Origin: Rhizobium leguminosarum
GTDB lineage: Bacteria > Pseudomonadota > Alphaproteobacteria > Rhizobiales > Rhizobiaceae
DNA length: 64,000 nucleotides
Direction: 5' to 3'
NCBI RefSeq assembly: GCF_017876795.1
Contig: NZ_JAGIOR010000001.1
Location: 4,986,501 to 5,050,500 of the forward strand
Notes under the pieces: generated by a model
The model's database searches: none
Told to the model about the DNA's origin: nothing
The model's input: the letters and a program-made list of their open reading frames with translations, nothing else
Program-made: the position numbers and the translations under genes
In this document: one piece after another, positions 1-64,000 of the stretch
Layout: the number at the start of each line of letters is the position of its first letter
Numbering within the stretch: position 1 is the first letter of the stretch

Positions 1-1
1 C

Positions 2-133
2 CGGGATTTCATCCTGGAAATCTGGCATCGGGGTTTCTCGGCGCTCGGGCGCGTCGGCGACTATCTCCTGCTCGGGGCGACGATCGTCATCCCGCTCTTC
101 GTCATCCTTCGCCTTTTCAGCTATCGCCGGTAA
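2..133 (+). CDS. C-terminal end of an unidentified membrane protein (partial)
   Basis: The frame is open from the window edge to a TAA at 131-133, giving the last 43 residues of a protein. They include one strongly hydrophobic stretch (GDYLLLGATIVIPLFVIL) followed by a short basic tail (RLFSYRR), which fits a final transmembrane helix with a cytoplasmic end. The next gene starts 2 bases after this stop, so the two are probably co-transcribed. The family cannot be told from this fragment. Confidence 0.5.
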   Translation, partial: RDFILEIWHRGFSALGRVGDYLLLGATIVIPLFVILRLFSYRR

Positions 134-134
134 C

Positions 135-632
135 ATGACATCGATCGACCTTTCCAGGCGCAGCCTGCTCATCCTTTCCGGACTTTCGCTTGCCGCCGGC
201 ATCGCCGGCTGCACCACCACCCCACGCCTTGCCGGCACGCCTTCGAACGGCGAGGACGAAACGGCGAGCGTGCTGCCGCTCGTCAACCAATTGAGGGCGA
301 AGAACGGCCTGCCGCCGCTTAGCCCCGATCCGGCGGCGAGCACGGCCGCCCTCTTCCAGGCCAAACGCATGGCGAGCGCCGGCAAGATGGCGCATCTGAT
401 GGGGCTGACCGACAGTTTCGGGGCGCGGGTCAAAGCGAGCGGCGTCCGGCTGCCCGCGGCGGAGAATATCGCCTCCGGCCAGCAGAGCGTCGATGCCGTG
501 GTGACGGCCTGGATCAACTCGCCGCATCATCTGGAAAACATGCTCGGGCGTTATGACGGCCTTGGCGTTGCCGTCGCCCATAATGCATCTTCCAGGAACC
601 TGCCCTATTGGGCCATGGTGCTTTCCAGCTGA
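135..632 (+). CDS. CAP (SCP/PR-1-like) domain lipoprotein
   Basis: 165-residue protein with an RR-containing signal sequence and a lipobox-like AGIAGC near residue 26, so probably an exported lipoprotein. Residues about 45-163 match the bacterial CAP/SCP fold: the opening helix (PLVNQLRAKNGLPPL), the GARVKASG and AENIASGQ segments, and the WINSPHHLENML motif. Bacterial CAP proteins are extracytoplasmic; their biochemical role is mostly unknown. It is in tandem with the partial gene upstream and the MATE gene downstream. Family assignment is firm, function is not. Confidence 0.85.
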   Translation: MTSIDLSRRSLLILSGLSLAAGIAGCTTTPRLAGTPSNGEDETASVLPLVNQLRAKNGLPPLSPDPAASTAALFQAKRMASAGKMAHLMGLTDSFGARVKASGVRLPAAENIASGQQSVDAVVTAWINSPHHLENMLGRYDGLGVAVAHNASSRNLPYWAMVLSS

Positions 633-660
633 GGCGATTCGGCCTCGAGATAAGGCCGTC

Positions 661-2007
661 ATGGATACGCGCAGCAACGACAACAGGTTCGCTTTCGAGG
701 TGACGCACCGGCTGGTGCTGTCGATCGCCATTCCGATGACGCTCGGCTTCATGACGACGCCGATGCTCGGGCTGACGAATACCGCCGTCGTCGGCCGCAT
801 GGGTGATCCGGAAACGTTGGCGGGGCTGGCGATCGGCGCGATGCTGTTCGATCTGATCATGGGCAGCTTCAACTTTCTGCGCGCCTCGACGACCGGGCTG
901 ACGGCGCAGGCCTATGGCCGGCGGGATGCGCACGAGCAGCAGGCGGTCTTCTCCCGGGCGATGATTTCGGCGCTTGCCTGCGGATTGGCGCTACTTTTTC
1001 TTTCGCCGCTGCTGATCGCGGGCGGGTTGAGGCTGATGGGCGCGCACGGAGCGATCGCTGAAGCGACCAGCACCTATTTTTCGATCCGCATTCTCGCCGC
1101 ACCGGCGGCACTGGCGAATTACGCCATCCTCGGCTTCGTGCTCGGGCGCGGACAGGGCAAGATCGGGCTGCTGCTGCAGGCGATCATCAACGGCATCAAC
1201 ATCCTGCTGTCCATCTATCTCGGCCTGACGCTCGATTGGGGCGTGGCGGGGGTCGCCTGGGGAACGATGGCCGGCGAGACGGCCGGCGCGCTCGTTGGGC
1301 TTTTCATCGTGCTCAGCGGCTTTGCCAAGGCCGAGCGGCCGGCATGGGCGGAGGTGTTTTCGCGGCACCGGTTGGCTGAGCTTTTCGCGCTCAACCGCGA
1401 CATCCTGATCCGCACCTTCGTGCTGATCGGCGCCTTCACCATCATGACGCGGATCGGCACCGGCTTCGGCGCGGTGACGCTTGCCGCCAATGCCGTGCTG
1501 ATGAATTTCTTCCTGCTGTCGGGCTATTATCTCGACGGGCTTGCCAACGCTGCCGAGCAGATCACCGGCCGGGCAATCGGTGCGCGTTACCGGCCGGCCT
1601 TCGACCGCGGGCTGAAACTCACCACCCTCTGGTCCTTCGGCCTGGCGGCAATCGTTTCCGCCTTCTTCTTCCTCGCCGGGCCCTGGCTGATCTCGGTGCT
1701 GACGAGCTCGCCCGAGGTGCGGCAGGCCGCCGGGACCTATCTGCCCTGGGCGGCGGTGACCGGGCTGACGGGCGCGCTCGCCTTCCTGATGGACGGGGTC
1801 TTCATCGGCGCGACATGGTCGGCCGAGATGCGCAACCGGATGCTGATGTCCTTTGCCGGTTATATCCTGATGCTCGCCGTCTTCGTGCCGCTCTTCGGCA
1901 ATCACGGCCTGTGGCTGGCGATGAACGCCTTCCTGCTTTTCCGCGGTTTTTTCCTGGCGATGCTGGTCAAGCAGCGGGCCGATCAGGCTTTTCGGGCCGC
2001 CCAGTAA
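661..2007 (+). CDS. MATE family efflux transporter
   Basis: 448-residue polytopic inner-membrane protein of the multi-antimicrobial extrusion (DinF/NorM-like) family, which exports organic cations or metabolites in exchange for Na+ or H+. About 12 hydrophobic segments are visible. The N-terminal MATE signature region (SIAIPMTLGFMTTPMLGLTN, GRMGDPETLAGLAIG) is clear, and the halves repeat. The ATG at 661 was chosen because the longer frame (from 553) would overlap the CAP gene. The 3' end overlaps the convergent pyrD by 25 bases. The substrate cannot be predicted. Confidence 0.88.
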   Translation: MDTRSNDNRFAFEVTHRLVLSIAIPMTLGFMTTPMLGLTNTAVVGRMGDPETLAGLAIGAMLFDLIMGSFNFLRASTTGLTAQAYGRRDAHEQQAVFSRAMISALACGLALLFLSPLLIAGGLRLMGAHGAIAEATSTYFSIRILAAPAALANYAILGFVLGRGQGKIGLLLQAIINGINILLSIYLGLTLDWGVAGVAWGTMAGETAGALVGLFIVLSGFAKAERPAWAEVFSRHRLAELFALNRDILIRTFVLIGAFTIMTRIGTGFGAVTLAANAVLMNFFLLSGYYLDGLANAAEQITGRAIGARYRPAFDRGLKLTTLWSFGLAAIVSAFFFLAGPWLISVLTSSPEVRQAAGTYLPWAAVTGLTGALAFLMDGVFIGATWSAEMRNRMLMSFAGYILMLAVFVPLFGNHGLWLAMNAFLLFRGFFLAMLVKQRADQAFRAAQ

Positions 2008-3071
2008 TCCAGCCTGGTGTCGCGCAAGTCGCGGATCGAGCCGGCCTTTTCGTGATCCAGGAGTTTGGAGAGGCCGCGGACAATATCGCCGGCCAGGCCG
2101 GGGCCTTCATAGACCATGCAGGAATAGAGCTGGACGAGATCGGCGCCCGCCCTGATCTTCTCCAGCGCGGTTTCGGCCGAGGAAACACCGCCGACGCCGA
2201 TGATCGGCAAAGCAGGGCCGACACGCTTGCGCATCCTGGCGAGCACCGCCGTCGATTTTTCGAACAGCGGCACGCCGGAAAGGCCGCCCATCTCCTTCGC
2301 CTGGCGCTGATCCTTAAGACCGTCGCGCGAAAGCGTGGTGTTGGAGACGATCAGCCCATCCAGCGCATGCGACAGCGCTTCCGCGGCGATATCGTCCATG
2401 CCTTCCTCGGTCAGATCGGGAGCGATCTTCAGAAAGACCGGGACCTTGCGGCCGGATGTCACTGCTGCCTCGTCACGCGCCGTCAGCACTGATGATAGCA
2501 GTGCGGCAAGGCTTTCGCGCGCCTGCAGGTCACGCAGGCCCGGCGTGTTCGGCGAGGAAATGTTGGCGGTGAAATAACGCGCGACGGAATGGAAGCGGCG
2601 AATGCCGGCGACGTAATCGGCGATGCGATCGTCGCTGTCCTTGTTGGCGCCGATATTGACGCCGACCATACCCTTGCCGCTCAGCGCCGCAAGGCGGGCG
2701 AAAGCCGCCTCATGGCCTTCATTGTTGAAGCCGAGGCGATTGATGACGGCTTCATCCTCGACCAGCCGGAAGATGCGCGGGCGCGGATTGCCGGATTGCG
2801 GCTTCGGGGTCACCGTGCCGATTTCGGTAAAGCCGAAGCCGAGCTTCAAGAGCGCCTCCGGCACCTCGGCATTCTTGTCATAGCCGGCGGCCATGCCGAG
2901 CGGATTTTCGAAGACGAGGCCGGCGACGGTCTGGCGCAGGCGCGGATCGGGCGTGAGCTGGCAAGCCGGCACCAGGCCGGATTTCAGCGCGGCGATCGAC
3001 ATTCCGTGCGCCCTTTCCGGATCGAACAGGAAGAGACCTTTGCGGGCGAGACGCTTGAAGGGATCGATCAT
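1983..3071 (-). CDS. pyrD: Dihydroorotate dehydrogenase (quinone), class 2
   Basis: 362-residue FMN enzyme that oxidises dihydroorotate to orotate in pyrimidine synthesis, passing electrons to quinone at the inner membrane. Visible class 2 features: an N-terminal amphipathic region (FKRLARKGLFLFDPERAH), GMAAGYDKNAE, TVTPKPQSGNPRPR, the NRLGFNNEG segment, NISSPNTPGLR with the catalytic Ser, KIAPDL, and the phosphate-binding GVGGVSSAE. Start set at the ATG whose first residues are MIDPFKR; the upstream extension is not conserved-looking. It overlaps the upstream DUF952 gene by 4 bases, so the two are translationally coupled. Confidence 0.95.
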   Translation of the reverse strand: MIDPFKRLARKGLFLFDPERAHGMSIAALKSGLVPACQLTPDPRLRQTVAGLVFENPLGMAAGYDKNAEVPEALLKLGFGFTEIGTVTPKPQSGNPRPRIFRLVEDEAVINRLGFNNEGHEAAFARLAALSGKGMVGVNIGANKDSDDRIADYVAGIRRFHSVARYFTANISSPNTPGLRDLQARESLAALLSSVLTARDEAAVTSGRKVPVFLKIAPDLTEEGMDDIAAEALSHALDGLIVSNTTLSRDGLKDQRQAKEMGGLSGVPLFEKSTAVLARMRKRVGPALPIIGVGGVSSAETALEKIRAGADLVQLYSCMVYEGPGLAGDIVRGLSKLLDHEKAGSIRDLRDTRLDYWAARKA

Positions 3072-3421
3072 GGCTGCAGCTCCGGGAAGACATGGGCGCC
3101 GGCCTCGTCGAGCGGCAGCGGCTCTTCCCAAAGCACGGCCTCCAGCGGCAAATCGGCATAGAGATGCGGGAAGAGATCGCCGCCGCGCGAGGGTTCGAAC
3201 ACCAGCTTGTCACCGAAGCCGCCGCCATTGACGGCAATCAGCAGCAGGCCGGACTGGCCGGCAAAATGCAGCGCCGCGGTCTGCTTGACCTGATCGGCGG
3301 TCGAGAAATGGATGAAGCCATCCTTGAGATCGATGCCGGCGCCATGAAAAATGCCGGTTTGTCTGGCTTGCTGCCAGAGCCTTTCCGTCACGATCTTGTA
3401 AAGGGTCGGTGTCACGCTCAT
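3068..3421 (-). CDS. DUF952 family protein
   Basis: 117-residue small cytoplasmic protein. The DUF952 pattern is clear: YKIVTERLWQQARQTGIF at the start, GFIHFSTADQV in the middle, and FPHLYADLPLEAVLWEEPL near the end. The family has a compact ADP-ribosyltransferase-like fold and no firmly assigned activity. It lies immediately before pyrD with a 4-base overlap, a common pairing in rhizobia. Two ATGs lie in a row; the second is better spaced from the GAGG upstream. Confidence 0.85.
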   Translation of the reverse strand: MSVTPTLYKIVTERLWQQARQTGIFHGAGIDLKDGFIHFSTADQVKQTAALHFAGQSGLLLIAVNGGGFGDKLVFEPSRGGDLFPHLYADLPLEAVLWEEPLPLDEAGAHVFPELQP

Positions 3422-3539
3422 CATGGCCTCGCGATTGCTGGTCCTCGATCACCAGCGCTTTGCCGGAAAGAGGCGGCGATGTCCACGCCCCAGCAGTTAA
3501 AAACGGGATCGGCAGAAACAAATTCCGGAGGATGAAACG

Positions 3540-3938
3540 ATGAAGATTTTGGTTCTGATACTTGGCGTTACCCTCCTGCCGCTTGGTGCCGCGGCGGCCG
3601 AGGCCGATGCAAGCCGCTTCCAGCTGGAAAAGAGCGGCGACCATTTCGTCCGGCTCGACCGGCAGACCGGGGCGATGTCGATCTGCCAGGACAAGGACGG
3701 CGCCCTCGTCTGCCGGATGGCGGCCGACGAACGGGCGGCCTATGAGGACGAACTCGACCGGCTTTCCGCGCGGGTGACGAAGCTGGAACAAGGCGGCCCC
3801 ATCCAGCGCGCGCTGCCGAGCGATGCCGAAGTCGACCGCTCGATCAGCATCATGGAGAAGATGATGAAGAGTTTCATGGGGATGGTGAAGGAGTTCCAGG
3901 CTGAGGAAAACGCCAATCCCCTTCCGCAGAAGACCTGA
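3540..3938 (+). CDS. Small exported protein, function unknown
   Basis: 132 residues. It starts with a classical signal peptide (ILVLILGVTLLPLGAAAAEA, likely cleaved near residue 21). The mature part contains FVRLDRQTGAMSICQDKDG and ALVCRMAADERAAYEDE, two cysteines that could form a disulphide, then a helical, possibly coiled-coil tail (YEDELDRLSARVTKLEQ). An AGGA-like ribosome site precedes the ATG. Similar short periplasmic proteins occur in rhizobia, but I know of no assigned function. Confidence 0.75.
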   Translation: MKILVLILGVTLLPLGAAAAEADASRFQLEKSGDHFVRLDRQTGAMSICQDKDGALVCRMAADERAAYEDELDRLSARVTKLEQGGPIQRALPSDAEVDRSISIMEKMMKSFMGMVKEFQAEENANPLPQKT

Positions 3939-4028
3939 TCTGATATAATCCCATGTGAAAGCCGGCATGAACGCGGAGGGATGGCGTTGTGCGCCGGCAA
4001 TGATCGGGCTCTTGGGAGGGAGTTTTCG

Positions 4029-4676
4029 ATGCACGAACAGACCATCATCATTGCGGACGATCATCCGCTTTTCCGGGATGCGCTGCGTCAGGCGGTGATC
4101 GGCATGGAAGGCCGGCAGGCAATCGTCGAGGCTGGCGATTTCGCCGCTGCGCGCACGGCCGCAGGCGCCCATCCGGATGCCGACCTGATGCTGCTCGACC
4201 TCGCCATGCCTGGGGTCAGCGGCTTTTCCGGCCTGATGGCGCTGCGCTCCGAATTCGCCAGCCTGCCGATCATCATCGTTTCGGCAAGCGACGATGCGAC
4301 GACGATCCGTCGGGCGCTGGAACTTGGCGCTTCCGGCTTCATTTCCAAATCCTCCGGCATCGAGGACATTCGCCGCGGCATCCAGACGGTGCTTGCCGGC
4401 GATATCGCGACGCCGGAAAACTATCGCGACGGCCAGGAGCAGGATCCCGATGTCGCCGACCTGATCCACCGCCTGCATACGCTGACGCCGCAGCAGAGCC
4501 GGGTGCTGACCATGCTGGCCGAAGGGCTGCTGAACAAGCAGATCGCCTATGAACTCGGCGTCTCCGAAGCGACGATCAAGGCGCATGTCTCGGCGATCCT
4601 CTTGAAACTCGATGTCGACAGCCGCACCCAGGCGGTCATCCAGCTCGGCAAGATCAACATGGCGATGGTTGCCTAA
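4029..4676 (+). CDS. LuxR/NarL-type response regulator
   Basis: 215 residues. Residues 5-120 form a receiver domain with acidic residues D10-D11, phosphoacceptor D57 (LMLLDLAMPG) and the conserved Lys in SGFISKSSG. Residues about 148-205 are a LuxR-type helix-turn-helix (LTPQQSRVLTMLAEGLLNKQ, SEATIKAHVSAIL). It should bind DNA when phosphorylated. No sensor kinase gene is adjacent, so it is an orphan regulator. The ATG follows a GGGAGGG ribosome site; the longer frame from 3981 lacks one. Confidence 0.9.
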   Translation: MHEQTIIIADDHPLFRDALRQAVIGMEGRQAIVEAGDFAAARTAAGAHPDADLMLLDLAMPGVSGFSGLMALRSEFASLPIIIVSASDDATTIRRALELGASGFISKSSGIEDIRRGIQTVLAGDIATPENYRDGQEQDPDVADLIHRLHTLTPQQSRVLTMLAEGLLNKQIAYELGVSEATIKAHVSAILLKLDVDSRTQAVIQLGKINMAMVA

Positions 4677-4791
4677 AGGCGCTCGATAACAGGATTTTAT
4701 TCCTCCTTTACCTTTACTCAGGCGGCACGGTCGGTTAATATTCGACCTGGTTTAGGCGCGGCATGCACGAGCCGCACGGAATCGGGCGCAT

Positions 4792-5493
4792 ATGCTGTCA
4801 CACGACCAGATCTGGGGAGCGATCGACAGGCTTGCCGAACGGCATGACCTGACGCCATCCGGTCTTGCGCGCCGCGCCGGGCTCGACCCCACCTCCTTCA
4901 ACAAGTCGAAACGGCTGTCCGCCGACGGGCGGCTGCGCTGGCCCTCGACGGAATCGATCGCCAAGGTGCTCGATGCGACCGGCGCGAGCGTGGAGCAGTT
5001 TCTTGTCTTCCTGCGGCCGGATGCCGGTCTCTCCGGGCAGTTGGCCGGGCCGCTGGCCGGACAGGTTGCCGGACAGCCTGACGGCGCCTTTCCGCCGCAG
5101 GGCAGCTCGATTCCGCTGCTCGGCTTCGCGCAGGCCGGCGCCGGCGGCTTTTTCGACGATGGCGGTTTTCCGGTCGGCCATGGCTGGGACGTGGTGGAAT
5201 TTCCGGCGGCCCCGGCACAGAAGTCCGGCGTCTATGCGCTGGAGGTGCAGGGCGAGAGCATGCTGCCGCTCTACCGCGACGGTGACGTGCTGATTGTCGC
5301 GCCGGGGGCGCAGGTGCGCCGCAACGACCGCGTCGTGGTGCGCACATGCGAGGGCGAGGTGATGGCCAAGGTGCTGCTGCGCCAGAGCCCGCGGTCGATC
5401 GAGCTGATGTCGCTCAATCCCGAACATGCCAACCGCACACTCGAGCTTTCCGACGTCGATTGGATCGCCCGCATCATCTGGGCCAGCCAATAG
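4792..5493 (+). CDS. S24-family (LexA/CI-like) transcriptional repressor
   Basis: 233 residues. An N-terminal helix-turn-helix (about 7-45; LTPSGLARRAGLDPTSFNKS) is followed by a flexible Gly/Ala linker (82-97) built of four near-repeats (QLAG, PLAG, QVAG, QPDG), then an S24 peptidase-like domain. The Ser/Lys dyad is present: Ser156 in QGESMLPLYRDGD and Lys193 in EVMAKVLLR. An Ala-Gly pair in FAQAGAGG (about 115) could be the autocleavage site. Regulators of this layout respond to stress or act as phage-type repressors; no phage genes are nearby. This is not the main LexA by its HTH. Confidence 0.85.
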   Translation: MLSHDQIWGAIDRLAERHDLTPSGLARRAGLDPTSFNKSKRLSADGRLRWPSTESIAKVLDATGASVEQFLVFLRPDAGLSGQLAGPLAGQVAGQPDGAFPPQGSSIPLLGFAQAGAGGFFDDGGFPVGHGWDVVEFPAAPAQKSGVYALEVQGESMLPLYRDGDVLIVAPGAQVRRNDRVVVRTCEGEVMAKVLLRQSPRSIELMSLNPEHANRTLELSDVDWIARIIWASQ

Positions 5494-5504
5494 GAAGATA
5501 TTCC

Positions 5505-6223
5505 ATGCGCCCTGCCGCCTTGTTCACAGGCATAACGGGAATGGCGGTGGTGGCCGGCCTGCTGATGGCGGGCGAAACACGGCTGCGCGGCGGCACGGCC
5601 GGGGAAGAGACCGTGTCGGCAGAAGAGACGGCGACCCCGGTGGATCCCGCCGCGCAAGCCGGCGAACCGGCTGCGATGTCGGACGACCGGGCCGAAGTGA
5701 TCGCCCGTTCGGCGGAACCAGCGGCGCAACCGCCGGCTCCTCCCTCCCCCGCGCCAGCCGACGGCACGGCGCCCAAACCCGCCGATATCAAGTCATCAGG
5801 CGAGACGGCTGCCGGGCAAGCCGCAAGTCCTTCCGCGAAAAAGCCGATGGAGTTGGCGCGGCCGGCGGTCGAAAATGCCGGCATGCTTTCGTTCGGCGAG
5901 CGCAGGCTTCAGCTTGCCGGCATTTTCGACCGCCGGCCGACAGGATATGCGGGCCGGCGGGCCGGCAATGGCCCTGCGGCATGATCGCGAAGACGGCGCT
6001 GCGCCAGCTGTTGCGCAATCGCAGCATCGTCTGCGATGTCGATCCGGCCGAATGGAAGGAAATGACGACCACCGCCTGCCGGCTCGGCACGCAGGATCTC
6101 GGCGCATGGCTTGCCGAAAACGGCTGGGCTGAGGTCGCGGCAGGTTCGCCGCTTGCATGGGCTGCCGAGAAGGCCAGGCAGGCAGGAAAAGGGCTTTACG
6201 GCGACGATCCGCGCCGGAGATAA
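5505..6223 (+). pseudogene. Thermonuclease (SNase-like) family protein, disrupted by a frameshift
   Basis: The first frame (5505-5984) encodes a hydrophobic leader, a Pro/Ala-rich linker and the start of the nuclease-like domain (LSFGERRLQLAGI). After about 5930 the family's continuation (ADRICGPAGRQWPCG, RNRSIVCDV, AWLAENGWAEV, EKARQAGKGLYGDDPR) lies in another frame and runs to 6223. The frame switch falls exactly in the right arm of a perfect inverted repeat. As read, the first frame ends 22 residues after the repeat, so the nuclease-like domain is lost. A sequencing error at the hairpin is the alternative. Confidence 0.7.
5859..5939. repeat. Perfect 25-bp inverted repeat inside the thermonuclease-like gene
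   Basis: The left arm at 5859-5883 and the right arm at 5915-5939 are exact reverse complements, separated by a 31-base loop. The arms sit in coding sequence, are GC-rich and would form a very stable hairpin. The right arm coincides with the point where the reading frame of the gene breaks. Confidence 0.95.
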
Positions 6224-6304
6224 GCGGCGGCCATGACCGGGACCGATCCCTTGTAATGGCGGTTGCCAATTCCTAATCTCCGCTGATTGAAAAAGGAATC
6301 AGAG

Positions 6305-6718
6305 ATGAACAAGCCGCTTTCCGCCCATGATGCCCTGATCTACGTGATGGTGATGGCCTCTGCCGTCGACAGCACGATGAACGACAGAGAGCTGGAAAGG
6401 ATCGGCCAACTGATCGGATTCCTGCCGGTTTTCCGGGATTTCGATGACGACAAGCTGATTTCGGTGGCGCGCGACTGCGCCTCGCTGCTTTCCGGGCCTG
6501 AGGGCCTCGACGTCGTTCTCGAAACCGTACGCGACACCTTGCCCGCAAAACTCTACGACACCGCCTATGCGCTGGCCGTCGAAGTGGCTTCCGCCGATCT
6601 TTCGGTCAAGGCCGAGGAACTGCGGCTGCTCAGCCTGCTGCGCGACCGGCTCGGTCTCGACAAGCTGACCTGCGCGGCGATCGAGCGCAGTGCGATAGCC
6701 CGTTTCCGCAAGGGCTGA
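6305..6718 (+). CDS. TerB-like (tellurite resistance) domain protein
   Basis: 137 residues, all helical, matching the TerB fold: LIYVMVMASAVDSTMNDREL at the start and a second half-repeat (YALAVEVASADLSVKAEELR, LLSLLRDRLGLD). The acidic positions after each helix (DSTMNDREL, DLSVKAEE) are the family's metal-binding sites. Such stand-alone TerB proteins are common in rhizobia; their role is unproved and tellurite resistance itself is not implied. The ATG at 6305 was chosen over an upstream alternative because an AATCAGAG site precedes it. Confidence 0.8.
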   Translation: MNKPLSAHDALIYVMVMASAVDSTMNDRELERIGQLIGFLPVFRDFDDDKLISVARDCASLLSGPEGLDVVLETVRDTLPAKLYDTAYALAVEVASADLSVKAEELRLLSLLRDRLGLDKLTCAAIERSAIARFRKG

Positions 6719-6737
6719 TCCTTAAGTCTTTGTTTTT

Positions 6738-6786
6738 ATGCATGTCGTCATCCCAAAACCGCTGCACACTTTTGGGCGACATGCAT
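6738..6786. repeat. Palindromic element between convergent genes, possible bidirectional terminator
   Basis: Arms ATGCATGTCG..CCCAAAA and TTTTGGGCGACATGCAT pair over 17 bases with a 4-base bulge. The element lies between the TerB-like gene and the convergent binding-protein gene and reaches the latter's stop. Similar palindromes with a CCCAAAACCGCTGCACACTT core are scattered in Rhizobium intergenic regions (recalled, not searched). Confidence 0.7.
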
Positions 6787-6787
6787 G

Positions 6788-7663
6788 TCAGTAGAGCCCG
6801 TAGGGAAAATAGCGCAGATAGATTTCCTGCAGACGGCCGTTGCGCGACAGGGTGGCGAGCGCGTGGTCGATGGCTGACGTCAGCACGCTGTCCTTCTGCC
6901 GCAGCATGATCGTCATGCCCTCGCCGAGGAAATGCTCGGAGAGATAGGGGCCGTCGAACAGTGCGCAGCATTTGGCCGAGGCCGGCGAGGAGACCCAGAA
7001 GGAAAGCTGCAGCGCATCGGCGAAGGCTGCATCGACCTTGCGCTCCCTAAGCGCCGCAAGCAGGGCGTCCTTGGTGTCGAAGGCCTGCGCCTTGATCGCG
7101 GGAAAGAAGGCGGCCAGCATCGCCTCGTGCACTGTGCCTCTGACCACACCGACCGGGTGCGCCGAAAGTGCGGCCGCCGTTTTGCCGTCGAGCGGCACGG
7201 CGAGATTGCGCACGAAGCGCGCCGGCAGCATCAGATAGGGCCGGGAGAAGACGAATTGCCGGCGCAGCTCCGGCGTCACGGCAAGACCGGCGATGACGGC
7301 ATCGCCCTGCGAGGCGGCGAGCGCGTCCTTAAGATCGGCGAAAGGGATTGCCTGGATCTGGCACTTGTCTGAAATCTCCAGCTCGCCGCAGATTTCGCGG
7401 GCGAGATCGACGTTGAAACCGGAAAGCTTGCCGTTCTGATCGGTGAAATTGAACGGCGGAAAGTCGACCGAGGTCAGGAAACGCAAGCGGACCAGCGAGG
7501 AGAGATCGGGCCTGGCCAGACGTTCACGCGCATCGAAAAGCAGCGGCAGCGAGGGTGCGGCCTGCTGGGCGGATGCGGCAAAACCCGAAAACAGCGCTAG
7601 GAGAAACAGCCCGAACGCCAGAAAACTCCTCAATGTCGGGGATGCCAGCTTGGATTCGATCAT
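6788..7663 (-). CDS. Periplasmic solute-binding protein, family 3 (amino-acid type)
   Basis: 291 residues. A signal peptide (FLAFGLFLLALFSGFAASAQ) precedes an SBP_bac_3 domain: SVDFPPFNFTDQNGKLSGFN, VDLAREICGEL, PFADLKDALAASQGDAVIAG, then PVGVVRGTVHEAM and the closing SRNGRLQEIYLRYFP. This family binds polar amino acids or related compounds in the periplasm for ABC import. No permease or ATPase gene is adjacent, so it either serves a transporter encoded elsewhere or acts in sensing. The ligand is not predictable. Confidence 0.85.
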   Translation of the reverse strand: MIESKLASPTLRSFLAFGLFLLALFSGFAASAQQAAPSLPLLFDARERLARPDLSSLVRLRFLTSVDFPPFNFTDQNGKLSGFNVDLAREICGELEISDKCQIQAIPFADLKDALAASQGDAVIAGLAVTPELRRQFVFSRPYLMLPARFVRNLAVPLDGKTAAALSAHPVGVVRGTVHEAMLAAFFPAIKAQAFDTKDALLAALRERKVDAAFADALQLSFWVSSPASAKCCALFDGPYLSEHFLGEGMTIMLRQKDSVLTSAIDHALATLSRNGRLQEIYLRYFPYGLY

Positions 7664-7757
7664 CGTGGTCTCGGTAGTTAAGCGCGAAGCGTTGCGGGGA
7701 GATGTAACAGAGTCATGCGTGGCGGGGAATATCTATGGGACGGATCGTGCCGCATCC

Positions 7758-7933
7758 GCCCCTTATCCGGCTGCAGCCACCGACCGGGGTCGAGCCACGC
7801 GTCTCGACCCGTCCTTCGGACCCCCGCCTGCGGGGCGAAGGGGATATGCCGCGACCTCTCCGTCCCTCGTCGACGTCTCGCAGGGCACGTCCCCTCGCCC
7901 CGGTTACGGGGAGAGGGTTAGGGTGAGGGGCAG
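7758..7933. repeat. RIME-like intergenic mosaic repeat, full-length copy
   Basis: This is one of several window copies that begin CCCCT(C/T)ATCCG and end GGGTTAGGGTGAGGGGCAG. Internal blocks are a CGAGCCACGCGTCTCGACCCG palindrome and a CCCCGGTTACGGGGAGAGG hairpin. It fills much of the 527-base gap between the binding-protein gene and the chemoreceptor gene. The rest of that gap (7934-8190) shows no gene; I could not assign a promoter in it. Confidence 0.8.
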
Positions 7934-8190
7934 CCTTCGGCGCCGTGGCGGCTTGCCGCTTGACCAGTTCAGCTCCCAAAAATCACCGCATCGCCGCCCC
8001 GCCGTTAGCGCGGAATTAAAGAATATCGCCTCTATTTGTCGCGACGACACGGACCCGCCGGCCGATTGCATGATGCATGCGTCAACCCCGCAATAATCCC
8101 TGAGCTGCGACACTCACGCGGCGCTCTGTTTGCAACAATTGATTTCAAAGCACCGGGCGTGCGACGCCCGGTCAACCGGGTGACATTTCC

Positions 8191-10182
8191 ATGTTGAAGC
8201 ATCTGAAAATCCGCACGAAAATCATATCGGTCGTGGCGCTCTTGGGGCTGATCACGATGGCCGGTCTGATCTATGTCATTGCCGAGTTCCGCCGTGCGGA
8301 TGCCGCCTACAGCGCCTTCATCGATCATGAAGCGCTGGCGTCGATGCAGAGCGCGCGCGCCAGCGCCTCGGTGGTCGCCTCGGTGCTGCAGGTAACCCTG
8401 CTGGCCGACATGAAGACCGATACGCCGGCTTTCGCCACAGCGCTCGCCGCGCCGAGCAGGCTGCCGCAGGCCCGTGACCGGATGAAAGATGCGCTGGCGC
8501 TGGTGCCCAGCCGCAAGGCGGCGATCGATGACATTCAGGCCGGCATCGATGAAATCGAAACGCTGGCGAACAAGATCATCGAGCAGAGCAAAGCCAAGGA
8601 CAGCGCCGGGGCGCTGGCGAATGTTGCCCTGGTCAATGCCAAGCTCAATGCGCTGACACCGAAGATGATCGCCAACAATGATGCGATGATGGCGATGCTC
8701 AAGGACGGCGGCGACGCGCTTTCGGCTTCGGTCAACGGGCGGATCGTCTTCTGCCTCGTTCTGATCGGCATTGCCGTGCTGCTCGCCGTCGGCTTCAGCG
8801 TCGTCGTCGCTCAGATGGGCATTGCCGGCCCGATGACGCAGTTGCGCCTGCGCATGACCCGGCTTGCCGAGGGCGATACCACAAGCGAGGTCGGCGGCCT
8901 CGACCGCGGCGACGAAGTCGGCCAGATGGCCAAGGCCGTCTCGATCTTCCGCGACAATGCCATCGAACGTGCCCGGATCGAGGCGCGCGCCGAAGCCGAC
9001 CGCAGCCTCGGCGACGGCGAGCGGCGCGAACGCGACGCCCAGAAAACCCGTGAAGCATCCGAACTCGAAGGCGCAGTTACCGCGCTCGGCGACGGCCTGC
9101 GCCGTCTTGCCGCCGGCGATCTCGCCTCGCATATCGACCAGCCCTTCGTCGCCCATCTCGATGCGCTGCGCGAGGATTTCAACAACTCGGTCGAGAAGCT
9201 CAACGAAACCCTTCACACGGTCGGCGCCAACGCCCGGGCGATCGGCGCCGGCGCCAACGAGATCCGGTCTTCCGCGGACGAGCTTTCCAGGCGGACGGAA
9301 CAGCAGTCGGCCTCCGTCGAAGAGACGGCAGCGGCGCTGGAGGAGATTACCACGACGGTACGCGACGCCGCCAAGCGTGCCGAAGAGGCGAGCCAGCTCG
9401 TCGCCCGCACCCGCCTCGGCGCCGAGAAATCCGGCGACATCGTCCGCAAGGCGGTCTCCGCCATGCAGCAGATCGAAAAATCCTCGGGCGAGATTTCCAA
9501 CATCATCGGCGTCATCGACGACATCGCCTTCCAGACCAACCTTCTGGCCTTGAACGCCGGCGTCGAAGCCGCCCGCGCCGGTGAAGCCGGCAGGGGTTTT
9601 GCCGTCGTTGCCCAGGAAGTGCGCGAACTCGCCCAACGCTCCGCCAAGGCGGCAAAGGAAATCAAGGGCCTGATCACCAGCTCCGGCACGCATGTGCAGA
9701 CCGGCGTTTCGCTGGTCGGCGAAACCGGCAAGGCGCTCGATTCGATCGTCCAGGAGGTGCAGGAAATCAACCAGCACGTCCACGCGATCGCCGAAGCCTC
9801 GCGCGAACAGTCGATCGGGCTGCAGGAGATCAACACCGCCGTCAACACCATGGACCAGGGCACGCAGCAGAACGCGGCGATGATCGAGCAGTCGACGGCC
9901 GCCAGCCACAGCCTCGCCATGGAAGCGACGGCGCTGAACAACCTGCTCGGCCAGTTCCGGCTGACGGGCACCGGCGGCATTGCCGCCAGCGCGTCGATTG
10001 CCGCCGCAGCCCCACGCGCTGCCCCGCGCCCGGCCGTCCGGGCAGCCCCGATCCGTGTCGCTCGCGAAGGCACAGCCCGCCCGGCCGCCTCGCCGGCCCG
10101 CGCCCTCGGCCAAAAAATCGCCAACGCCTTTGGCGGCGGCAGCACGCCGAAAAGTCAGGATGGCGACTGGACGGAGTTCTGA
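8191..10182 (+). CDS. Methyl-accepting chemotaxis protein
   Basis: 663-residue chemoreceptor. TM1 is at about 10-31 and TM2 at about 185-208, bracketing a helical periplasmic sensor of about 150 residues. HAMP segments follow (GPMTQLRLRMTRLAEGDTT; a second HAMP-like stretch around DGLRRLAAGDLAS). The signalling hairpin holds IDDIAFQTNLLALNAGVEAA and GRGFAVVAQEVRELAQRSA. The C-terminus ends in DWTEF, resembling the NWETF docking pentapeptide for CheR/CheB. It would control flagellar rotation through CheA-CheW. Ligand unknown. No che genes are adjacent. Confidence 0.95.
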   Translation: MLKHLKIRTKIISVVALLGLITMAGLIYVIAEFRRADAAYSAFIDHEALASMQSARASASVVASVLQVTLLADMKTDTPAFATALAAPSRLPQARDRMKDALALVPSRKAAIDDIQAGIDEIETLANKIIEQSKAKDSAGALANVALVNAKLNALTPKMIANNDAMMAMLKDGGDALSASVNGRIVFCLVLIGIAVLLAVGFSVVVAQMGIAGPMTQLRLRMTRLAEGDTTSEVGGLDRGDEVGQMAKAVSIFRDNAIERARIEARAEADRSLGDGERRERDAQKTREASELEGAVTALGDGLRRLAAGDLASHIDQPFVAHLDALREDFNNSVEKLNETLHTVGANARAIGAGANEIRSSADELSRRTEQQSASVEETAAALEEITTTVRDAAKRAEEASQLVARTRLGAEKSGDIVRKAVSAMQQIEKSSGEISNIIGVIDDIAFQTNLLALNAGVEAARAGEAGRGFAVVAQEVRELAQRSAKAAKEIKGLITSSGTHVQTGVSLVGETGKALDSIVQEVQEINQHVHAIAEASREQSIGLQEINTAVNTMDQGTQQNAAMIEQSTAASHSLAMEATALNNLLGQFRLTGTGGIAASASIAAAAPRAAPRPAVRAAPIRVAREGTARPAASPARALGQKIANAFGGGSTPKSQDGDWTEF

Positions 10183-10209
10183 GGCAAACAATACCCCCAG
10201 CGTTCGCTG

Positions 10210-10352
10210 CCTGCCCCTCATCCGCCTGCCGGCACCTTCTCCCCGCGCGCGGGGAGAAGGGAGCAAGCCGCAACGTTTCCGTTTTCCGCACACCTCTCGC
10301 AGGGCACGTCCCCTCGCCCCGTTTACGGGGAGAGGGTTAGGGTGAGGGGCAG
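10210..10352. repeat. RIME-like intergenic repeat
   Basis: It opens with TGCCCCTCATCCGCCTGCC and closes with GGGTTAGGGTGAGGGGCAG. Two CCCC(G/T)..GGGG hairpins are inside. It lies between the chemoreceptor and the convergent VOC gene, where it may act as a terminator or mRNA stabiliser. Confidence 0.8.
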
Positions 10353-10387
10353 CTCGCCGGAACCGCAGCAAACACCTCTCGCCTGAA

Positions 10388-10768
10388 TCAACCCGGCCGC
10401 CAGCCGACCTCGACGAGAATATTCCCCGGCGCCGTACAATAAAACAGCCAGCCGCCGCGCATGGCGGCGGGCGAACCGGAGAGCACCGCGCCGGCGGCAA
10501 CAAGCCCCACATGAACCCTATCGACATCCGCCCTTTCGGGCAGGATGAAGCCGATATGATAGGTCTGGTGCTGCAGTTCGACCTGGTCGGCGGTGCCGAA
10601 TTTGGCAATCGCGTGGCTGAGGACGATTTCGAGGCCGGCATCGTCCGCTAGGATCGCCAGGCCGTTCTGGCCACGCATATCCCTCAGCGTCAGGCCGAAA
10701 TGGCGGATGAAGAAATCCGCCGTCGCGGTGATATCGGGTACGTGAAAATCGAGATGGTTCAGGCGCAT
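10388..10768 (-). CDS. VOC (glyoxalase/dioxygenase superfamily) protein
   Basis: 126 residues in two beta-alpha-beta-beta-beta halves. MRLNHLDFHVPDITATADFF opens the first; QTYHIGFILPERADVDRVH and NILVEVGW belong to the second. Candidate metal ligands are His5 or His9, the His of YHIGF and the final Glu of LVEVGW. The superfamily covers glyoxalase, ring-cleaving dioxygenases and fosfomycin-type resistance proteins, so the substrate is open. It is transcribed alone and converges on the chemoreceptor gene. Confidence 0.8.
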   Translation of the reverse strand: MRLNHLDFHVPDITATADFFIRHFGLTLRDMRGQNGLAILADDAGLEIVLSHAIAKFGTADQVELQHQTYHIGFILPERADVDRVHVGLVAAGAVLSGSPAAMRGGWLFYCTAPGNILVEVGWRPG

Positions 10769-10921
10769 GACAGTCTCCGTTCAAAAAAATCCCGGGACTG
10801 CCTTTTGCCGTCTCCGCACGCCGCCGGGATCCCGCATCAGATGCGGATCACGTCGCGGGTTCTCGTGCCATGGGCCACGGAGCAGAGCTTCGTCAGAGCG
10901 CTCTTGACGCTCCAACGGAAG

Positions 10922-10955
10922 GGATCGGGCTTACCTCAACCGATCCGGCCTTTTT
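10922..10955 (+). terminator. Orphan intrinsic terminator in a 360-base gap
   Basis: The stem GGATCGG / CCGATCC (10922-10928 and 10940-10946) is followed by GGCCTTTTTCG on the plus strand. The nearest plus-strand gene upstream ends 740 bases away and already has the RIME hairpins, so this terminator may end an untracked small RNA from within 10770-10920. I see no protein gene in 10770-11128. Confidence 0.5.
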
Positions 10956-11128
10956 CGACGCTGCTGATCTAGCAGACCGCGGCGGTTTCGGCAATGGAAG
11001 CGCTGACGCGATCACGCCCTTCCAAGCAGTGCATCCCGAAGGATTGACACTGACCATGCCGTTTGCGTGATGCGCCGGCGCCAATAGAGAGTAAGATCGC
11101 TTCGTCGCCGGCATCGGAAGGGATGGAC

Positions 11129-11407
11129 ATGAAACCCGCGCTCATCGGCCTCATCGGCACCCTCGTTCTTACCGGATGCAGTACCGCTAGCTATAGCGGC
11201 CCCGGCATGGAGCCGATCCCGGGCAGCATCACCTATAACGGCCAGCCGCGCAGCAAGCTCACCAAATCACCTGTTGGTTCGGCCTTTCCGCATGATTTCA
11301 TCGACCAGTACGGCCAGCAGGTGGAGGAAACCTACATCATCCAGCCCGATCGTAGCCTGATCATCGCGCACCGCCGGTACAAGCCGATCCGGTTTTTTGG
11401 GGATTAG
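11129..11407 (+). CDS. Small lipoprotein, function unknown
   Basis: 92 residues. A short signal sequence ends in a lipobox (VLTGCS) with the lipidated Cys near residue 16. The mature part is polar and includes SITYNGQPRSKLTKSPVGSA and VEETYIIQPDRSLIIAHRRY. A GGAAGGG ribosome site fits the ATG at 11129 better than the one 6 bases upstream. Similar short lipoproteins are conserved in Rhizobium but have no assigned role. Confidence 0.75.
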   Translation: MKPALIGLIGTLVLTGCSTASYSGPGMEPIPGSITYNGQPRSKLTKSPVGSAFPHDFIDQYGQQVEETYIIQPDRSLIIAHRRYKPIRFFGD

Positions 11408-11435
11408 GTCTTGGTCGGATTCGCGTGCGGGAAGC

Positions 11436-11509
11436 TGGAGCGGGTGAAGGGAATCGAACCCTCGTATTCAGCTTGGGAAGCTGCTGCTCTACCATTGAGC
11501 TACACCCGC
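11436..11509 (-). tRNA. tRNA-Gly (anticodon CCC)
   Basis: On the minus strand the gene starts GCGGGTGTAGCTCAATGGTA and ends with a matching CACCCGC acceptor strand, discriminator T and an encoded CCA. The anticodon loop is TTCCCAA, giving CCC, and the T arm GAGGGTTCGATTCCCTT is intact. It reads GGG codons. It lies between the lipoprotein gene and dcd2. Confidence 0.97.
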
Positions 11510-11568
11510 GATTAGCTGAGATTTCCAACAGATGGGGGCCGCTGTCAAGTCGCGGCAGCCGGGAAGTC

Positions 11569-12660
11569 TTAGATGCGGAAGTGTTTCGAGAGCTTGAGGC
11601 CCTGGGCCTGGTAGTTGGAGCCGAGGCCGGAGCCGTAGAGGCTGGTCGGCTTTTCCTGCATGTGTTCGTAGACGAGGCGGCCGACGATCTGGCCGTCTTC
11701 GAGGATGAAGGGCACTTCGTGGCTGCGCACTTCGAGCACGGCGCGGCTGCCGCGGCCGCCGGCCGGCGCATGGCCGAATCCGGGGTCGAAGAAGCCGGCA
11801 TAATGGACACGGAATTCGCCGACCAAGGGGTCGAAGGGGGTCATCTCGGCGGCATAATCCGGCGGCACATGCACGGCCTCGCGCGAAACGAGGATATAGA
11901 ATTCATCCGGATCGAGGATCAACTCGTTGCGGCCGCGGCTATAGAGCGGTTCCCAGAAATCGAAAATGTCGTGCTGGGCTTTCTTGTCGACATCGACGAC
12001 GGCGGTGTGGTGCTTGCCGCGGTAGCCGATCAGGCCGTCCTCATCTCCGGCGAGGTCGATCGACAGCGCGATGCCGCTGCCCGACACATTCGGCTGCTTG
12101 CTGGCGACCAGCGTCTCGCTATCATGCAGCTTCAACAGCTCCGGCTCGCTGAGCAAAGCATGGCCGACACGGAAGCGGATCTGCGACAGGCGCGAGCCGC
12201 GGCGCACGACGATCGGAAAGGTGCGCGGGCTGATTTCCAGATAGAGTGGGCCGGAATAGCCGGCCGGGATCTTGTCGAATTCCTGGGCGTAATCGGTGAT
12301 GACGCGGGTGAAAATATCCAGCCGGCCAGTCGAACTCTTCGGATTGGCCGAGGCCGACATGTCGGCCGGCAGCGCCAGGCTTTCCATCAGCGGCACGATG
12401 TAGACGCAGCCGGTTTCGAGCACCGCGCCTTCGGAAAGGTCGACCACATGCAGGCTCAGCCGGTCGAGCTTGTCGGCCACCAGATGCGAGGGGCCGGGCA
12501 TGAAGCTGGCACGCACGCGAATAGCCTTGGCGCCCAGGCGCAAATCGAGGCTTGCCGGCTGGATCTGGTCGCGGTCCAGCTCCCGTTCGGAGATCAGACG
12601 ACCCGTTTCAAACAGCGCTGATATCGCGCGGTCCGCCAGAATTCCCGTTTCACGAGCCAT
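11569..12660 (-). CDS. dcd: dCTP deaminase, long two-domain form
   Basis: 363 residues, about twice the length of E. coli Dcd. This is the duplicated alphaproteobacterial form that makes dUTP from dCTP for thymidylate synthesis. The first half carries QIQPASLDLRLGAKAIRVRA and ANPKSSTGRLDIFTRVITDY (conserved SSTGR active-site region). The second half repeats the trimeric fold: NELILDPDEFYILVSREAVH, MTPFDPLVGEFRVHYAGFFD, EVPFILEDGQIVGRLVYE. It diverges from metZ. The ATG at 12660 is preferred over one 3 bases upstream. Confidence 0.9.
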   Translation of the reverse strand: MARETGILADRAISALFETGRLISERELDRDQIQPASLDLRLGAKAIRVRASFMPGPSHLVADKLDRLSLHVVDLSEGAVLETGCVYIVPLMESLALPADMSASANPKSSTGRLDIFTRVITDYAQEFDKIPAGYSGPLYLEISPRTFPIVVRRGSRLSQIRFRVGHALLSEPELLKLHDSETLVASKQPNVSGSGIALSIDLAGDEDGLIGYRGKHHTAVVDVDKKAQHDIFDFWEPLYSRGRNELILDPDEFYILVSREAVHVPPDYAAEMTPFDPLVGEFRVHYAGFFDPGFGHAPAGGRGSRAVLEVRSHEVPFILEDGQIVGRLVYEHMQEKPTSLYGSGLGSNYQAQGLKLSKHFRI

Positions 12661-12742
12661 CATGCCTCATCCATCATTTGCCGCCGACAAAACCAAACTC
12701 GGGGAATTGACGCAAGCAGCTAACAGCAGTATTGCAGAATTA

Positions 12743-12806
12743 TCCCGTGGTGATTTGGCCGGTCGGCTTGCAGCCACGTTAAACAAGTGGCTAAAAAGAC
12801 CGGGTT
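12743..12806 (+). promoter_or_regulatory. SAM-II riboswitch (metA motif) in the metZ leader
   Basis: The SAM-II core is clear: GATTTGGCCGGTCGGCTTGC then CAGCCACGTTAAACAAGTGG and CTAAAAA. P1 pairs CCGGTC (12759-12764) with GACCGG (12798-12803); P2 pairs GCCAC (12773-12777) with GTGGC (12787-12791). This class binds S-adenosylmethionine as a pseudoknot and represses methionine synthesis genes in alphaproteobacteria. Its target is metZ, starting at 12858. Confidence 0.92.
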
Positions 12807-12809
12807 GAA

Positions 12810-12838
12810 ACCGGTCTGCTTTTGCGACCGGTTTTTTT
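12810..12838 (+). terminator. Intrinsic terminator downstream of the SAM-II riboswitch
   Basis: ACCGGTC (12810-12816) pairs with GACCGGT (12826-12832) over a 9-base loop, running into seven T residues. The 12811-12816 strand can pair instead with GACCGG of riboswitch P1, so SAM binding and termination look mutually coupled: free aptamer favours the antiterminator, bound aptamer frees the terminator. Confidence 0.85.
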
Positions 12839-12857
12839 GTTATGTGAAGGTGATGGC

Positions 12858-14042
12858 ATGAGCAAGACCTGGCGCCCGGCAACCCAACTCGTCCACGGCG
12901 GAACGTTGCGTTCGCAATATGGCGAGACGTCCGAAGCAATCTATCTCACGCAGGGTTTCGTCTATGAGACGTCGGAGGCGGCCGAAGCCCGCTTCAAGGG
13001 CGAGACGGAAGGCTATATTTACGCCCGCTACGGCAGCCCGACCAACGACATGTTCGAAAAGCGCATGTGCATGCTCGAGGGCGCGGAAGACGCCCGCGCC
13101 ACGGCCTCCGGCATGGCGGCCGTCACCGCGGCGGTACTCTGCCAGGTCAAGGCGGGCGACCATATCGTCGCAGCGCGCGCGCTGTTCGGTTCCTGCCGCT
13201 GGGTGGTCGAGACTTTGGCGCCGAAATACGGCATCGAGTGCACGCTGGTCGACGGCCGGGATCTCGCCAACTGGGAAAAGGCCATCCGGCCGAACACCAA
13301 GGTGTTCTTCCTGGAAAGCCCGACCAACCCGACACTCGAAGTGGTCGATATCGCAGGTGTTGCCAAGCTCGCCAACCAGATCGGCGCCAAGGTCATCGTC
13401 GACAACGTCTTCGCCACGCCGCTCTTCCAAAAGCCGTTGGATCTCGGCGCCCATATCGTCGTCTATTCCGCCACCAAGCATATTGACGGCCAGGGCCGCT
13501 GCCTCGGCGGCGTGGTACTGGCCGACAAGGACTGGATCGACGAGAACCTGCACGACTATTTCCGCCATACCGGCCCGGCCATGTCGCCGTTCAACGCCTG
13601 GACGCTGCTGAAGGGCATCGAGACGCTGCCGTTGCGCGTGAAGCAGCAGACTGAGAATGCGGCGAAGATCGCCGATTTCCTGGCCGATCAAAGCAAGGTC
13701 GCCAAGGTGATCTATCCCGGCCGCAAGGACCATCCGCAGGCCGATATCATCGCCAAGCAGATGACCGGCGGCTCGACCCTCGTCGCCTTCGAGCTGAAGG
13801 GCGGCAAGGATGCGGCCTTCGCGCTGCAGAACGCGCTCGATATCATCAAGATTTCCAACAATCTCGGCGACAGCAAGAGCCTGATCACCCATCCGGCGAC
13901 CACCACGCACAAGAACCTGTCGGAGGAGGCGCGCGCCGAACTCGGCATTTCTCCTGGTACAGTTCGCCTTTCGGCGGGCATCGAGGATACCGACGACCTG
14001 ATCGAGGATTTCGCCAAGGCGCTTGCCAAGGTCTCCGCCTGA
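12858..14042 (+). CDS. metZ: O-succinylhomoserine sulfhydrylase
   Basis: 394-residue PLP enzyme of the Cys/Met metabolism family. It makes homocysteine from O-succinylhomoserine and sulfide in direct-sulfhydrylation methionine synthesis. Visible: TQGFVYETSEAAEARF, YARYGSPTNDMFEKR, ATASGMAAVTAAVL, FLESPTNPTLEVVDI, and the PLP lysine in VVYSATKHIDGQGRCLGG. The C-terminal SLGDSKSL-type loop is present as LGDSKSLITHPATTTH. The start has GAAGG upstream. The SAM-II riboswitch and terminator in its leader support the methionine assignment. Confidence 0.95.
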   Translation: MSKTWRPATQLVHGGTLRSQYGETSEAIYLTQGFVYETSEAAEARFKGETEGYIYARYGSPTNDMFEKRMCMLEGAEDARATASGMAAVTAAVLCQVKAGDHIVAARALFGSCRWVVETLAPKYGIECTLVDGRDLANWEKAIRPNTKVFFLESPTNPTLEVVDIAGVAKLANQIGAKVIVDNVFATPLFQKPLDLGAHIVVYSATKHIDGQGRCLGGVVLADKDWIDENLHDYFRHTGPAMSPFNAWTLLKGIETLPLRVKQQTENAAKIADFLADQSKVAKVIYPGRKDHPQADIIAKQMTGGSTLVAFELKGGKDAAFALQNALDIIKISNNLGDSKSLITHPATTTHKNLSEEARAELGISPGTVRLSAGIEDTDDLIEDFAKALAKVSA

Positions 14043-14059
14043 TCCAGGGATAAAGGTGG

Positions 14060-14160
14060 GCCGGACCTCGAAAGAGTTCGGCTCGCCAGACCTCACCGAG
14101 CCGAGGCCAGGCCAGACTTCACGAAGGTCCGGCCGCGCCGGACCTCAAAGGCGAGGCCGG
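14060..14160. repeat. Four imperfect tandem units of 25-26 bases after metZ
   Basis: The decamer GCC(G/A)GAC(C/T)TC recurs at 14060, 14085, 14111 and 14137, with similar sequence around each copy. Complementary segments (GAGGCC, GGTCCGGCC) between them allow extensive folding. The repeat fills the gap between metZ and apaG. There is no T-run, so a simple intrinsic terminator is unlikely. Confidence 0.7.
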
Positions 14161-14333
14161 GGGAACAAGTTCGGCGGTGCCGGCGTTCGGAAGTGGAATT
14201 AACACTGACAATTAGGCTTAACGATCGAATCACCTTCGATCACGACCGTTTTAGTGACGATCAACGTTCCGTTTCTTGACGGACAGGGCCTCTTATAAGA
14301 TACGGGTAACATATCTTGACTAAGGTGCAAGGC

Positions 14334-14726
14334 ATGTATCGCGCCCTCACAAAAGATATCGAAGTCGTGGTCGAACCATTCTATCTGGAGGAGCAATCCG
14401 ATCCGGAAGACGACCGCTATGTCTGGGGCTACCGGATTGTCATCAGCAACAACTCCGGCATCGCCGTTCGCCTGGTCAATCGTTACTGGAATATCACCGA
14501 CCAGAATGGACAGGTGGACGAGGTCACCGGCCCGGGCGTCGTCGGCGAACAGCCACGGCTCAGCCCCGGCGATACCTACGAATATTCCTCCGGCTGCCCG
14601 CTCGACACCCCCTCCGGGCTGATGTTCGGCCATTACCAGATGGAAACGGACGAAGGAGATACCTTCGATGTCGACATTCCCGCCTTCTCGCTGGATTCAC
14701 CGGGGTTGTTGCGCGTGCTCAACTGA
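14334..14726 (+). CDS. apaG: ApaG protein
   Basis: 130 residues, the usual ApaG length, with a fibronectin type III-like beta fold. Conserved parts: [90 protein letters not shown]. The [13 protein letters not shown] loop is diagnostic. E. coli ApaG is linked to Co2+ resistance and nucleotide binding, with no enzyme role proved. The ATG at 14334 matches the family start; a TTG 18 bases upstream is in frame. Confidence 0.95.
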
Positions 14727-14774
14727 CAGGCCGGCCCGAAATCATTTTGCCCGCTTGATAGATTGCCGACATCG

Positions 14775-14822
14775 GCCCCTCATCCGCCTGCCAGCACCGA
14801 CCGGGGTTAGGGTGAGGGGCAG
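14775..14822. repeat. Short deletion derivative of the RIME-like repeat
   Basis: Both ends are present (CCCCTCATCCGCCTGCC and GGGTTAGGGTGAGGGGCAG), but the middle is reduced to AGCACCGACC. At 48 bases it is a quarter of the full copies. It lies between apaG and the convergent hslO. Confidence 0.75.
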
Positions 14823-14832
14823 CCGCCGGGAA

Positions 14833-15825
14833 CTATTCGGCCGGCTGAAGTTCGGCCGGCTCGAAGCGGTAGGTGGTCGAGCAGAATTCGCAGGAGACGG
14901 CGATCTCGCCATCTTCCTGGCTGGCCTCGATCTCCTCGGCGGTGAAGCCTTTCAGCACGCCCTTGATCTTGTCGCGCGAGCAGCTGCAGCGATCGAAGAC
15001 GGCGCGCGGCTCGTAGACGCGGACGCCGCGCTCGTGAAACAGGCGGAACAGCAGCCGCTCGGTGCCAACCAGCGGATCGGTAAGTTCATCGGCATCGATG
15101 GTCTCGACCAGCGAACGCGCTTCGGCCCAGGAATCGTCCTCGCCATGCGGGCGGCTGCCGGTGTCGCCGTCGCCGCCGTGGAGATCCGGCTGGCGCATGC
15201 GCTCCGGCGCTTCCGGCAGGAACTGGGCGACAAGGCCACCTGCCCGCCAGCGATGGCGTGGCCTGCCTTCATCGTCGCGATCGAGGAGTTCGGCCGCGGC
15301 CAGGCGCACGCGCGTCGGGATCTGCTCCGACTGGCGGAAATAGACGCCGGCAATGTCTTCCAGAGAGGTGCCGTCGAGCGCGACGATGCCCTGGTAGGGC
15401 TGGCCGAACTTGCCCTGGTCGATGGTGAAGGCGAGCACGCCGCGGCCGAGCAATTGCTCCGGCTCGGTTTCGCCAGCTTCGATGGCCTTGTTGAGCAGCG
15501 CCTGATCGAAACGGGCATAGGCACGAACATTTTCCGGCGTCGAAAAATCGGCAACGAGAAGATCGACCGGGCCATCGCCCTTGGTCTGCACCGTGAACTT
15601 GCCGTCGAACTTCAGCGAGGTGCCGAGCAGCACCGTCAGCACGACGACTTCGGCGAGCAGCCGGGCAACAGGGGCCGGATAATGATGGCGCTCGAGGATG
15701 GCATCGAGCATCGGGCCGAGCTGGACGGCGCGGCCACGCACATCCAGCCCGTCCACCTGAAAGGGGACGACATGGTCATCGCCGGCGAAATCGAACTGGC
15801 CGAGGGCGGCTGCAGCTTCTGCCAT
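14833..15825 (-). CDS. hslO: Hsp33 redox-activated chaperonin
   Basis: 330 residues. Hsp33 is a cytoplasmic holdase switched on when its zinc-bound cysteines are oxidised. The N-terminal core is recognisable (VRGRAVQLGPMLDAILERHH, VLLGTSLKFDGKFTVQTKGD, GRGVLAFTIDQG, YFRQSEQIPT). Near the C-terminus all four zinc ligands are present as CSCSRDK and CEFC, in the order CxC...CxxC. Start placed at MAEAAAALGQ; the 7-residue upstream extension is unlikely. It follows argF on the same strand. Confidence 0.95.
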   Translation of the reverse strand: MAEAAAALGQFDFAGDDHVVPFQVDGLDVRGRAVQLGPMLDAILERHHYPAPVARLLAEVVVLTVLLGTSLKFDGKFTVQTKGDGPVDLLVADFSTPENVRAYARFDQALLNKAIEAGETEPEQLLGRGVLAFTIDQGKFGQPYQGIVALDGTSLEDIAGVYFRQSEQIPTRVRLAAAELLDRDDEGRPRHRWRAGGLVAQFLPEAPERMRQPDLHGGDGDTGSRPHGEDDSWAEARSLVETIDADELTDPLVGTERLLFRLFHERGVRVYEPRAVFDRCSCSRDKIKGVLKGFTAEEIEASQEDGEIAVSCEFCSTTYRFEPAELQPAE

Positions 15826-15913
15826 GGATTCACTCCTAGTTTTCAAGCGAAAGGACAGGGTGCCCTTCGCTCGCGCGGCCGCGCGTTTTTCACACGCGGC
15901 GTCCGATTATGGT

Positions 15914-16828
15914 TCAGATCGCGCCCAGGCACCAAGCAAGAATCGACTTCTGCGCATGAAGACGGTTTTCCGCTTCATCGAAGACCACGGATTGCGGACC
16001 GTCGATCACATCGTCCGTCACTTCCTCACCGCGATGAGCGGGCAGGCAATGCATGAACAATGCATCCTTGCCGGCCTTCGCCATCAAGGCCGCGTTGACC
16101 TGGTAAGGCTGGAAGACGTTGTGACCCCGGGCCCGATGTTCCTGATTCATGGAGACCCAGGTATCGGTCACCACGCAATCGACGCCTTCGACCGCACGGT
16201 CGGCATCATGGCAGAGCATGATTTCGGCGCCCTCATTGCGGGCCCAGTTCAGATAGTGATCCTTGGGCTCCGAGCCAAGGGGCACCGCCATGTTCATGCG
16301 ATAGCCGAAGCGGGCAGCGCCTTCGACCAACGAATGCAGCACATTGTTGCCGTCACCGGTCCAGGCGATGGTCTTGCCCTTGATCGGGCCGCGATGCTCT
16401 TCGAAGGTCATGATATCGGCCATGATCTGGCAGGGATGGGTGTCATCCGTCAGCGCATTGATCACAGGCACGCTCGCATGCTCGGCAAGCTCCTTGAGCC
16501 TGGAATGTTCGGTGGTGCGGATCATGATCGCATCGACATAACGCGACAGCACCTTGGCGGTGTCGCCGATCGTCTCGGCGCGGCCAAGCTGCATCTCGGT
16601 GCCTGATAGAAACAGCGTTTCGCCGCCGAGCTGGCGCATGCCGACGTCGAAGGAGACGCGGGTGCGCGTCGACGGCTTCTCGAAGATCATCGCCAGCATC
16701 TTGCCGGCGAGCGGCTTGTCGCCGGTGCCGGCCTTGAAGGCCTGCTTGCGGGCGAGCGCATCGTTCATGATGGTTCTGAGATCGGCTGAGGTGACGGCCG
16801 AAAGATCGAGGAAATGTTTAGGAGCCAT
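15914..16828 (-). CDS. argF: Ornithine carbamoyltransferase, anabolic
   Basis: 304-residue cytosolic enzyme that forms citrulline from ornithine and carbamoyl phosphate in arginine synthesis. It has the carbamoyl-phosphate loop [14 protein letters not shown], the [14 protein letters not shown] segment, the ornithine-side [12 protein letters not shown] and the [11 protein letters not shown] signature. The start is the ATG giving MAPKHFLDL, preceded by AGGAGC-like bases; the 33-residue extension is spurious. argD lies 37 bases upstream on the same strand, giving an argD-argF-hslO order. Confidence 0.96.
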
Positions 16829-16865
16829 GTTCTTACCTGTGCTGCGCCCGAAGGCTGCAATCTCT

Positions 16866-18065
16866 TCAAGCCGTCTTCTTGACCTTCGCGGCGCGAATGC
16901 TCTCGGCGGCGCGCTCGATGCGGGCAAGGCCCTCTCGGGCTTCCTCGGCGGTGACGACGAGGGGCGGAAGAAGGCGGATGACGTTGTCGCCGGCGGGTAT
17001 GCCGAGCAGACGGGCGGCGCGGATCGCCTGCAGCAGTTCGGCCGAGGGAACGGCAGCCTTGATGCCGAGCAACAGCCCCTCGCCTCGCACGTCTTCGATC
17101 ACATCGGGATAGCGGTCCTTCAGCGAGGCGAGGCCTTGGCGGAAGACGAGTGCTACGTCGCGCACCTGCTGGAGGAAGCCATCGGCGAGGATGATGTCGA
17201 GCACGGCGCTGCCGACGGCCATGGCAAGCGGATTGCCGCCATAGGTCGAGCCATGTGTGCCGGCCTTCATACCGGAGGCGGCCTCCGAAGTGGCAAGGCA
17301 GGCGCCGAGCGGGAACCCGCCGCCGATGCCCTTGGCAACCGCCATGATGTCCGGCGTGACACCGGACCATTCATGGGCAAAGAGCTTGCCGGTGCGGCCG
17401 ACGCCGGTCTGGACTTCGTCGAGGATCAACAGCAGACCGTTTTCGTCGCAGATCTGGCGAAGCGCTTTCATGAATTCGGGAGTGGCGGGGCGCACACCGC
17501 CCTCGCCCTGCACCGGCTCAATGAGGATTGCGGCCGTCGCATCGGTGATCGCGGCGCGGACCGCTTCGATGTCGCCGAACGCCACCTGATCGAAACCCGG
17601 CGCCTTGGGGCCGAAGCCTTCGAGATATTTTTCCTGGCCGCCGGCCGCGATCGTCGCGAGCGTCCGCCCATGGAAGGCGCCTTCGAAGGTGATGATATGG
17701 AAGCGCTCGGGATGGCCGCTGGAAAACTGATAGCGGCGCGCCGTCTTGATCGCGCATTCGAGCGCTTCGGCTCCCGAATTGGTGAAGAACACCTTGTCGG
17801 CGAAGGTGGCGTCGGTCAGCCGTTTGGCCAAACGCTCCTGGCCGGGGATCTCATAGATGTTGGAAAGGTGCCAGACCTTGTCGGCCTGCTCCTTCAGCGC
17901 GCCGACCACATGCGGGTTGCTGTGGCCGACCGAGGTGACGGCGACGCCGGCGCCGAAATCGAGATAACGTTCGCCGCTTTCGGTGATCAGCCACACGCCC
18001 TCGCCTCGCTCGAACCGCAGCGGGGCACGAGAGTAGGTGTCATAAAGCGGCGCGGCTTCAGCCAT
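16866..18065 (-). CDS. argD: Acetylornithine aminotransferase
   Basis: 399-residue PLP class III aminotransferase that converts N-acetylglutamate semialdehyde to N-acetylornithine, and probably also serves lysine synthesis. Motifs: [35 protein letters not shown], the substrate loop [33 protein letters not shown], and the PLP lysine in [17 protein letters not shown]. It is the first gene of the argD-argF-hslO row. Its upstream region is shared with the divergent gcrA. Confidence 0.95.
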
Positions 18066-18306
18066 GGCGCGGTCTCCCGATCAGAGTTATCAAGCAACGG
18101 ACTCCGGCTAAGAAAACCAGGCCCGAAAAATTAAAAATGCCGCCTTGCGGCGGCCAGCGGTACTATTTCCCTTTCGCGCTGCAATGTCAACAAAACTGCG
18201 CCCTTAGCGCATGCAGCAAGCTTGTACAGCGGTGTTTTCGACCTTCAACAGGCATTATTGCAGAAATGACACGCCGGGGCAGCAAGTTGGGGAAAACTCC
18301 GAATTC

Positions 18307-18343
18307 GATTCATCCGGATTCATGCGACTCTTGTCACGGAGTC
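18307..18343. promoter_or_regulatory. Cluster of four CcrM methylation sites (GANTC) upstream of gcrA
   Basis: GATTC at 18307 and 18317, GACTC at 18326 and GAGTC at 18339 occur within 37 bases; a fifth (GATTC, 18451) lies near the gcrA start. In this family of bacteria CcrM methylates GANTC and GcrA acts at methylated sites. The rest of the 424-base argD-gcrA gap shows no gene. Confidence 0.8.
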
Positions 18344-18489
18344 AGGCTCACACTAGGTTAAAGTTCAATTACTAGACTGCATGCGGCGGAACTAGTCACC
18401 AAAATTGATCAAGCGTTTCTTGTTTCGGAGCTTCCGAGGCAACGGTGAGGGATTCTGCCATCACCAACGCAAAAGGTGGGAGACAGGGC

Positions 18490-19023
18490 ATGAACTGGAC
18501 AGACGAGCGGGTCGGGAAACTCAAGAAGCTTTGGGCCGAAGGACTGAGCGCCAGCCAGATCGCGGCGCAACTTGGTGGTGTCAGCAGAAACGCTGTTATC
18601 GGCAAGGTACATCGCCTGAGCCTTCCGGGCCGCGCCAAGGCCGGCGGCACGGCCGCCACGGCGCGAACGCCGAAACGCAATACATCGGCGCCGCGGGCGC
18701 CGAACTTCGCCTCTCGGATCGCCACCCGCACCGTTACCCGCCAGCAGGGCGCAACGATGCTGAAGGAAGAGATCGAGATCGAAACGGTCGAGGAAATGGA
18801 ATACGTGCCGAAAGGCAATGTGGTCGTGCCGATCTCCCGCCGCCTCGGGCTGACGGAACTCACTGAACGCACCTGCAAGTGGCCGGTCGGCGATCCGCTG
18901 AAGGACGACTTCCACTTCTGCGGCTGCGAATCCCCCGACAATTCGCCCTATTGCAGCTATCACCAGAAACTCGCCTACCAGCCGGTCAACGAACGCCGCC
19001 GGGCGGCAGCGCGGGCGAGCTGA
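18490..19023 (+). CDS. gcrA: GcrA cell cycle regulator
   Basis: 177 residues. GcrA is a sigma70-associated regulator that binds CcrM-methylated promoters and drives replication- and division-phase genes. The N-terminal DNA-binding domain (1-45) is canonical: MNWTDERVGKLKKLWAEGLS then ASQIAAQLGGVSRNAVIGKV. A basic linker follows. The C-terminal sigma-binding domain has ERTCKWPVGDP, FHFCGC and YCSYHQKLAYQP. The ATG at 18490 restores the family's conserved N-terminus. GANTC-rich upstream DNA suggests methylation-linked autoregulation. Confidence 0.97.
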   Translation: MNWTDERVGKLKKLWAEGLSASQIAAQLGGVSRNAVIGKVHRLSLPGRAKAGGTAATARTPKRNTSAPRAPNFASRIATRTVTRQQGATMLKEEIEIETVEEMEYVPKGNVVVPISRRLGLTELTERTCKWPVGDPLKDDFHFCGCESPDNSPYCSYHQKLAYQPVNERRRAAARAS

Positions 19024-19047
19024 GCAGTAAGATATCGTCGACATGCA

Positions 19048-19077
19048 AAAACGGGCCGAGTGGCCCGTTTTTTTGTG
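19048..19077 (+). terminator. Intrinsic terminator of gcrA
   Basis: AAACGGGCC / TGGCCCGTTT pairs tightly around GAG and is followed by a T-run (TTTTTTTG). It lies 25 bases after the gcrA stop. Confidence 0.92.
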
Positions 19078-19169
19078 TGAGTGGGTTGGGGGGTAAGTAC
19101 CGCGAACGCTTCCGGGTTTTTGTTAGAATTGCTCGAAGTTTTCCGCTTCTTGCCAATCGTACCCCCACC

Positions 19170-19323
19170 CTCCGTCCTGCTCGGGCTTGACCCGAGCATC
19201 CACGCCCAAGCACTCCGCGTGCATGGGTTTGGCTGCGGGTCAGATGCCCTCGCCTTTGCCAGTCGAACACCAACGTAGCGCTCGCGGCCATGGGTCCCCG
19301 GGTCAAGCCCGAGGACGACGGAG
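19170..19323. repeat. Palindromic repeat element, copy without a gene
   Basis: It begins CTCCGTCCTGCTCGGGCTTG and ends with the inverted equivalent (GTCAAGCCCGAGGACGACG then GAG). The 154-base element has no coding capacity between its ends. The sequence just left of it (TTTTTGTTAGAATTGCTCG, CGCTTCTTGCC) is also similar to the left flank of the next copy at 19473. Confidence 0.8.
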
Positions 19324-19472
19324 GTAGGGGAACGCATGTGGCAAATAGCGAAGTCGCAGCGGTTTTGTTGGAATTGCCATCCTTGTTTGTGCAATTCCCA
19401 AGCGAAGCCGCCGCAAAGTTTTGCTAGGAATTGCTCCGGGCTTCCCGCCTCTTGCCGAACGCGCGCCTCAAT

Positions 19473-19867
19473 CTCCGTCCTGCTCGGGCTTGACCCCGAG
19501 CATCCACAATCACGCACTCTGCGCGCATGGCGGGATATGTTTACATCGTCACCAACTAGAAACACGGCACGTTCTATCTCGGCGTGACATCCGATCTGGA
19601 GCGCCGCATCTATGATGCATCGCGAAGGGCTGACGCCGGGCTTTGCCTGAAAATATGGCTGTACATGCCTCGTCTGGTACGAGGAGCATTGGGATATCGG
19701 CAGTGCGATCCAGCGTGAGAATTCATTGAAACGCTGGTACCGACAATGGAAGATCGATCTGGTCGAAACGATGAATCCCGAGTGGAACGATCTCTATCTT
19801 ACGCTGTGGTGACGCGAACGCAGTGCTTGCCGCATGGGTCCTCGGGTCAAGCCCGAGGACGACGGAG
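19473..19867. repeat. Palindromic repeat element enclosing a GIY-YIG gene remnant
   Basis: It has the same inverted ends as the copy at 19170 (CTCCGTCCTGCTCGGGCTTG and GGGTCAAGCCCGAGGACGAC). Here the ends are 395 bases apart and enclose a decayed nuclease gene with little other DNA: the reading frame starts 54 bases inside the left edge and stops 55 bases before the right edge. Confidence 0.75.
19527..19812 (+). pseudogene. GIY-YIG endonuclease domain protein, decayed
   Basis: Translation from the ATG gives MAGYVYIVTN, then an in-frame TAG at 19557 and FYLGVTSDLERRIYD, the GIY..YIG-type core (VYIVTN..FYLGVTS) with the conserved Arg region. A frameshift near 19615 moves the continuation to another frame (HREGLTPGFA, a TGA, KYGCTCLVWYEEHWDIGSAI, SLKRWYRQWKIDLVE, MNPEWNDLY). 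The intact family is about 95 residues, small single-domain UPF0213/YhbQ-like nucleases. Two stops and one shift make it a clear pseudogene. Confidence 0.85.
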
Positions 19868-19982
19868 TGTGGGGGAAGCGGCGCAGTAAGAATAGCGAGG
19901 CATGCCGAAATAGGCCCAATGAGCTGCAGGCACCGGCTCAATAAACCGACCCAAACCGCTCGCGGATTTCCGCTGAAACCCC

Positions 19983-20666
19983 TCAGGCTTCCATCGAATA
20001 GCCGGCGCCGCGGACGGTGCGGATGACGTCCTGCATGTTGGAGAAGTTCAGTGCCTTGCGCAGGCGGCCGACATGGACGTCGACGGTGCGCTCGTCGACA
20101 TAGATATCATGGCCCCAGACGCCGTCGAGAAGCTGCGAGCGGGAAAAGACCCGGCTCGGCGACGACATCAGGAATTCCAGCAGGCGGAATTCGGTGGGGC
20201 CGAGGCGGACTTCGCGGCTTTTGCGATGGACGCGATGGGTTTCGCGGTCGAGTTCGATATCGCCGCATTTCAGCACCGTCGACAGCACCTCGGGGCGGGC
20301 GCGGCGCAGCATCGCTTTGACGCGGGCAACGAGCTCGGGGGTCGAGAACGGCTTGACGACGTAATCGTCTGCCCCCGTCGACAGTCCGCGGACGCGCTCG
20401 CTCTCCTCGCCGCGCGCCGTCAGCATGATGATCGGCAGGCGCTCGGTTTCCGGCCGCATGCGCAGGCGCCGGCAGAGCTCGATGCCGGAAACGCCGGGCA
20501 GCATCCAATCGAGGATGAGCAGGTCGGGCGTGCGCTCCTGAAGCCTGATTTCGGCTTCGTCGCCACGAAGGATGGTATCGACCTCGAAGCCTTCCGCTTC
20601 GAGATTGTAGCGAAGGAGCACGCTCAAGGCTTCCTCGTCTTCAACAACTGCAACTCTCGGGATCAT
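19983..20666 (-). CDS. phoB: Phosphate regulon response regulator PhoB
   Basis: 227-residue OmpR/PhoB-type activator. The receiver (1-120) has acidic E9-D10, phosphoacceptor D53 (LLILDWMLPGVSG) and the Lys of DYVVKPFST. The C-terminal winged helix (about 130-227) shows LGPTEFRLLEFLMSSPSRVF and VDVHVGRLRKALN. Phosphorylated PhoB binds Pho boxes and activates phosphate-starvation genes. It is the last gene after pstSCAB-phoU on the minus strand, 133 bases beyond phoU. Confidence 0.97.
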   Translation of the reverse strand: MIPRVAVVEDEEALSVLLRYNLEAEGFEVDTILRGDEAEIRLQERTPDLLILDWMLPGVSGIELCRRLRMRPETERLPIIMLTARGEESERVRGLSTGADDYVVKPFSTPELVARVKAMLRRARPEVLSTVLKCGDIELDRETHRVHRKSREVRLGPTEFRLLEFLMSSPSRVFSRSQLLDGVWGHDIYVDERTVDVHVGRLRKALNFSNMQDVIRTVRGAGYSMEA

Positions 20667-20799
20667 GCCTGTCGGTCTCCTCGCGCATGATCCTTAAACC
20701 GGGGGTGATTTAAGCAATGCATCCTGCGCAATTTCAGAAAAGTGGCTGCGACCTCTTGCGCGCCCGGATGGGCGCGCACGCAATCAGTTGGTAGGGGCT

Positions 20800-21513
20800 T
20801 TATTCCGTGACCGCGCCGACGGTGTTGGCGCTGTCGTCCTTCGGACGGTCACCTTCCGGCTGCGCACCTGTCGCCATGTAATAGATCGTCTCGGCGATGT
20901 TGGTGGCATGGTCGCCGATGCGCTCGATGTTCTTGGCGCAGAAGAGTAGATGCGTGCAGCTGGTGATGTTGCGCGGATCTTCCATCATGTAGGTCAGCAG
21001 TTCGCGGAACAGCGAGGTGTACATCGCGTCGATCTCGTTGTCGCGTTCACGGATCGCATTGGCCTTGTCGGCGGCGCGCGTCGTGTAGACGTCGAGCACT
21101 TCCTTGAGCTGGACGAGCGCCAGCTCGGAGAGATGCTCGAGACCGCGGGCGAGCTTGCGCGGAACGCCGGTGCTCTGCACGGCGATGACGCGCTTGGCGG
21201 TGTTCTTGCCGAGGTCGCCGACGCGTTCGAGATCGGCGGCGATCCGGATCGAACCCATGATTTCGCGCAGGTCCGAGGCCATCGGCTGACGGCGGGCGAT
21301 GGTGACGATCGCCTTGTCGCCGATTTCGCGCTCGGCGTGATCGAGGATCACGTCGTCGGAGATGACCTTCTGTGCCAGCGCGGTGTCGCCGTTGACGAGC
21401 GCCCGGACGGCCTCGCTGACCATCTGCTCGGCCAGGCCGCCCATTTCGGAAATCCGCCTGGACAGGAACTTCAGATCATCATCATAGGCAGAAAAAATAT
21501 GTGTCGATGCCAT
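20800..21513 (-). CDS. phoU: Phosphate signalling protein PhoU
   Basis: 237-residue all-helical cytoplasmic protein that links the Pst transporter to PhoR and holds the Pho response off when phosphate is plentiful. It has two PhoU repeats, each with a metal-binding motif: NGDTALAQKVISDDVILDHA and the second around NEIDAMYTSLFRELLTYMME. LEVQTIYIIA-type residues appear here as GDKAIVTIARRQPMASDLRE. The gene lies 44 bases after pstB, as in the usual pstSCAB-phoU order. Confidence 0.96.
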   Translation of the reverse strand: MASTHIFSAYDDDLKFLSRRISEMGGLAEQMVSEAVRALVNGDTALAQKVISDDVILDHAEREIGDKAIVTIARRQPMASDLREIMGSIRIAADLERVGDLGKNTAKRVIAVQSTGVPRKLARGLEHLSELALVQLKEVLDVYTTRAADKANAIRERDNEIDAMYTSLFRELLTYMMEDPRNITSCTHLLFCAKNIERIGDHATNIAETIYYMATGAQPEGDRPKDDSANTVGAVTE

Positions 21514-21557
21514 GGGGCTTTATCCTCGAATAACGGGAAGGCTTGGTGTCGCCAAAA

Positions 21558-22373
21558 TCAACCGAAGCGACCCATGATGTAGTCCTGGGTGCGCGGATCG
21601 TCGGGATTGGTGAACATCTTGTCGGTGTCGTTCTCCTCGACGAGATTGCCGAGGTGGAACATGGCGGTGCGCTGCGAAACGCGCGCGGCCTGCTGCATGG
21701 AGTGAGTGACGATGACGATCGTGTAGTTCTCGCGCAGTTCGTGGATCAGTTCCTCGACCTTGGCGGTGGCGATCGGGTCGAGCGCCGAGCAGGGCTCGTC
21801 CATCAGGATGACTTCAGGGCTGACGGCGACGGCGCGGGCAATGCAGAGGCGCTGCTGCTGACCGCCGGACAGGCCGGTGCCGGATTCATGCACGCGGTCC
21901 TTGACCTCGTTCCAGAGACCGGCACGCTGCAGGCTGGTCTCGACGATCTGGTCGAGATCGGCCTTCGACTTGGCAAGGCCATGGATGCGCGGGCCGTAGG
22001 AGACGTTTTCATAGATCGTCTTCGGGAACGGGTTCGGCTTCTGGAAGACCATGCCGACGCGGGCGCGAAGTTCGACGACGTCGATATCGGGATCGTAAAT
22101 ATCGTCGGTATCAAGCGTGATCTTGCCGGTGACGCGGCAGCCGTCGATCGTGTCGTTCATGCGGTTGAGGCTCCGCAGGAAGGTCGACTTGCCGCAGCCG
22201 GACGGGCCGATCAGCGCGGTTACGGTGTTTTCGCGGATGTTCAGGTTCACATCGAAAAGCGCGCGCTTCTCGCCATAGTAAACCGAGACATCCTTGCCGA
22301 TCATCTTATAAGGGACGTTGCTCATCTTCTGATCCAGCGCTTTTTCAACTGCAGCTTCCGTCAACATGTTCAT
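21558..22373 (-). CDS. pstB: Phosphate ABC transporter ATP-binding protein
   Basis: 271-residue ATPase of the high-affinity phosphate importer. Walker A is [19 protein letters not shown], the signature is [14 protein letters not shown], Walker B is [13 protein letters not shown], and a switch His lies in [15 protein letters not shown]. The [16 protein letters not shown] start is PstB-specific. It follows pstA by 16 bases, so it is in the same operon. Confidence 0.97.
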
Positions 22374-22389
22374 GATCTTGTAACTCCGT

Positions 22390-23712
22390 TTACCAGCGGC
22401 GCTCGAAGCGACGACGCAAGAGGATGGCGCCCATGTTCATGACGATCAGGAACAGGAGCAGGACGATGATGGCACCCGAAGTCCGTTCCACGAAGGCCCG
22501 TTCGGCCTCGTTGGCCCACATATAGACCTGCACGGGCAGCGCCGTCGAGGGATCGAGCGGGGTCGTCGGCGCGTTGGCGACGAAGGCGACCATGCCGATC
22601 AGGAGCAGCGGCGCGGTTTCGCCGAGCGCGTGCGCCAGGCCGATGATCGTGCCGGTGAGGATGCCGGGCATGGCGAGCGGCAGAACGTGGTGGAACACCA
22701 TCTGCATCTTCGAAGCGCCGAGGCCGAGGGCTGCGGCGCGGATCGACGGCGGCACGGCGCGCAGTGCGGCGCGCGTTGCGATGATGATCGTCGGCAGGGT
22801 CATCAGCGTCAGCACCAGGCCGCCGACCAGCGAAGCCGAACGCGGCAGGCCGACGAAGTTGATGAAGACGGACAGGCCGAGCAGACCGTAGACGATCGAG
22901 GGCACGGCGGCGAGGTTGTTGATGTTGACCTCGATCAGATCGGTCAGCCTGTTCTTCGGCGCAAACTCCTCGAGATAGATCGAGGCGGCAACGCCGATCG
23001 GCAGCGCCAGCACCAGCACGATCAGCATCAGGTAGAGCGAGCCGATGAGGGCGACGCCAAGGCCTGCGGCTTCCGGACGGCTGGAATTGCCGTTGACGAA
23101 GAGGCCGGTGTTGAACTGCTTGTGGAGAGCGCCGCTCGCCTTTAGCTCGTTCATCCAGCCAACCTGCTTGTCGTTGACCTTGCGGTTCTTCTCATCGACC
23201 GAAAGATCGATCTGGCCCTTGCTGGCGCTGTCGACATTGGCGTCGGCGAGCACGGTGACATTGACCGTCTTGCCGATGATCGACGGGTCGGCGACGACCA
23301 TGTCGCGCAGCTGGACCGGCGCACCCTTGGAGAGCATGGCGGATGCATCGCGCACGTCGGGACGGCTTGAAGCATTGATGTTCAGCTGCTTGACGATCGC
23401 GTCGCGCAGGAGAACCGGATAGTTGGCGGCGATCAGCACCGAAGGGTCGGTCGCACGCTTATTGCTCGGGTCGATCGTCTTCTCCAAAAATTCGATCGGC
23501 AGGGTAATCGCCGTCTGCTGGAAGGCAGTGTAGCCTTTGCCGATCACCGTCCACAGCAGGATGAACAGGAAGACGAGGCCGAAGGCGATGGCGGCGATGC
23601 CATAGGCCTGGAACCGGCGCTCGGCGGCGTAGCGGCGCTTGATGCCGATATCGCGGCGCGCTGGCGCCTTGGAGACGGTGACGCCGGCTGTGGGAGAAAC
23701 AATATCCGTCAT
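22390..23712 (-). CDS. pstA: Phosphate ABC transporter permease PstA (long form)
   Basis: 440 residues, against about 296 in E. coli. The extra N-terminal 200 residues, with one TM ([20 protein letters not shown]) and an extracytoplasmic stretch, correspond to the DUF3333 extension of alphaproteobacterial PstA. The C-terminal half has six TMs and the permease loop [20 protein letters not shown]. The start MTDIVSP overlaps the pstC stop by 4 bases (ATGA). It forms the channel with PstC. Confidence 0.96.
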
Positions 23713-25190
23713 TCGTACTGCTCCCGGTATTTGCGCACGATATAGAGCGCATAGATGTTGAGGCAAAGCGTGATGCAGAACAGCGTGATGCCAAGGGCAA
23801 AGGCAACCAGCGTCTGCGGCGAGGTGAACTCGAGGTCGCCTGTGAGCTGATTGACGATCTTGACGGTCACGGTCGTCATCGGCTCGAAGGGGTTGATCTG
23901 GATGCGGGCGGCAACACCGGCGGCCAGCACGACGATCATGGTTTCACCGATGGCGCGCGAGGCGGTCATCAGCAAGGCGCCGACGATGCCGGGAAGAGCT
24001 GCGGGCAAGACCACTTTCTTGATGGTTTCGGAGCGTGTGGCGCCAAGACCGAGCGAACCGTCGCGCAGTGCCCGCGGCACGGCGGTGATGATGTCGTCCG
24101 ACAGCGAGGAGACGTAGGGAATCAGCATGATGCCCATGACGATGCCGGCCGTCAGAACGCTCTGCGCCTGGATGAAATTGGTGTAGTTGCCGGAGAGCAG
24201 GCCGCTGATCTCAGCCGAAAAATCGCGCAGGAAGGGGCCGACGGTGACGAGCGCGAAGAAGCCGTAGACGATCGTCGGAATGCCGGCGAGCACTTCGAGC
24301 AGCGGCTTGGCGACGCCGCGCAACTTCGGCGAGGCATATTCGGCCATGTAGATCGCGGCAAACAGGCCGACCGGCACGGCGACCAGCATGGCAACCAGGC
24401 CGATATAAAGCGTGCCGAGCAGCAGCGGGATCAGGCCGAACTGGCCGAAGGAGGAGCTGCCGGCGCCGGCAAAACGCGGATCCCAGACGGTGCCGAAGAA
24501 GAAGTCGGCGGCGGGAACGGCGGCAAAGAAGCGGGCGGCTTCCGACAGCATGGAAAGTACGATGCCGATCGTCGTCAGGATAGCGATCGACGAGGCGAGC
24601 AGCAGGCCCCAGAGCATGACACGCTCGACCCGATTGCGGGCGCGGAAGCGGGGAGCGATGGCGCGCAGCGCATAGAAGGCGCCGGCAACGGCGAGGATGA
24701 AGACCACCGCCGTCATGGCGAGGCGGCTCGTCATGCTCATGGAATTGAGCGTCTTGGCGGCATCGAGCATGTAAGGCAGCGGCTGGCCGGCAAGCGGCAC
24801 GCCCTTTTCGCTGAGCTTGGCCTGGAGGGCGGCCGGATCGCCGGCGACCGCCGCAGTCTCATCCGCGGTCAACATCGTCAGGCCACGGGCGAGCGTCGCC
24901 ACCATGGAATAACCGAGATCCTGCTCGACGGCGGCCTGAGCCTTGACGTCGGCGGGGAAGTGGCTGCGAACCGAGGACTGGATGATGCCGGGGCTGACGG
25001 AGAGCCAGACGCAGAGGACGACGAGAGCCGGAAGGACCGCCCAGATCGCCGCATAGGCGCCGTAATAGGCCGGCCGTGAATGCAATGCGGAGGACCTGCC
25101 TCCGGCAAGTGCTGCGGCCCGGCTGCGCGCGACCAGATAGGCGGCGGCACCGATCACCACAAGGCACAAAAGTATGATGGATGTGCTCAT
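23709..25190 (-). CDS. pstC: Phosphate ABC transporter permease PstC (long form)
   Basis: 493 residues, longer than E. coli PstC (319). An N-terminal hydrophobic segment (SIILLCLVVIGAAAYLVARS), a second TM and an extracytoplasmic insert (about 80-150) precede the transport domain. The EAA-type loop is GSLGLGATRSETIKKVVLPA, followed by GIVGALLMTASRAIGETM. It pairs with PstA. It begins 137 bases after the pstS stop; translation of pstA is coupled to it. Confidence 0.96.
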   Translation of the reverse strand: MSTSIILLCLVVIGAAAYLVARSRAAALAGGRSSALHSRPAYYGAYAAIWAVLPALVVLCVWLSVSPGIIQSSVRSHFPADVKAQAAVEQDLGYSMVATLARGLTMLTADETAAVAGDPAALQAKLSEKGVPLAGQPLPYMLDAAKTLNSMSMTSRLAMTAVVFILAVAGAFYALRAIAPRFRARNRVERVMLWGLLLASSIAILTTIGIVLSMLSEAARFFAAVPAADFFFGTVWDPRFAGAGSSSFGQFGLIPLLLGTLYIGLVAMLVAVPVGLFAAIYMAEYASPKLRGVAKPLLEVLAGIPTIVYGFFALVTVGPFLRDFSAEISGLLSGNYTNFIQAQSVLTAGIVMGIMLIPYVSSLSDDIITAVPRALRDGSLGLGATRSETIKKVVLPAALPGIVGALLMTASRAIGETMIVVLAAGVAARIQINPFEPMTTVTVKIVNQLTGDLEFTSPQTLVAFALGITLFCITLCLNIYALYIVRKYREQYE

Positions 25191-25327
25191 TCGTTACGTC
25201 CCCAGGCCCATAGCCCCAAAAAGCCCAATCATGCGGAATGAATTCAACCCTGCAGCGGAAATGTCGGCGCGCGAGGGTTTAAGGCAATGCCGGCGCGGGC
25301 CTTTACAGCGCCGCGCCGGCAAAGTCA

Positions 25328-26362
25328 TTACATAGCCTTACCGGCTTCGACTTCCTTGCGGATCGCGTCGCGCTCGGCATCCGGAGCGGCAACCAGGCCG
25401 TATTCGGCGAGCGGGCCGTCAGGTCCGATCATCTGGTCCGATACGAAGAAGTTGACATACTCCTTAAGGCCCGGAACGGCGCCGAGATGTGCCTTCTTGA
25501 CGTAGAAGAACAGCGGGCGGGAGACCGGATAGGTGCCGTTGGCGATCGTCTCGGTGGACGGAACGATGCCGTTTACGCTGGCAACCTTGAGCTTGTCGGC
25601 GTTGTTTTCATAGAAGGAAAGGCCGAATACGCCGACGCCGGTCTTGTTGGCGGCGATGCGTGCCAGGGTTTCCGGATAGTCGCCGTCGATGTCGACAGCA
25701 GCGCCGTCCTTGCGGACTGCAACGCAGGCCTTGCCCTGGGCAGCCTTGTCGGCGATTTCCTTGGCAATGACGTCGACAGCGCCAGCGGCCTTGCAGCCGG
25801 CGGCGAGAACGTTCTGTTCGAAGACTTCGCGGGTGCCGTGCTTTTCGCCCGGGATATAGGCCGCGATATCAACAGCCGGAAGCTTCGGGTTGACTTCCGA
25901 CCACTTCTTGTAAGGGTTGGCGACGAGCTTGCCGTCGACGACGACCTGGGCTGCGAGGGCCTTGTAGATGTCTGCGGGAACGTAGGCAACATCCGGGTTG
26001 GAAGCGTCGGTTGCGAAGACGATGCCGTCATAACCGATCTTGACTTCCTGAATGTCGGTGACGCCGGCAGCCTTGCAGGCTTCGGCTTCGTTCTTGTTGA
26101 TCGGACGCGAAGCGTTTGCAACGTCGATGGTGTCTTCGCCAACGCCCTTGCAGAATTCCTTCAGACCAGCGCCCGTGCCGCCGGATTCAACGACCGGCGT
26201 CTTGAAGTTGGTGAAGGTTTCGCCGAAGGACTCGGCAACGATCTTTGCGTAAGGCAGGACGGTGGACGAACCAGCAACCTGAATCTGGTCGCGGGCGACG
26301 GCAGCGCCAGCGAAAGCGGCGGTTGCAGCGAGCGCGGCAACGGTGAGCTTGAAGGTGTTCAT
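25328..26362 (-). CDS. pstS: Phosphate-binding periplasmic protein PstS
   Basis: 344 residues with a signal peptide (LTVAALAATAAFAGAAVARD). The ligand site is visible: QVAGSSTVLPYAKIVAESF, VVESGGTGAGLKEFCKGVGE, DVANASRPINKNEAEACKAA and KHGTREVFEQNVL. PstS captures phosphate for PstCAB. First gene of the operon; a Pho box lies about 118 bases upstream. The ATG at 26362 (MNTFKL) gives a normal signal peptide; a 5-residue extension is in frame. Confidence 0.97.
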   Translation of the reverse strand: MNTFKLTVAALAATAAFAGAAVARDQIQVAGSSTVLPYAKIVAESFGETFTNFKTPVVESGGTGAGLKEFCKGVGEDTIDVANASRPINKNEAEACKAAGVTDIQEVKIGYDGIVFATDASNPDVAYVPADIYKALAAQVVVDGKLVANPYKKWSEVNPKLPAVDIAAYIPGEKHGTREVFEQNVLAAGCKAAGAVDVIAKEIADKAAQGKACVAVRKDGAAVDIDGDYPETLARIAANKTGVGVFGLSFYENNADKLKVASVNGIVPSTETIANGTYPVSRPLFFYVKKAHLGAVPGLKEYVNFFVSDQMIGPDGPLAEYGLVAAPDAERDAIRKEVEAGKAM

Positions 26363-26479
26363 TAAAATCTCCCGCATTGGGCTTGTGTGAGTGCGGCCTT
26401 TAGAGAGGCCCTCGCAGTGCCTTTTTTCATCGGCGGGACTCTCTTAGCGCTGTAAGCACCGTCCTTTTATGTCAAATCG

Positions 26480-26497
26480 GTGAAACATTTGTGACAG
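26480..26497 (-). promoter_or_regulatory. Pho box upstream of pstS
   Basis: On the minus strand the sequence is CTGTCACAAATGTTTCAC: two 7-base half-sites (CTGTCAC, GTTTCAC) separated by AAAT, close to the PhoB consensus with its 11-base periodicity. It points toward pstS. Inference: PhoB activates pstSCAB-phoU-phoB from here. Confidence 0.82.
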
Positions 26498-26658
26498 TTT
26501 AAGTTGTTGATATTGAATGCAAATTTTCGCTGAGGCCGAGCGAATGCGTCAGCAAGGCCATGAACTTCGGGCGCCCCTCTACTTTTTGTTGTAAAATTTG
26601 TCCGAACATCATCATGGCGTGCCGGATAGAAGGTAACGGAGGTGACGGGTCTCTGGTG

Positions 26659-26702
26659 TCCCCTCTCCCCGTAAAACGGGGAGAGGGTTAGGGTGAGGGG
26701 CA
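26659..26702. repeat. Left inverted repeat flanking the DUF559 gene (RIME end)
   Basis: A 44-base RIME terminal block: hairpin CTCCCCGTAAAACGGGGAG then GGGTTAGGGTGAGGGGCA. It is the inverted counterpart of 27145-27189, identical but for the hairpin loop. The in-frame GTG at 26693 of the enclosed gene lies inside it. Confidence 0.88.
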
Positions 26703-26722
26703 AATCACACGGAACGACTTCA

Positions 26723-27124
26723 ATGAGAGGCGCCAAGCCGAAAACCACCGCCCGAGCGCGATCGTTGCGTCGGTCAGATAACGACGCAGAAGACAAATTG
26801 TGGAAAGAGCTGCGCGATCGGCGGCTCAACGGAATAAAGTTCGTCCGGCAATTGCCGATCGGTCCCTACTTTGCGGATTTTGCCTGCCGTGAACTGCGCC
26901 TCGTGATCGAAGTCGACGGCAGCCAACACTCCGGAGATCGAAGAGATGGAATTCGAGATGCCTTCATGATCGGCAATGGCTGGTCGGTCGTCCGCTTCTG
27001 GAATGTGGACGTGCTGAAAGCGCTGCCGTCCGTGCTGGATACTATTCTTGCAATCCACGACGGCCGATTGACCGAACGCGTCGAGGTGGCGGATTTGCGA
27101 TTCTTTCCGGCTGCGAGCGATTAG
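26723..27124 (+). CDS. DUF559 (Vsr-like PD-(D/E)XK) endonuclease-domain protein
   Basis: 133 residues. DUF559 pattern: ARSLRRSDNDAEDKLWKELR, RRLNGIKFVRQLPIGPYFAD, FACRELRLVIEVDGSQHSGD, then GWSVVRFWNVDVLKALPSVL. The Asp of YFADFAC and the EVDGSQH motif form the expected PD-(D/E)XK core of Vsr-related nucleases. Activity of these short proteins has not been shown to my knowledge. It is antisense to the pho genes around it and sits between inverted RIME ends. A longer GTG start (26693) inside the repeat is possible. Confidence 0.88.
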   Translation: MRGAKPKTTARARSLRRSDNDAEDKLWKELRDRRLNGIKFVRQLPIGPYFADFACRELRLVIEVDGSQHSGDRRDGIRDAFMIGNGWSVVRFWNVDVLKALPSVLDTILAIHDGRLTERVEVADLRFFPAASD

Positions 27125-27144
27125 GCATGGCGTGCCGTATGGTC

Positions 27145-27189
27145 TGCCCCTCACCCTAACCCTCTCCCCGTAAAAACGGGGAGAGGGGA
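27145..27189. repeat. Right inverted repeat flanking the DUF559 gene (RIME end)
   Basis: A 45-base block starting TGCCCCTCACCCTAACCCTC and ending with the hairpin CTCCCCGTAAAAACGGGGAG plus AGGGGA. It is inverted relative to 26659-26702 and begins 20 bases after the DUF559 stop; the phoR stop is 20 bases further on. Confidence 0.88.
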
Positions 27190-27208
27190 CAAAAGGTGAT
27201 ATATCGCC

Positions 27209-28528
27209 TTAAAACCGCACGGTGAAATCGGTGCCCTTGCCGACTTCCGATTTGACGATCAGCCGGGCCCGGTGGCGGGTGAGGATGTGCTTGACGATGG
27301 CGAGGCCGAGGCCGGTGCCTTTTTTCGAGCGGCTGTCCTCGATGCTGACGCGATAGAAGCGCTCGGTCAGGCGCGGCACATGCTCGGCCGGAATGCCCGG
27401 CCCCTTGTCGACGATGCTGACCTCGACCGGCTGGCCGGCGCCGTTCTTCAGCCAGACATCGACCATCTCGCCCTCCTGGCCATATTTGCAAGCGTTTTCC
27501 ATCAGGTTCTCGAAGACCTGGACGAGCTCGTCGCGGTCTCCCAGCACCTCGACCTTGCCGTCGGGCAGATGCAGGTTGATGTCGACGCCGACATCGCTTG
27601 CCAGCGGGCCGAGTGAATCCCTGACGTGGCCGAGCAGCGGAACCAGGTCGACCTTCTCATCCGGGGCGATGTGCGATTTCAGCTCCAGGCGAGAGAGCGA
27701 CAGCAGGTCGTCGACCAGCCTGCTCATGCGCGTCGTCTGATCGAACATGATGGCGAGGAAGCGCGCCTGCGCCTTCAGATCGTTCTTCGCCGGTCCCTGG
27801 ATGGTCTCGATGAAGCCGCGCAGCGAGGCTAGCGGCGTGCGCAGCTCGTGGCTGGCATTGGCGACGAAATCCGACCGCATGCGGTCGATGCGACGAACCT
27901 CTGAAATATCGCGGAAGGAGAGAATGAAATAACGCTCGTGCGGCCCGCCATCTGCCGAAAATTCAATGGGGGCGCTGCGGACGATATAGACACGCTCGGA
28001 GGGCAGCCGCTCGGCATGCTCGATCTGGTTCGGCGCGTTGGTGGCAATAGTTTCGCGCACCATGTCGAGCACGCCGGGCGAACGCATGCGGCCCGATATA
28101 TGGGCGCCGAGCGCCACCTCGCCGAAGGCCTTTTCGGCAGCCCGGTTCTGGAAGAGCACCGAGGCATCGTCCGACAGCACCATGACCGGGATATCGAGGC
28201 CGGCGAGCGTGGCGGACACTTCCGGCAGGCGGCTTGGCAACACTTCCGGCTTGATCTCAACCGGCTCGACCGGTTCTGCCTTGATATCAGGCGCCTCGTT
28301 GAAAAGCGCGGTGACGATCATCACAAACAGCAGGACGAGCACCACCCACTTGTTCATGCCGGCGGCAAGCGCGACGAGCGCGCTGAGGATCGCCGCCAGC
28401 AGCACCGGCCGTTCGCGCCGGATGCGCGCCAACAGGCTTTTTCTCGATGGAGTTTCGTCTTGCAAGTGCCCTCGCGGCGTCGATTCGTTGTTCTTGATAT
28501 TGAACTCTGCCTGATAGCGGCAATTCAT
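27209..28528 (-). CDS. phoR: Phosphate regulon sensor histidine kinase PhoR
   Basis: 439 residues from the ATG at 28528. Two hydrophobic helices (about 42-57, 61-76) anchor the protein; a PAS-like domain (about 105-205) follows. The HisKA box is FVANASHELRTPLASLRGF, with His227. The ATPase has N box NLMENACKYG, G1 DKGPGIPAEHV and G2 GTGLGLAIVKH. It controls PhoB phosphorylation with PhoU and Pst. The frame stays open further upstream and no strong ribosome site marks the start, so the N-terminus is uncertain. It is separated from pstS by the DUF559 insertion. Confidence 0.92.
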   Translation of the reverse strand: MNCRYQAEFNIKNNESTPRGHLQDETPSRKSLLARIRRERPVLLAAILSALVALAAGMNKWVVLVLLFVMIVTALFNEAPDIKAEPVEPVEIKPEVLPSRLPEVSATLAGLDIPVMVLSDDASVLFQNRAAEKAFGEVALGAHISGRMRSPGVLDMVRETIATNAPNQIEHAERLPSERVYIVRSAPIEFSADGGPHERYFILSFRDISEVRRIDRMRSDFVANASHELRTPLASLRGFIETIQGPAKNDLKAQARFLAIMFDQTTRMSRLVDDLLSLSRLELKSHIAPDEKVDLVPLLGHVRDSLGPLASDVGVDINLHLPDGKVEVLGDRDELVQVFENLMENACKYGQEGEMVDVWLKNGAGQPVEVSIVDKGPGIPAEHVPRLTERFYRVSIEDSRSKKGTGLGLAIVKHILTRHRARLIVKSEVGKGTDFTVRF

Positions 28529-28670
28529 GACAGAAGTTTTCGGGCTGCCGCTTCGATGTGAAAGGCCGCGGGCGAAACCCACAAAAAATACCGGCCGAAC
28601 GCGAAAGATTTGATTTTCAACGGTAACTATGCTCGCCTGCGGGAAAGAAGCGATCGCTGAGGAGGAGCAT

Positions 28671-29552
28671 ATGGCCGAGACCGTCGAAAGCAGGGCTGTG
28701 GAGCTGGATATCCGCGGCAAGAAGCGCACCTTCGATGTCGACAATCCCGTCCTGCCGGACTGGGTGGAGGAACACGCACTGGCTTCCGGCGACTTTCCGT
28801 ACAAGAAGAAGCTGAGGGAAGAGGATTATCTGGAGCAGCTGGAAAAGCTGCAGGTGGAACTGATCAAGGTGCAGTTCTGGCTGCAGGCATCAGGCAAGCG
28901 GGTAATGGCGCTGTTCGAAGGGCGCGACGCTGCCGGCAAGGGCGGCGCGATCTCGGCCTCCTCGGCGCATATGAACCCTCGTCTTGCACGCGTCGTGGCG
29001 CTGACCAAGCCGACCGAGCGCGAACAGGGGCAATGGTATTTTCAGCGTTATGTCGCGCAGTTTCCAACGGCTGGCGAATTCGTGCTGTTCGACCGCTCAT
29101 GGTACAACCGCGCCGGCGTCGAGCCGGTCATGGGTTTCTGCACGCCGCAGCAATATGAGGGCTTCCTCAAACAGGCACCGCAGCTCGAAAAGATCATCTC
29201 CCATGAGGGCATCTTCTTCTTCAAATTCTATCTCGATATCGGCCGCGAAATGCAGCTGAAGCGCTTCCACGACCGCAGGCACGATCCGTTGAAAGTCTGG
29301 AAACTGTCGTCGATGGACATCGCAGCGCTGACGAAGTGGGGCGATTATAGCGACAAGCGCGACCGGATGCTGAAGGAAACCCATACGGATTTCGCGCCCT
29401 GGACGGTGATTCGCGCCAACGACAAGCGGCGGGCGCGCCTCGAACTCATCCGCCACATGCTGCACCGGATGGATTATGACGGCAAGGACAAGACGGTGCT
29501 CGGCACGGTCGATGAGGAGATCATCGGCTCAGGGCCTGGATTCTTGAAATAG
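28671..29552 (+). CDS. ppk2: Polyphosphate kinase 2
   Basis: 293 residues. PPK2 uses polyphosphate to phosphorylate nucleoside diphosphates (or the reverse). It has the Walker [21 protein letters not shown], the lid region [20 protein letters not shown], Walker [18 protein letters not shown] and [19 protein letters not shown]. These match class I, the GDP/ADP-phosphorylating group known from Sinorhizobium. The start is preceded by GAGGAGGAG. It diverges from phoR, so phosphate sensing and polyphosphate use are neighbours. Confidence 0.93.
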
Positions 29553-29624
29553 GGTTTTCTGACGGAGGCGGCTAGGGCTACCGGCTTTGCCGGAGCCGGC
29601 GCCACCGGCTGCGCCGGAGTTGGG

Positions 29625-30824
29625 TTATTGCCCCGGCAGGATGCGGATGGCGAAGAGGTTGATGCCGCGCGCCTTGCCGTCGAGATCGCTGTTGATCGTC
29701 AGCGTGCCCGGCGCATTCGGCGCCAGCGAGCGGTCGAATTTCACCTGCAGCAGCGCATCCGACTTTTCGCGGGTGACATTGAAGCGATGGCGGGCGCAAT
29801 TGCCGAGCGACTGGAAATTGCATTCGACGGTGACCTGCGTCGGCTCGTCGCTGGTCGATTGCAGCGTCAGTGCGATGGTCGAGGATTTGCCGGCAAGCTG
29901 CTGCAGCACCGAGGGCGGAACGCTGATCGAGATATTGCCGTCGGCTGCACCGCTCTCAGAAATCAGGCGGATGGCGGGGCCGTCATTCTCGACGATCTTT
30001 TCGGTGCGCGCCCGCGGACCGCTTTGGATTTTGTCGGCCTCTTCGGGCTTGAACAGCGGGATCCAGTCGGCCGAGAAGCTGTTCTGCGGATCGATGGTCA
30101 CCGGCTCGTCGCTGTGAGGAGTGGCATTGCCAGCGCTGTCGTCATTACCGGTGAAATCCTCGGGCTGGGTGCTGGCCGGCGGATTGGCGACGCTGGTGTC
30201 GCGCTCCGCAGCCGTCAGCAGCAAGCCTGACGTATGCGCCCACCAGGCGCCGATACCGATGAAGGCAAGCAGGACGCACCAGACCAGCAGCCTGGAAAAG
30301 AACTTGCGCGGCTTGCGGCGGCCTGCCGCCCGCTCCGGGCGGAAATCCATGGTGGTGGCGCGCTGGCCGCGGGCAAGCCGCTCTTCGCCAGCGGGCGCGG
30401 CCGCCAGGTGATCGGCACTGCCGGCATGCACGTCGTCGAGACTGAAATCGTCGCCGCGGCTGTGGGCGACCTCGGGAGCGCGGGTCTCGCCTGCGGCCAC
30501 GGGGCTGTCGATGAGGTTGTCGATATCGGCGACATCGCCCCGATGGATCGGCGGCGCCGGCATTTCCACCACAGGCGGCACGGGCACTTCAGGCGGCCTC
30601 TGGCGTGGGTGAAGGCGGTCGCGCTCCTCGCCTTCGATGGCGTGGATGGTGCTTTCGAGGCGATGGCGGTGATGCGCGACGACCTCGGAATCGGTGATAT
30701 CCTGCTTGCGCAGGCCGGCTTCAAGCGCCTGGCGGGCCGACTGATAGATCCTCGCTCGAACCTCCGGATTGTCGCGATCGGAATTTTCGAGCGCTGTTCT
30801 GATGGCCGTTTCTAATCCGCTCAC
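29625..30824 (-). CDS. Single-pass membrane protein of unknown function
   Basis: 399 residues in three parts. Residues 1-70 are helical and charged (LETAIRTALENSDRDN, ARQALEAGLRKQDITDSE). A Pro-rich linker (72-95) and a disordered acidic stretch follow, then a basic-flanked TM at about 177-198 (FSRLLVWCVLLAFIGIGAWW). The C-terminal domain (about 225-399) is beta-rich (DGNISISVPPSVLQQL, LTINSDLDGKARGINLFAIR) and should lie in the periplasm, giving a cytoplasmic N-terminus. I do not recognise a named family. It is monocistronic and converges on ppk2. Confidence 0.75.
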   Translation of the reverse strand: MSGLETAIRTALENSDRDNPEVRARIYQSARQALEAGLRKQDITDSEVVAHHRHRLESTIHAIEGEERDRLHPRQRPPEVPVPPVVEMPAPPIHRGDVADIDNLIDSPVAAGETRAPEVAHSRGDDFSLDDVHAGSADHLAAAPAGEERLARGQRATTMDFRPERAAGRRKPRKFFSRLLVWCVLLAFIGIGAWWAHTSGLLLTAAERDTSVANPPASTQPEDFTGNDDSAGNATPHSDEPVTIDPQNSFSADWIPLFKPEEADKIQSGPRARTEKIVENDGPAIRLISESGAADGNISISVPPSVLQQLAGKSSTIALTLQSTSDEPTQVTVECNFQSLGNCARHRFNVTREKSDALLQVKFDRSLAPNAPGTLTINSDLDGKARGINLFAIRILPGQ

Positions 30825-31073
30825 ATTCAGTCCTTCACCTTGAACCCGGCATCGGACTGCAATCCCCGCCGTTCTCCATCAAAATTCGGTAGCGGCAAGC
30901 GCGGCAAACCGCAAGCCTTGCAGGCCCGGCTGCGGTTCATCGGCGGGATTATTGCCGGGTTTCACCGTTTACGGGCCTTATTTTATTAGCCATTGCAGAC
31001 GTATATATTCGAGCCGAAATCGACGAGGGCATGGCAGCCGCTCTTTTATCGCGTTTTCTTCTCTGTTAAGAGA

Positions 31074-31095
31074 TTGACGTTTTCGTAAACGTCAA
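31074..31095. promoter_or_regulatory. Palindromic operator before the nitronate monooxygenase gene
   Basis: TTGACGTTT and AAACGTCAA are perfect inverted arms of 9 bases around TCGT. The arm plus centre on the minus strand reads TTGACGTTTACG, identical to the first 12 bases of the palindrome before fadD (58155). It ends 15 bases before the start codon. The form resembles MerR-family LiuR-type sites. Confidence 0.6.
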
Positions 31096-31110
31096 TGGAA
31101 GCGATGAAGC

Positions 31111-32070
31111 ATGGCCCTGCCCCCGATCCTCAAAGACAAATTGAGACTGCCGGTCATCGGCTCGCCACTGTTCATCATCTCGCATCCGGCGCTGACGCTG
31201 GCGCAATGCAAGGCGGGCGTCATCGGGGCGTTTCCGGCACTGAACGCCCGGCCGGCGAGCCAGCTCGACGAATGGCTGGCCGAGATCACCGAAGAGCTTG
31301 CCCGCCATGACGCCGCCCATCCGGAAAGGCCGGCCGCCCCCTTTGCCGTCAACCAGATCGTCCATATGTCGAACAAGCGGCTGGAGCACGATCTGTCGCT
31401 CTGCGTCAAATACAAGGTGCCGATTGTCATCTCCTCGCTCGGCGCCGTGCCCGAGGTCAACGCCGCCGTGCATTCCTATGGCGGCATCGTGCTGCATGAC
31501 ATTATCAACAACCGCCACGCCCATTCGGCAATCCGCAAGGGGGCCGACGGGCTGATTGCGGTGGCGGCCGGGGCCGGCGGCCATGCCGGCACGCTTTCGC
31601 CCTTTGCGCTCGTCCAGGAAATCCGCGAATGGTTCGACGGGCCGCTGCTGCTGGCCGGCGCAATCTCCACCGGTGGCGCCATCCTTGCTGCAGAAGCGAT
31701 GGGCGCCGACATGGCCTATATCGGCTCGCCCTTTATCGCCACGCAAGAGGCGCGCGCAGCCGAGGCCTACAAGCAGGCGATCGTCGCGGGCGCTGCCAGC
31801 GATATCGTCTATTCCAATTATTTCACTGGCGTGCACGGCAACTATCTCAAACCCTCGATCGTCGCCGCCGGCATGGACCCGGACAACCTGCCCGCAGCCG
31901 ATGTCTCGAAGATGGATTTCGAACAGGCGGTCGGCGGCGCCAAGGCCTGGAAGGACATATGGGGCAGCGGCCAGGGCATCAGCGCCGTCAAGGCCGTCGA
32001 GCCGGTGGCCAAGCTCGTCGACCGGCTGGAGGCCGAATACAAGGCCGCTCGCGCCCGGATTTGCCTCTGA
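31111..32070 (+). CDS. Nitronate monooxygenase (2-nitropropane dioxygenase family)
   Basis: 319-residue FMN TIM-barrel protein that oxidises nitronates to carbonyl compounds and nitrite, often regarded as detoxification. Family signs: LPVIGSPLFIISHPALTLAQ at the start, then GVIGAFPALNARP, KGADGLIAVAAGAGGHAGTL, GPLLLAGAISTGGAILAAEA and GADMAYIGSPFIATQEA. It starts 15 bases after a palindrome shared with fadD, so a link to fatty-acid or branched-chain metabolism is possible. Exact substrate is unknown. Confidence 0.88.
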   Translation: MALPPILKDKLRLPVIGSPLFIISHPALTLAQCKAGVIGAFPALNARPASQLDEWLAEITEELARHDAAHPERPAAPFAVNQIVHMSNKRLEHDLSLCVKYKVPIVISSLGAVPEVNAAVHSYGGIVLHDIINNRHAHSAIRKGADGLIAVAAGAGGHAGTLSPFALVQEIREWFDGPLLLAGAISTGGAILAAEAMGADMAYIGSPFIATQEARAAEAYKQAIVAGAASDIVYSNYFTGVHGNYLKPSIVAAGMDPDNLPAADVSKMDFEQAVGGAKAWKDIWGSGQGISAVKAVEPVAKLVDRLEAEYKAARARICL

Positions 32071-32191
32071 ACCGGCTCTCCCCGCCCCTGCCCTCTTTTT
32101 TGCCAAAGGCATGACAGGGCGCTTGAAATCTTCGGACAATGGCTGTATCAGCGCCATGCAAATCGCAGGCCGCATGCTTCGGCCGTGAGAT

Positions 32192-32267
32192 GCCGCTTTA
32201 GCTCAGGTGGTAGAGCACATCATTCGTAATGATGGGGTCGCAGGTTCGAGTCCTGCAAGCGGCACCA
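32192..32267 (+). tRNA. tRNA-Thr (anticodon CGT)
   Basis: A 76-base gene with acceptor strands GCCGCTT and AAGCGGC, discriminator A and encoded CCA. D arm TAGCTCAGGTGGTAGAGCA, anticodon loop ATTCGTAAT with CGT, and T arm CAGGTTCGAGTCCTG are all intact. It reads ACG codons. No integrase or attachment duplication was found beside it. Confidence 0.97.
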
Positions 32268-32468
32268 TTTTCTCAACCGCGTGCAAACGACCTCCATTAT
32301 AAGCCTCTTTTAATATCCTGCGTCCACCTTTAGCTACGTTTGGCCGCTCGGCGGGCAAGCTTCAACAGGTCGTGGGCTTCTTCACTCAAGGCGGTCGGGC
32401 TGCCCCTTCGGTTCTCATGAGCGACCGATATCGATCGAGCGCGAGCAGGCCAGCAATTAGGAGGATTT

Positions 32469-32942
32469 ATGCGGATATCGCTTTTGAGTATCGTAGTTTT
32501 CACCTTTGCCATGTCCCCGGCACAGGCCAAGGATTTCCCTCTCGCTTCATGTGCTGGATGGAACGGAACGTTAATCAGCAGGACCGGCACGGATTCGAGA
32601 AATGCCGTTATGGAAGGGAACGTCAATCAGGCCAACTTCCAGGAATACTGCGAACGAGATCCGGGATACGAGACGACCGCGCATGGCGGGAAACTGACTG
32701 TTCAGCAGTGCGTGGCGATGTATGTGAAAGAAAATGGTAAAGACACCTATCGTTCCACCGCCGATTGCCGCAAGGGCACCCTGTCCTTCTTTCCTCCTGG
32801 CGGAGAACCGCTGCGCGTCACCTTCCCATTATCAGAGGATGCAGATGTATCGTGCTCCTCAGGCATGCCGCCGCTGATCGAGCAGTTCACGATGCTCTGC
32901 CCTAAGGCGGCGCGAAAGTTTAAAATGCTGGATGGTGAATGA
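32469..32942 (+). CDS. Small secreted protein, function unknown
   Basis: 157 residues with a signal peptide (RISLLSIVVFTFAMSPAQAK). The mature protein has six cysteines (SCAGWNG, YCERD, QQCVAMY, DCRKG, SCSSGM, LCPKAA), suggesting disulphides in the periplasm or outside. Segments include GKDTYRSTADCRKGTLSFFP. It lies after tRNA-Thr; AGGAGG precedes the start well (GGAGGATTT). No family recognised. Its base composition is lower in GC than the core genes around it, hinting at accessory status. Confidence 0.7.
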   Translation: MRISLLSIVVFTFAMSPAQAKDFPLASCAGWNGTLISRTGTDSRNAVMEGNVNQANFQEYCERDPGYETTAHGGKLTVQQCVAMYVKENGKDTYRSTADCRKGTLSFFPPGGEPLRVTFPLSEDADVSCSSGMPPLIEQFTMLCPKAARKFKMLDGE

Positions 32943-32949
32943 CTGTCCT

Positions 32950-33162
32950 TCATAGGCTGTAAGTTCGTTGAGCTGCCGGGTAGGCATAGACGGTCGGGAT
33001 GGTCACGATCAGCGTCGCCAGCCAACGGCTGGGATTGCTAAGGGCGGTATTGTTGATCAGCCAAGCGATGACGGGCTGCGTGATGAGCGGGTGAAGCGGC
33101 CGTGCGACCAATTCCGATGGGAACATGCCGCTGACAAACAGGTTTCTGCCTTGAGACAACAA
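32950..33162 (-). CDS. Possible small membrane protein (doubtful)
   Basis: A 70-residue frame, opposite to its neighbours and filling the gap between them. It has one or two hydrophobic stretches (LITQPVIAWLINNTALS, WLATLIVTIPTVYAYPA). No family is recognised and no strong ribosome site is seen. It could be a remnant or a chance frame. Confidence 0.25.
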   Translation of the reverse strand: MLSQGRNLFVSGMFPSELVARPLHPLITQPVIAWLINNTALSNPSRWLATLIVTIPTVYAYPAAQRTYSL

Positions 33163-33176
33163 GCATGGAGAAGAAC

Positions 33177-33554
33177 ATGTCCCTCAAACTCATCGCGATA
33201 TCGCTTCTTTCCATCGGCCTTGCCGGCTCTGCCATGGCGCAGACGGCTGGCGGTGCGAATTCCAGCGGGCGGCTTTCGGTGGCGCCTGTTATCGGCGGCT
33301 CGGGAAGTTCCGGCTCGGGCTCGGCTGGCACCGGATCCGCCAGCACTGGCTCGGCGGGCAGCAGTTCCGTCGGCACCGATCCCGGCACCACCGGCAGCAC
33401 CAGCGGCAACACCACGGGCAATGGCGGCGTCGAGCTCAACAGCGGCCGCAGCACGATCAATCCCGGCGGGGTCAATCCTAATCTCAAGCCGACGCCGGGG
33501 TGCACCGCCGGTTCCGCGAATACCGGCTCGGGCAGCGAGGCCTGCCCGCAATGA
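33177..33554 (+). CDS. Gly/Ser/Thr-rich secreted protein
   Basis: 125 residues with a signal peptide (SLKLIAISLLSIGLAGSAMA, cleavage after AQ or before). The mature protein is low-complexity and rich in Gly, Ser and Thr (SGSSGSGSAGTGSASTGSAG), with two cysteines only near the end (PGCTAG, EACPQ). It is likely a flexible extracytoplasmic protein. A GAGAAG site precedes the ATG at 33177; an upstream ATG adds four residues. Function unknown. An imperfect GGCCC hairpin at about 33592-33622 may terminate it. Confidence 0.65.
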   Translation: MSLKLIAISLLSIGLAGSAMAQTAGGANSSGRLSVAPVIGGSGSSGSGSAGTGSASTGSAGSSSVGTDPGTTGSTSGNTTGNGGVELNSGRSTINPGGVNPNLKPTPGCTAGSANTGSGSEACPQ

Positions 33555-33796
33555 GGATGGAGCGGACGTCCGCCTGACCTCCTGACAGAATGAAGGCCCC
33601 GGGGCTGAGGCCGCCGGGCCTTCGCTTCGCCGTAGCCGCTGCGAAATCGCGTGAAAACAACAGCCGCGAGAACGGCTTTACGACTCGCGCTTGCGGACGT
33701 AAAACTACCCATCACTCCGCAAGCGGCGCATCGCCCCACATCCCAGCCAGCCTGCCGACATTCCCGGCATCCGCGGAGCACCTGAAGAGGATCGTC

Positions 33797-35287
33797 ATGT
33801 CGAATGCAGCGCATCGCTCGAACCGCGTGCTTGTCGTCGCCACCATCATGTTCGCGACATTCATGGTGGCGATCGAGGCGACGATCGTGGCGACGGCGAT
33901 GCCGCGCATCGTCGGGCAGCTCGGCGGCTTTTCCTATTACAGCTGGGTATTTTCAGCCTTCCTGCTGGCGCAGTCGACGACAACAGTGATCTACGGCAAG
34001 CTTTCCGACATTTTCGGGCGCAAGCCGGTGCTGATCGGCGGTATCCTGATCTTCCTTGTCGGCTCTTTGCTCTGCGGGCTTGCCTGGTCGATGATGTCGC
34101 TGGTGCTGTTCCGGCTGCTGCAGGGGCTGGGTGCGGGCGCGATCCAGCCGGTGACGATGACCATCATCGGCGATCTCTTCAAGCTCGAGGAGCGCGGCCG
34201 CGTGCAGGGCGCGATGGCGACTGTCTGGGCGACCTCGGCCGTCGTCGGGCCGCTTGCCGGCGGCATCATCGTCGACACCTTCTCCTGGGCCTGGATCTTC
34301 TGGATCAACCTGCCGATCGGCATCATCTCGATCATCGCCTTCATGATCTTCCTGAAGGAGGAGGTGGCCCACAAGCAGGCAAAGATCGACTATCTCGGAT
34401 CGGTGCTGTTTTCGATCTCGATCGTCGCACTGCTGGTGATGCTGACGGAAACCTATGCAAGCGCCTGGATCCTGCTGTTGCTTTTCGCCGTCTTCGTCAT
34501 TGCGGGCATTCTCTTTCTCGCCCAAGAGAAACGGGCGCCGGAGCCGATCATCTCGATCCCGCTCTGGAGCCGCCGACTGATCGCCACCAGCAATGCGGCG
34601 ACGCTCTTGGCCGGCATGGCGCTGATCGGGCTGTCCACAATCCTGCCGATCTATGTACAGGGTGTGCTCGGCCGGTCGCCAATCGTTGCCGGCTTCACGC
34701 TCACCATGCTGGTCGTCGGCTGGCCGCTGGCCGTCATGCTCTCCAGCCGCTTTTATAAAGCCTTCGGCATTCGCCGGACGTTGCGCGTCGGCAGCCTGCT
34801 GTTTCCGTTCGGCGCCTGTTTCCTGCTGTTCCTGACTCCTGAGAGTTCACCGGCGCTGGCCGGTGCCGGCTCCTTCTTCATGGGCTTCGGCATGGGCCTG
34901 ATCAGCCTCACCAGCATCGTGCTGGTGCAGGACAGCGTCGAATGGTCGATGCGCGGCAGCGCCACCGCCTCGATCATCTTTGCCCGCAGCCTCGGCAATA
35001 CGCTCGGCGCCACCGTGCTCGGCGCCATCCTCAATGCCGGCATCAACCATTATGCAGGCGGCGAGGCGGCGGCTGGCCTGCGCGAGTCGCTGAACCAGCC
35101 GACCGGCCTTTCGGCGCTTGCCGCCGACCCGGCGATCCGCGCGGTCTTCAATGCGGCGCTGCACTGGAGCTTCTGGGGCGTGGTCGTCGTCGCGGTGCTG
35201 ACCTTCTTCACTACTTGGCTGATCCCGGTCGCGCCGAGCCGGAGCCAAGAGGGCGCGACTGTCGCAAGTGAGGCGGCCTCGCATTAA
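33797..35287 (+). CDS. MFS drug efflux transporter (EmrB/QacA, 14-TM type)
   Basis: 496 residues with about 14 hydrophobic segments. DHA2 family features: TFMVAIEATIVATAMPRIVG (motif D1), the A motif GKLSDIFGRKPVLIGG, LFRLLQGLGAGAIQPVTMTI and motif C-like AVVGPLAGGIIVDTFSWAWI. Such proton antiporters export lipophilic drugs or metabolites. The ATG at 33797 follows GAAGAGGAT; the frame upstream is not coding-like. The MarR gene 0.8 kb downstream might regulate it, though not as a neighbour in an operon. Confidence 0.92.
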   Translation: MSNAAHRSNRVLVVATIMFATFMVAIEATIVATAMPRIVGQLGGFSYYSWVFSAFLLAQSTTTVIYGKLSDIFGRKPVLIGGILIFLVGSLLCGLAWSMMSLVLFRLLQGLGAGAIQPVTMTIIGDLFKLEERGRVQGAMATVWATSAVVGPLAGGIIVDTFSWAWIFWINLPIGIISIIAFMIFLKEEVAHKQAKIDYLGSVLFSISIVALLVMLTETYASAWILLLLFAVFVIAGILFLAQEKRAPEPIISIPLWSRRLIATSNAATLLAGMALIGLSTILPIYVQGVLGRSPIVAGFTLTMLVVGWPLAVMLSSRFYKAFGIRRTLRVGSLLFPFGACFLLFLTPESSPALAGAGSFFMGFGMGLISLTSIVLVQDSVEWSMRGSATASIIFARSLGNTLGATVLGAILNAGINHYAGGEAAAGLRESLNQPTGLSALAADPAIRAVFNAALHWSFWGVVVVAVLTFFTTWLIPVAPSRSQEGATVASEAASH

Positions 35288-35299
35288 CGAGAGCGACAT

Positions 35300-35499
35300 G
35301 GGCGTCAGCAGACGAGTTTGGCGGAAGTCCTGCCGAACGGGCGCTGATTGCGCGATTGCATGCGACGAAAGAAGATAGTCCGCAGAGTGGCGTCGTCATC
35401 GACGCTACGGCGCCGTTCACCGTCGTCGTCGACGAGATTCTTTCGAGATGCGCAGAGGCAAATCAAAGGACCCACCAAAGCCTTTCTCGGTCAGATTGA
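35300..35499 (+). pseudogene. Possible C-terminal remnant of a P-loop kinase-like protein
   Basis: Read in the frame ending with TGA at 35497, this gives SADEFGGSPAERALIARLHA, then SGVVIDATAPFTVVVDEILS. The VVIDAT...VVDEIL pattern resembles the C-terminal strand-helix of AAA/shikimate-kinase-like proteins. No start codon or P-loop is present, so if real it is a fragment. The assignment is tentative. Confidence 0.25.
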
Positions 35500-35565
35500 A
35501 ACATTCTATGGGTTCAAGATGATCGATCGGCCGGCGCCTCGTCGCCAGGCTCTCCAAGACTGAGC

Positions 35566-35943
35566 TTACAGGGCATCCTGGATATCGAAACGAATGATCT
35601 TATCGTTTTCGGTACGGAAGATATGCGTCACAGTCTTGTCCCGCAGGCCGTGGGTCTGCCCCTCCAGCGGTCGGCCATCGAGGTCGAAGATCGACTGGAT
35701 CACCTCGACGGCGACGGCGCCATCTTCGGTTTTTTCGAATGCGACCGGCTCGACGTGCGGGCTGATGACAGCCGACTGCCTTGTCCAATAGTCGCGCACG
35801 GCCTCACGACCATGGATATGGCCGCCATCCATGCCGTTGGCCCAGACGACATCATCGGACAGGACGGCGAGGACCGTGTCGATGTCTCTCGCGTTGAAGC
35901 TGGCATAGATGCGCTTGATCATCTCAACATCATTTTGCGGCAT
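35566..35943 (-). CDS. SnoaL/NTF2-like protein
   Basis: 125-residue alpha+beta cone-fold protein. IKRIYASFNARDIDTVLAVL opens it, followed by DDVVWANGMDGGHIHGREAV, DYWTRQSAVISPHVEPVAF and FRTENDKIIRFDIQDAL. This superfamily includes isomerases, dehydratases and small-molecule binding proteins; with no catalytic set fixed, the role is open. The start MPQNDVEM has GAGGGAAA upstream; the longer frame is not family-like. It diverges from the MarR gene and shares its operator region, so is the probable target. Confidence 0.85.
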   Translation of the reverse strand: MPQNDVEMIKRIYASFNARDIDTVLAVLSDDVVWANGMDGGHIHGREAVRDYWTRQSAVISPHVEPVAFEKTEDGAVAVEVIQSIFDLDGRPLEGQTHGLRDKTVTHIFRTENDKIIRFDIQDAL

Positions 35944-36013
35944 ATCGTTTCCCTCGGTGGAAATTGAAACATTCGCTGTCGAAACGGCATTGTCGGATGC
36001 CGCGCATGAAGAT

Positions 36014-36031
36014 ATATATGTGCATATGTAT
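36014..36031. promoter_or_regulatory. Candidate MarR operator between divergent genes
   Basis: ATATATGTGCATATGTAT is an imperfect palindrome (14 of 18 positions symmetric) in an AT-rich stretch between the NTF2-like gene and the MarR gene. Its place and size fit a MarR dimer site controlling both. Confidence 0.5.
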
Positions 36032-36067
36032 TTCGCGGTCAAGCGCGTCGGAAAATGGGAAAGCGGA

Positions 36068-36514
36068 ATGGGCGAAGACGTGCTGTCAACACCGGGGCAT
36101 CTCATCAGCCTTGCGGCGCGGGGGTTCGCTCGGCTGAGCGAGTCACGCCTCAAACCGCTCGGTTTCGGTGTCGGCCAGTTGCCGGTGCTGGTGGCGCTTC
36201 AAGACGGCAAGGCAAGCACGCAGCGCGACCTCGCCCGCTTTGCCAAGGTGGAGCAACCGCCGATGGCGCAGATGCTTGCTCGCATGGAGCGGGATGGCTT
36301 GATTGCGCGGACACGCGATCCGGCTGACGGGCGCAGCAGCCGCATCGTGCTGACCAAGGCCGCACGGGAAGGCATGCCGGAAGCGATTGCGACCTTGTTC
36401 CAGGGCAATAACGAGGCATTGGCGGGGTTTACGGATGCGGAAGCGGCACAGATTGTCGATCTGCTCAAGCGGCTGATCGGAAATCTGGATCGGATTGCAG
36501 GCACCGAGGCTTAG
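36068..36514 (+). CDS. MarR family transcriptional regulator
   Basis: 148 residues with the MarR winged helix: LGFGVGQLPVLVALQDGKAS, TQRDLARFAKVEQPPMAQML, ARMERDGLIARTRDPADGRS and SRIVLTKAAREGM. These proteins are dimeric repressors released by small ligands. The ATG at 36068 was chosen because an upstream ATG (36026) overlaps the candidate operator. It diverges from the NTF2-like gene. A link to the MFS pump upstream is conjecture. Confidence 0.88.
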   Translation: MGEDVLSTPGHLISLAARGFARLSESRLKPLGFGVGQLPVLVALQDGKASTQRDLARFAKVEQPPMAQMLARMERDGLIARTRDPADGRSSRIVLTKAAREGMPEAIATLFQGNNEALAGFTDAEAAQIVDLLKRLIGNLDRIAGTEA

Positions 36515-36547
36515 GTCAGCCATTGATGAATTCTGCGACCGTCGACA

Positions 36548-38554
36548 TCAGTGTCTATTCTGCGGCTGCGCCGGTTTGTTCGCGGCCGCGCTGCCCTTCG
36601 CCAGGGAGCGGCGGTTCTCCAAAACGCGTGACAGCAAGTTTCGTTTTTTCGTGCGCTTGATCAGATCGATATCGCTGACCAGTTTTGCGCCGCCCTCGCG
36701 CCGCTCCAGGGTAATCTTGCGGCTATGGAAGACTTCGAGTTCGGCGCGATGCGCGACGCTGATGATGGTCACCTCGGGCAATTCATCGATCACCATCTGC
36801 ATCATCTTATCCTGGCTCTTCTCGTCGAGTGCCGAGGTTGCTTCATCCAGCACGATGATATCGGGGGTGTGCAGCAGGAGACGCGCAAAGGCGAGCCGCT
36901 GCTTTTCGCCGCCCGACAAGGTCTGGTCCCAAGGCGCGTCTTCTTCGATCCTGTCGTTCAGATAATCCAGTCCCACCTTGGCGAGGGCCTCCTTGATCTT
37001 ATCCAGCGTCCAGCTATCGGCGGCGCCGGGATAGGCGACGGCGCGGCGAAGCGTGCCCGACGGGATGTAGGGCCGTTGCGGCAACATGAACAAGCGTCGG
37101 TCGGTGTGGAAATTGACGCTGCCATCACCCCATGGCCAAAGACCGGCGATCGCCCGCACCAGCGTGCTCTTGCCCGACCCGGATTCGCCGGATACGAGCA
37201 CCCGCTCACCGGGTTCGATCGCCACCTGGGTTTCCGTGACCACGGCGGTGCCGTCGTCAAGCGATACGGAGAGGTCGTTCAGGCTGAGCATCGCCTCGCC
37301 CTCCGTTTCGCCGCGCTTGATGCGCCCGAGCGCGTCGCTCTGCTCGGCCCGCTCCAGCCCGTCGAGCGACATCATCAGCGAAGCGATGCGCCGTGCGCAG
37401 GCGTTCCAATCGGCAAGACGGGGATAGTTATCGACCAGCCATCCGAACGCGCCCTGGACGATGGCGAAAGCAGACGCTGCCTGCATGACCTGTCCGAGCG
37501 TCATGCTGCCTTCGAGGAACTTCGGAGCGCACAGCAACACCGGCACGACGGGAGCAATCAGCATCGATCCATGCGACACCAGCGTTGTGCGCATGTGCTG
37601 GCGGGCAAGCAGCGCCCATTGCCCGAGCACATTGGCGAAGGTCTTGTTGAGGTCGTTGCGCTCCTCCTCTTCACCGCCGAGCAATGCGATGCTCTCGCCG
37701 TTTTCCCGCACATGCGTCAGCGTGTAGCGAAATTCGGCTTCGGTTTGATTTTTAGCCTCGGAGACCTGGACGAAATGCCGGCCGATGACCGCCATCGAAC
37801 TGGAGGTGATCGCGGCATAGAGGACCGCAGTGACGACGAGAAAGCCGGGAATGGTGACGGTGAAACCTGCGATCGGCAGCGTCAATGCCCCACCGATCGT
37901 CCAGAGCACGACGATGAAGGTGGAGGCCGCCAGGAATGCGGAAATGACCCCGGCGATGAAATCGACAGGGGCTTCGGTGGCAATCCGCAAATCCTCCGAA
38001 ATGCGCGCTTCGGGGTTCTTGTGGTCGCCGCCGATCAGGTTCAACTGATAGTAACGGCCGTTTGCCAGCCAGCGCCCGATGACGGCGGTCGTCAGCCAGG
38101 AACGCCAGCGGCGCTGGATCATCATGCGTAGGGCGACCTGTGTGGTGACAACGGCGACGGTGCCGAGCACCAGCGGCAGGAAGACGGCGCTCAAGAAATA
38201 GACGGTGCCGGCATCGTGCCGCTCTATGGCGTCAAAGATCCCGCGGTTCCACAGATTGATTCCATACTGGAAACCGACATTGATGCCGATCAGGGCCAGC
38301 AGCCCGAGTGTGCACGGCCAGGCGAGCCCGTCACCGCCGCGGCCCCAGTAATGGCGCGCGCTGATCCAGAAACGCTTGAGCAAATACTTCTTGCGCGCGT
38401 GCTCGGCCTCCTCGGGCGTCAGCTCCGGGCCGGGTTCGGTGACATCTGGCGGCGGCACGACCTCGACAGTCGATGCCTTCTCGTCGAGCGACGTCTCGGA
38501 ACCCTGCGGTTCGGTGCCGTCGACCGATATCGGATTGAGTTTAGCGCCGGTCAT
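36548..38554 (-). CDS. ABC transporter, fused permease-ATPase (BacA/SbmA-related, YddA type)
   Basis: 668 residues. An N-terminal ABC_membrane_2 region with about six TMs (IGINVGFQYGINLWNRGIFD, RWRSWLTTAVIGRWLANGRY, TEAEFRYTLTHVRENGESIA) belongs to the SbmA/BacA superfamily. The C-terminal ATPase has Walker A SGESGSGKSTLVRAIAGL, signature LSGGEKQRLAFARL and Walker B IIVLDEATSALDEKS. Relatives move peptides, cobalamin or very-long-chain lipids; BacA itself lacks the ATPase. GTG at 38560 is an alternative start. It is transcribed alone. Confidence 0.9.
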   Translation of the reverse strand: MTGAKLNPISVDGTEPQGSETSLDEKASTVEVVPPPDVTEPGPELTPEEAEHARKKYLLKRFWISARHYWGRGGDGLAWPCTLGLLALIGINVGFQYGINLWNRGIFDAIERHDAGTVYFLSAVFLPLVLGTVAVVTTQVALRMMIQRRWRSWLTTAVIGRWLANGRYYQLNLIGGDHKNPEARISEDLRIATEAPVDFIAGVISAFLAASTFIVVLWTIGGALTLPIAGFTVTIPGFLVVTAVLYAAITSSSMAVIGRHFVQVSEAKNQTEAEFRYTLTHVRENGESIALLGGEEEERNDLNKTFANVLGQWALLARQHMRTTLVSHGSMLIAPVVPVLLCAPKFLEGSMTLGQVMQAASAFAIVQGAFGWLVDNYPRLADWNACARRIASLMMSLDGLERAEQSDALGRIKRGETEGEAMLSLNDLSVSLDDGTAVVTETQVAIEPGERVLVSGESGSGKSTLVRAIAGLWPWGDGSVNFHTDRRLFMLPQRPYIPSGTLRRAVAYPGAADSWTLDKIKEALAKVGLDYLNDRIEEDAPWDQTLSGGEKQRLAFARLLLHTPDIIVLDEATSALDEKSQDKMMQMVIDELPEVTIISVAHRAELEVFHSRKITLERREGGAKLVSDIDLIKRTKKRNLLSRVLENRRSLAKGSAAANKPAQPQNRH

Positions 38555-38669
38555 AAGCACGACAACGGCCTACAGATCGAAAGGTTTCATGATGCCGGTG
38601 CGGAGGGTGGCATCAGGGCCGAAGTTTGGCGTTGTGCCGTGCACAACATTCGTCGCCCTTCGCTTATGC

Positions 38670-39569
38670 TTAAGCGCTCTCGGTCGCCAACTGCGGCAGG
38701 GATTGAAGCAGGGTCTGGCGGGCGGAGCGCAGGTGGACGCGGCAGGCGGTTTCGATCGCCGCCTGGTCGCCGGATTCAAGCGCTGCGATATAATCCAGAT
38801 GTTCGTGGATGGCGCGCTCGTTGCGCTCGCGGGCGGCGGTCTTGTTCCATTGGTAGTGATAGTGGAAGACGATGGCGATGGCGTCGTAGAAATCGGCGAT
38901 GAAGCGGTTTTTCGAGGCGCGGTGGATCAACAGGTGGAAGCGCTCGTCGAGGACGGAGAAATCCTTGTAGCGCTGGTTGATGTCGGCAAGCATGGCGTGA
39001 TGGTCGTCGCGGATGGCGGCGAGATCGGCCCAGGCCTGGCTATCCCTGGCAAGCCGGCCGAATTCGGCGGCGGAATGCAGCTCGAACATCTCGCGCACAT
39101 CGGCAAGTTCGAGGGCGAATTCGCGGGTAAAACCCTTGAGCGTCCAGTGGCTGTTCGGCCGTTTCTCGATCAAGCCGAAGCGGGAGAAGCGGATGAGGAA
39201 TTCGCGCACGCTGGTTGTGCCGGTGCCGATCTCGCGGGCAAGCTCCAGCTCGTTGATCTGCATGCCGGGGGCTGCATCATCGGCGAGGATGCGCTGCATG
39301 AAGCTGCGCTCGATGATATCATGTAGGGAGTCGGTTTCTTCGGAGGGAAAGAGGTCGCGGTCTGTGGGTTGGCGCAGCACGGTCTTCTGGCGCTTGTTCC
39401 AGCGGATGATGCCTTCCTCGCTGAGCCGCGTCAGGATGGCGCGCGCCGTCGAGCGGCTGACGCCGAGCTGGGCGGCGATCTCCGGTTCCGAGGGCAGTGC
39501 GGTATCCGTGCGCAGGGCCACGGCATACCTGTTGTAGGCTTCCTTGAAGACCGTATTCTGCCTTGCCAC
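38670..39569 (-). CDS. GntR-family (FCD) regulator with two winged helices
   Basis: 299 residues, longer than the usual 230-250 of FadR-type regulators. Residues 8-66 form one GntR winged helix (LPSEPEIAAQLGVSRSTARA, LTRLSEEGIIRW). Residues 84-148 form a second (MQINELELAREIGTGTTSVR, FLIRFSRFGLIEKRPNSHW). Residues 155-290 are an FCD ligand domain (LADVREMFELHSAAEF, DERFHLLIHRAS, IHEHLDYIAALESGD). It diverges from the sugar catabolic cluster and probably represses it, binding the sites at 39729 and 43057. The fragment 38561-38669 before ABC holds no clear gene. Confidence 0.9.
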   Translation of the reverse strand: MARQNTVFKEAYNRYAVALRTDTALPSEPEIAAQLGVSRSTARAILTRLSEEGIIRWNKRQKTVLRQPTDRDLFPSEETDSLHDIIERSFMQRILADDAAPGMQINELELAREIGTGTTSVREFLIRFSRFGLIEKRPNSHWTLKGFTREFALELADVREMFELHSAAEFGRLARDSQAWADLAAIRDDHHAMLADINQRYKDFSVLDERFHLLIHRASKNRFIADFYDAIAIVFHYHYQWNKTAARERNERAIHEHLDYIAALESGDQAAIETACRVHLRSARQTLLQSLPQLATESA

Positions 39570-39728
39570 CAGACCCCGCTTTCCGCCCTCGTGTCAGCTT
39601 TGCCGCCCTCGCTCGAAAGCAGGACGGCGCCCGACCGGGGCTTGTTCAAACGACCTTCTAGCTTATTTCCGGTCGCCTGCGGCTCATTGCCTCCCTCGTC
39701 CACAGGATCAATATTCCCGTTGACTTGA

Positions 39729-39750
39729 AAATGTTTATTGTAGATAAAAA
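39729..39750. promoter_or_regulatory. Candidate operator of the GntR regulator, site 1
   Basis: AAATGTTTATTGTAGATAAAAA matches the 43057 site at 19 of 22 positions; it contains a TTTAT..ATAAA partial palindrome. It lies in the 298-base gap between the GntR gene and the uxaA-family gene. Key positions are the TGTTT left part and the GATAAAAA right part. Confidence 0.62.
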
Positions 39751-39806
39751 ACAAAATCAATGCGCATTCGCCGATGCAGCGGGCGTTTCCTGAATTCGAT
39801 AGTTGG

Positions 39807-39853
39807 AGCATGATGTCGTCCGAAAACCGCTCAGACTTTTCGGTATCACGCTC
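39807..39853. repeat. Rhizobium palindromic repeat before the dehydratase gene
   Basis: GAGCATGAT...CCGAAAA pairs with TTTTCGGTATCACGCTC around an ACCGCTCAGAC loop. The form resembles a dispersed rhizobial palindrome. It ends 14 bases before the TTG start, so would be in the mRNA leader. Confidence 0.6.
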
Positions 39854-39867
39854 TGGGGAGAAGAGAC

Positions 39868-41370
39868 TTGGACAAACTGCCTTGGATCATCCTGTCGGCC
39901 GGTGACAATGTCGCGGTCGCAACGGCGACCATCGCGCCGGGTTCGACGGTCGCCGGCATTGAAACCCGCGAGAAGATCGACCCAGGCCACAAGGTGGCGA
40001 TCGCCGATATTCCGCTCGGCGCCGCCGTGGTGAAATACGGACAGGCGATCGGCCGCACGACGGCCGACGTCAAGGCCGGCGACCATGTGCACAGCCACAA
40101 CCTGCATTTTGAAAACGACCGGCTGGCGGCCACCGCCAATTCGGCGCCGGAGATGGCGACGAGCGAGGACAGGGCACGCACCTTCATGGGGTACCGGCGT
40201 GCCGACGGGCGGGCGGCGACCCGCAACTATATCGGCATCATCGCCAGCGTGAACTGTTCCACCACGGTCTGTCGGGCGATCGCCGACGAGGCCAATCGGA
40301 CGATCCTGCCGCATTACGAAGGCATCGACGGTTTCGTGCCGATCGTGCACGACCAGGGCTGCGGCATGAGCTCGACCGGCGACGGCATGAACGTGCTGCA
40401 TCGCACGCTTGCCGGCTATACCAGGCATGTTAATTTCGGCGGCGTGCTGATGATCGGCCTCGGCTGCGAGGTCAACCAGCTGACGCTCTACGGCCAGAGC
40501 GGTGCGGGCGCCTCGAAGCGGCATTTCAACATTCAGGATGCCGGCGGTTCGCGCCGCGCGGTCGAGCGCGCCATGGGCATGCTGCGCGAAATCGCCGCCG
40601 ATGTCGGCAAGGAAAAACGCGTACCGATGTCGATCGGAGAGATCATCATTGGCCTGCAATGCGGCGGCTCGGACGGCTTTTCCGGCATTACCGCCAATCC
40701 GGCGCTGGGTGTCGCAGCCGATCTGCTGGCGGCGGCCGGCGGCACGGCGATCCTGTCCGAGACCTCGGAAATCTATGGCGCCGAACACCTGCTGCGCAGC
40801 CGCGCCGTCAGCGACGAGGTGGCCAACAAGCTCGACGAGAAGATCGCCTGGTGGGAGGAATACGTCGCTCTGCACGGCGCCTCGCTCGACAACAACCCCT
40901 CGCCCGGCAACAAGCGCGGCGGCCTCACAACCATCCTGGAAAAATCGCTCGGCGCGGTTGCCAAGGGTGGGCGCTCGCCGCTGACGGCGGTCTATGGTTA
41001 TGCCGAGCGGGTCACCGCCCCCGGCCTCGTCTTCATGGACACCCCCGGCTACGACCCGGTCTCGGCGACCGGCCAGGTGGCGGGCGGGGCGAATATGATC
41101 GCCTTTACCACAGGCCGCGGCAGCTGCTTCGGCTGCCGGCCGGCGCCATCGCTGAAGCTTTCCAGCAATTCGGCGCTCTATGCCTCGATGGAAGAGGACA
41201 TGGACATCGATTGCGGCACGATCGCCACCGGCGACGCGACGATCAGCGGCAAGGGCCGCGAGATCTTCGAGCTCATCGTCGACACGGCCTCCGGCAAGAA
41301 GACCAAGAGCGAGCTCTTCGGCTACGGCGACAATGAATTCGTGCCGTGGCATCTGGGCGCGACGCTCTAA
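39868..41370 (+). CDS. UxaA-family (altronate/galactarate-type) dehydratase
   Basis: 500 residues, full UxaA length. The N-terminal SAF domain (1-80) ends in GDHVHSHNLHF; the catalytic part has GYRRADGRAATRNYIGIIAS, HDQGCGMSS, GLGCEVNQ and TTGRGSCFGCRPAPS with Fe-binding-type cysteines. The family dehydrates sugar acids to 2-keto-3-deoxy acids. In this cluster with a fucose-type mutarotase and aldose dehydrogenase, L-fuconate or a similar acid is the likely substrate. TTG start with GGGAGAAG upstream; no in-frame ATG fits better. Confidence 0.88.
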   Translation: MDKLPWIILSAGDNVAVATATIAPGSTVAGIETREKIDPGHKVAIADIPLGAAVVKYGQAIGRTTADVKAGDHVHSHNLHFENDRLAATANSAPEMATSEDRARTFMGYRRADGRAATRNYIGIIASVNCSTTVCRAIADEANRTILPHYEGIDGFVPIVHDQGCGMSSTGDGMNVLHRTLAGYTRHVNFGGVLMIGLGCEVNQLTLYGQSGAGASKRHFNIQDAGGSRRAVERAMGMLREIAADVGKEKRVPMSIGEIIIGLQCGGSDGFSGITANPALGVAADLLAAAGGTAILSETSEIYGAEHLLRSRAVSDEVANKLDEKIAWWEEYVALHGASLDNNPSPGNKRGGLTTILEKSLGAVAKGGRSPLTAVYGYAERVTAPGLVFMDTPGYDPVSATGQVAGGANMIAFTTGRGSCFGCRPAPSLKLSSNSALYASMEEDMDIDCGTIATGDATISGKGREIFELIVDTASGKKTKSELFGYGDNEFVPWHLGATL

Positions 41371-41455
41371 GGTTTTGTTTTGACGCAATTCCCGGGAAGC
41401 CACTTCGCAGCTGCCCGGGCATTGCCAGAGAATTTCACGTTCTTGGCGAGGAGGC

Positions 41456-42478
41456 ATGATGAAGACGAGACGGATCGGCAAGACCAAGCTCGAGGTGACC
41501 GAAATCAGTTTCGGCGCGGCAGCGCTCGGCGGTCTTTACCGCGCCTGCCCGCGCGAGGTAGCGATGGAAACGCTGCAGGCGGCCTGGGACAGCGGCATCC
41601 GCTATTTCGACGTGGCACCCTGGTATGGGCTCGGCCTTGCCGAACGCCGGGTCGGCGATTTCCTGCGCGACCAGCCGGACGGTAGCTACGTGTTGTCCAC
41701 CAAGGTCGGCCGGCTGCTTCGACCGGTGCCGACCGGAACCGTGCCCGATTACAGCTATGTCGATCCGCTCTCTTTCGATGCCGATTACGATTATTCCTAT
41801 GACGGCATCATGCGTTCGGTCGAGTTCAGCTATGCACGCCTCGGCCTCAACCGCATCGATATTCTCTATGTGCACGATATCGGCGTCTATACACATGGCG
41901 CGGCGAAGAACGCCGTCTACCAGAAGCAGCTTCTCGATTCCGGCATCAAGGCGCTGGAAGAACTGCGCTCCTCAGGCGCGATCTCGGCCTTCGGCCTCGG
42001 CGTCAACGAAGTGCCCGTCTGCCTCGACGTTATGCGCAATGCCGATCTCGACTGCATCCTGATGGCCGGCCGCTACACGCTGCTCGACCGTTCGGCGGTC
42101 GCCGAACTTCTGCCGCTCTGCCGGCAGAAGGGCACGTCGTTGGTCGTCGGCGGCGTCTTCAACTCAGGCATTCTCGCCACCGGACCGGTGCCGGGCGCGC
42201 ATTTCGACTATATGCCTGCAGATGACGAGGTGCTTGCCAAGGTCGGCGCCATGGAAGCGATCGCCAAGCGCCACGGCGTGCCGCTGGCAGCGCCCGCCCT
42301 GCAGTTTCCGCTGCTCGAACCGATCGTTGCATCGGTGCTGATGGGTACTGCCAAGCCGTCGAGCCTGATCCGCAACATGGAAATTGTCGAACCACGGCTT
42401 GCCAATGAGATCTATGCCGAATTCGAACCCTATACGCTGGTCGCGCCGCCGCTCGGCGCCGAAGCTGTCCGCGTCTGA
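41456..42478 (+). CDS. Aldo/keto reductase, aldose 1-dehydrogenase type
   Basis: 340-residue NAD(P)-dependent TIM barrel. It has the catalytic set in FDVAPWYGLGLAERRVGDFL (Asp, Tyr), Lys in VLSTKVGRL and His in ILYVHDIGVYTHG. It resembles the D-threo-aldose/L-fucose dehydrogenases that make aldonolactones. FGAAALGGLYR opens it. It lies 85 bases after the dehydratase and 9 before the mutarotase gene, in one operon. A GAGGAGG site precedes two adjacent ATGs. Confidence 0.87.
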   Translation: MMKTRRIGKTKLEVTEISFGAAALGGLYRACPREVAMETLQAAWDSGIRYFDVAPWYGLGLAERRVGDFLRDQPDGSYVLSTKVGRLLRPVPTGTVPDYSYVDPLSFDADYDYSYDGIMRSVEFSYARLGLNRIDILYVHDIGVYTHGAAKNAVYQKQLLDSGIKALEELRSSGAISAFGLGVNEVPVCLDVMRNADLDCILMAGRYTLLDRSAVAELLPLCRQKGTSLVVGGVFNSGILATGPVPGAHFDYMPADDEVLAKVGAMEAIAKRHGVPLAAPALQFPLLEPIVASVLMGTAKPSSLIRNMEIVEPRLANEIYAEFEPYTLVAPPLGAEAVRV

Positions 42479-42487
42479 GGAGACACT

Positions 42488-42934
42488 ATGCTCAAGGGTA
42501 TTCATCCGCTGCTCGGCCCCGACCTGCTTCACGCGCTGAAGACGATGGGACATGGCGACGACATCGTCATATCCGACGCCAATTTCCCCTCGGGCTCGAT
42601 GGGCCCGCCGGTCATCCGCGCCGACGGCGTCAGCGCCACCGATATGGCCGAGGCGATCCTCGCCCACATGCCGCTCGACACCTTCGTGCCGGAAGCGGCG
42701 TGGCGGATGGAGGTGGTCGGCGACCCGCACGCCGTGCCGGAGGTCTGCGCCGAGTTCCAGCAGATCGTTGCCAGGCGCGCCGGCGATTTTCCGATCGTGC
42801 CGGTGGAGCGCTTTGCCTTCTACGCGATGGCCCGCAAGGCTACCTATATCGTCGCGACGACGGAATTCCGGCTGTACGGTAACCTGATTTTGAAAAAGGG
42901 CGTCGTGCATCCGCATGAGGTCGATCTGGGCTGA
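42488..42934 (+). CDS. RbsD/FucU family sugar mutarotase
   Basis: 148 residues, cytoplasmic. The family interconverts sugar anomers. FucU-type residues are present: LLGPDLLHALKTMGHGDDIV with the catalytic His, DANFPSG, FYAMARKATYIVATTE and RLYGNLILKKGVV. The proline-free GHGDDI loop suits fucose/ribose. It would supply the anomer used by the aldose dehydrogenase. Same operon as the preceding two genes. It is called FucU-like rather than RbsD because of the neighbours. Confidence 0.88.
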   Translation: MLKGIHPLLGPDLLHALKTMGHGDDIVISDANFPSGSMGPPVIRADGVSATDMAEAILAHMPLDTFVPEAAWRMEVVGDPHAVPEVCAEFQQIVARRAGDFPIVPVERFAFYAMARKATYIVATTEFRLYGNLILKKGVVHPHEVDLG

Positions 42935-43056
42935 TACCTATTTTAGGTTATCGTGGTATTGGAATAAAATCAGTTGCTTGGGGGGAATTTACCAAAGCAA
43001 AAAAGCCAGTTTGACGCTCTTGCAATTTGATTGCGCCTCGGCTAGCTTCTCCCTGC

Positions 43057-43078
43057 AAATGTTTTTTATCGATAAAAA
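43057..43078. promoter_or_regulatory. Candidate operator of the GntR regulator, site 2
   Basis: AAATGTTTTTTATCGATAAAAA contains the perfect palindrome TTTTTATCGATAAAAA (43063-43078). It matches the site beside the GntR gene at 19 of 22 positions. It lies 64 bases before the binding-protein start, where it could block transcription. Confidence 0.65.
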
Positions 43079-43142
43079 TCGTCCGCCTGCGTTCAGCGGT
43101 CGATTTATTCGGAGGAGAACGCATCTTGAGAGGAGAACCCTT

Positions 43143-44132
43143 ATGACTATCGTGAAATCCCTTCTGTCCCGTCGCGCCTTTACGGCGCTTGCCGGCGCTG
43201 CCGTTATCGCCACGGCGATGCCGGTTACGTCCTTTGCCGCCGACGTGACGATCCCGATCATCGTCAAGGACACAACGTCCTTCTACTGGCAGATCGTTCT
43301 GGCCGGCGCCCGCAAGGCAGGCCAGGATCTCGGCGTCAAGGTACCGGAACTCGGCGCCCAGGCGGAATCCGACGTCAACGGCCAGATCAGCATTCTGGAA
43401 AACGCCGTTGCCGGCAAGCCGGCCGCCGTCGTCATCTCGCCGACCGAATTCAAGGCGCTCGGCAAGCCGATCGATGAAGCCGCCAAGTCGGTTCCGATCA
43501 TCGGCATCGACTCGGGTGCCAACTCCAAGGCGTTCAAGTCGTTCCTGACGACCGACAACGTCCAGGGCGGCCGCATCGCAGCCGATGGTCTGGCAGCCGC
43601 CATCAAGGGCATGACCGGCAAGGAAGAGGGTGAAATCGTCATCCTCACCAACCTTCCCGGCGTTGGGTCGCTCGAACAGCGCCGCGAAGGCTTCCTGGAC
43701 CAGGTGAAGACCAAGCATCCGGGCCTGAAGGTCATTGCCGACAAATACGGCGACGGCCAGGCGACGACCGGCCTCAACATGATGACCGACCTGATTACGG
43801 CCAACCCGAAGCTCGTCGGCGTCTTCGCCTCGAACCTGATCTTGGCGCAGGGTGTTGGTCAGGCGATCGCCGAAAACAAGCTCGGCGACAAGATCAAGGT
43901 CATCGGCTTCGACAGCGACGACAAGACGGTCGGCTTCCTCAAGGAGGGCTCCATTGCCGGCCTCGTCGTTCAGGATCCTTACCGCATGGGTTATGACGGC
44001 GTGAAGACCGCGCTTGCCGTTTCCAAGGGCGAGAAGGTCGAAGCCAATGTCGACACCGGTGCCAACCTCGTCACCAAGGCGAATATGGCCGATCCGAAGA
44101 TCGACGCGCTGCTGAACCCGAAGATCAAGTAA
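43143..44132 (+). CDS. Sugar ABC transporter periplasmic binding protein (ribose/fucose type)
   Basis: 329 residues; peripla_BP_4 (RbsB-like) family. A signal peptide (RRAFTALAGAAVIATAMPVT, cleavage near SFAAD) precedes two alpha/beta lobes: IPIIVKDTTSFYWQIVLAGA, SILENAVAGKPAAVVISPTE, IIGIDSGANSKAFKSFLTTD, GFDSDDKTVGFLKEGSIAGL and VQDPYRMGYDGVKTALAVSK. It delivers a sugar to the RbsA/RbsC-type partners next to it. The start has GAGGAGAA upstream. Sugar identity (L-fucose or similar) is inferred from the cluster. Confidence 0.9.
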   Translation: MTIVKSLLSRRAFTALAGAAVIATAMPVTSFAADVTIPIIVKDTTSFYWQIVLAGARKAGQDLGVKVPELGAQAESDVNGQISILENAVAGKPAAVVISPTEFKALGKPIDEAAKSVPIIGIDSGANSKAFKSFLTTDNVQGGRIAADGLAAAIKGMTGKEEGEIVILTNLPGVGSLEQRREGFLDQVKTKHPGLKVIADKYGDGQATTGLNMMTDLITANPKLVGVFASNLILAQGVGQAIAENKLGDKIKVIGFDSDDKTVGFLKEGSIAGLVVQDPYRMGYDGVKTALAVSKGEKVEANVDTGANLVTKANMADPKIDALLNPKIK

Positions 44133-44145
44133 GCAAGACAGACAG

Positions 44146-44179
44146 GCCGCGCCGGCTTCAAAAACCGGCGCGGCTTTTT
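44146..44179 (+). terminator. Intrinsic terminator after the binding-protein gene
   Basis: GCCGCGCCGG and CCGGCGCGGC form a 10-bp stem with a 9-base loop, followed by TTTTTC. Being inside the transport operon, it probably lowers expression of the ATPase and permease genes relative to the abundant binding protein. A 21-base direct duplication with core TATGGTTACCAGGGG follows (44185-44226). Confidence 0.9.
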
Positions 44180-44260
44180 CCATCCATGTTATGGTTACCA
44201 GGGGCCATGCTATGGTTACCAGGGGATGGAGAGCAGACGAGACACAAGGAGGAGAGGTCC

Positions 44261-45814
44261 ATGATCGGACTGGAAGAGGTCAGTCATCGCCACGATGACA
44301 GCGCCACGCTGAAAGAAGCCAATCGCATTCCCGCCGGATCGCCTATCCTTGAACTCAAGGGCCTGCAGAAGAATTACGGTCATGTGCAGGCGCTGAAGCC
44401 GGCGACGCTGACCTTTCTCGCCGGTGAAATCCACGCCATCGTCGGCGAAAACGGTGCCGGCAAATCCACCCTGATCAAATTGCTGACCGGCGTCATTACC
44501 CGTACCGCCGGCGAAGTGCTGTGGTGCGGCCAGCCTGTGGGCTTGTCGACGCCAAACGAGGCAATCGCCCGCGGCATCAACGCCGTCCACCAGGAAGTCG
44601 TGCTCTGCCGGCATCTGACGGTCGCCGCCAACCTTTTCCTCGGTGACGAAGTCAACCGCTACGGCCTGATGCGCAAGAAGCAGATGCAGAAGCTGGCGCA
44701 GGCCGTGCTAGACGATCTCGGCTTCGGTCTGCCGGCCGGCGCGCTGCTCAGCTCGCTGACCATCGGCCAGCAGCAGCTGGTGGCAACGGCGCGCGCCGCC
44801 ATGCGCGGTACCCAGTTCCTGATCTTCGACGAACCGACAGCCTATCTGACGCGCCAGGAATCGGCGCAGCTGTTCAAGCTGATCCGCCGTCTGCAGGGCG
44901 AAGGCGTTACCATCGTCTATATCAGCCACCGCATGGAGGAAGTCTTCGAGCTTGCCGACCGTGTCTCGGTGCTGCGCGACGGCACGCATGTCGGCACGCG
45001 GCTGATCGGCGAGACCAACGATGCCGAACTGATCGCGCTGATGATCAACCGCTCGATCGAACAGATTTATCACAAGGAAGAGATCGCCATCGGCGAGACC
45101 ATCCTTGCCGTCAACGGCCTTTCCGGTCCTGGTTTTGAAGACGTGTCGCTCAGCGTCAAGGCCGGGCAGATCGTCGGGCTCTACGGCCTGATCGGCGCCG
45201 GGCGCAGCGAATTCGCGCTCGGGCTCTATGGCCGCCAGCCGACAACAGCCGGCGACGTCCAATGGATGGGCAAACGTGTCGACATCCGCAACGAACGCAC
45301 GGCGATGGAGCTCGGCATTGCGCTGGCGCCGGAAAGCCGGCGCGACCAGGGGCTTTGCCTCAACCTGCCGATCGGCCTCAACATCAACCTGCCGGTGTTC
45401 GGGCGCCTCAGCCACGGGCCGGTCATCAACCACACGCGGGAATCGGCCAACGCCGACAAGCAGATCCGCGATCTCAGCATCAAGACGCCGAGCCGGCGTG
45501 TTCCAGCCTCCAGCATGTCGGGCGGCAACCAGCAGAAGATCGTCATCGGCAAGTGGCTAAGCCACGGCGCAAGACTGTTCATCTTCGATGAGCCGACGGT
45601 CGGCGTCGACGTCGGCACCAAGGCGGAAATCTACCGGCTGTTCGCCAAGCTTCTGAAGGAGGGCGCGGGCATCATCCTGATCTCCTCCTACCTGCCTGAA
45701 GTTTACGAACTGGCCGACCGGCTGCATGTCTTCCGCAGCGGCAAAATCGTCGCGAGCCATGATTACCACGCGGCAACGCATGAAGAAGTGCTCAGCGAAG
45801 CGATCGGCGTCTGA
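44261..45814 (+). CDS. Sugar ABC transporter ATP-binding protein (RbsA type)
   Basis: 517 residues with two fused ATPase domains. The first has Walker A VGENGAGKSTLIKLLTGV, LTIGQQQLVATARAAMRGTQ and FLIFDEPTAYL. The second has the usual degenerate P-loop GLYGLIGAGRSEFALGLYG and SMSGGNQQKIVIGKWLSHGA with IFDEPTVGVDVGTKAEIYR. It powers CUT2-class monosaccharide import. AAGGAGGAGAGG precedes the chosen ATG. The longer frame runs through the 21-base duplication and is unlikely. Confidence 0.93.
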   Translation: MIGLEEVSHRHDDSATLKEANRIPAGSPILELKGLQKNYGHVQALKPATLTFLAGEIHAIVGENGAGKSTLIKLLTGVITRTAGEVLWCGQPVGLSTPNEAIARGINAVHQEVVLCRHLTVAANLFLGDEVNRYGLMRKKQMQKLAQAVLDDLGFGLPAGALLSSLTIGQQQLVATARAAMRGTQFLIFDEPTAYLTRQESAQLFKLIRRLQGEGVTIVYISHRMEEVFELADRVSVLRDGTHVGTRLIGETNDAELIALMINRSIEQIYHKEEIAIGETILAVNGLSGPGFEDVSLSVKAGQIVGLYGLIGAGRSEFALGLYGRQPTTAGDVQWMGKRVDIRNERTAMELGIALAPESRRDQGLCLNLPIGLNINLPVFGRLSHGPVINHTRESANADKQIRDLSIKTPSRRVPASSMSGGNQQKIVIGKWLSHGARLFIFDEPTVGVDVGTKAEIYRLFAKLLKEGAGIILISSYLPEVYELADRLHVFRSGKIVASHDYHAATHEEVLSEAIGV

Positions 45815-45815
45815 G

Positions 45816-45920
45816 CACAAGCAATTCCAGCAAAAGTGCGTAGCGGTTTTGCGTCCGGAAATTGCGTAAGAACAAAGAGATAGAGCATTTCCATGGTTTG
45901 AAGAAAACGGAAATGCTCTA
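45816..45920. repeat. Dispersed rhizobial repeat in the transport operon
   Basis: The block AGCAATTCCAGCAAAAGTGC...AATTGCGT and a second inverted pair (AGAGCATTTCC / GGAAATGCTCT) occupy the gap between ATPase and permease genes. The AAAAGTG-AGCGGTTTTGCGTCCGG core is typical of a repeat scattered in Rhizobium genomes (recalled, not searched). Confidence 0.65.
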
Positions 45921-45935
45921 AGAGGGAGAAAATTC

Positions 45936-46910
45936 ATGACTGCCACCCCTACCGAAATCGTCGCCCCGCCGCCGCGCCGGAAAATGAATATCCTGTTCGG
46001 CCTGACGCTGATCGGGCTTCTGATCTTCCTCTGGATCGTGCTCGGCTTGGTCACCCCGAGCTTCTGGACGCCGCTCAACATCTCGAACCTGCTGCGCCAA
46101 GGGGCAATGACGGCGATCCTGGCACTCGGCCAGACCTTCGTCATCATCACCGCCGGCATCGACCTTTCGGTCGGCGCCATTGTCGGCTTCTGTACCGTGA
46201 TCATCGCCTGGCTGCTGCAGGCGGGCGTGCCGATCTGGGGTGCGATCGTGCTGACGCTGCTCATCGGCGTGGCGATCGGCGCCTTCCATGGTTTCGGCAT
46301 CGTCCATATGGGCCTGCCGCCGTTCATCATCACGCTGGCAACGCTGACCTCGCTGCGTGGCATCGGCCTGTTGATCACCAATGGCTCGACGATCAACATC
46401 ACCAATGAGAATTTCAGCAATTTCGCCCGCGCCGATCTGCTCAGCATTCCGAGCCTGTTCTGGATGGTCATCCTGGTGGCGGTGCCCTCCTTCATCTTCC
46501 TGCATCTGAGCCGCTGGGGCCGCTATCTCTTTGCGGTCGGCTCGAACGCCGAAGCCGCCCGCCTTTCCGGCGTCAACGTCAAGCGCATGATCTACCTCGC
46601 CTATATCCTCTCTGCCTCCTTTGCCGCCTTCGTCGGCGTGCTGCTTGCCTCGCGCATTGCGATCGGCAATGCGACGCAGGCCGACGGCTGGGAACTGCAG
46701 GCGATCGCCTCCTCCGTCATCGGCGGCACCAGCCTGTTCGGCGCGGTCGGTTCGGTGCACGGCCCGCTGATCGGCGCCTTCATTCTCGCCACCATCAACA
46801 ACGGCGCCAACCTTCTGAACGTCAACTCCTTCTGGCAGCGCATCATCACCGGTCTGCTGATCATCGTGATCGTCTTCTTCGACCAGTTGCGCCGCCGCCG
46901 GAGCAATTGA
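45936..46910 (+). CDS. Sugar ABC transporter permease (RbsC type)
   Basis: 324 residues, BPD_transp_2 family with 8-10 TM helices. Typical parts: GAMTAILALGQTFVIITAGI, DLSVGAIVGFCTVIIAWLLQ, ITLATLTSLRGIGLLITNGS, AARLSGVNVKRMIYLAYILS and VIGGTSLFGAVGSVHGPLIG. It forms the membrane channel with the RbsA-type ATPase. GAGGGAGAA precedes the start. Last transporter gene of the cluster. Confidence 0.93.
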   Translation: MTATPTEIVAPPPRRKMNILFGLTLIGLLIFLWIVLGLVTPSFWTPLNISNLLRQGAMTAILALGQTFVIITAGIDLSVGAIVGFCTVIIAWLLQAGVPIWGAIVLTLLIGVAIGAFHGFGIVHMGLPPFIITLATLTSLRGIGLLITNGSTINITNENFSNFARADLLSIPSLFWMVILVAVPSFIFLHLSRWGRYLFAVGSNAEAARLSGVNVKRMIYLAYILSASFAAFVGVLLASRIAIGNATQADGWELQAIASSVIGGTSLFGAVGSVHGPLIGAFILATINNGANLLNVNSFWQRIITGLLIIVIVFFDQLRRRRSN

Positions 46911-46971
46911 GCGACACAGAAGCCGGTCGTACAGGCCGGCTTCGTCAACTCCCAAGAATGCGAGACCCGTC

Positions 46972-47991
46972 ATGAAAGCAGTTGTTTGCCGGGAACCCGG
47001 CGTGCTCGAGATCGTCGAGCGTCCTTCGTCTGTGGCACCGGCAGCCGGCTGGGTGCGCCTGGCGGTCAGCCATGTCGGCATCTGCGGCACCGACTATCAT
47101 ATCTTCGAGGGCAAACACCCTTTCCTCGAATATCCCCGGATCATGGGCCACGAGATCTCGGCAACGGTGCTGGAAGCCGGCGAAGGCGTTGCCACGGCTG
47201 TGGGAACACCCGTCATCGTCAATCCCTATCTGTCGTGCGGCCAATGCGTCGCCTGCCGCCAGGGCAAGGCGAATTGCTGCACCAATATCAAGGTGCTCGG
47301 CGTCCACACGGACGGCGCCTTCTGCGAGGAGATTTTGGTTCCGGCCGGTAACCTCTATGCCGCCGAGGGCTTAAGCCTCGAGGCGGCGGCAACCGTCGAG
47401 TTCCTGGCGATCGGCGCCCATGCGGTGCGCCGCTCGATGACCGGCGCCGGCGCGCGAGCGCTTGTCATCGGCGCCGGGCCGATCGGGCTCGGGGCAGCGA
47501 TCTTCTCACGCATCGCCGGCCATCAGGTGACATTGCTCGACACCAGTGCCGAGCGGCTGCAGATGGCCTCGGAGCGCTTCGGCTTCACCTCCGGCATCGT
47601 CGCCAATGAGCAAACGTCGGATGCCGTGCGCGAAAAAACCGCTGGCGACGGTTTCGACGTGGTCTTCGACGCCACGGGCTACGGCCCTTCGATGGAAAAA
47701 GCCTTCTCCTTCGTCGCCCATGGCGGCGCACTGGTGCTGGTCAGCGTTGTCAAGGACGACATCCGCTTCTCCGACCCGGAATTCCATAAGCGCGAAATGA
47801 TGGTGATCGGCAGCCGCAACGCCACCCGCGCCGATTTCGAACATGTGGCTGATTCGATCGCCAAAGGCCTCGTGCCCGTCGACAAACTCATCACCCACCG
47901 CACGACGCTCGCCGACACGCCCCGCGACCTCGCCCGCTGGGCGCATGAGAAGAACGGGCTGATCAAGGCGGTGATCAGGGTTGGTGGTTAG
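46972..47991 (+). CDS. Zinc-dependent alcohol dehydrogenase (polyol/sugar acid type)
   Basis: 339-residue MDR enzyme. The catalytic zinc ligands are in GICGTDYHIFEGKHP and GHEISATVLEAG; structural zinc cysteines are in CGQCVACRQGKANCC. The Rossmann motif is ALVIGAGPIGLGAAIFSRIA. It is closest in style to L-idonate/galactonate-type dehydrogenases. In the cluster it may oxidise the 2-keto-3-deoxy sugar acid or another intermediate. It follows the permease gene by 61 bases. Substrate is an inference from context. Confidence 0.88.
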   Translation: MKAVVCREPGVLEIVERPSSVAPAAGWVRLAVSHVGICGTDYHIFEGKHPFLEYPRIMGHEISATVLEAGEGVATAVGTPVIVNPYLSCGQCVACRQGKANCCTNIKVLGVHTDGAFCEEILVPAGNLYAAEGLSLEAAATVEFLAIGAHAVRRSMTGAGARALVIGAGPIGLGAAIFSRIAGHQVTLLDTSAERLQMASERFGFTSGIVANEQTSDAVREKTAGDGFDVVFDATGYGPSMEKAFSFVAHGGALVLVSVVKDDIRFSDPEFHKREMMVIGSRNATRADFEHVADSIAKGLVPVDKLITHRTTLADTPRDLARWAHEKNGLIKAVIRVGG

Positions 47992-48056
47992 GGTATTTTA
48001 GGTAGGATGTGGAGCGGTTTGCGCCCGCTTCAGAGGACCGGATGTCGTCGAGACTA

Positions 48057-48197
48057 GCCCCTCATCCGCCTGCCGGCACCTTCTCCCCGTAAACGGGGCG
48101 AAGGGATATGCCGCGACCTCTCCGCTCCCCACCCACCTCTCGCATGGCACGTCCCCTCTCCCCGTTTTTACGGGGAGAGGGTTAGGGTGAGGGGCAG
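48057..48197. repeat. RIME-like intergenic repeat
   Basis: It begins GCCCCTCATCCGCCTGCCGG and ends GGGTTAGGGTGAGGGGCAG, with hairpins CCCCGTAAACGGGG and CCCCGTTTTTACGGGG. It lies between the convergent dehydrogenase and cutC genes, occupying most of the 240-base gap. Confidence 0.85.
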
Positions 48198-48231
48198 CGG
48201 TTGAGCACTGCGATCGTGTCAGCGGCGATCG

Positions 48232-48957
48232 CTAAACCATCGCCATAATCGCCCTGCACATCTCCCTGACGACCGCACTATCCGTCCGGTTCGCGCTTTT
48301 CGCCTCGAAACCAAAGGCGACCGCGCGGGGGTCGGCGCTTTCTATAGGTGAGCTGCAGGAACCATGGACCTCGCGAGCGCCGGTTGTCTGCAAGATGGCG
48401 GTGACATTGGCGGGGCGGATGCCGCTGCCGGGCATGATGGATATGCGGCCGGCGGCCCTTGCCGAAAGGCGATTCAGGGTTTCGAGTCCGTCGGCCGCCT
48501 TCAGCGCGCAGCCGGAGGTCAGGATGCGTTCGCAGCCGAGCTCGACCGCCTGTTCCAGCGCATAGTCGGCATCCGGCACCAGATCGAAAGCCCGATGCAG
48601 CGTCGAGCCGAGGTCGAAGGCATGCGCCTTCAGACGGTGGATCAGCGGCATGTCGAGCGTGCCGTCGGTGCGGTTGGCGCCGATGACGACGCCGGCAAGG
48701 CCTGAGGCGCGCACGGCATCGATATCGAGCATCATCGCTTCCTCATCTTTCCAGTCGAAGATGAAGGGACCGGCATGCGGGCGGATCATCGCGTAGACGG
48801 GAATGCGCACCCTGGCGGCGATCCGCATCAGGCTCGGCAGCGGCGTCAGACCGCCGAGCTCCAGCGCCGAACAAAGCTCGATGCGGTCGGCGCCGCCCTC
48901 GATCGCGGCGGCGAGGCCGTCGGCGCTATCCACACACACTTCCAGCAGGACGGTCAC
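48232..48957 (-). CDS. cutC: CutC family protein
   Basis: 241-residue TIM-barrel protein. It shows VCVDSADGLAAAIEGGADRI, ELCSALELGGLTPLPSLMRI, YAMIRPHAGPFIFDWKDEEA, GVVIGANRTDGTLDMP, TLHRAFDLVPD and RISIMPGSGIRPANVTAIL. CutC was named for copper homeostasis in E. coli, but a direct copper role is disputed and the exact activity is unknown. It overlaps the LysR-type gene upstream by 4 bases, so both are expressed together. Confidence 0.93.
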   Translation of the reverse strand: MTVLLEVCVDSADGLAAAIEGGADRIELCSALELGGLTPLPSLMRIAARVRIPVYAMIRPHAGPFIFDWKDEEAMMLDIDAVRASGLAGVVIGANRTDGTLDMPLIHRLKAHAFDLGSTLHRAFDLVPDADYALEQAVELGCERILTSGCALKAADGLETLNRLSARAAGRISIMPGSGIRPANVTAILQTTGAREVHGSCSSPIESADPRAVAFGFEAKSANRTDSAVVREMCRAIMAMV

Positions 48958-50213
48958 GCTGTGCTCTCCTTGGCTTTGTCGCGTGCCATGGTCGGCGCGA
49001 CGGCTTCCGACGTAATTCTCGCCGCCGCCTCGATGATGACGGCACAGGCATCGGCAGCAGCTTTGCGATGGTTGAAGGCGACGTGATAGGACATCGGCAG
49101 ATGCTCGTCGAGATCGACGATGCGCACCTTGTCGGCGATCGGCATGGCGCTGACCCGACCGAGGAAGGAGACGTAGCCGTGATTGGCGACGAGGTCGACG
49201 ATCACAGGCAGCGAATCTGCCGCGGTGATATCCCGGCTGCGCAAGCGCCGGTTCGGCGCGCGCTCGTCGCTGAAGGCCATGGCCGCGTGGCCGAGGCCGG
49301 TGCGCGGGCTCGGCATGCAGATCGCGTGGCCGGCGACGAGATCGGCGACGGTGGTTTCGGTACTTAACGGCGGTGCGATCACCACCATCTCGGTCTGCAG
49401 CAATTCGCGATGGCGGAAGCTTTCAAGGCCGAAGACCGAATCGAGGATCGCCACATCGATGCGGCCGCTCTTCAGCGCCTCGCGCAGATCGTCGGCTGTC
49501 ATCGAAACCAGCGAGATCGCATTGTTGTTGCGGCGTGCATTCCATTCGGAGACCAGCGAGCCCAGGCAGCGGGCCACCCAGCTTTCCGATCCGGTGGGAA
49601 TGATCGAGCCGATGCGCAGCGACCTCGCAGCGCGCCGATACCGCTCATCGGCCGATGATTTAAGATCGTTCCAGGCCTGGCTGATCGTCGTGAAGATCTG
49701 ATAGGCGCGCCTGCCCTCCTCCGTCAGCACCGAACCCTGCGCCTGCCGCTCGAACAGGCGGTGACCTAGAAATTTCTCAAGATTGGCAAGCTGAAGCGAA
49801 AGCTGCGGCTGCCCCAAGCGAAGGCGGCGGGCGGCCCGATTGATGCTGCCCTGGTCGGCCACTTCCAGAAAACGCTCGATGGTGACGACCTTGACGGGGA
49901 TGCGTGATGCCCAGGCATCGGTGACCTCAATGGCGTCGTTGGCGGCGCAGTCATGGCCGGTGAATTGGCCGAGCTCACCGATCGCGGCGGTGATCGGCGC
50001 CAGGCCTTCCAGCACCCTGCCGCTGGCGATGAGCATTACCAGCTCGCCGGAGGCGCGTTCCGTCAGCTTCATCGCCAGCTCGGTTTCGAGATGATGGATG
50101 GCCGCGGACACGGTCGAGGGCGACAGCTGAAAGCGCCGCCCCGTCTCGCGCACCGAACCGGAGGTCAGAACATGGTGGGCTGTGAACAGGGCACCAAGAT
50201 GCAAACGAGCCAC
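48954..50213 (-). CDS. LysR-type regulator with two winged helices
   Basis: 419 residues, about 110 longer than typical LysR regulators. Residues 5-62 form a degenerate LysR HTH (TSGSVRETGRRFQLSPSTVS, AIHHLETELAMKLTER). Residues 109-170 are a classical one (FLEVADQGSINRAARRLRLG, QPQLSLQLANLEKFLGHRLF). Residues about 195-400 are the co-inducer domain (LRIGSIIPTGSESWVARCLG, DVAILDSVFGLESF). It is co-translated with cutC and diverges from the osmoprotectant operon; either could be its target. The start MARLHLGALF is near the divergent promoter. Confidence 0.88.
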   Translation of the reverse strand: MARLHLGALFTAHHVLTSGSVRETGRRFQLSPSTVSAAIHHLETELAMKLTERASGELVMLIASGRVLEGLAPITAAIGELGQFTGHDCAANDAIEVTDAWASRIPVKVVTIERFLEVADQGSINRAARRLRLGQPQLSLQLANLEKFLGHRLFERQAQGSVLTEEGRRAYQIFTTISQAWNDLKSSADERYRRAARSLRIGSIIPTGSESWVARCLGSLVSEWNARRNNNAISLVSMTADDLREALKSGRIDVAILDSVFGLESFRHRELLQTEMVVIAPPLSTETTVADLVAGHAICMPSPRTGLGHAAMAFSDERAPNRRLRSRDITAADSLPVIVDLVANHGYVSFLGRVSAMPIADKVRIVDLDEHLPMSYHVAFNHRKAAADACAVIIEAAARITSEAVAPTMARDKAKESTA

Positions 50214-50400
50214 CTCCGGAAAGCGCTGGAAAAACCGGACGATATGATGTGTTCATGAAAAAAGATATCCCTGCTTTCGCAGAGGCGGGCTATCGTTTCC
50301 GCATAGAAAAATCCGGGCGGCGGAAATCCGCAACAGAGCACCGGAACATCGCGGAAACACGCAAGGGGACAAAAACAAATCGCGCCGGCCCTGGAAAAGG

Positions 50401-50430
50401 GAATGCGTTTCCGCGCGCGGAAGGGCATTC
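50401..50430. promoter_or_regulatory. 30-bp near-perfect palindrome in a divergent intergenic region
   Basis: The arms GAATGC and GCATTC flank the perfect core TTCCGCGCGCGGAA, with only GT/GG unpaired. It lies in the 414-base gap between the LysR-type gene and the osmoprotectant operon, 198 bases before the latter. Several other TTTCCGC-type half-sites lie nearby (50295, 50326, 50350). No gene is seen in the gap. Confidence 0.6.
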
Positions 50431-50627
50431 GCCGCCATAATCGTGGCGCGGCTGCAAATACTAGAGGGGGCTTGCATCGATTTTTCAGGCGTGCACGCTA
50501 TTTCCATGAGGCACGCAATTCCGGCATGGCGGCCGTGTGGTCGCCGGTGCCGGCGTATTTTCTGCGCGCGCAGGCCTCCCGCCGAGGTTTGCGCCATATT
50601 CAACGGTGTTAACGAAGGGGACTTTCC

Positions 50628-51536
50628 ATGCTGAAGAAACTCGCACTCGCCGTCTCGCTCTCCGCCTTCGCGGCGGGTGCCGCGCACGCCGCCGATGTCG
50701 TCGTCTCGTCGAAGATCGACACCGAAGGCACGCTGCTCGGCAACGTCATCGCGCTCGCGCTCGAAGCCAACGGCATCAAGACGCAGGACCGCATTGCGCT
50801 TGGCGCCACACCCGTCGTGCGCAAGGCGATCACCGCTGGCGAAATCGACATCTATCCTGAATATACCGGCAATGCCGGCTTCTTCTTCAACAAGGCCGAT
50901 GACGCCGCCTGGAAGAATATCGACCAGGGTTATGAGCTGGCAAAGAAGCTCGATTACGACGCGAACAAGATCGTCTGGCTGACGCCGTCGCCGGCTAATA
51001 ACACCTGGGCGCTCGCTGTGCGCAGCGACGTTGCCGGCCCGAACAAGCTGAAGAGCCTGACGGACTTCGGCAAATGGATCGCCGGCGGCGGTGCCGCCAA
51101 GCTTGCCGCCTCGGCCGAATTCGTCAATTCGGCCGGCGCGCTTCCCGCCTTCCAGACGACCTACGGCTTCCAGCTGAAGCCCGACCAGATGGTGGTCCTT
51201 TCCGGCGGCGACACGGCGGCGACGATCAAGGCGGCCGCCGACCAGACGAACGGCGTCAACACCGCCATGGTCTACGGCACGGATGGCGCGATCGAAGCGG
51301 CCGAACTGACCGTTCTCGAAGACGACAAGAACGTGCAGCAGGTCTATGCGCCCACCCCGATCATCCGCGAGGAGGTTCTGAAGGCCAATCCGAAGATCGA
51401 GGAAGTGCTCTCGCCGATCTTCAAGAGCCTGACCGCCGACGAACTGCGCAAGCTCAATGCCAAGATCCAGGTCGACGGCGAGCCGGCAAAGTCCGTCGCA
51501 GAAGCCTATCTCAAGGAAAAAGGCTTCCTGAAGTAA
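50628..51536 (+). CDS. yehZ: Osmoprotectant (glycine betaine/choline) binding protein, YehZ/OsmF type
   Basis: 302 residues; OpuAC family. Signal peptide LALAVSLSAFAAGAAHAADV, then VVSSKIDTEGTLLGNVIALA, DIYPEYTGNAGFFFN, WLTPSPANNTWALAVRSD and VNTAMVYGTDGAIEAAELTV. The DIYPEYTG motif is characteristic of quaternary-amine binding proteins. It heads an operon in the order Z-Y-X-W. GAAGGGGAC precedes the ATG. The precise ligand is not shown; E. coli YehZ has low affinity for glycine betaine. Confidence 0.88.
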   Translation: MLKKLALAVSLSAFAAGAAHAADVVVSSKIDTEGTLLGNVIALALEANGIKTQDRIALGATPVVRKAITAGEIDIYPEYTGNAGFFFNKADDAAWKNIDQGYELAKKLDYDANKIVWLTPSPANNTWALAVRSDVAGPNKLKSLTDFGKWIAGGGAAKLAASAEFVNSAGALPAFQTTYGFQLKPDQMVVLSGGDTAATIKAAADQTNGVNTAMVYGTDGAIEAAELTVLEDDKNVQQVYAPTPIIREEVLKANPKIEEVLSPIFKSLTADELRKLNAKIQVDGEPAKSVAEAYLKEKGFLK

Positions 51537-51545
51537 TCATCACTC

Positions 51546-51577
51546 GCTCCGCCCGGTTGCGGGCGGAGCCTCTTTTT
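51546..51577 (+). terminator. Intrinsic terminator after the osmoprotectant-binding gene
   Basis: GCTCCGCCCG and CGGGCGGAGC form a 10-bp stem with a 4-base loop, then CTCTTTTTG. It lies 9 bases after the yehZ-type stop and 47 before the next start, so it should allow only partial read-through into the permease genes. Confidence 0.88.
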
Positions 51578-51623
51578 GCTGATAAGGTTGGCCGGACGGG
51601 ATTGCTCAGACAGGGTTGATTTG

Positions 51624-52790
51624 ATGGAAGAAACCTCAGCGGTCCGCAGGCTGGACCGGCTCGGCGTGGTTTTGGTGGCCGGTGGCATCGCGGCGACAGC
51701 ACTGATGCCCTTCATCTACGTCAAGGCGAACCGCATCGCCGCCGGCAAGCCGATGCTGCTGACGCAGCTTCTTCCCCAGCCCGCCGTCATCATCCTCACC
51801 TTGCTTCTCGTTCTCGCCGCTTTCGCCACGCTGTTGCTGCGCAATGCCCTCGCCCGGCTTGCCATCGCCACACTCTGCCTTGCGGCGCTGATCGTTGCGA
51901 TCGGCCTTGTCTCGACGGCGGCGACGCCGCCCGGCAGCACGGTGGCGCGGATGACGCCCGGCGGCGGTTTCTGGGCGCTGTTTGCGGTGATCGGGCTCGT
52001 CATCTCGGATGCGCTGGTGAAAATCCGGCTGGCGCCGTGGATGCGGGTGGCAGCCCTTGCGGCCTATGCGGCGCTGCTTTTCATCTCGCTTTCCTCCGGC
52101 CTGCTCGACAGCCTTTCGATCATGAAGGAGTTCTCGACACGGGCGCCGCAATTCGAGACGGAAGCGATCTCGCATCTGCTCCTGGCCTTCGGCTCACTTG
52201 CCATCGCCATTATTCTCGGTCTGCCGCTCGGCATCCTCTGCTTCTGGGTGCCGAAGCTGCGGGCCATCGTGCTGCAGGGGCTCAGCCTGATCCAGACGAT
52301 CCCGAGCCTGGCGCTCTTCGGCCTGCTGATGTTGCCGCTCGGTTATCTCGCCACCCATGTGCCGCTGGCGGCCGCAATCGGCATTCGTGGCATCGGTACG
52401 GCGCCGGCCTTAATCGCGCTGGTGCTCTATTCGCTGCTGCCGATCGTCGCTAACACCGTCGTCGGTCTTGAGGGCGTCGACCCTTCGGTGCGGGATGCCG
52501 CGGCCGGCATGGGGCTGACGCGCCGGCAGATCCTCACCGGCATCGACATGCCGCTTGCCTTTCCCGTCATCCTCACCGGCATCCGCATCGTGCTGGTGCA
52601 GGCGATCGGCATGGTGACGATCGCGGCACTGATCGGCGGCGGCGGCTTCGGCATCTTCATCTTCCAGGGGCTCGGGCAGACGGCCATGGACCTCGTCCTG
52701 CTCGGCGCCGTGCCGACCGTGTTCTTCGCCTTCTCATCGGCCGTCATCCTCGATGCGGTCATCGACAGCATCCGGGGATCCGCCGCATGA
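51624..52790 (+). CDS. yehY: Osmoprotectant ABC transporter permease, YehY type
   Basis: 388 residues, near the 385 of E. coli YehY. Roughly 10 TMs; the N-terminal half (to about 170) is an extra hydrophobic region, and the C-terminal half is the transport domain with LPLGILCFWVPKLRAIVLQG, IQTIPSLALFGLLMLPLGYL and the EAA loop EGVDPSVRDAAAGMGLTRRQ. The start MEETSAV was chosen over an upstream frame that begins in the terminator region. It ends by overlapping the ATPase start by 4 bases. Confidence 0.88.
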   Translation: MEETSAVRRLDRLGVVLVAGGIAATALMPFIYVKANRIAAGKPMLLTQLLPQPAVIILTLLLVLAAFATLLLRNALARLAIATLCLAALIVAIGLVSTAATPPGSTVARMTPGGGFWALFAVIGLVISDALVKIRLAPWMRVAALAAYAALLFISLSSGLLDSLSIMKEFSTRAPQFETEAISHLLLAFGSLAIAIILGLPLGILCFWVPKLRAIVLQGLSLIQTIPSLALFGLLMLPLGYLATHVPLAAAIGIRGIGTAPALIALVLYSLLPIVANTVVGLEGVDPSVRDAAAGMGLTRRQILTGIDMPLAFPVILTGIRIVLVQAIGMVTIAALIGGGGFGIFIFQGLGQTAMDLVLLGAVPTVFFAFSSAVILDAVIDSIRGSAA

Positions 52791-53731
52791 GCATGATCGA
52801 GATCAGGAACGTCACCAAACGCTATGGCGCTGCCACCGTCGTCGACAATGTCTCGATGCGCGTCGAGAAGGGCGAGATCACCGTCATCGTCGGCACGTCG
52901 GGCTCCGGCAAATCGACACTGATGCGGATGATCAACCGGCTGGTGCCGATCACCGAAGGCCAGATTTTCGTCGGCGGGCAGAATGTCATCGACGTCGAGG
53001 TGACCGAGCTTCGCCGCAAGATCGGCTATGCGATCCAGGGGCACGGCCTGTTTCCGCACCGGACCGTGGCACAGAATATCGCCACCGTGCCGCAGCTTCT
53101 CGATTGGGATTCGAGCCGGATCGCGGCCCGCGTCGACGAACTGCTCGGGCTTTTCAACCTCGATCCGGCGAGTTTCGCCGACAAATATCCGCATCAGCTT
53201 TCCGGCGGCCAGCAGCAGCGCGTCGGTGTCGCCCGGGCGCTGGCGGCCGAACCGGAACTGCTGCTGATGGACGAACCGTTCGGGGCGCTCGATCCGGTCA
53301 TCCGCGGCAAAGCACAGGACGACCTGCTGACGATCCAGAAGCAGTTCGGCACCACGGTCATTCTCGTCACCCACGACATGGACGAGGCCTTCCATCTCGG
53401 CAACCAGATCGCGGTGATGAGCGAGGGCAGGCTGCTGCAATGCTCGACGCCGGAAAAGATCCTCACCGAACCCGCCGATCCCTTCGTCCAGCAATTGACC
53501 GGCACCTCCGATCGGGCGCTGAAGCTGATGTCGCTGCTGCCGCTGAAGGAGAGCATGGAACCGGCCAAGACCGGCCTCGCCTATACCTTGCCGCAGTCGC
53601 TCAGTCTGCGCGATGCGCTCGCCGAAATGATCTGGCAGGGCGTCGACGAGGCGACGGTGCAGGACGGTGAGAAGGCGCCTGTCGGATCAATCTCGATGAC
53701 GCGGCTTCTCGAACTGGGCCGCAAGGCATGA
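52787..53731 (+). CDS. yehX: Osmoprotectant ABC transporter ATP-binding protein, YehX type
   Basis: 314 residues. Walker A is VGTSGSGKSTLMRMINRLVP, signature [20 protein letters not shown], Walker B LLLMDEPFGALDP, switch His in LVTHDMDEAFHLGNQIAVMS. It belongs to the OpuCA/ProV-type group and has a C-terminal extension after about 240 without clear CBS motifs. The start overlaps the upstream permease and its end overlaps the next permease, each by 4 bases: tight translational coupling. Confidence 0.92.
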   Translation: MSMIEIRNVTKRYGAATVVDNVSMRVEKGEITVIVGTSGSGKSTLMRMINRLVPITEGQIFVGGQNVIDVEVTELRRKIGYAIQGHGLFPHRTVAQNIATVPQLLDWDSSRIAARVDELLGLFNLDPASFADKYPHQLSGGQQQRVGVARALAAEPELLLMDEPFGALDPVIRGKAQDDLLTIQKQFGTTVILVTHDMDEAFHLGNQIAVMSEGRLLQCSTPEKILTEPADPFVQQLTGTSDRALKLMSLLPLKESMEPAKTGLAYTLPQSLSLRDALAEMIWQGVDEATVQDGEKAPVGSISMTRLLELGRKA

Positions 53732-54477
53732 AACTCGTCGTCGCCAATCTTTTCCGTCTGGCGGCGCTGGTATTGCTGCTGATCCTGCTGTTCAGGACCG
53801 AGTGGCTTTCCTTCCTGCTCGTGCCGCTGACCAGCAACAATGCGCCCGCCGTCTATACGCAGAACAGCCTTGCCTCGCTGGCCGCCGGGCATCTGCAACT
53901 GGTCATCGGATCGATCGCCTGCAGCGCCGTGCTCGCCGTTGTCGGCGGCATCTTCGTCACCCGCGAAAGCGGCGCGGATTTCCTGCCGTTGTCGCGGGCC
54001 ATCGCCAATGCCGGCCAGACCTTTCCGCCGGTCGCGGTGCTGGCGCTCGCGGTTCCCGCCACCGGCTTCGGCGCCATGCCGACGCTGATCGCGCTGTTTC
54101 TATACGGCCTGCTGCCGATCTTCGAAAACACCGTCGCCGGCCTGAAGCAGGTGTCCCCGCAGGTTCTCGATGCCGCCGACGGCATGGGCATGAACGGCAC
54201 CCAGCGGCTGTTCCGCGTCGAGCTGCCGCTGGCCCTGCCGCTGATCCTCGAAGGGCTGAAGGTCGCAACCGTGATCAATATCGGCACCGCGACGATCGGC
54301 TCGACGGTTGCGGCAAAGGGTCTCGGCGAGGTGATCATCGCCGGGCTGATTTCCGACAATACCGCCTTCATCCTGCAGGGCGGGTTGATCGTCGGCCTGA
54401 TGGCGGTGCTGATCTATGACGCCATGGGTATGGTCGAAGCGGCGATTACCCGAAGAATCGGCTTGCGCCCGGCGTAA
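53728..54477 (+). CDS. yehW: Osmoprotectant ABC transporter permease, YehW type
   Basis: 249 residues with 5-6 TMs. The EAA loop is GLKQVSPQVLDAADGMGMNG and ELPLALPLILEGLKVATVIN follows. GLGEVIIAGLISDNTAFILQ matches the ProW/OpuCB-type C-terminus. The gene completes an operon with the same order as E. coli yehZYXW. A hairpin repeat lies 26 bases after its stop. Confidence 0.9.
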   Translation: MKLVVANLFRLAALVLLLILLFRTEWLSFLLVPLTSNNAPAVYTQNSLASLAAGHLQLVIGSIACSAVLAVVGGIFVTRESGADFLPLSRAIANAGQTFPPVAVLALAVPATGFGAMPTLIALFLYGLLPIFENTVAGLKQVSPQVLDAADGMGMNGTQRLFRVELPLALPLILEGLKVATVINIGTATIGSTVAAKGLGEVIIAGLISDNTAFILQGGLIVGLMAVLIYDAMGMVEAAITRRIGLRPA

Positions 54478-54502
54478 GAGGACGGGTACCAAGACTGCCG
54501 TG

Positions 54503-54551
54503 ACTACTGCAGCGTCCTTTGCGCGTCTAAAAAGACGCGCGGCGCTGTAGT
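54503..54551. repeat. Rhizobial hairpin repeat after the osmoprotectant operon
   Basis: ACTACTGCAGCG...GCGCGTCT pairs with AGACGCGC...GGCGCTGTAGT around AAAA. The whole element folds into one long hairpin. It sits between the yehW-type stop and the VOC gene and may end the operon's transcript. Confidence 0.75.
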
Positions 54552-54576
54552 GCAATGGGAGGCAGACTTGGGGAAG

Positions 54577-54963
54577 ATGATCCACTCGATGATCCGTGTT
54601 CTCGACGAGGCGCGCTCGGTCGAATTCTACGGCAAGGCGTTCGGCCTTTCGGTCGCCGACCGCGTCGATTTCGACACCTTCACGCTGATCTATCTGAGCA
54701 ATGCCGAGATCGGCTTCGAGCTGGAATTGACGGTCAATAAGGGCCGGACCGCGCCCTACGATCTGGGCAACGCCTATGGCCATCTCGCTATCTCCGTCGA
54801 AGAGGTGGCGGTCGAGCGCGAACGGCTGTCGAAACTGGGGCTGAAGCCGGGCGAACTGGTGGAACTCAACCGCGACGGCAGGCTGTTCGGCCTGTTCTTC
54901 TTCATCAGCGATCCCGACGGCTACAAGATCGAGGTGCTGCAGCGCCACGGCCGGTTTCTCTGA
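54577..54963 (+). CDS. VOC family protein (lactoylglutathione lyase-like)
   Basis: 128 residues, single VOC domain of glyoxalase I type: IHSMIRVLDEARSVEFYGKA, FTLIYLSNAEIGFELELTVN, GNAYGHLAISVEEVAVERER and LFFFISDPDGYKIEVLQR. Candidate metal ligands are His3, Glu of GFELELT, His of YGHLAI and Glu of KIEVLQ, i.e. the full glyoxalase I set. It probably acts on hemithioacetals such as that of methylglyoxal with glutathione. The ATG at 54577 follows GGGGAAG. Confidence 0.85.
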   Translation: MIHSMIRVLDEARSVEFYGKAFGLSVADRVDFDTFTLIYLSNAEIGFELELTVNKGRTAPYDLGNAYGHLAISVEEVAVERERLSKLGLKPGELVELNRDGRLFGLFFFISDPDGYKIEVLQRHGRFL

Positions 54964-55132
54964 CAGATCTGACGCCGCGTCCGATCGCGGCGGCACCCTT
55001 CCGACGACACCTCATCCCACAGTTTCGAGCGGCATAATCAGGAGCCATCCATGATCGAGAAGACCACGCTGAATTCCGGCTGGACGCTCTCCTGCAACGA
55101 TACAGCAAGGCCCCGCAACGGTACCGGGCTGC

Positions 55133-57484
55133 GTGCATCTCGACCTTCTCGCCAACCGGCTGATCGCCGATCCCTATATCGACGTCAACGAGATCAGCAA
55201 TGACTGGGTCGGCAAAACCGACTGGACCTATCGCAGCTGCTTCGAGGCGACGCCTGACGATGGCAGGGTGCAGGAGCTGGTCTTCGACGGGCTCGATACG
55301 ATCGCGACGATCACGTTCAACGGCGAAGAAATCGGCCGAACATTCAATATGAACCGCACCTATCGTTTCGATGTTGCCGGGCTCTTGAAGGCCGGTACCA
55401 ACGAACTCAGCGTTACCTTCCGTTCCGCCTATGCCTATGGCGCGGAGATGGAGAAACATTACGGCTACCGTCCCAACAATTATCCGGGACCGGGCAATCT
55501 GATGCGCAAGATGGCCTGCAATTTCGGCTGGGACTGGGGGCCGACGCTGGTGACGGCGGGCCTCTGGAAACCGGTCAAGCTCGAAAGCTGGGATCGGGCA
55601 CGGCTTGCCGAAACACGGGTGTCGGCCACGCTTGCCGGCGGCGACGGACTGGTCAAAATCCATGCCAGGATCGCGCGGCATGGCGATGAGGCGGGGTGCA
55701 AGCTTGTCGCCGCAATCGGCGGCGTGACCAAGACGGTGGCAATCGGCGCTGGCGAAGACGAGGTCGTCTTCGAGCTTATCCTGCCGTCGCCAAAACTCTG
55801 GTGGCCGCATCATCTCGGCGCGCAGCCGCTCTATCCCCTGACGCTCGAGCTCATCGACGATGGCAGTGAGGATCTGCTCGATCGCTATCAGCGGGAACTC
55901 GGTTTCCGCTCATTGCGGCTCGATACCTCGGCCGACGCGCATGGTTCGGCCTTTACCTTCGTCATCAACGACGTGCCGCTGTTCATCGCGGGCGCGAACT
56001 GGATTCCAGACGATTGTTTCCCCTCGCGGGTGACGGCCGAGCGATATGCCGCGCGCATCGACGAGGCGAAGGCCGCCAACATCCATATGCTGCGCGTCTG
56101 GGGCGGCGGCATCTTCGAGCGCGACGAATTCTACGAAGCCTGCGACCGCATGGGCATGCTGGTCTGGCAGGATTTCCTGTTTGCCTGCGCCGCCTATCCG
56201 GAGGAGGAGCCGCTGAGGAGCGAGGTCGAGGCTGAAGTGCGCGACAATGTCGTGCGGCTGATGCCGCATGCCAGCCTGATCCTCTGGAACGGCAATAACG
56301 AGAACATCTGGGGCTTCGACGAATGGGGCTGGCGGCCGATCATCAAGGCGGGCGAAAGCTGGGGGCTCGGCTATTATCTCGACCTGCTGCCGACGCTTTG
56401 CGCCGAACTCGATCCCGACCGGCCCTATTATCCCGGCAGCCCCTATTCCGGCTCGATGGAGATCGAACCCAATGCCGACGGCCATGGCTGCAAACATATC
56501 TGGGATGTCTGGAACGACGTCGGCTACGAAGTCTACCGCAACTATATCCCGCGCTTCTGCTCCGAATTCGGCTGGCAGGCGCCGGCTGCCTGGGCGACGA
56601 TCGAAGAGAGCGTGCACGACGCACCGCTGACGCCGCAATCGAACGGCGTCTTCCACCATCAGAAGGCCACCCAAGGCAATGACAAGCTGACCCGCGGCCT
56701 CGCCGGCCACCTGCCGGAGCCGAAGACGATGGACGACTGGCACTTCGCCACCCAGCTCAACCAGGCCCGCGCCATCCGTTTCGGCATCGAGCACATGCGC
56801 TCGCACCGCAATATCTGCAAGGGCGCGGTGGTCTGGCAGTTCAACGACTGCTGGCCGGTGACCTCATGGGCGGCGCTGGATTCGGCCGGCCGCCGCAAGC
56901 CGCTCTGGTATGCGCTGAAGGCCGCCTATGATCCACGCCTGCTGACCATCCAGCCGCACGGCGACGGACTGGCGGCAGTGGCGGTCAATGAACGCACATT
57001 GTTCTGGCGGGCGAAGATCAGTGGCAAACGCCTGAGGCTCGACGGCACCGTGCTTGCCGAATTCGAATTCTGGCGGCTGCTCTGCGACCGTTTCGAAGCC
57101 AAGGAATTTCCGCTGCCCGAAGATATCGTCAGGCCGGACTTACCGAAGGACGAGGTCATCGTCGTCGAGATGCTCGACAGGCGGGCCTTTCACTATTTCG
57201 TCGAGGATATCGCGCTTGCCCTGCCGGCGCCGCGGCTGAGCGTCGATATCAGCGCGATCGATGGCGGCTTTGCGGTTGCGGTAACAGCTGAGAGTTTCCT
57301 GAAGAATCTCTGCCTGATGGCGGATCGGCTGGACCCGGATGCCGTCGTCGACACGATGCTGGTGACGCTGCTGCCGGGCGAGAGCCATGTGTTTGCGGTG
57401 AAGACGGGCGAGACGATCGTCGCGGAGGAAATCACGATCGGCACAGTGCTGCGGTCGGCTAATGATCTTGTGGCGGGGCGCTGA
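55133..57484 (+). CDS. Glycoside hydrolase family 2 beta-mannosidase, N-terminus disrupted
   Basis: 783 residues in this frame, from a GTG that lacks a ribosome site. GH2 features: sugar-binding domain (KTDWTYRSCFEATPDDGRVQ), FGWDWGPTLVTAGLW, acid/base Glu in ILWNGNNENIWGFDEWGW and nucleophile Glu in RFCSEFGWQAPAAW. It hydrolyses terminal beta-mannosides. A good start with AGGAGCC lies at 55051 (MIEKTTLNSGWTLSCNDT) but in another frame; PATVPGCVHLD before the GTG shows the original gene joined both. So it is frameshifted near 55110, or translated from the GTG. Confidence 0.8.
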   Translation: MHLDLLANRLIADPYIDVNEISNDWVGKTDWTYRSCFEATPDDGRVQELVFDGLDTIATITFNGEEIGRTFNMNRTYRFDVAGLLKAGTNELSVTFRSAYAYGAEMEKHYGYRPNNYPGPGNLMRKMACNFGWDWGPTLVTAGLWKPVKLESWDRARLAETRVSATLAGGDGLVKIHARIARHGDEAGCKLVAAIGGVTKTVAIGAGEDEVVFELILPSPKLWWPHHLGAQPLYPLTLELIDDGSEDLLDRYQRELGFRSLRLDTSADAHGSAFTFVINDVPLFIAGANWIPDDCFPSRVTAERYAARIDEAKAANIHMLRVWGGGIFERDEFYEACDRMGMLVWQDFLFACAAYPEEEPLRSEVEAEVRDNVVRLMPHASLILWNGNNENIWGFDEWGWRPIIKAGESWGLGYYLDLLPTLCAELDPDRPYYPGSPYSGSMEIEPNADGHGCKHIWDVWNDVGYEVYRNYIPRFCSEFGWQAPAAWATIEESVHDAPLTPQSNGVFHHQKATQGNDKLTRGLAGHLPEPKTMDDWHFATQLNQARAIRFGIEHMRSHRNICKGAVVWQFNDCWPVTSWAALDSAGRRKPLWYALKAAYDPRLLTIQPHGDGLAAVAVNERTLFWRAKISGKRLRLDGTVLAEFEFWRLLCDRFEAKEFPLPEDIVRPDLPKDEVIVVEMLDRRAFHYFVEDIALALPAPRLSVDISAIDGGFAVAVTAESFLKNLCLMADRLDPDAVVDTMLVTLLPGESHVFAVKTGETIVAEEITIGTVLRSANDLVAGR

Positions 57485-57488
57485 AAAA

Positions 57489-57610
57489 GCCCCTCATCCG
57501 CCTGCCGGCACCGACCGGGGTCGAGCCACGGGTCTCGACCCGTCCTTCGGACCCCCGCTTGCGGGGCGAAGGGAATATGCCGCAGCCTCTCTGTCCCTCG
57601 TCAACGTCCA
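57489..57610. repeat. RIME-like repeat, copy lacking the right end
   Basis: GCCCCTCATCCGCCTGCCGG starts it, followed by the CGAGCCACGGGTCTCGACCCG palindrome and CTTGCGGGGCGAAGGG. It fades near CTCTGTCCCTCGTCAACGTC without the usual GGTGAGGGGCAG end. It fills the gap between the GH2 and PRC-barrel genes. Confidence 0.75.
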
Positions 57611-57677
57611 CCGACAACAGCACGCCAAAAAGGCCCCGCATCCGCGGAGCCCTTCCAGTTCGGCCTATCGAACGAGA

Positions 57678-58070
57678 TTACATCCAGTAGGGCGGCACGC
57701 CGTAGTAGTCATAGACCCGGCGGCCATTGTCGTTGTACCAGCTGTCGTCATCGTCCGAATAGCTCGGTGCGCCTTCGATCTGTTCCTTGGTCAGGTCGAT
57801 GCGATAGCCATCCAGCTTGGTGTCGTAGTTCAGCTTTTCCCAGGGAAGCGGATAGTGATCGTGACCGATGCCGAGGAAGCCGCCAAAGCTTAGCACCGCA
57901 TAAGCGACGCGGCCGTCGAGCTTGGCGATGATCAGACGTTCGATCGAGCCGATATGCCTGCCATCGGCGCCATAGACACGGGTGCCTTCGACGCGGTCGC
58001 TGGCGATTAGCGAATGCGTGCCCTTGGCATTCGGGTCACGGCGGTTGGCGTCAGTTTCCTGATTGAGCAT
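57678..58070 (-). CDS. PRC-barrel domain protein
   Basis: 130 residues. The PRC barrel (about 18-95) shows SLIASDRVEGTRVYGADGRH, IGSIERLIIAKLDGRVAYAV and LSFGGFLGIGHDHYPLPWEK. A Tyr/Asp-rich tail follows (SYSDDDDSWYNDNGRRVYDY). Such stand-alone PRC proteins are widespread in rhizobia and may be stress-related; function is not established. Start at MLNQETDAN, with GGAGATG upstream; the longer frame lacks a site. Confidence 0.88.
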   Translation of the reverse strand: MLNQETDANRRDPNAKGTHSLIASDRVEGTRVYGADGRHIGSIERLIIAKLDGRVAYAVLSFGGFLGIGHDHYPLPWEKLNYDTKLDGYRIDLTKEQIEGAPSYSDDDDSWYNDNGRRVYDYYGVPPYWM

Positions 58071-58154
58071 TGTGCATCTCCTTTGGTTCCTCACGGGGGT
58101 ACCTAGACAACGTGGCGCTAGACTCAAAGTTCCGCTGCTCTAACGGGCCTATTA

Positions 58155-58170
58155 TTGACGTTTACGTCAA
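58155..58170. promoter_or_regulatory. Palindromic operator before fadD
   Basis: TTGACGTTTACGTCAA has perfect 7-base inverted arms. It doubles as a -35 hexamer (TTGACG), with TATAGC 16 bases on. It shares TTGACGTTTACG with the site before the nitronate monooxygenase gene. The form fits MerR-type LiuR sites, known regulators of fatty- and branched-chain acid degradation in proteobacteria. Confidence 0.65.
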
Positions 58171-58302
58171 GGTTAGTATAGCTTCAATTCGGCTTGAACC
58201 ATTCGAGCAATGGCATAAGCTGCCGGACTGGAAGATGGAGGATCTTTCCGGTCGATCTGCCGACCGATCGTCGGCGCGGCGGCAGCAGGGGAGAGAGACA
58301 CG

Positions 58303-60003
58303 ATGAACAGCATTTCCGTCCATCCGAACGGCGCCAGGCCTGAGAAACCCTGGCTTGCCGCCTATCCCGATATGGTTCCGGCCGAACTCCCGCCGCTGGA
58401 ATATGCCTCGCTGGCGGAACTGCTGGAAAAATCCTGTGCCCGCTACGCCGACCGGACCGCTTTTGCCAGCATGGGCAAGGCGATGAGCTATCGCGCGTTG
58501 GAGAGCCAGACGCGCAAGGTCGCCGCATGGCTGCAGAGCACCGGCCTTGAGAAGGGCGACCGCGTCGCGGTGATGATGCCGAACGTGTTGCAGAACCCGG
58601 TCGCGACCTATGCCATCCTGCGGGCCGGCCTCGTCGTCGTCAACGTCAACCCGCTCTATACACCGCGCGAACTCGAACACCAGTTGCGCGATTCCGGCGC
58701 CAAGGCGATCTTCGTGCTGGAGAATTTTGCCCGCACGGTCGAACAGGTCCTGAACAAGACCGACCTCAGACATGTCGTCGTCACCTCGCTCGGTGACATG
58801 CTGGGGGTCAAGGGGCTGATCGTCAATTTCACCGTGCGCAAGGTGAAGAAGCTCGTTCCCTCCTGGTCGATCCCGCAGCACAAGAGCTTCGCCCAGGTGC
58901 TGCGCGAAGGCGCGAAAAAAGGCCTCCAACCGGTGGCGCTGGCGGGCAGCGACATCGCCTTTTTGCAATATACCGGCGGCACGACCGGCGTTGCCAAGGG
59001 CGCGGTGCTGACGCATGCAAACCTGCTTGCCAACAAGCTGCAGCTGTCGCTTTGGCTGCGATCGGCCTTCGAACGCAAGAAGCAGCCTGAGGTGCTGAAT
59101 TTCCTCTGCGCCTTGCCGCTCTACCACATCTTCGCGCTGACGGTGAATTCGCTGATGGGCATGTCGCTCGGCGCCCGCAACATCCTGATCGCCAATCCGC
59201 GCGACATTCCCGGCCTGGTCAAGGAATTCGGCAAGTCGGATGTGCATATCTTCCCCGGCCTCAACACGCTGTTCAACGCGTTGATGAACAATGCCGATTT
59301 CGCCAAGCTCGATTTCTCGCCGCTGATCATGTCGCTCGGCGGCGGCATGGCGGTGCAGCGCCCGGTTGCCGAACGCTGGCTGAAGATCACGGGGACGCCG
59401 GTGACGGAGGGATACGGCCTTTCCGAGACCTCGCCGGTTGCCACCGCCAACCGTTTCGATTCGGCTGAATTCACCGGCACGATCGGCCTGCCGATGCCCT
59501 CCACCGACCTCGATATCCGCGACGAGGACGGCCATTCGCTGCCGCTCGGCGACGTCGGCGAGATCTGCATCCGCGGGCCACAGGTGATGGCCGGTTATTG
59601 GCAGAAGCCGGAGGAAACGGCGCGGGTGATGACGGAGGACGGCTACTTCCGCTCGGGCGACATGGGCTACATGGATGACCGCGGCTTTACCAAGATCGTC
59701 GACCGCAAGAAGGATATGATCCTGGTTTCAGGCTTCAATGTCTATCCGAACGAGATCGAGGAAGTCGCCGCCATGCATGCCGGCATCCTCGAAGCGGCGG
59801 CGATCGGCGTGCCGGACGGGCATTCGGGCGAGGCGGTCAAACTCTTCGTGGTCAGGAAGGACCCGAAGCTGACGGAAGCCGAGGTGAAAGCCCATTGCAT
59901 CGCCAACCTCACCAACTACAAACGCCCGCGCTTCATCGAATTCCGTACCGAGCTGCCAAAGTCGCCGGTCGGCAAGATCCTGCGCAAAGACCTGCGCGGC
60001 TAA
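58303..60003 (+). CDS. fadD: Long-chain fatty acid-CoA ligase
   Basis: 566 residues, normal FadD length. It activates fatty acids to acyl-CoA via acyl-AMP for beta-oxidation, at the inner membrane. Motifs: P-loop YTGGTTGVAKGAVLTHANLL, VTEGYGLSETSPVAT, GDMGYMDDRGFTKIVDRKKD and ILVSGFNVYPNEIEEVAAM; the catalytic Lys is in SPVGKILRKDLR. The ATG follows GGGGAGAGAGA. The promoter-region palindrome suggests regulation by a LiuR-like protein. Confidence 0.93.
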   Translation: MNSISVHPNGARPEKPWLAAYPDMVPAELPPLEYASLAELLEKSCARYADRTAFASMGKAMSYRALESQTRKVAAWLQSTGLEKGDRVAVMMPNVLQNPVATYAILRAGLVVVNVNPLYTPRELEHQLRDSGAKAIFVLENFARTVEQVLNKTDLRHVVVTSLGDMLGVKGLIVNFTVRKVKKLVPSWSIPQHKSFAQVLREGAKKGLQPVALAGSDIAFLQYTGGTTGVAKGAVLTHANLLANKLQLSLWLRSAFERKKQPEVLNFLCALPLYHIFALTVNSLMGMSLGARNILIANPRDIPGLVKEFGKSDVHIFPGLNTLFNALMNNADFAKLDFSPLIMSLGGGMAVQRPVAERWLKITGTPVTEGYGLSETSPVATANRFDSAEFTGTIGLPMPSTDLDIRDEDGHSLPLGDVGEICIRGPQVMAGYWQKPEETARVMTEDGYFRSGDMGYMDDRGFTKIVDRKKDMILVSGFNVYPNEIEEVAAMHAGILEAAAIGVPDGHSGEAVKLFVVRKDPKLTEAEVKAHCIANLTNYKRPRFIEFRTELPKSPVGKILRKDLRG

Positions 60004-60141
60004 GTTTGACAGGTTGATGAAATTGCTAGTCATCCGCTTGCCGCGGGTGGCTTTTTTACGTCTGGAGCGGTGGCTGAACTTGATTTGCCCCCGATAAAGC
60101 GAATAGTTTCCGCAACCTTTCCGCCTCCAAAGGAGCCTCCC

Positions 60142-61767
<1,626 letters not shown>

Positions 61768-61777
61768 GCGTTCTGGA

Positions 61778-61946
61778 CTGCCCCTAACCCTCTCCCCGCT
61801 TGCGGGGCGAGGGGACGTGCCATACGTGATGTAGGCGGGGACGAGAGGTTCCGGCTTGTCCCCTTCGCCCCGTTTACGGGGGTCCGAAGGACGGGTCGAG
61901 ACCCGCGGCTCGACCCCGGTTGGTGGCGGCAGCCGGATGAGGGGCG
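61778..61946. repeat. RIME-like intergenic repeat, opposite orientation
   Basis: It starts CTGCCCCTAACCCTCTCCCC and ends CCGGATGAGGGGC, i.e. reversed relative to the copy at 7758. The CGGGTCGAGACCCGCGGCTCG palindrome is present. It lies between the convergent pgi and lldD-like genes. Confidence 0.8.
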
Positions 61947-61966
61947 GACCCGCCCCTCCCCCGCCC

Positions 61967-63115
61967 TCAGGAGCGGAAGCGCAGGTTCCGCCGGCTCAGT
62001 TGGCTGACCGTGGTGCAGCCCATCAGCTTCATGTCGCGCTCGATCTCGGTGCGCATCGTCTGCAGCGCCCGTTCGACGCCGGGCTGTCCGGCGGCGGCCA
62101 GCGGGAAGAGATAGTAGCGGCCGAGGCCGACGGCTTTTGCCCCGAGCGACAAGGCCTTGAGAACATGCGTTCCCCGTTGCACGCCGCCATCCATCATGAC
62201 GTCGATGCGATCGCCGACGGCATCGACGATCTCGGCCAGCTGGTCGAAAGCGCTGCGCGAGCCATCGAGCTGGCGGCCGCCATGGTTTGACAGCACGATG
62301 CCGGTGCAGCCGATCTCGACCGCGCGCTTGGCGTCTTCAACCGACATGATGCCCTTCAGGCAGAACTGCCCGCCCCAGGCGCGCACCATCGCCGCCACGT
62401 CGTCCCAGGACATCGAGGGGTCGAGCATTTCGGTGAAGTATCGGCTGATCGACAGCGAGCCGCCGTCCATCTTGACGTGGTTTTCGAGCTGCGGCAGCCG
62501 GAAGCGCTCATGCGTCAGCCAGTCGATCGCCCAGGAAGGCTTGATGGCGAACTGGGTCATGCCGGCGAGATTGAGCTTGAAGGGAATGGCAAATCCGGTG
62601 CGCTTGTCGCGCTCGCGGTTGCCGCCGGTGATGCTGTCGACCGTCAGCATCATCGCCTGCACGCCGGCGTTTTTCGCCCGCGCCATCATTTCGTGATTGA
62701 GGCCGCGGTCCTTGTGGAAATAGAACTGATAGATCTGGGGCCCGTCGCTGATCTGCCGGGCTTCCTCCAGGCTGATCGTGCCGAGCGAGGAGACGCCGAA
62801 CATCGTGCCGTGTTTTGCCGCCGCTGCCGCGACCGCCCGCTCCCCCTGGTGGTGAAAAAGCCGCTGCAGCGCCGTCGGCGAGCAATAGACCGGCATGGCC
62901 AGCTTCTGGCCCATGACCGTCACCGACATGTCGACCTCGGCCACCCCCCTGAGAACGTCGGGCACCAGATCGCAATTCTCGAAGGCCGCGGTATTGCGCC
63001 GATAGGTCACCTCATCATCGGCGGCGCCATCGATATAGTCGAAGATCGGTCCGGGAAGACGCCGTTTGGCCATGCGCCGGAAATCGTGAAAATTATAGCA
63101 GTCTGTAAGGCGCAT
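61967..63115 (-). CDS. FMN-dependent alpha-hydroxy acid oxidase (LldD-like)
   Basis: 382 residues. It oxidises L-lactate or a similar 2-hydroxy acid, probably passing electrons to the respiratory chain. RRMAKRRLPGPIFDYIDGAA opens it; FMN and active-site residues appear in YCSPTALQRLFHHQGERAVA, FQFYFHKDR-type YQFYFHKDRGLNHE, TVDSITGGNRERDKR, CLKGIMSVEDAKRAVEIGCT and IVLSNHGGRQLDGSRSAFDQ, with the catalytic His-Gly-Gly-Arg. It matches L-lactate dehydrogenase LldD; other 2-hydroxy acids are possible. The start MRLTDCYNFHDF is typical. Confidence 0.9.
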   Translation of the reverse strand: MRLTDCYNFHDFRRMAKRRLPGPIFDYIDGAADDEVTYRRNTAAFENCDLVPDVLRGVAEVDMSVTVMGQKLAMPVYCSPTALQRLFHHQGERAVAAAAAKHGTMFGVSSLGTISLEEARQISDGPQIYQFYFHKDRGLNHEMMARAKNAGVQAMMLTVDSITGGNRERDKRTGFAIPFKLNLAGMTQFAIKPSWAIDWLTHERFRLPQLENHVKMDGGSLSISRYFTEMLDPSMSWDDVAAMVRAWGGQFCLKGIMSVEDAKRAVEIGCTGIVLSNHGGRQLDGSRSAFDQLAEIVDAVGDRIDVMMDGGVQRGTHVLKALSLGAKAVGLGRYYLFPLAAAGQPGVERALQTMRTEIERDMKLMGCTTVSQLSRRNLRFRS

Positions 63116-63440
63116 CTTTTGCTCGACCCGTTTGCTTTTCGGGCCGCAACCTAAAGCACGATTGGAAAGCTTGCCAAGGCTTCATCGTGCGATTTACGGC
63201 TTGTTGGAGAGGATATCGCACTCACGGCCGAGATTCCGCCTGACCCGCCGCGTGAGATGGCGAATGACTGCCACCGGCAGTTTCGGATACGTCGACGCGC
63301 CGCAAGCCTCGCCGTGGCACGATCATGTGCGGGAGCTTGATCGCCGACGCCAGACCGAGCCTTGCCAGCAGGCGCGGTCAAGACGATACCGACCGCTCGA
63401 GTCCGCGCGGGCTCCCGAGTTCGGCAGACCGGCTTCGCCG
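63116..63440. other. Intergenic stretch without a recognisable gene
   Basis: About 325 bases upstream of the lldD-like gene. A long plus-strand frame crosses it (from 63132) but has Arg-rich composition, no ribosome site and no recognisable domain, and it runs into the repeat at 63441. I see no RNA gene. Confidence 0.5.
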
Positions 63441-63603
63441 GCCCCCTTATCCGCCCCACGGGCACCAACCGGGGTCGAGCCACAGGTCTCGACCCGTCCT
63501 TTGGACCCCCGCTGGGGAGAAGAGGGAATCGAGCAGCTGCGGCACCCTCCTTCGCCCGCTTGCGGAAGTCCGAAGGACGATGGCGGCCGCGGAATGAAGG
63601 GCT
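63441..63603. repeat. RIME-like repeat, diverged copy
   Basis: GCCCCCTTATCCGCCCCACG then ACCGGGGTCGAGCCACAGG and TCTCGACCCGTCCTTTGGAC are clear RIME blocks. The right part (CTTGCGGAAGTCCGAAGGAC...AATGAAGGGCTGACG) has diverged. It ends just before the partial PfkB gene. Confidence 0.65.
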
Positions 63604-63619
63604 GACGCCGGCTTAGACC

Positions 63620-64000
63620 TTAAAGTCCGATCTCATGCGCCCAAGGCGGGTTGGCGCCGGCGCGGGAGACGGTGACGGCGGCGGCTTTGGCGCCGAGGGT
63701 GAGCGCGTTGCGGAGCGCCTGCTCGTCGAGCGAGGCGACCTGTGCCTTGGTCAACAGATTGTCTATCTTCAGCGAGGCCAGCACGCCGGCATCGAAGGTA
63801 TCGCCGGCGCCGACCGTATCGACCACGGTGACGCGCTGGCTGGGCACCGTCACCTTACGCTCTTTGGTATAACCGGAGGCGCCTTCGGCGCCCTTGGTGA
63901 TGACGACCAGCTTGGCGCCGTGGTTCAGCCAGTGGGCGGCGAGCGTATCGTGGTCGCCTGAAAGTCCGAACCAGTCGAGGTCCTCGTCGGAGAATTTGAC
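63620..64000 (-). CDS. PfkB family carbohydrate kinase, C-terminal part (runs off the window)
   Basis: The last 126 residues of the protein are here; the frame is open at the window edge. It has the PfkB signature 2 around VDTVGAGDTFDAGVL, with the catalytic Asp and the GAGD anion hole, preceded by HGAKLVVITKGAEGASGYTK. The sequence DEDLDWFGLSGDHDTLA upstream resembles fructokinases. The phosphorylated sugar, probably fructose, is a guess from family style. The gene starts beyond 64000. Confidence 0.88.
   Translation of the reverse strand, partial: VKFSDEDLDWFGLSGDHDTLAAHWLNHGAKLVVITKGAEGASGYTKERKVTVPSQRVTVVDTVGAGDTFDAGVLASLKIDNLLTKAQVASLDEQALRNALTLGAKAAAVTVSRAGANPPWAHEIGL

Follow-up and report, generated by a model that had tools for sequence, protein, structure and literature searches.

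The nuclease gene between phoR and pstS

The window, by which we mean the whole 64,000-nucleotide stretch of Rhizobium leguminosarum DNA that we analysed, contains a small nuclease gene set between two phosphate genes and bracketed by inverted repeats. Further copies of the repeat core lie elsewhere in the window. The features are as follows.

25328..26377, minus strand: pstS-type phosphate-binding protein, neighbour
26659..26702, plus strand: left triplex-type repeat; hairpin 26661-26687, tag GGGTGAGGGG at 26691-26700, toward the gene
26676..26716, plus strand: inverted repeat running beyond the tag toward the gene start; 41 nt, 90% complementary, partner 27131-27171
26693..26722, plus strand: in-frame extension from a GTG at 26693 within the left repeat; longest frame, probably unused
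26723..27124, plus strand: DUF559 (Vsr-fold PD-(D/E)XK) nuclease gene; ATG to TAG, 133 aa
27145..27189, minus strand: right triplex-type repeat, inverted; tag 27147-27156 toward the gene, hairpin 27160-27187
27209..28804, minus strand: phoR-type histidine kinase, neighbour; longest frame
7907..7930, minus strand: dispersed repeat-core copy
10326..10349, minus strand: dispersed repeat-core copy in a RIME-type dimer; other arm near 10213-10262, by eye
48171..48194, minus strand: dispersed repeat-core copy in a RIME-type dimer; other arm near 48058-48106, by eye

The 133-residue protein matches the Pfam profile PF04480 (DUF559) with an E-value of 5e-34 and 116.8 bits against a curated cut-off of 20.6, and the only other Pfam match, MTES_1575, is below its cut-off. 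The initial annotation had placed a nuclease of this kind on the strand opposite to both neighbours, and had described flanking inverted repeats of 44-45 bases that differ in the hairpin loop alone. Both descriptions agree with what we found, the loops being TAAAA on the left and TTTTTA on the right when the right repeat is turned. It had also pointed out an in-frame GTG start within the left repeat. The GTG at 26693 is there, but the methionine at ATG 26723 is nearly invariant in 30 relatives, so the GTG is probably not used. The window's genome (7.58 Mb) has two PF04480 matches: this gene, and a longer frame that matches weakly (E 3e-6).

We rejected two other identities for the locus. An anti-phage system was indicated by a single PADLOC match with an E-value of 0.03 that covered part of a 1550-position model, and the two Rfam matches that might have indicated a structured RNA were both far below their gathering scores. 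An Rfam mir-86 match at window positions 26469-26542 (E 3e-4, 29.6 bits where the gathering score is 64) is probably spurious.

Structure and copies of the repeat

In each repeat, TTA separates a pyrimidine-purine hairpin (CCCTCTCCCCGT...ACGGGGAGAGGG) from the tag that comes after it, and the unit reads GGGGAGAGGG TTA GGGTGAGGGG. It has the hairpin, and the tag mirroring the purine arm, of the intrastrand triplex motif (TM/PIT). The 24-base core occurs five times in the window and never in 100 shuffles, and a 22-base core with at most 3 mismatches has 31 copies in the 7.58-Mb genome, with 0 for the backward control. Two of the three other window copies lie, by eye, in RIME-type dimers with two hairpin arms and outward tags. 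RIME is the Rhizobium-specific intergenic mosaic element (PMC2245857), and the RIME-type elements of the window are dimers of TM/PIT. Calling the flanking repeats RIME ends, as had been done, is therefore correct locally, and what needs changing is the breadth of the name, as the repeat is the broader intrastrand triplex motif.

Two details of the dispersed copies are recorded here. The second RIME arm (10213-10262 and 48058-48106) has TGCCGGCA between hairpin and tag, which fits YGCCGGCR, the motif methylated by Caulobacter ScmA, a methylase with a functional connection to the DUF559 protein VsrA (PMC12907096). The fit may be a coincidence. At five other loci (L088, L090, L098, L005 and L006), the sequence outside the outer ends of RIMEs looks, by eye, like the 5' and 3' flanks of a DUF559 gene, as if such a gene had once adjoined them and then decayed.

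Fold and selection of the nuclease

The predicted fold of the protein matched the DUF559 structure 3hrl, the homing endonuclease I-Bth0305I and Vsr, with an identity of 15-19% over the aligned part to the latter two. The model has a Vsr-like PD-(D/E)XK fold with conserved acidic residues; D52, E63 and H69 are invariant. There is no novelty in the fold itself: YcjD, the DUF559 protein of Escherichia coli, has long been assigned to the PD-(D/E)XK superfamily and to the neighbourhood of Vsr (PMC1189080). For the Caulobacter DUF559 protein VsrA, a mismatch-repair nuclease acting on TG mismatches has been proposed, and VsrA causes an SOS response on loss of the methylase ScmA (PMC12907096).

The gene is under purifying selection. 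In 14 pairs of DUF559 genes dN/dS was 0.04-0.26; of the 43 sequences in the set, 3 had been removed because of stop codons or frame problems.

Repeats at the flanks of DUF559 genes

PF04480 is present in 137 of 247 genomes of the order. We sampled 60 of the 137, taking one best match each and the first 60 distinct by E-value, and a few of these loci were cut by contig ends. The flank search presupposed no repeat, and the controls were the same geometry placed elsewhere in the same loci. A bracketing inverted pair with a score of at least 18 was present at 34/60 DUF559 loci against 0/1457 control placements, and with a score of at least 14 at 41/60 against 10/1457. A pyrimidine-purine palindrome was found in the flanks of 51/60 loci against 16/757 control places; the remaining 9 had none. 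An excess of RIME ends at DUF559 genes had been named as a condition that the cassette reading must satisfy, and these counts come out in its favour.

Outside the order, 10 of 18 scored loci (those of a set of 30 that lie outside it) had an inverted pair of at least 14, against 5 of 216 placements. When we looked specifically for the window's repeat type with the tag inward, among the best 80 of 281 relatives, it was on both sides in 33, on one side in 19 and on neither in 28, and 24 of those 28 carry a different palindrome of broadly this kind. From 15 plasmid loci we picked four (two Synechocystis, one Deinococcus and one Azospirillum), all of which had such a palindrome adjoining the gene, by eye and uncontrolled. 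A PF04480 search on 14 control genomes gave matches in only 2, Caulobacter vibrioides and Corynebacterium glutamicum.

We considered whether the association could come from chance or base composition, since G/C-rich repeats favour short palindromes and a few control placements also score. The control placements are from the same loci, and the backward-pattern controls and the shuffles both gave 0, so we regard such an artefact as barely conceivable.

Two loci in this survey are worth describing. Rhizobium johnstonii 3841 has two DUF559 cassettes about 37 kb apart on one chromosome (L004, L005), both with inward repeats. At L007 the DUF559 gene lacks the left repeat and has GTCAGGTATCATCCCGGTCC... 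in its place, a sequence which also borders L085 and is similar to L103; it is perhaps the end of an insertion sequence.

Polarity and arm-tag covariation

In the 60 loci of the order, the nearest complete repeat had its tag toward the DUF559 gene in 57 cases and away in 4, and 23 of 24 two-sided loci had both tags inward.

The tags also follow their arms. At the DUF559 loci, the arm GAGAGG goes with the tag GGGTGAGGG in 58 units, GAGAAGG with GGATGAGGG in 23 and GGGGAGG with GGGAGGGGG in 12, and mismatched combinations account for 0 of these 93 classified units, which leave out 119 of 212 hairpins that lacked all three tags within 45 nt. Counted by locus the classes number 21, 15 and 7, in the same order. 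The three tag classes were chosen after inspecting sequences from a first, automated mirror test. That test gave 0.721 for a unit's own arm, 0.677 for swapped arms (sd 0.006, 200 rounds) and 0.697 for the unmirrored arm; it was diluted by wrong hairpin choice, so we used the class table instead. Each tag is the mirror of its own arm with at most one A-to-T change, which matches the requirement of an intramolecular purine triplex. As read from these sequences, the covariation suggests that the fold of the repeat, rather than its sequence, is conserved.

Repeat number and presence of the gene

We next compared repeat number with the presence of the gene, at several levels. The tables for Rhizobium, Enterobacteriaceae (including the 4.0-Mb subset) and E. 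coli were compiled by hand from listings, and the tests correct only incompletely for shared descent. Backward-pattern controls were 0 in the Rhizobium, order and Enterobacteriaceae counts.

Among 120 Rhizobium genomes, 22 were counted as having a close relative of the gene, by a cut at about 180 bits; in one of them (G002) the gene is interrupted by a stop codon. The median number of repeats was 31 in these 22 and 9.5 in the other 98 (p 3e-7). In a paired test on the 10 genomes with a readable pst locus, 9 had more copies than their nearest gene-less relative (p 0.006), with one relative (G011) serving for 4 of the 10. At the level of the order, DUF559 was found in 57 of 66 pattern-positive genomes and 80 of 181 pattern-negative genomes. 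Among 149 Enterobacteriaceae genomes (nearly one per genus), 20 had a YcjD-like match, 3 of them weak or fragmentary. Of these 20, 15 had at least 5 exact repeats, as did 5 of the remaining 129 (p 1e-12), and when only the 74 genomes of at least 4.0 Mb were counted the figures were 15/19 and 5/55 (p 2e-8).

There are exceptions in both directions. The exact pattern is absent from 80 of the 137 DUF559-bearing genomes of the order, and 9 pattern-positive genomes have no DUF559, including G120 (18 copies), G325 (14), G153 (12) and G330 (11). Rhizobium G023 has 65 copies, and its only DUF559 match is distant and in a longer frame. Among the enterics, G506 (65 copies) and G564 (30) are repeat-rich without PF04480. 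We looked for a diverged DUF559 hidden in the five repeat-rich enterics and rejected it, as the HMM found none in four, and the fifth yielded only one weak, partial match, within a frame of 1991 residues.

Repeat-rich genomes without the gene are what one would expect if DUF559 were a Vsr-like host repair nuclease that deals with lesions or mismatches at triplex-forming repeats and owes its place beside them to regulation or history, while the repeats spread by some other route. Vsr is a fold neighbour, and the proposal that VsrA acts on TG mismatches, together with its induction of SOS (PMC12907096), is in line with a repair role. We nevertheless think this account unlikely, because it predicts neither the inward-pointing inverted copies at the gene nor the higher copy number of gene-bearing genomes.

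ycjD and the enteric loci

In E. coli K-12 the DUF559 gene is ycjD, between fabI and sapF. TMECO 9, one of the known triplex motif copies, lies about 168 bp beyond the 3' end of ycjD, and by eye a degenerate second hairpin overlaps the ycjD stop codon. As a lone case this adjacency is weak, and its value is in its agreement with the other evidence.

The ycjD region is present in 3,364 of 5,426 E. coli genomes. In 60 records taken at even steps, the median was 19 repeat-like places in the 37 with ycjD and 5 in the 23 without (p 4e-9 after removal of the gene's own place). The distribution of ycjD in E. coli follows phylogroup (PMC12817139), so descent confounds this test. Five fetched loci without ycjD (L268-L272, compared with L243) have efflux-operon genes at fabI or sapF, and this swap of ycjD for efflux-operon genes between fabI and sapF is already in print (PMC12817139).

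In 14 of the 20 YcjD-like loci of Enterobacteriaceae the last 6-9 bases of the matched stretch already belong to a repeat with its tag inward, and in 13 of those 14 a repeat of opposite sense lies 52-386 bases further on. Four of the 20 matches run across one TGA. Since the repeat overlaps the matched end, it is often translated as a ...PSPRPSP tail. We noticed the same at the 3' ends of DUF559 genes in L244-L255, where in-frame triplex repeats yield C-terminal tails such as PSPRPSP, and other annotated proteins with such end peptides may simply run into a repeat.

History at the junction and elsewhere

We assembled 65 complete phoR-pstS junctions (the window's own included) from the closest 70 of 117 pstS matches. 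Empty sites had been suggested as a check on mobility, and we found them across the genus: 32 of the 65 junctions have a short spacer of 186-196 bases, and a palindrome is present in 0 of these 32. The short junctions are mostly in other branches, and many may never have been occupied.

Eight genomes have an intact DUF559 gene beside pstS. It is reversed in the window and in G012, and forward in G017, G026, G039, G063, G089 and G101, with phoR out of view for G012, G063 and G101. In six relatives the two flanks are those of the window but have changed places. At L184 (G074) a stretch that looks, by eye, like part of an insertion sequence lies between the DUF559 gene and pstS.

Decay is also visible at phoR-pstS. 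The gene is split in L199 and mostly deleted in L202, and in L198 and L200 its 3' end alone remains, by eye. For the one-hairpin form we compared five relatives. L084 and L089 contain a single degenerate hairpin, and both outer flanks align across it with scores of 77 and 75, where the best of 100 shuffles reached 26; L096 and L176 aligned on one flank only, and L087 did not align. A one-hairpin product was also found in E. coli, at hrpB-mrcB in L283. Given one-hairpin forms in both groups, deletion between hairpins looks like a decay route common to Rhizobium and E. coli. The hairpin arms permit inversion too, and neither deletion nor inversion needs the nuclease.

Events of this kind bring in the possibility that the repeats are hot spots or terminators and that DUF559 genes were captured between them by recombination. 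The one-hairpin forms in Rhizobium and E. coli fit hairpin-hairpin recombination, and an inverted cassette can come from recombination between arms. Capture should hit many genes, however, and placements away from the gene within the same loci scored 0/1457 at 18. In addition, the gene is under purifying selection, and we consider capture very unlikely.

The initial annotation had described the unit of about 530 bases as looking like a mobile cassette, with no target duplication confirmed. Part of this stands. Among 75 relatives with long flanks (74 and the window) the gene has 17 contexts, with both orientations at phoR-pstS, and empty sites exist. On the other side, one conserved place is shared by 40 of the 75 loci in several genera, the protein is in only 45 of 72,556 plasmid records and 2 of 50,697 phage records, and the cassette is not multi-copy: the window's genome has one close copy, and a second was found in 1 of the 22 Rhizobium genomes (G039). 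As before, no target duplication was confirmed at phoR-pstS; a non-systematic look at that junction and at the E. coli dimers found none that could be read. At hrpB-mrcB and lldD-trmL the differences between E. coli strains include local replacement, and with no duplication readable we rejected clean insertion boundaries there. In E. coli BL21 (L280) the repeat dimer at lldD-trmL is interrupted by a short inverted sequence which we take to resemble transposon ends.

These observations bear on whether repeat, gene and repeat are one cut-and-paste unit, an autonomous transposon, whose internally deleted derivatives are the solitary dimers. The 17 contexts, the two orientations at one junction, the gene remnants between repeats at phoR-pstS and the E. 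coli hrpB-mrcB dimer, which with its inward tags resembles a gene-less cassette, all fit such a unit. Against it are the single close copy in 21 of the 22 Rhizobium genomes, the one locus retained in 40 of 75 relatives, the rarity on plasmids and phages, and target duplications not being seen at phoR-pstS or the E. coli dimers. We judge it quite unlikely.

The conserved place and the rarity on plasmids and phages point to long vertical inheritance with occasional relocation. REP/RAYT systems have a similar history, and for this reason we prefer a trans-acting role to a free transposon: the gene looks mostly vertically inherited and occasionally relocated, and may serve the repeats in trans.

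A probable nuclease dedicated to the repeats

We think it probable that a dispersed family of triplex repeats has DUF559 as its own dedicated nuclease, in the manner of REP/RAYT and with unrelated chemistry. All of the evidence for this reading is comparative, and the repeat-rich genomes without the gene count against it.

If the reading is correct, the repeat would fold as a pyrimidine-purine hairpin whose purine arm takes the mirror-symmetric tag as a third strand. The nuclease would recognise the folded repeat and nick or cut beside it, and repair or strand transfer would copy repeat monomers and dimers (RIME, TM/PIT) into intergenic sites. Now and then, a gene between inward-facing repeats would change its place or orientation, or be lost, together with them. 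With a homing endonuclease and a mismatch nickase among the fold neighbours, both break-and-copy and nick-based routes are possible. Spread by break-and-copy repair is a serious but tentative candidate, and single-strand transposition is possible and somewhat less favoured by us.

A larger claim can be put forward only tentatively, as something short of an even chance. DUF559 proteins may be structure-directed nucleases that read an intramolecular triplex, and that created and maintain triplex-forming repeats such as RIME and TM/PIT in Pseudomonadota and probably also in Cyanobacteriota and Deinococcota. They would then be a second counterpart of REP/RAYT, unrelated in its chemistry, and YcjD and TMECO would be the pair found in E. 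coli K-12.

The pairing with DUF559 recurs from root-nodule bacteria to E. coli, and offers a candidate partner for a repeat family whose spread is unexplained: an orphan repeat gains a candidate enzyme, and an orphan enzyme gains a candidate substrate. Since nuclease and repeat are both in E. coli K-12, the question is directly testable. If the reading is true, DUF559 would be a natural protein reader of intramolecular triplex DNA.

Comparison with known systems

The closest known repeat is the intrastrand triplex motif, described from more than 260 genomes and represented in E. coli K-12 by 23 TMECO copies (PMC4666352). It is the same repeat as ours, a hairpin with a third-strand tag, and TMECO 9 of Table 1 in that paper is the copy adjoining ycjD. 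The triplex was reported in vitro and not stably in vivo, mobility functions such as transposase remnants were never found around TMECO sites, and the main text of this 2015 paper does not mention ycjD (PMC4666352). RIME is resembled by the window's solitary copies, with their two hairpin arms and outward tags, but the accessible part of its description presents it as a repeat only and links no nuclease to it (PMC2245857). Within the open-licence literature we found no published link between DUF559 or ycjD and triplex repeats; a record elsewhere is possible.

On the enzyme side, Caulobacter VsrA has the same Pfam domain as the window protein, but no link to repeats is described in the accessible part of the VsrA paper (PMC12907096). 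For the DUF559 gene, homing as in I-Bth0305I serves as an analogy only. Insertion sequences and transposons differ from the DUF559 units, which do not have multiple near-identical copies per genome.

The system most like ours in organisation is REP/REPIN with RAYT (TnpA-REP), in which dispersed, side-tagged palindromes, often inverted dimers, flank a nuclease gene, and in which repeats and gene are not always together (PMC3733652). In the DUF559 case, too, dispersed repeats also flank the nuclease gene. The enzyme is different, being a Vsr-fold PD-(D/E)XK protein and not an HUH/Y1 tyrosine transposase, and we rejected a RAYT in disguise because there is no such Pfam domain and the fold is of restriction type. 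The tag is different as well: it is of the GGGTGAGGGG type and mirror-symmetric to the arm, where REP has GTAG. The CGTC REPs, described as having no dedicated transposase in the accessible part of that source, have an 8-9 bp stem with AT pairs at the first and second position and a CGTC tag (PMC3733652). We rejected them as the family of our repeat, as the window's stem CCCTCTCCCCGT and its tag differ.

The DUF559-repeat pair would work like REP/RAYT and is not a member of it, since both enzyme and tag differ. Because neither the enzyme nor the repeat resembles its REP/RAYT counterpart, we regard the pair as a new kind of system, although on a stricter view it could be counted as a variant of a palindromic repeat plus a dedicated nuclease.
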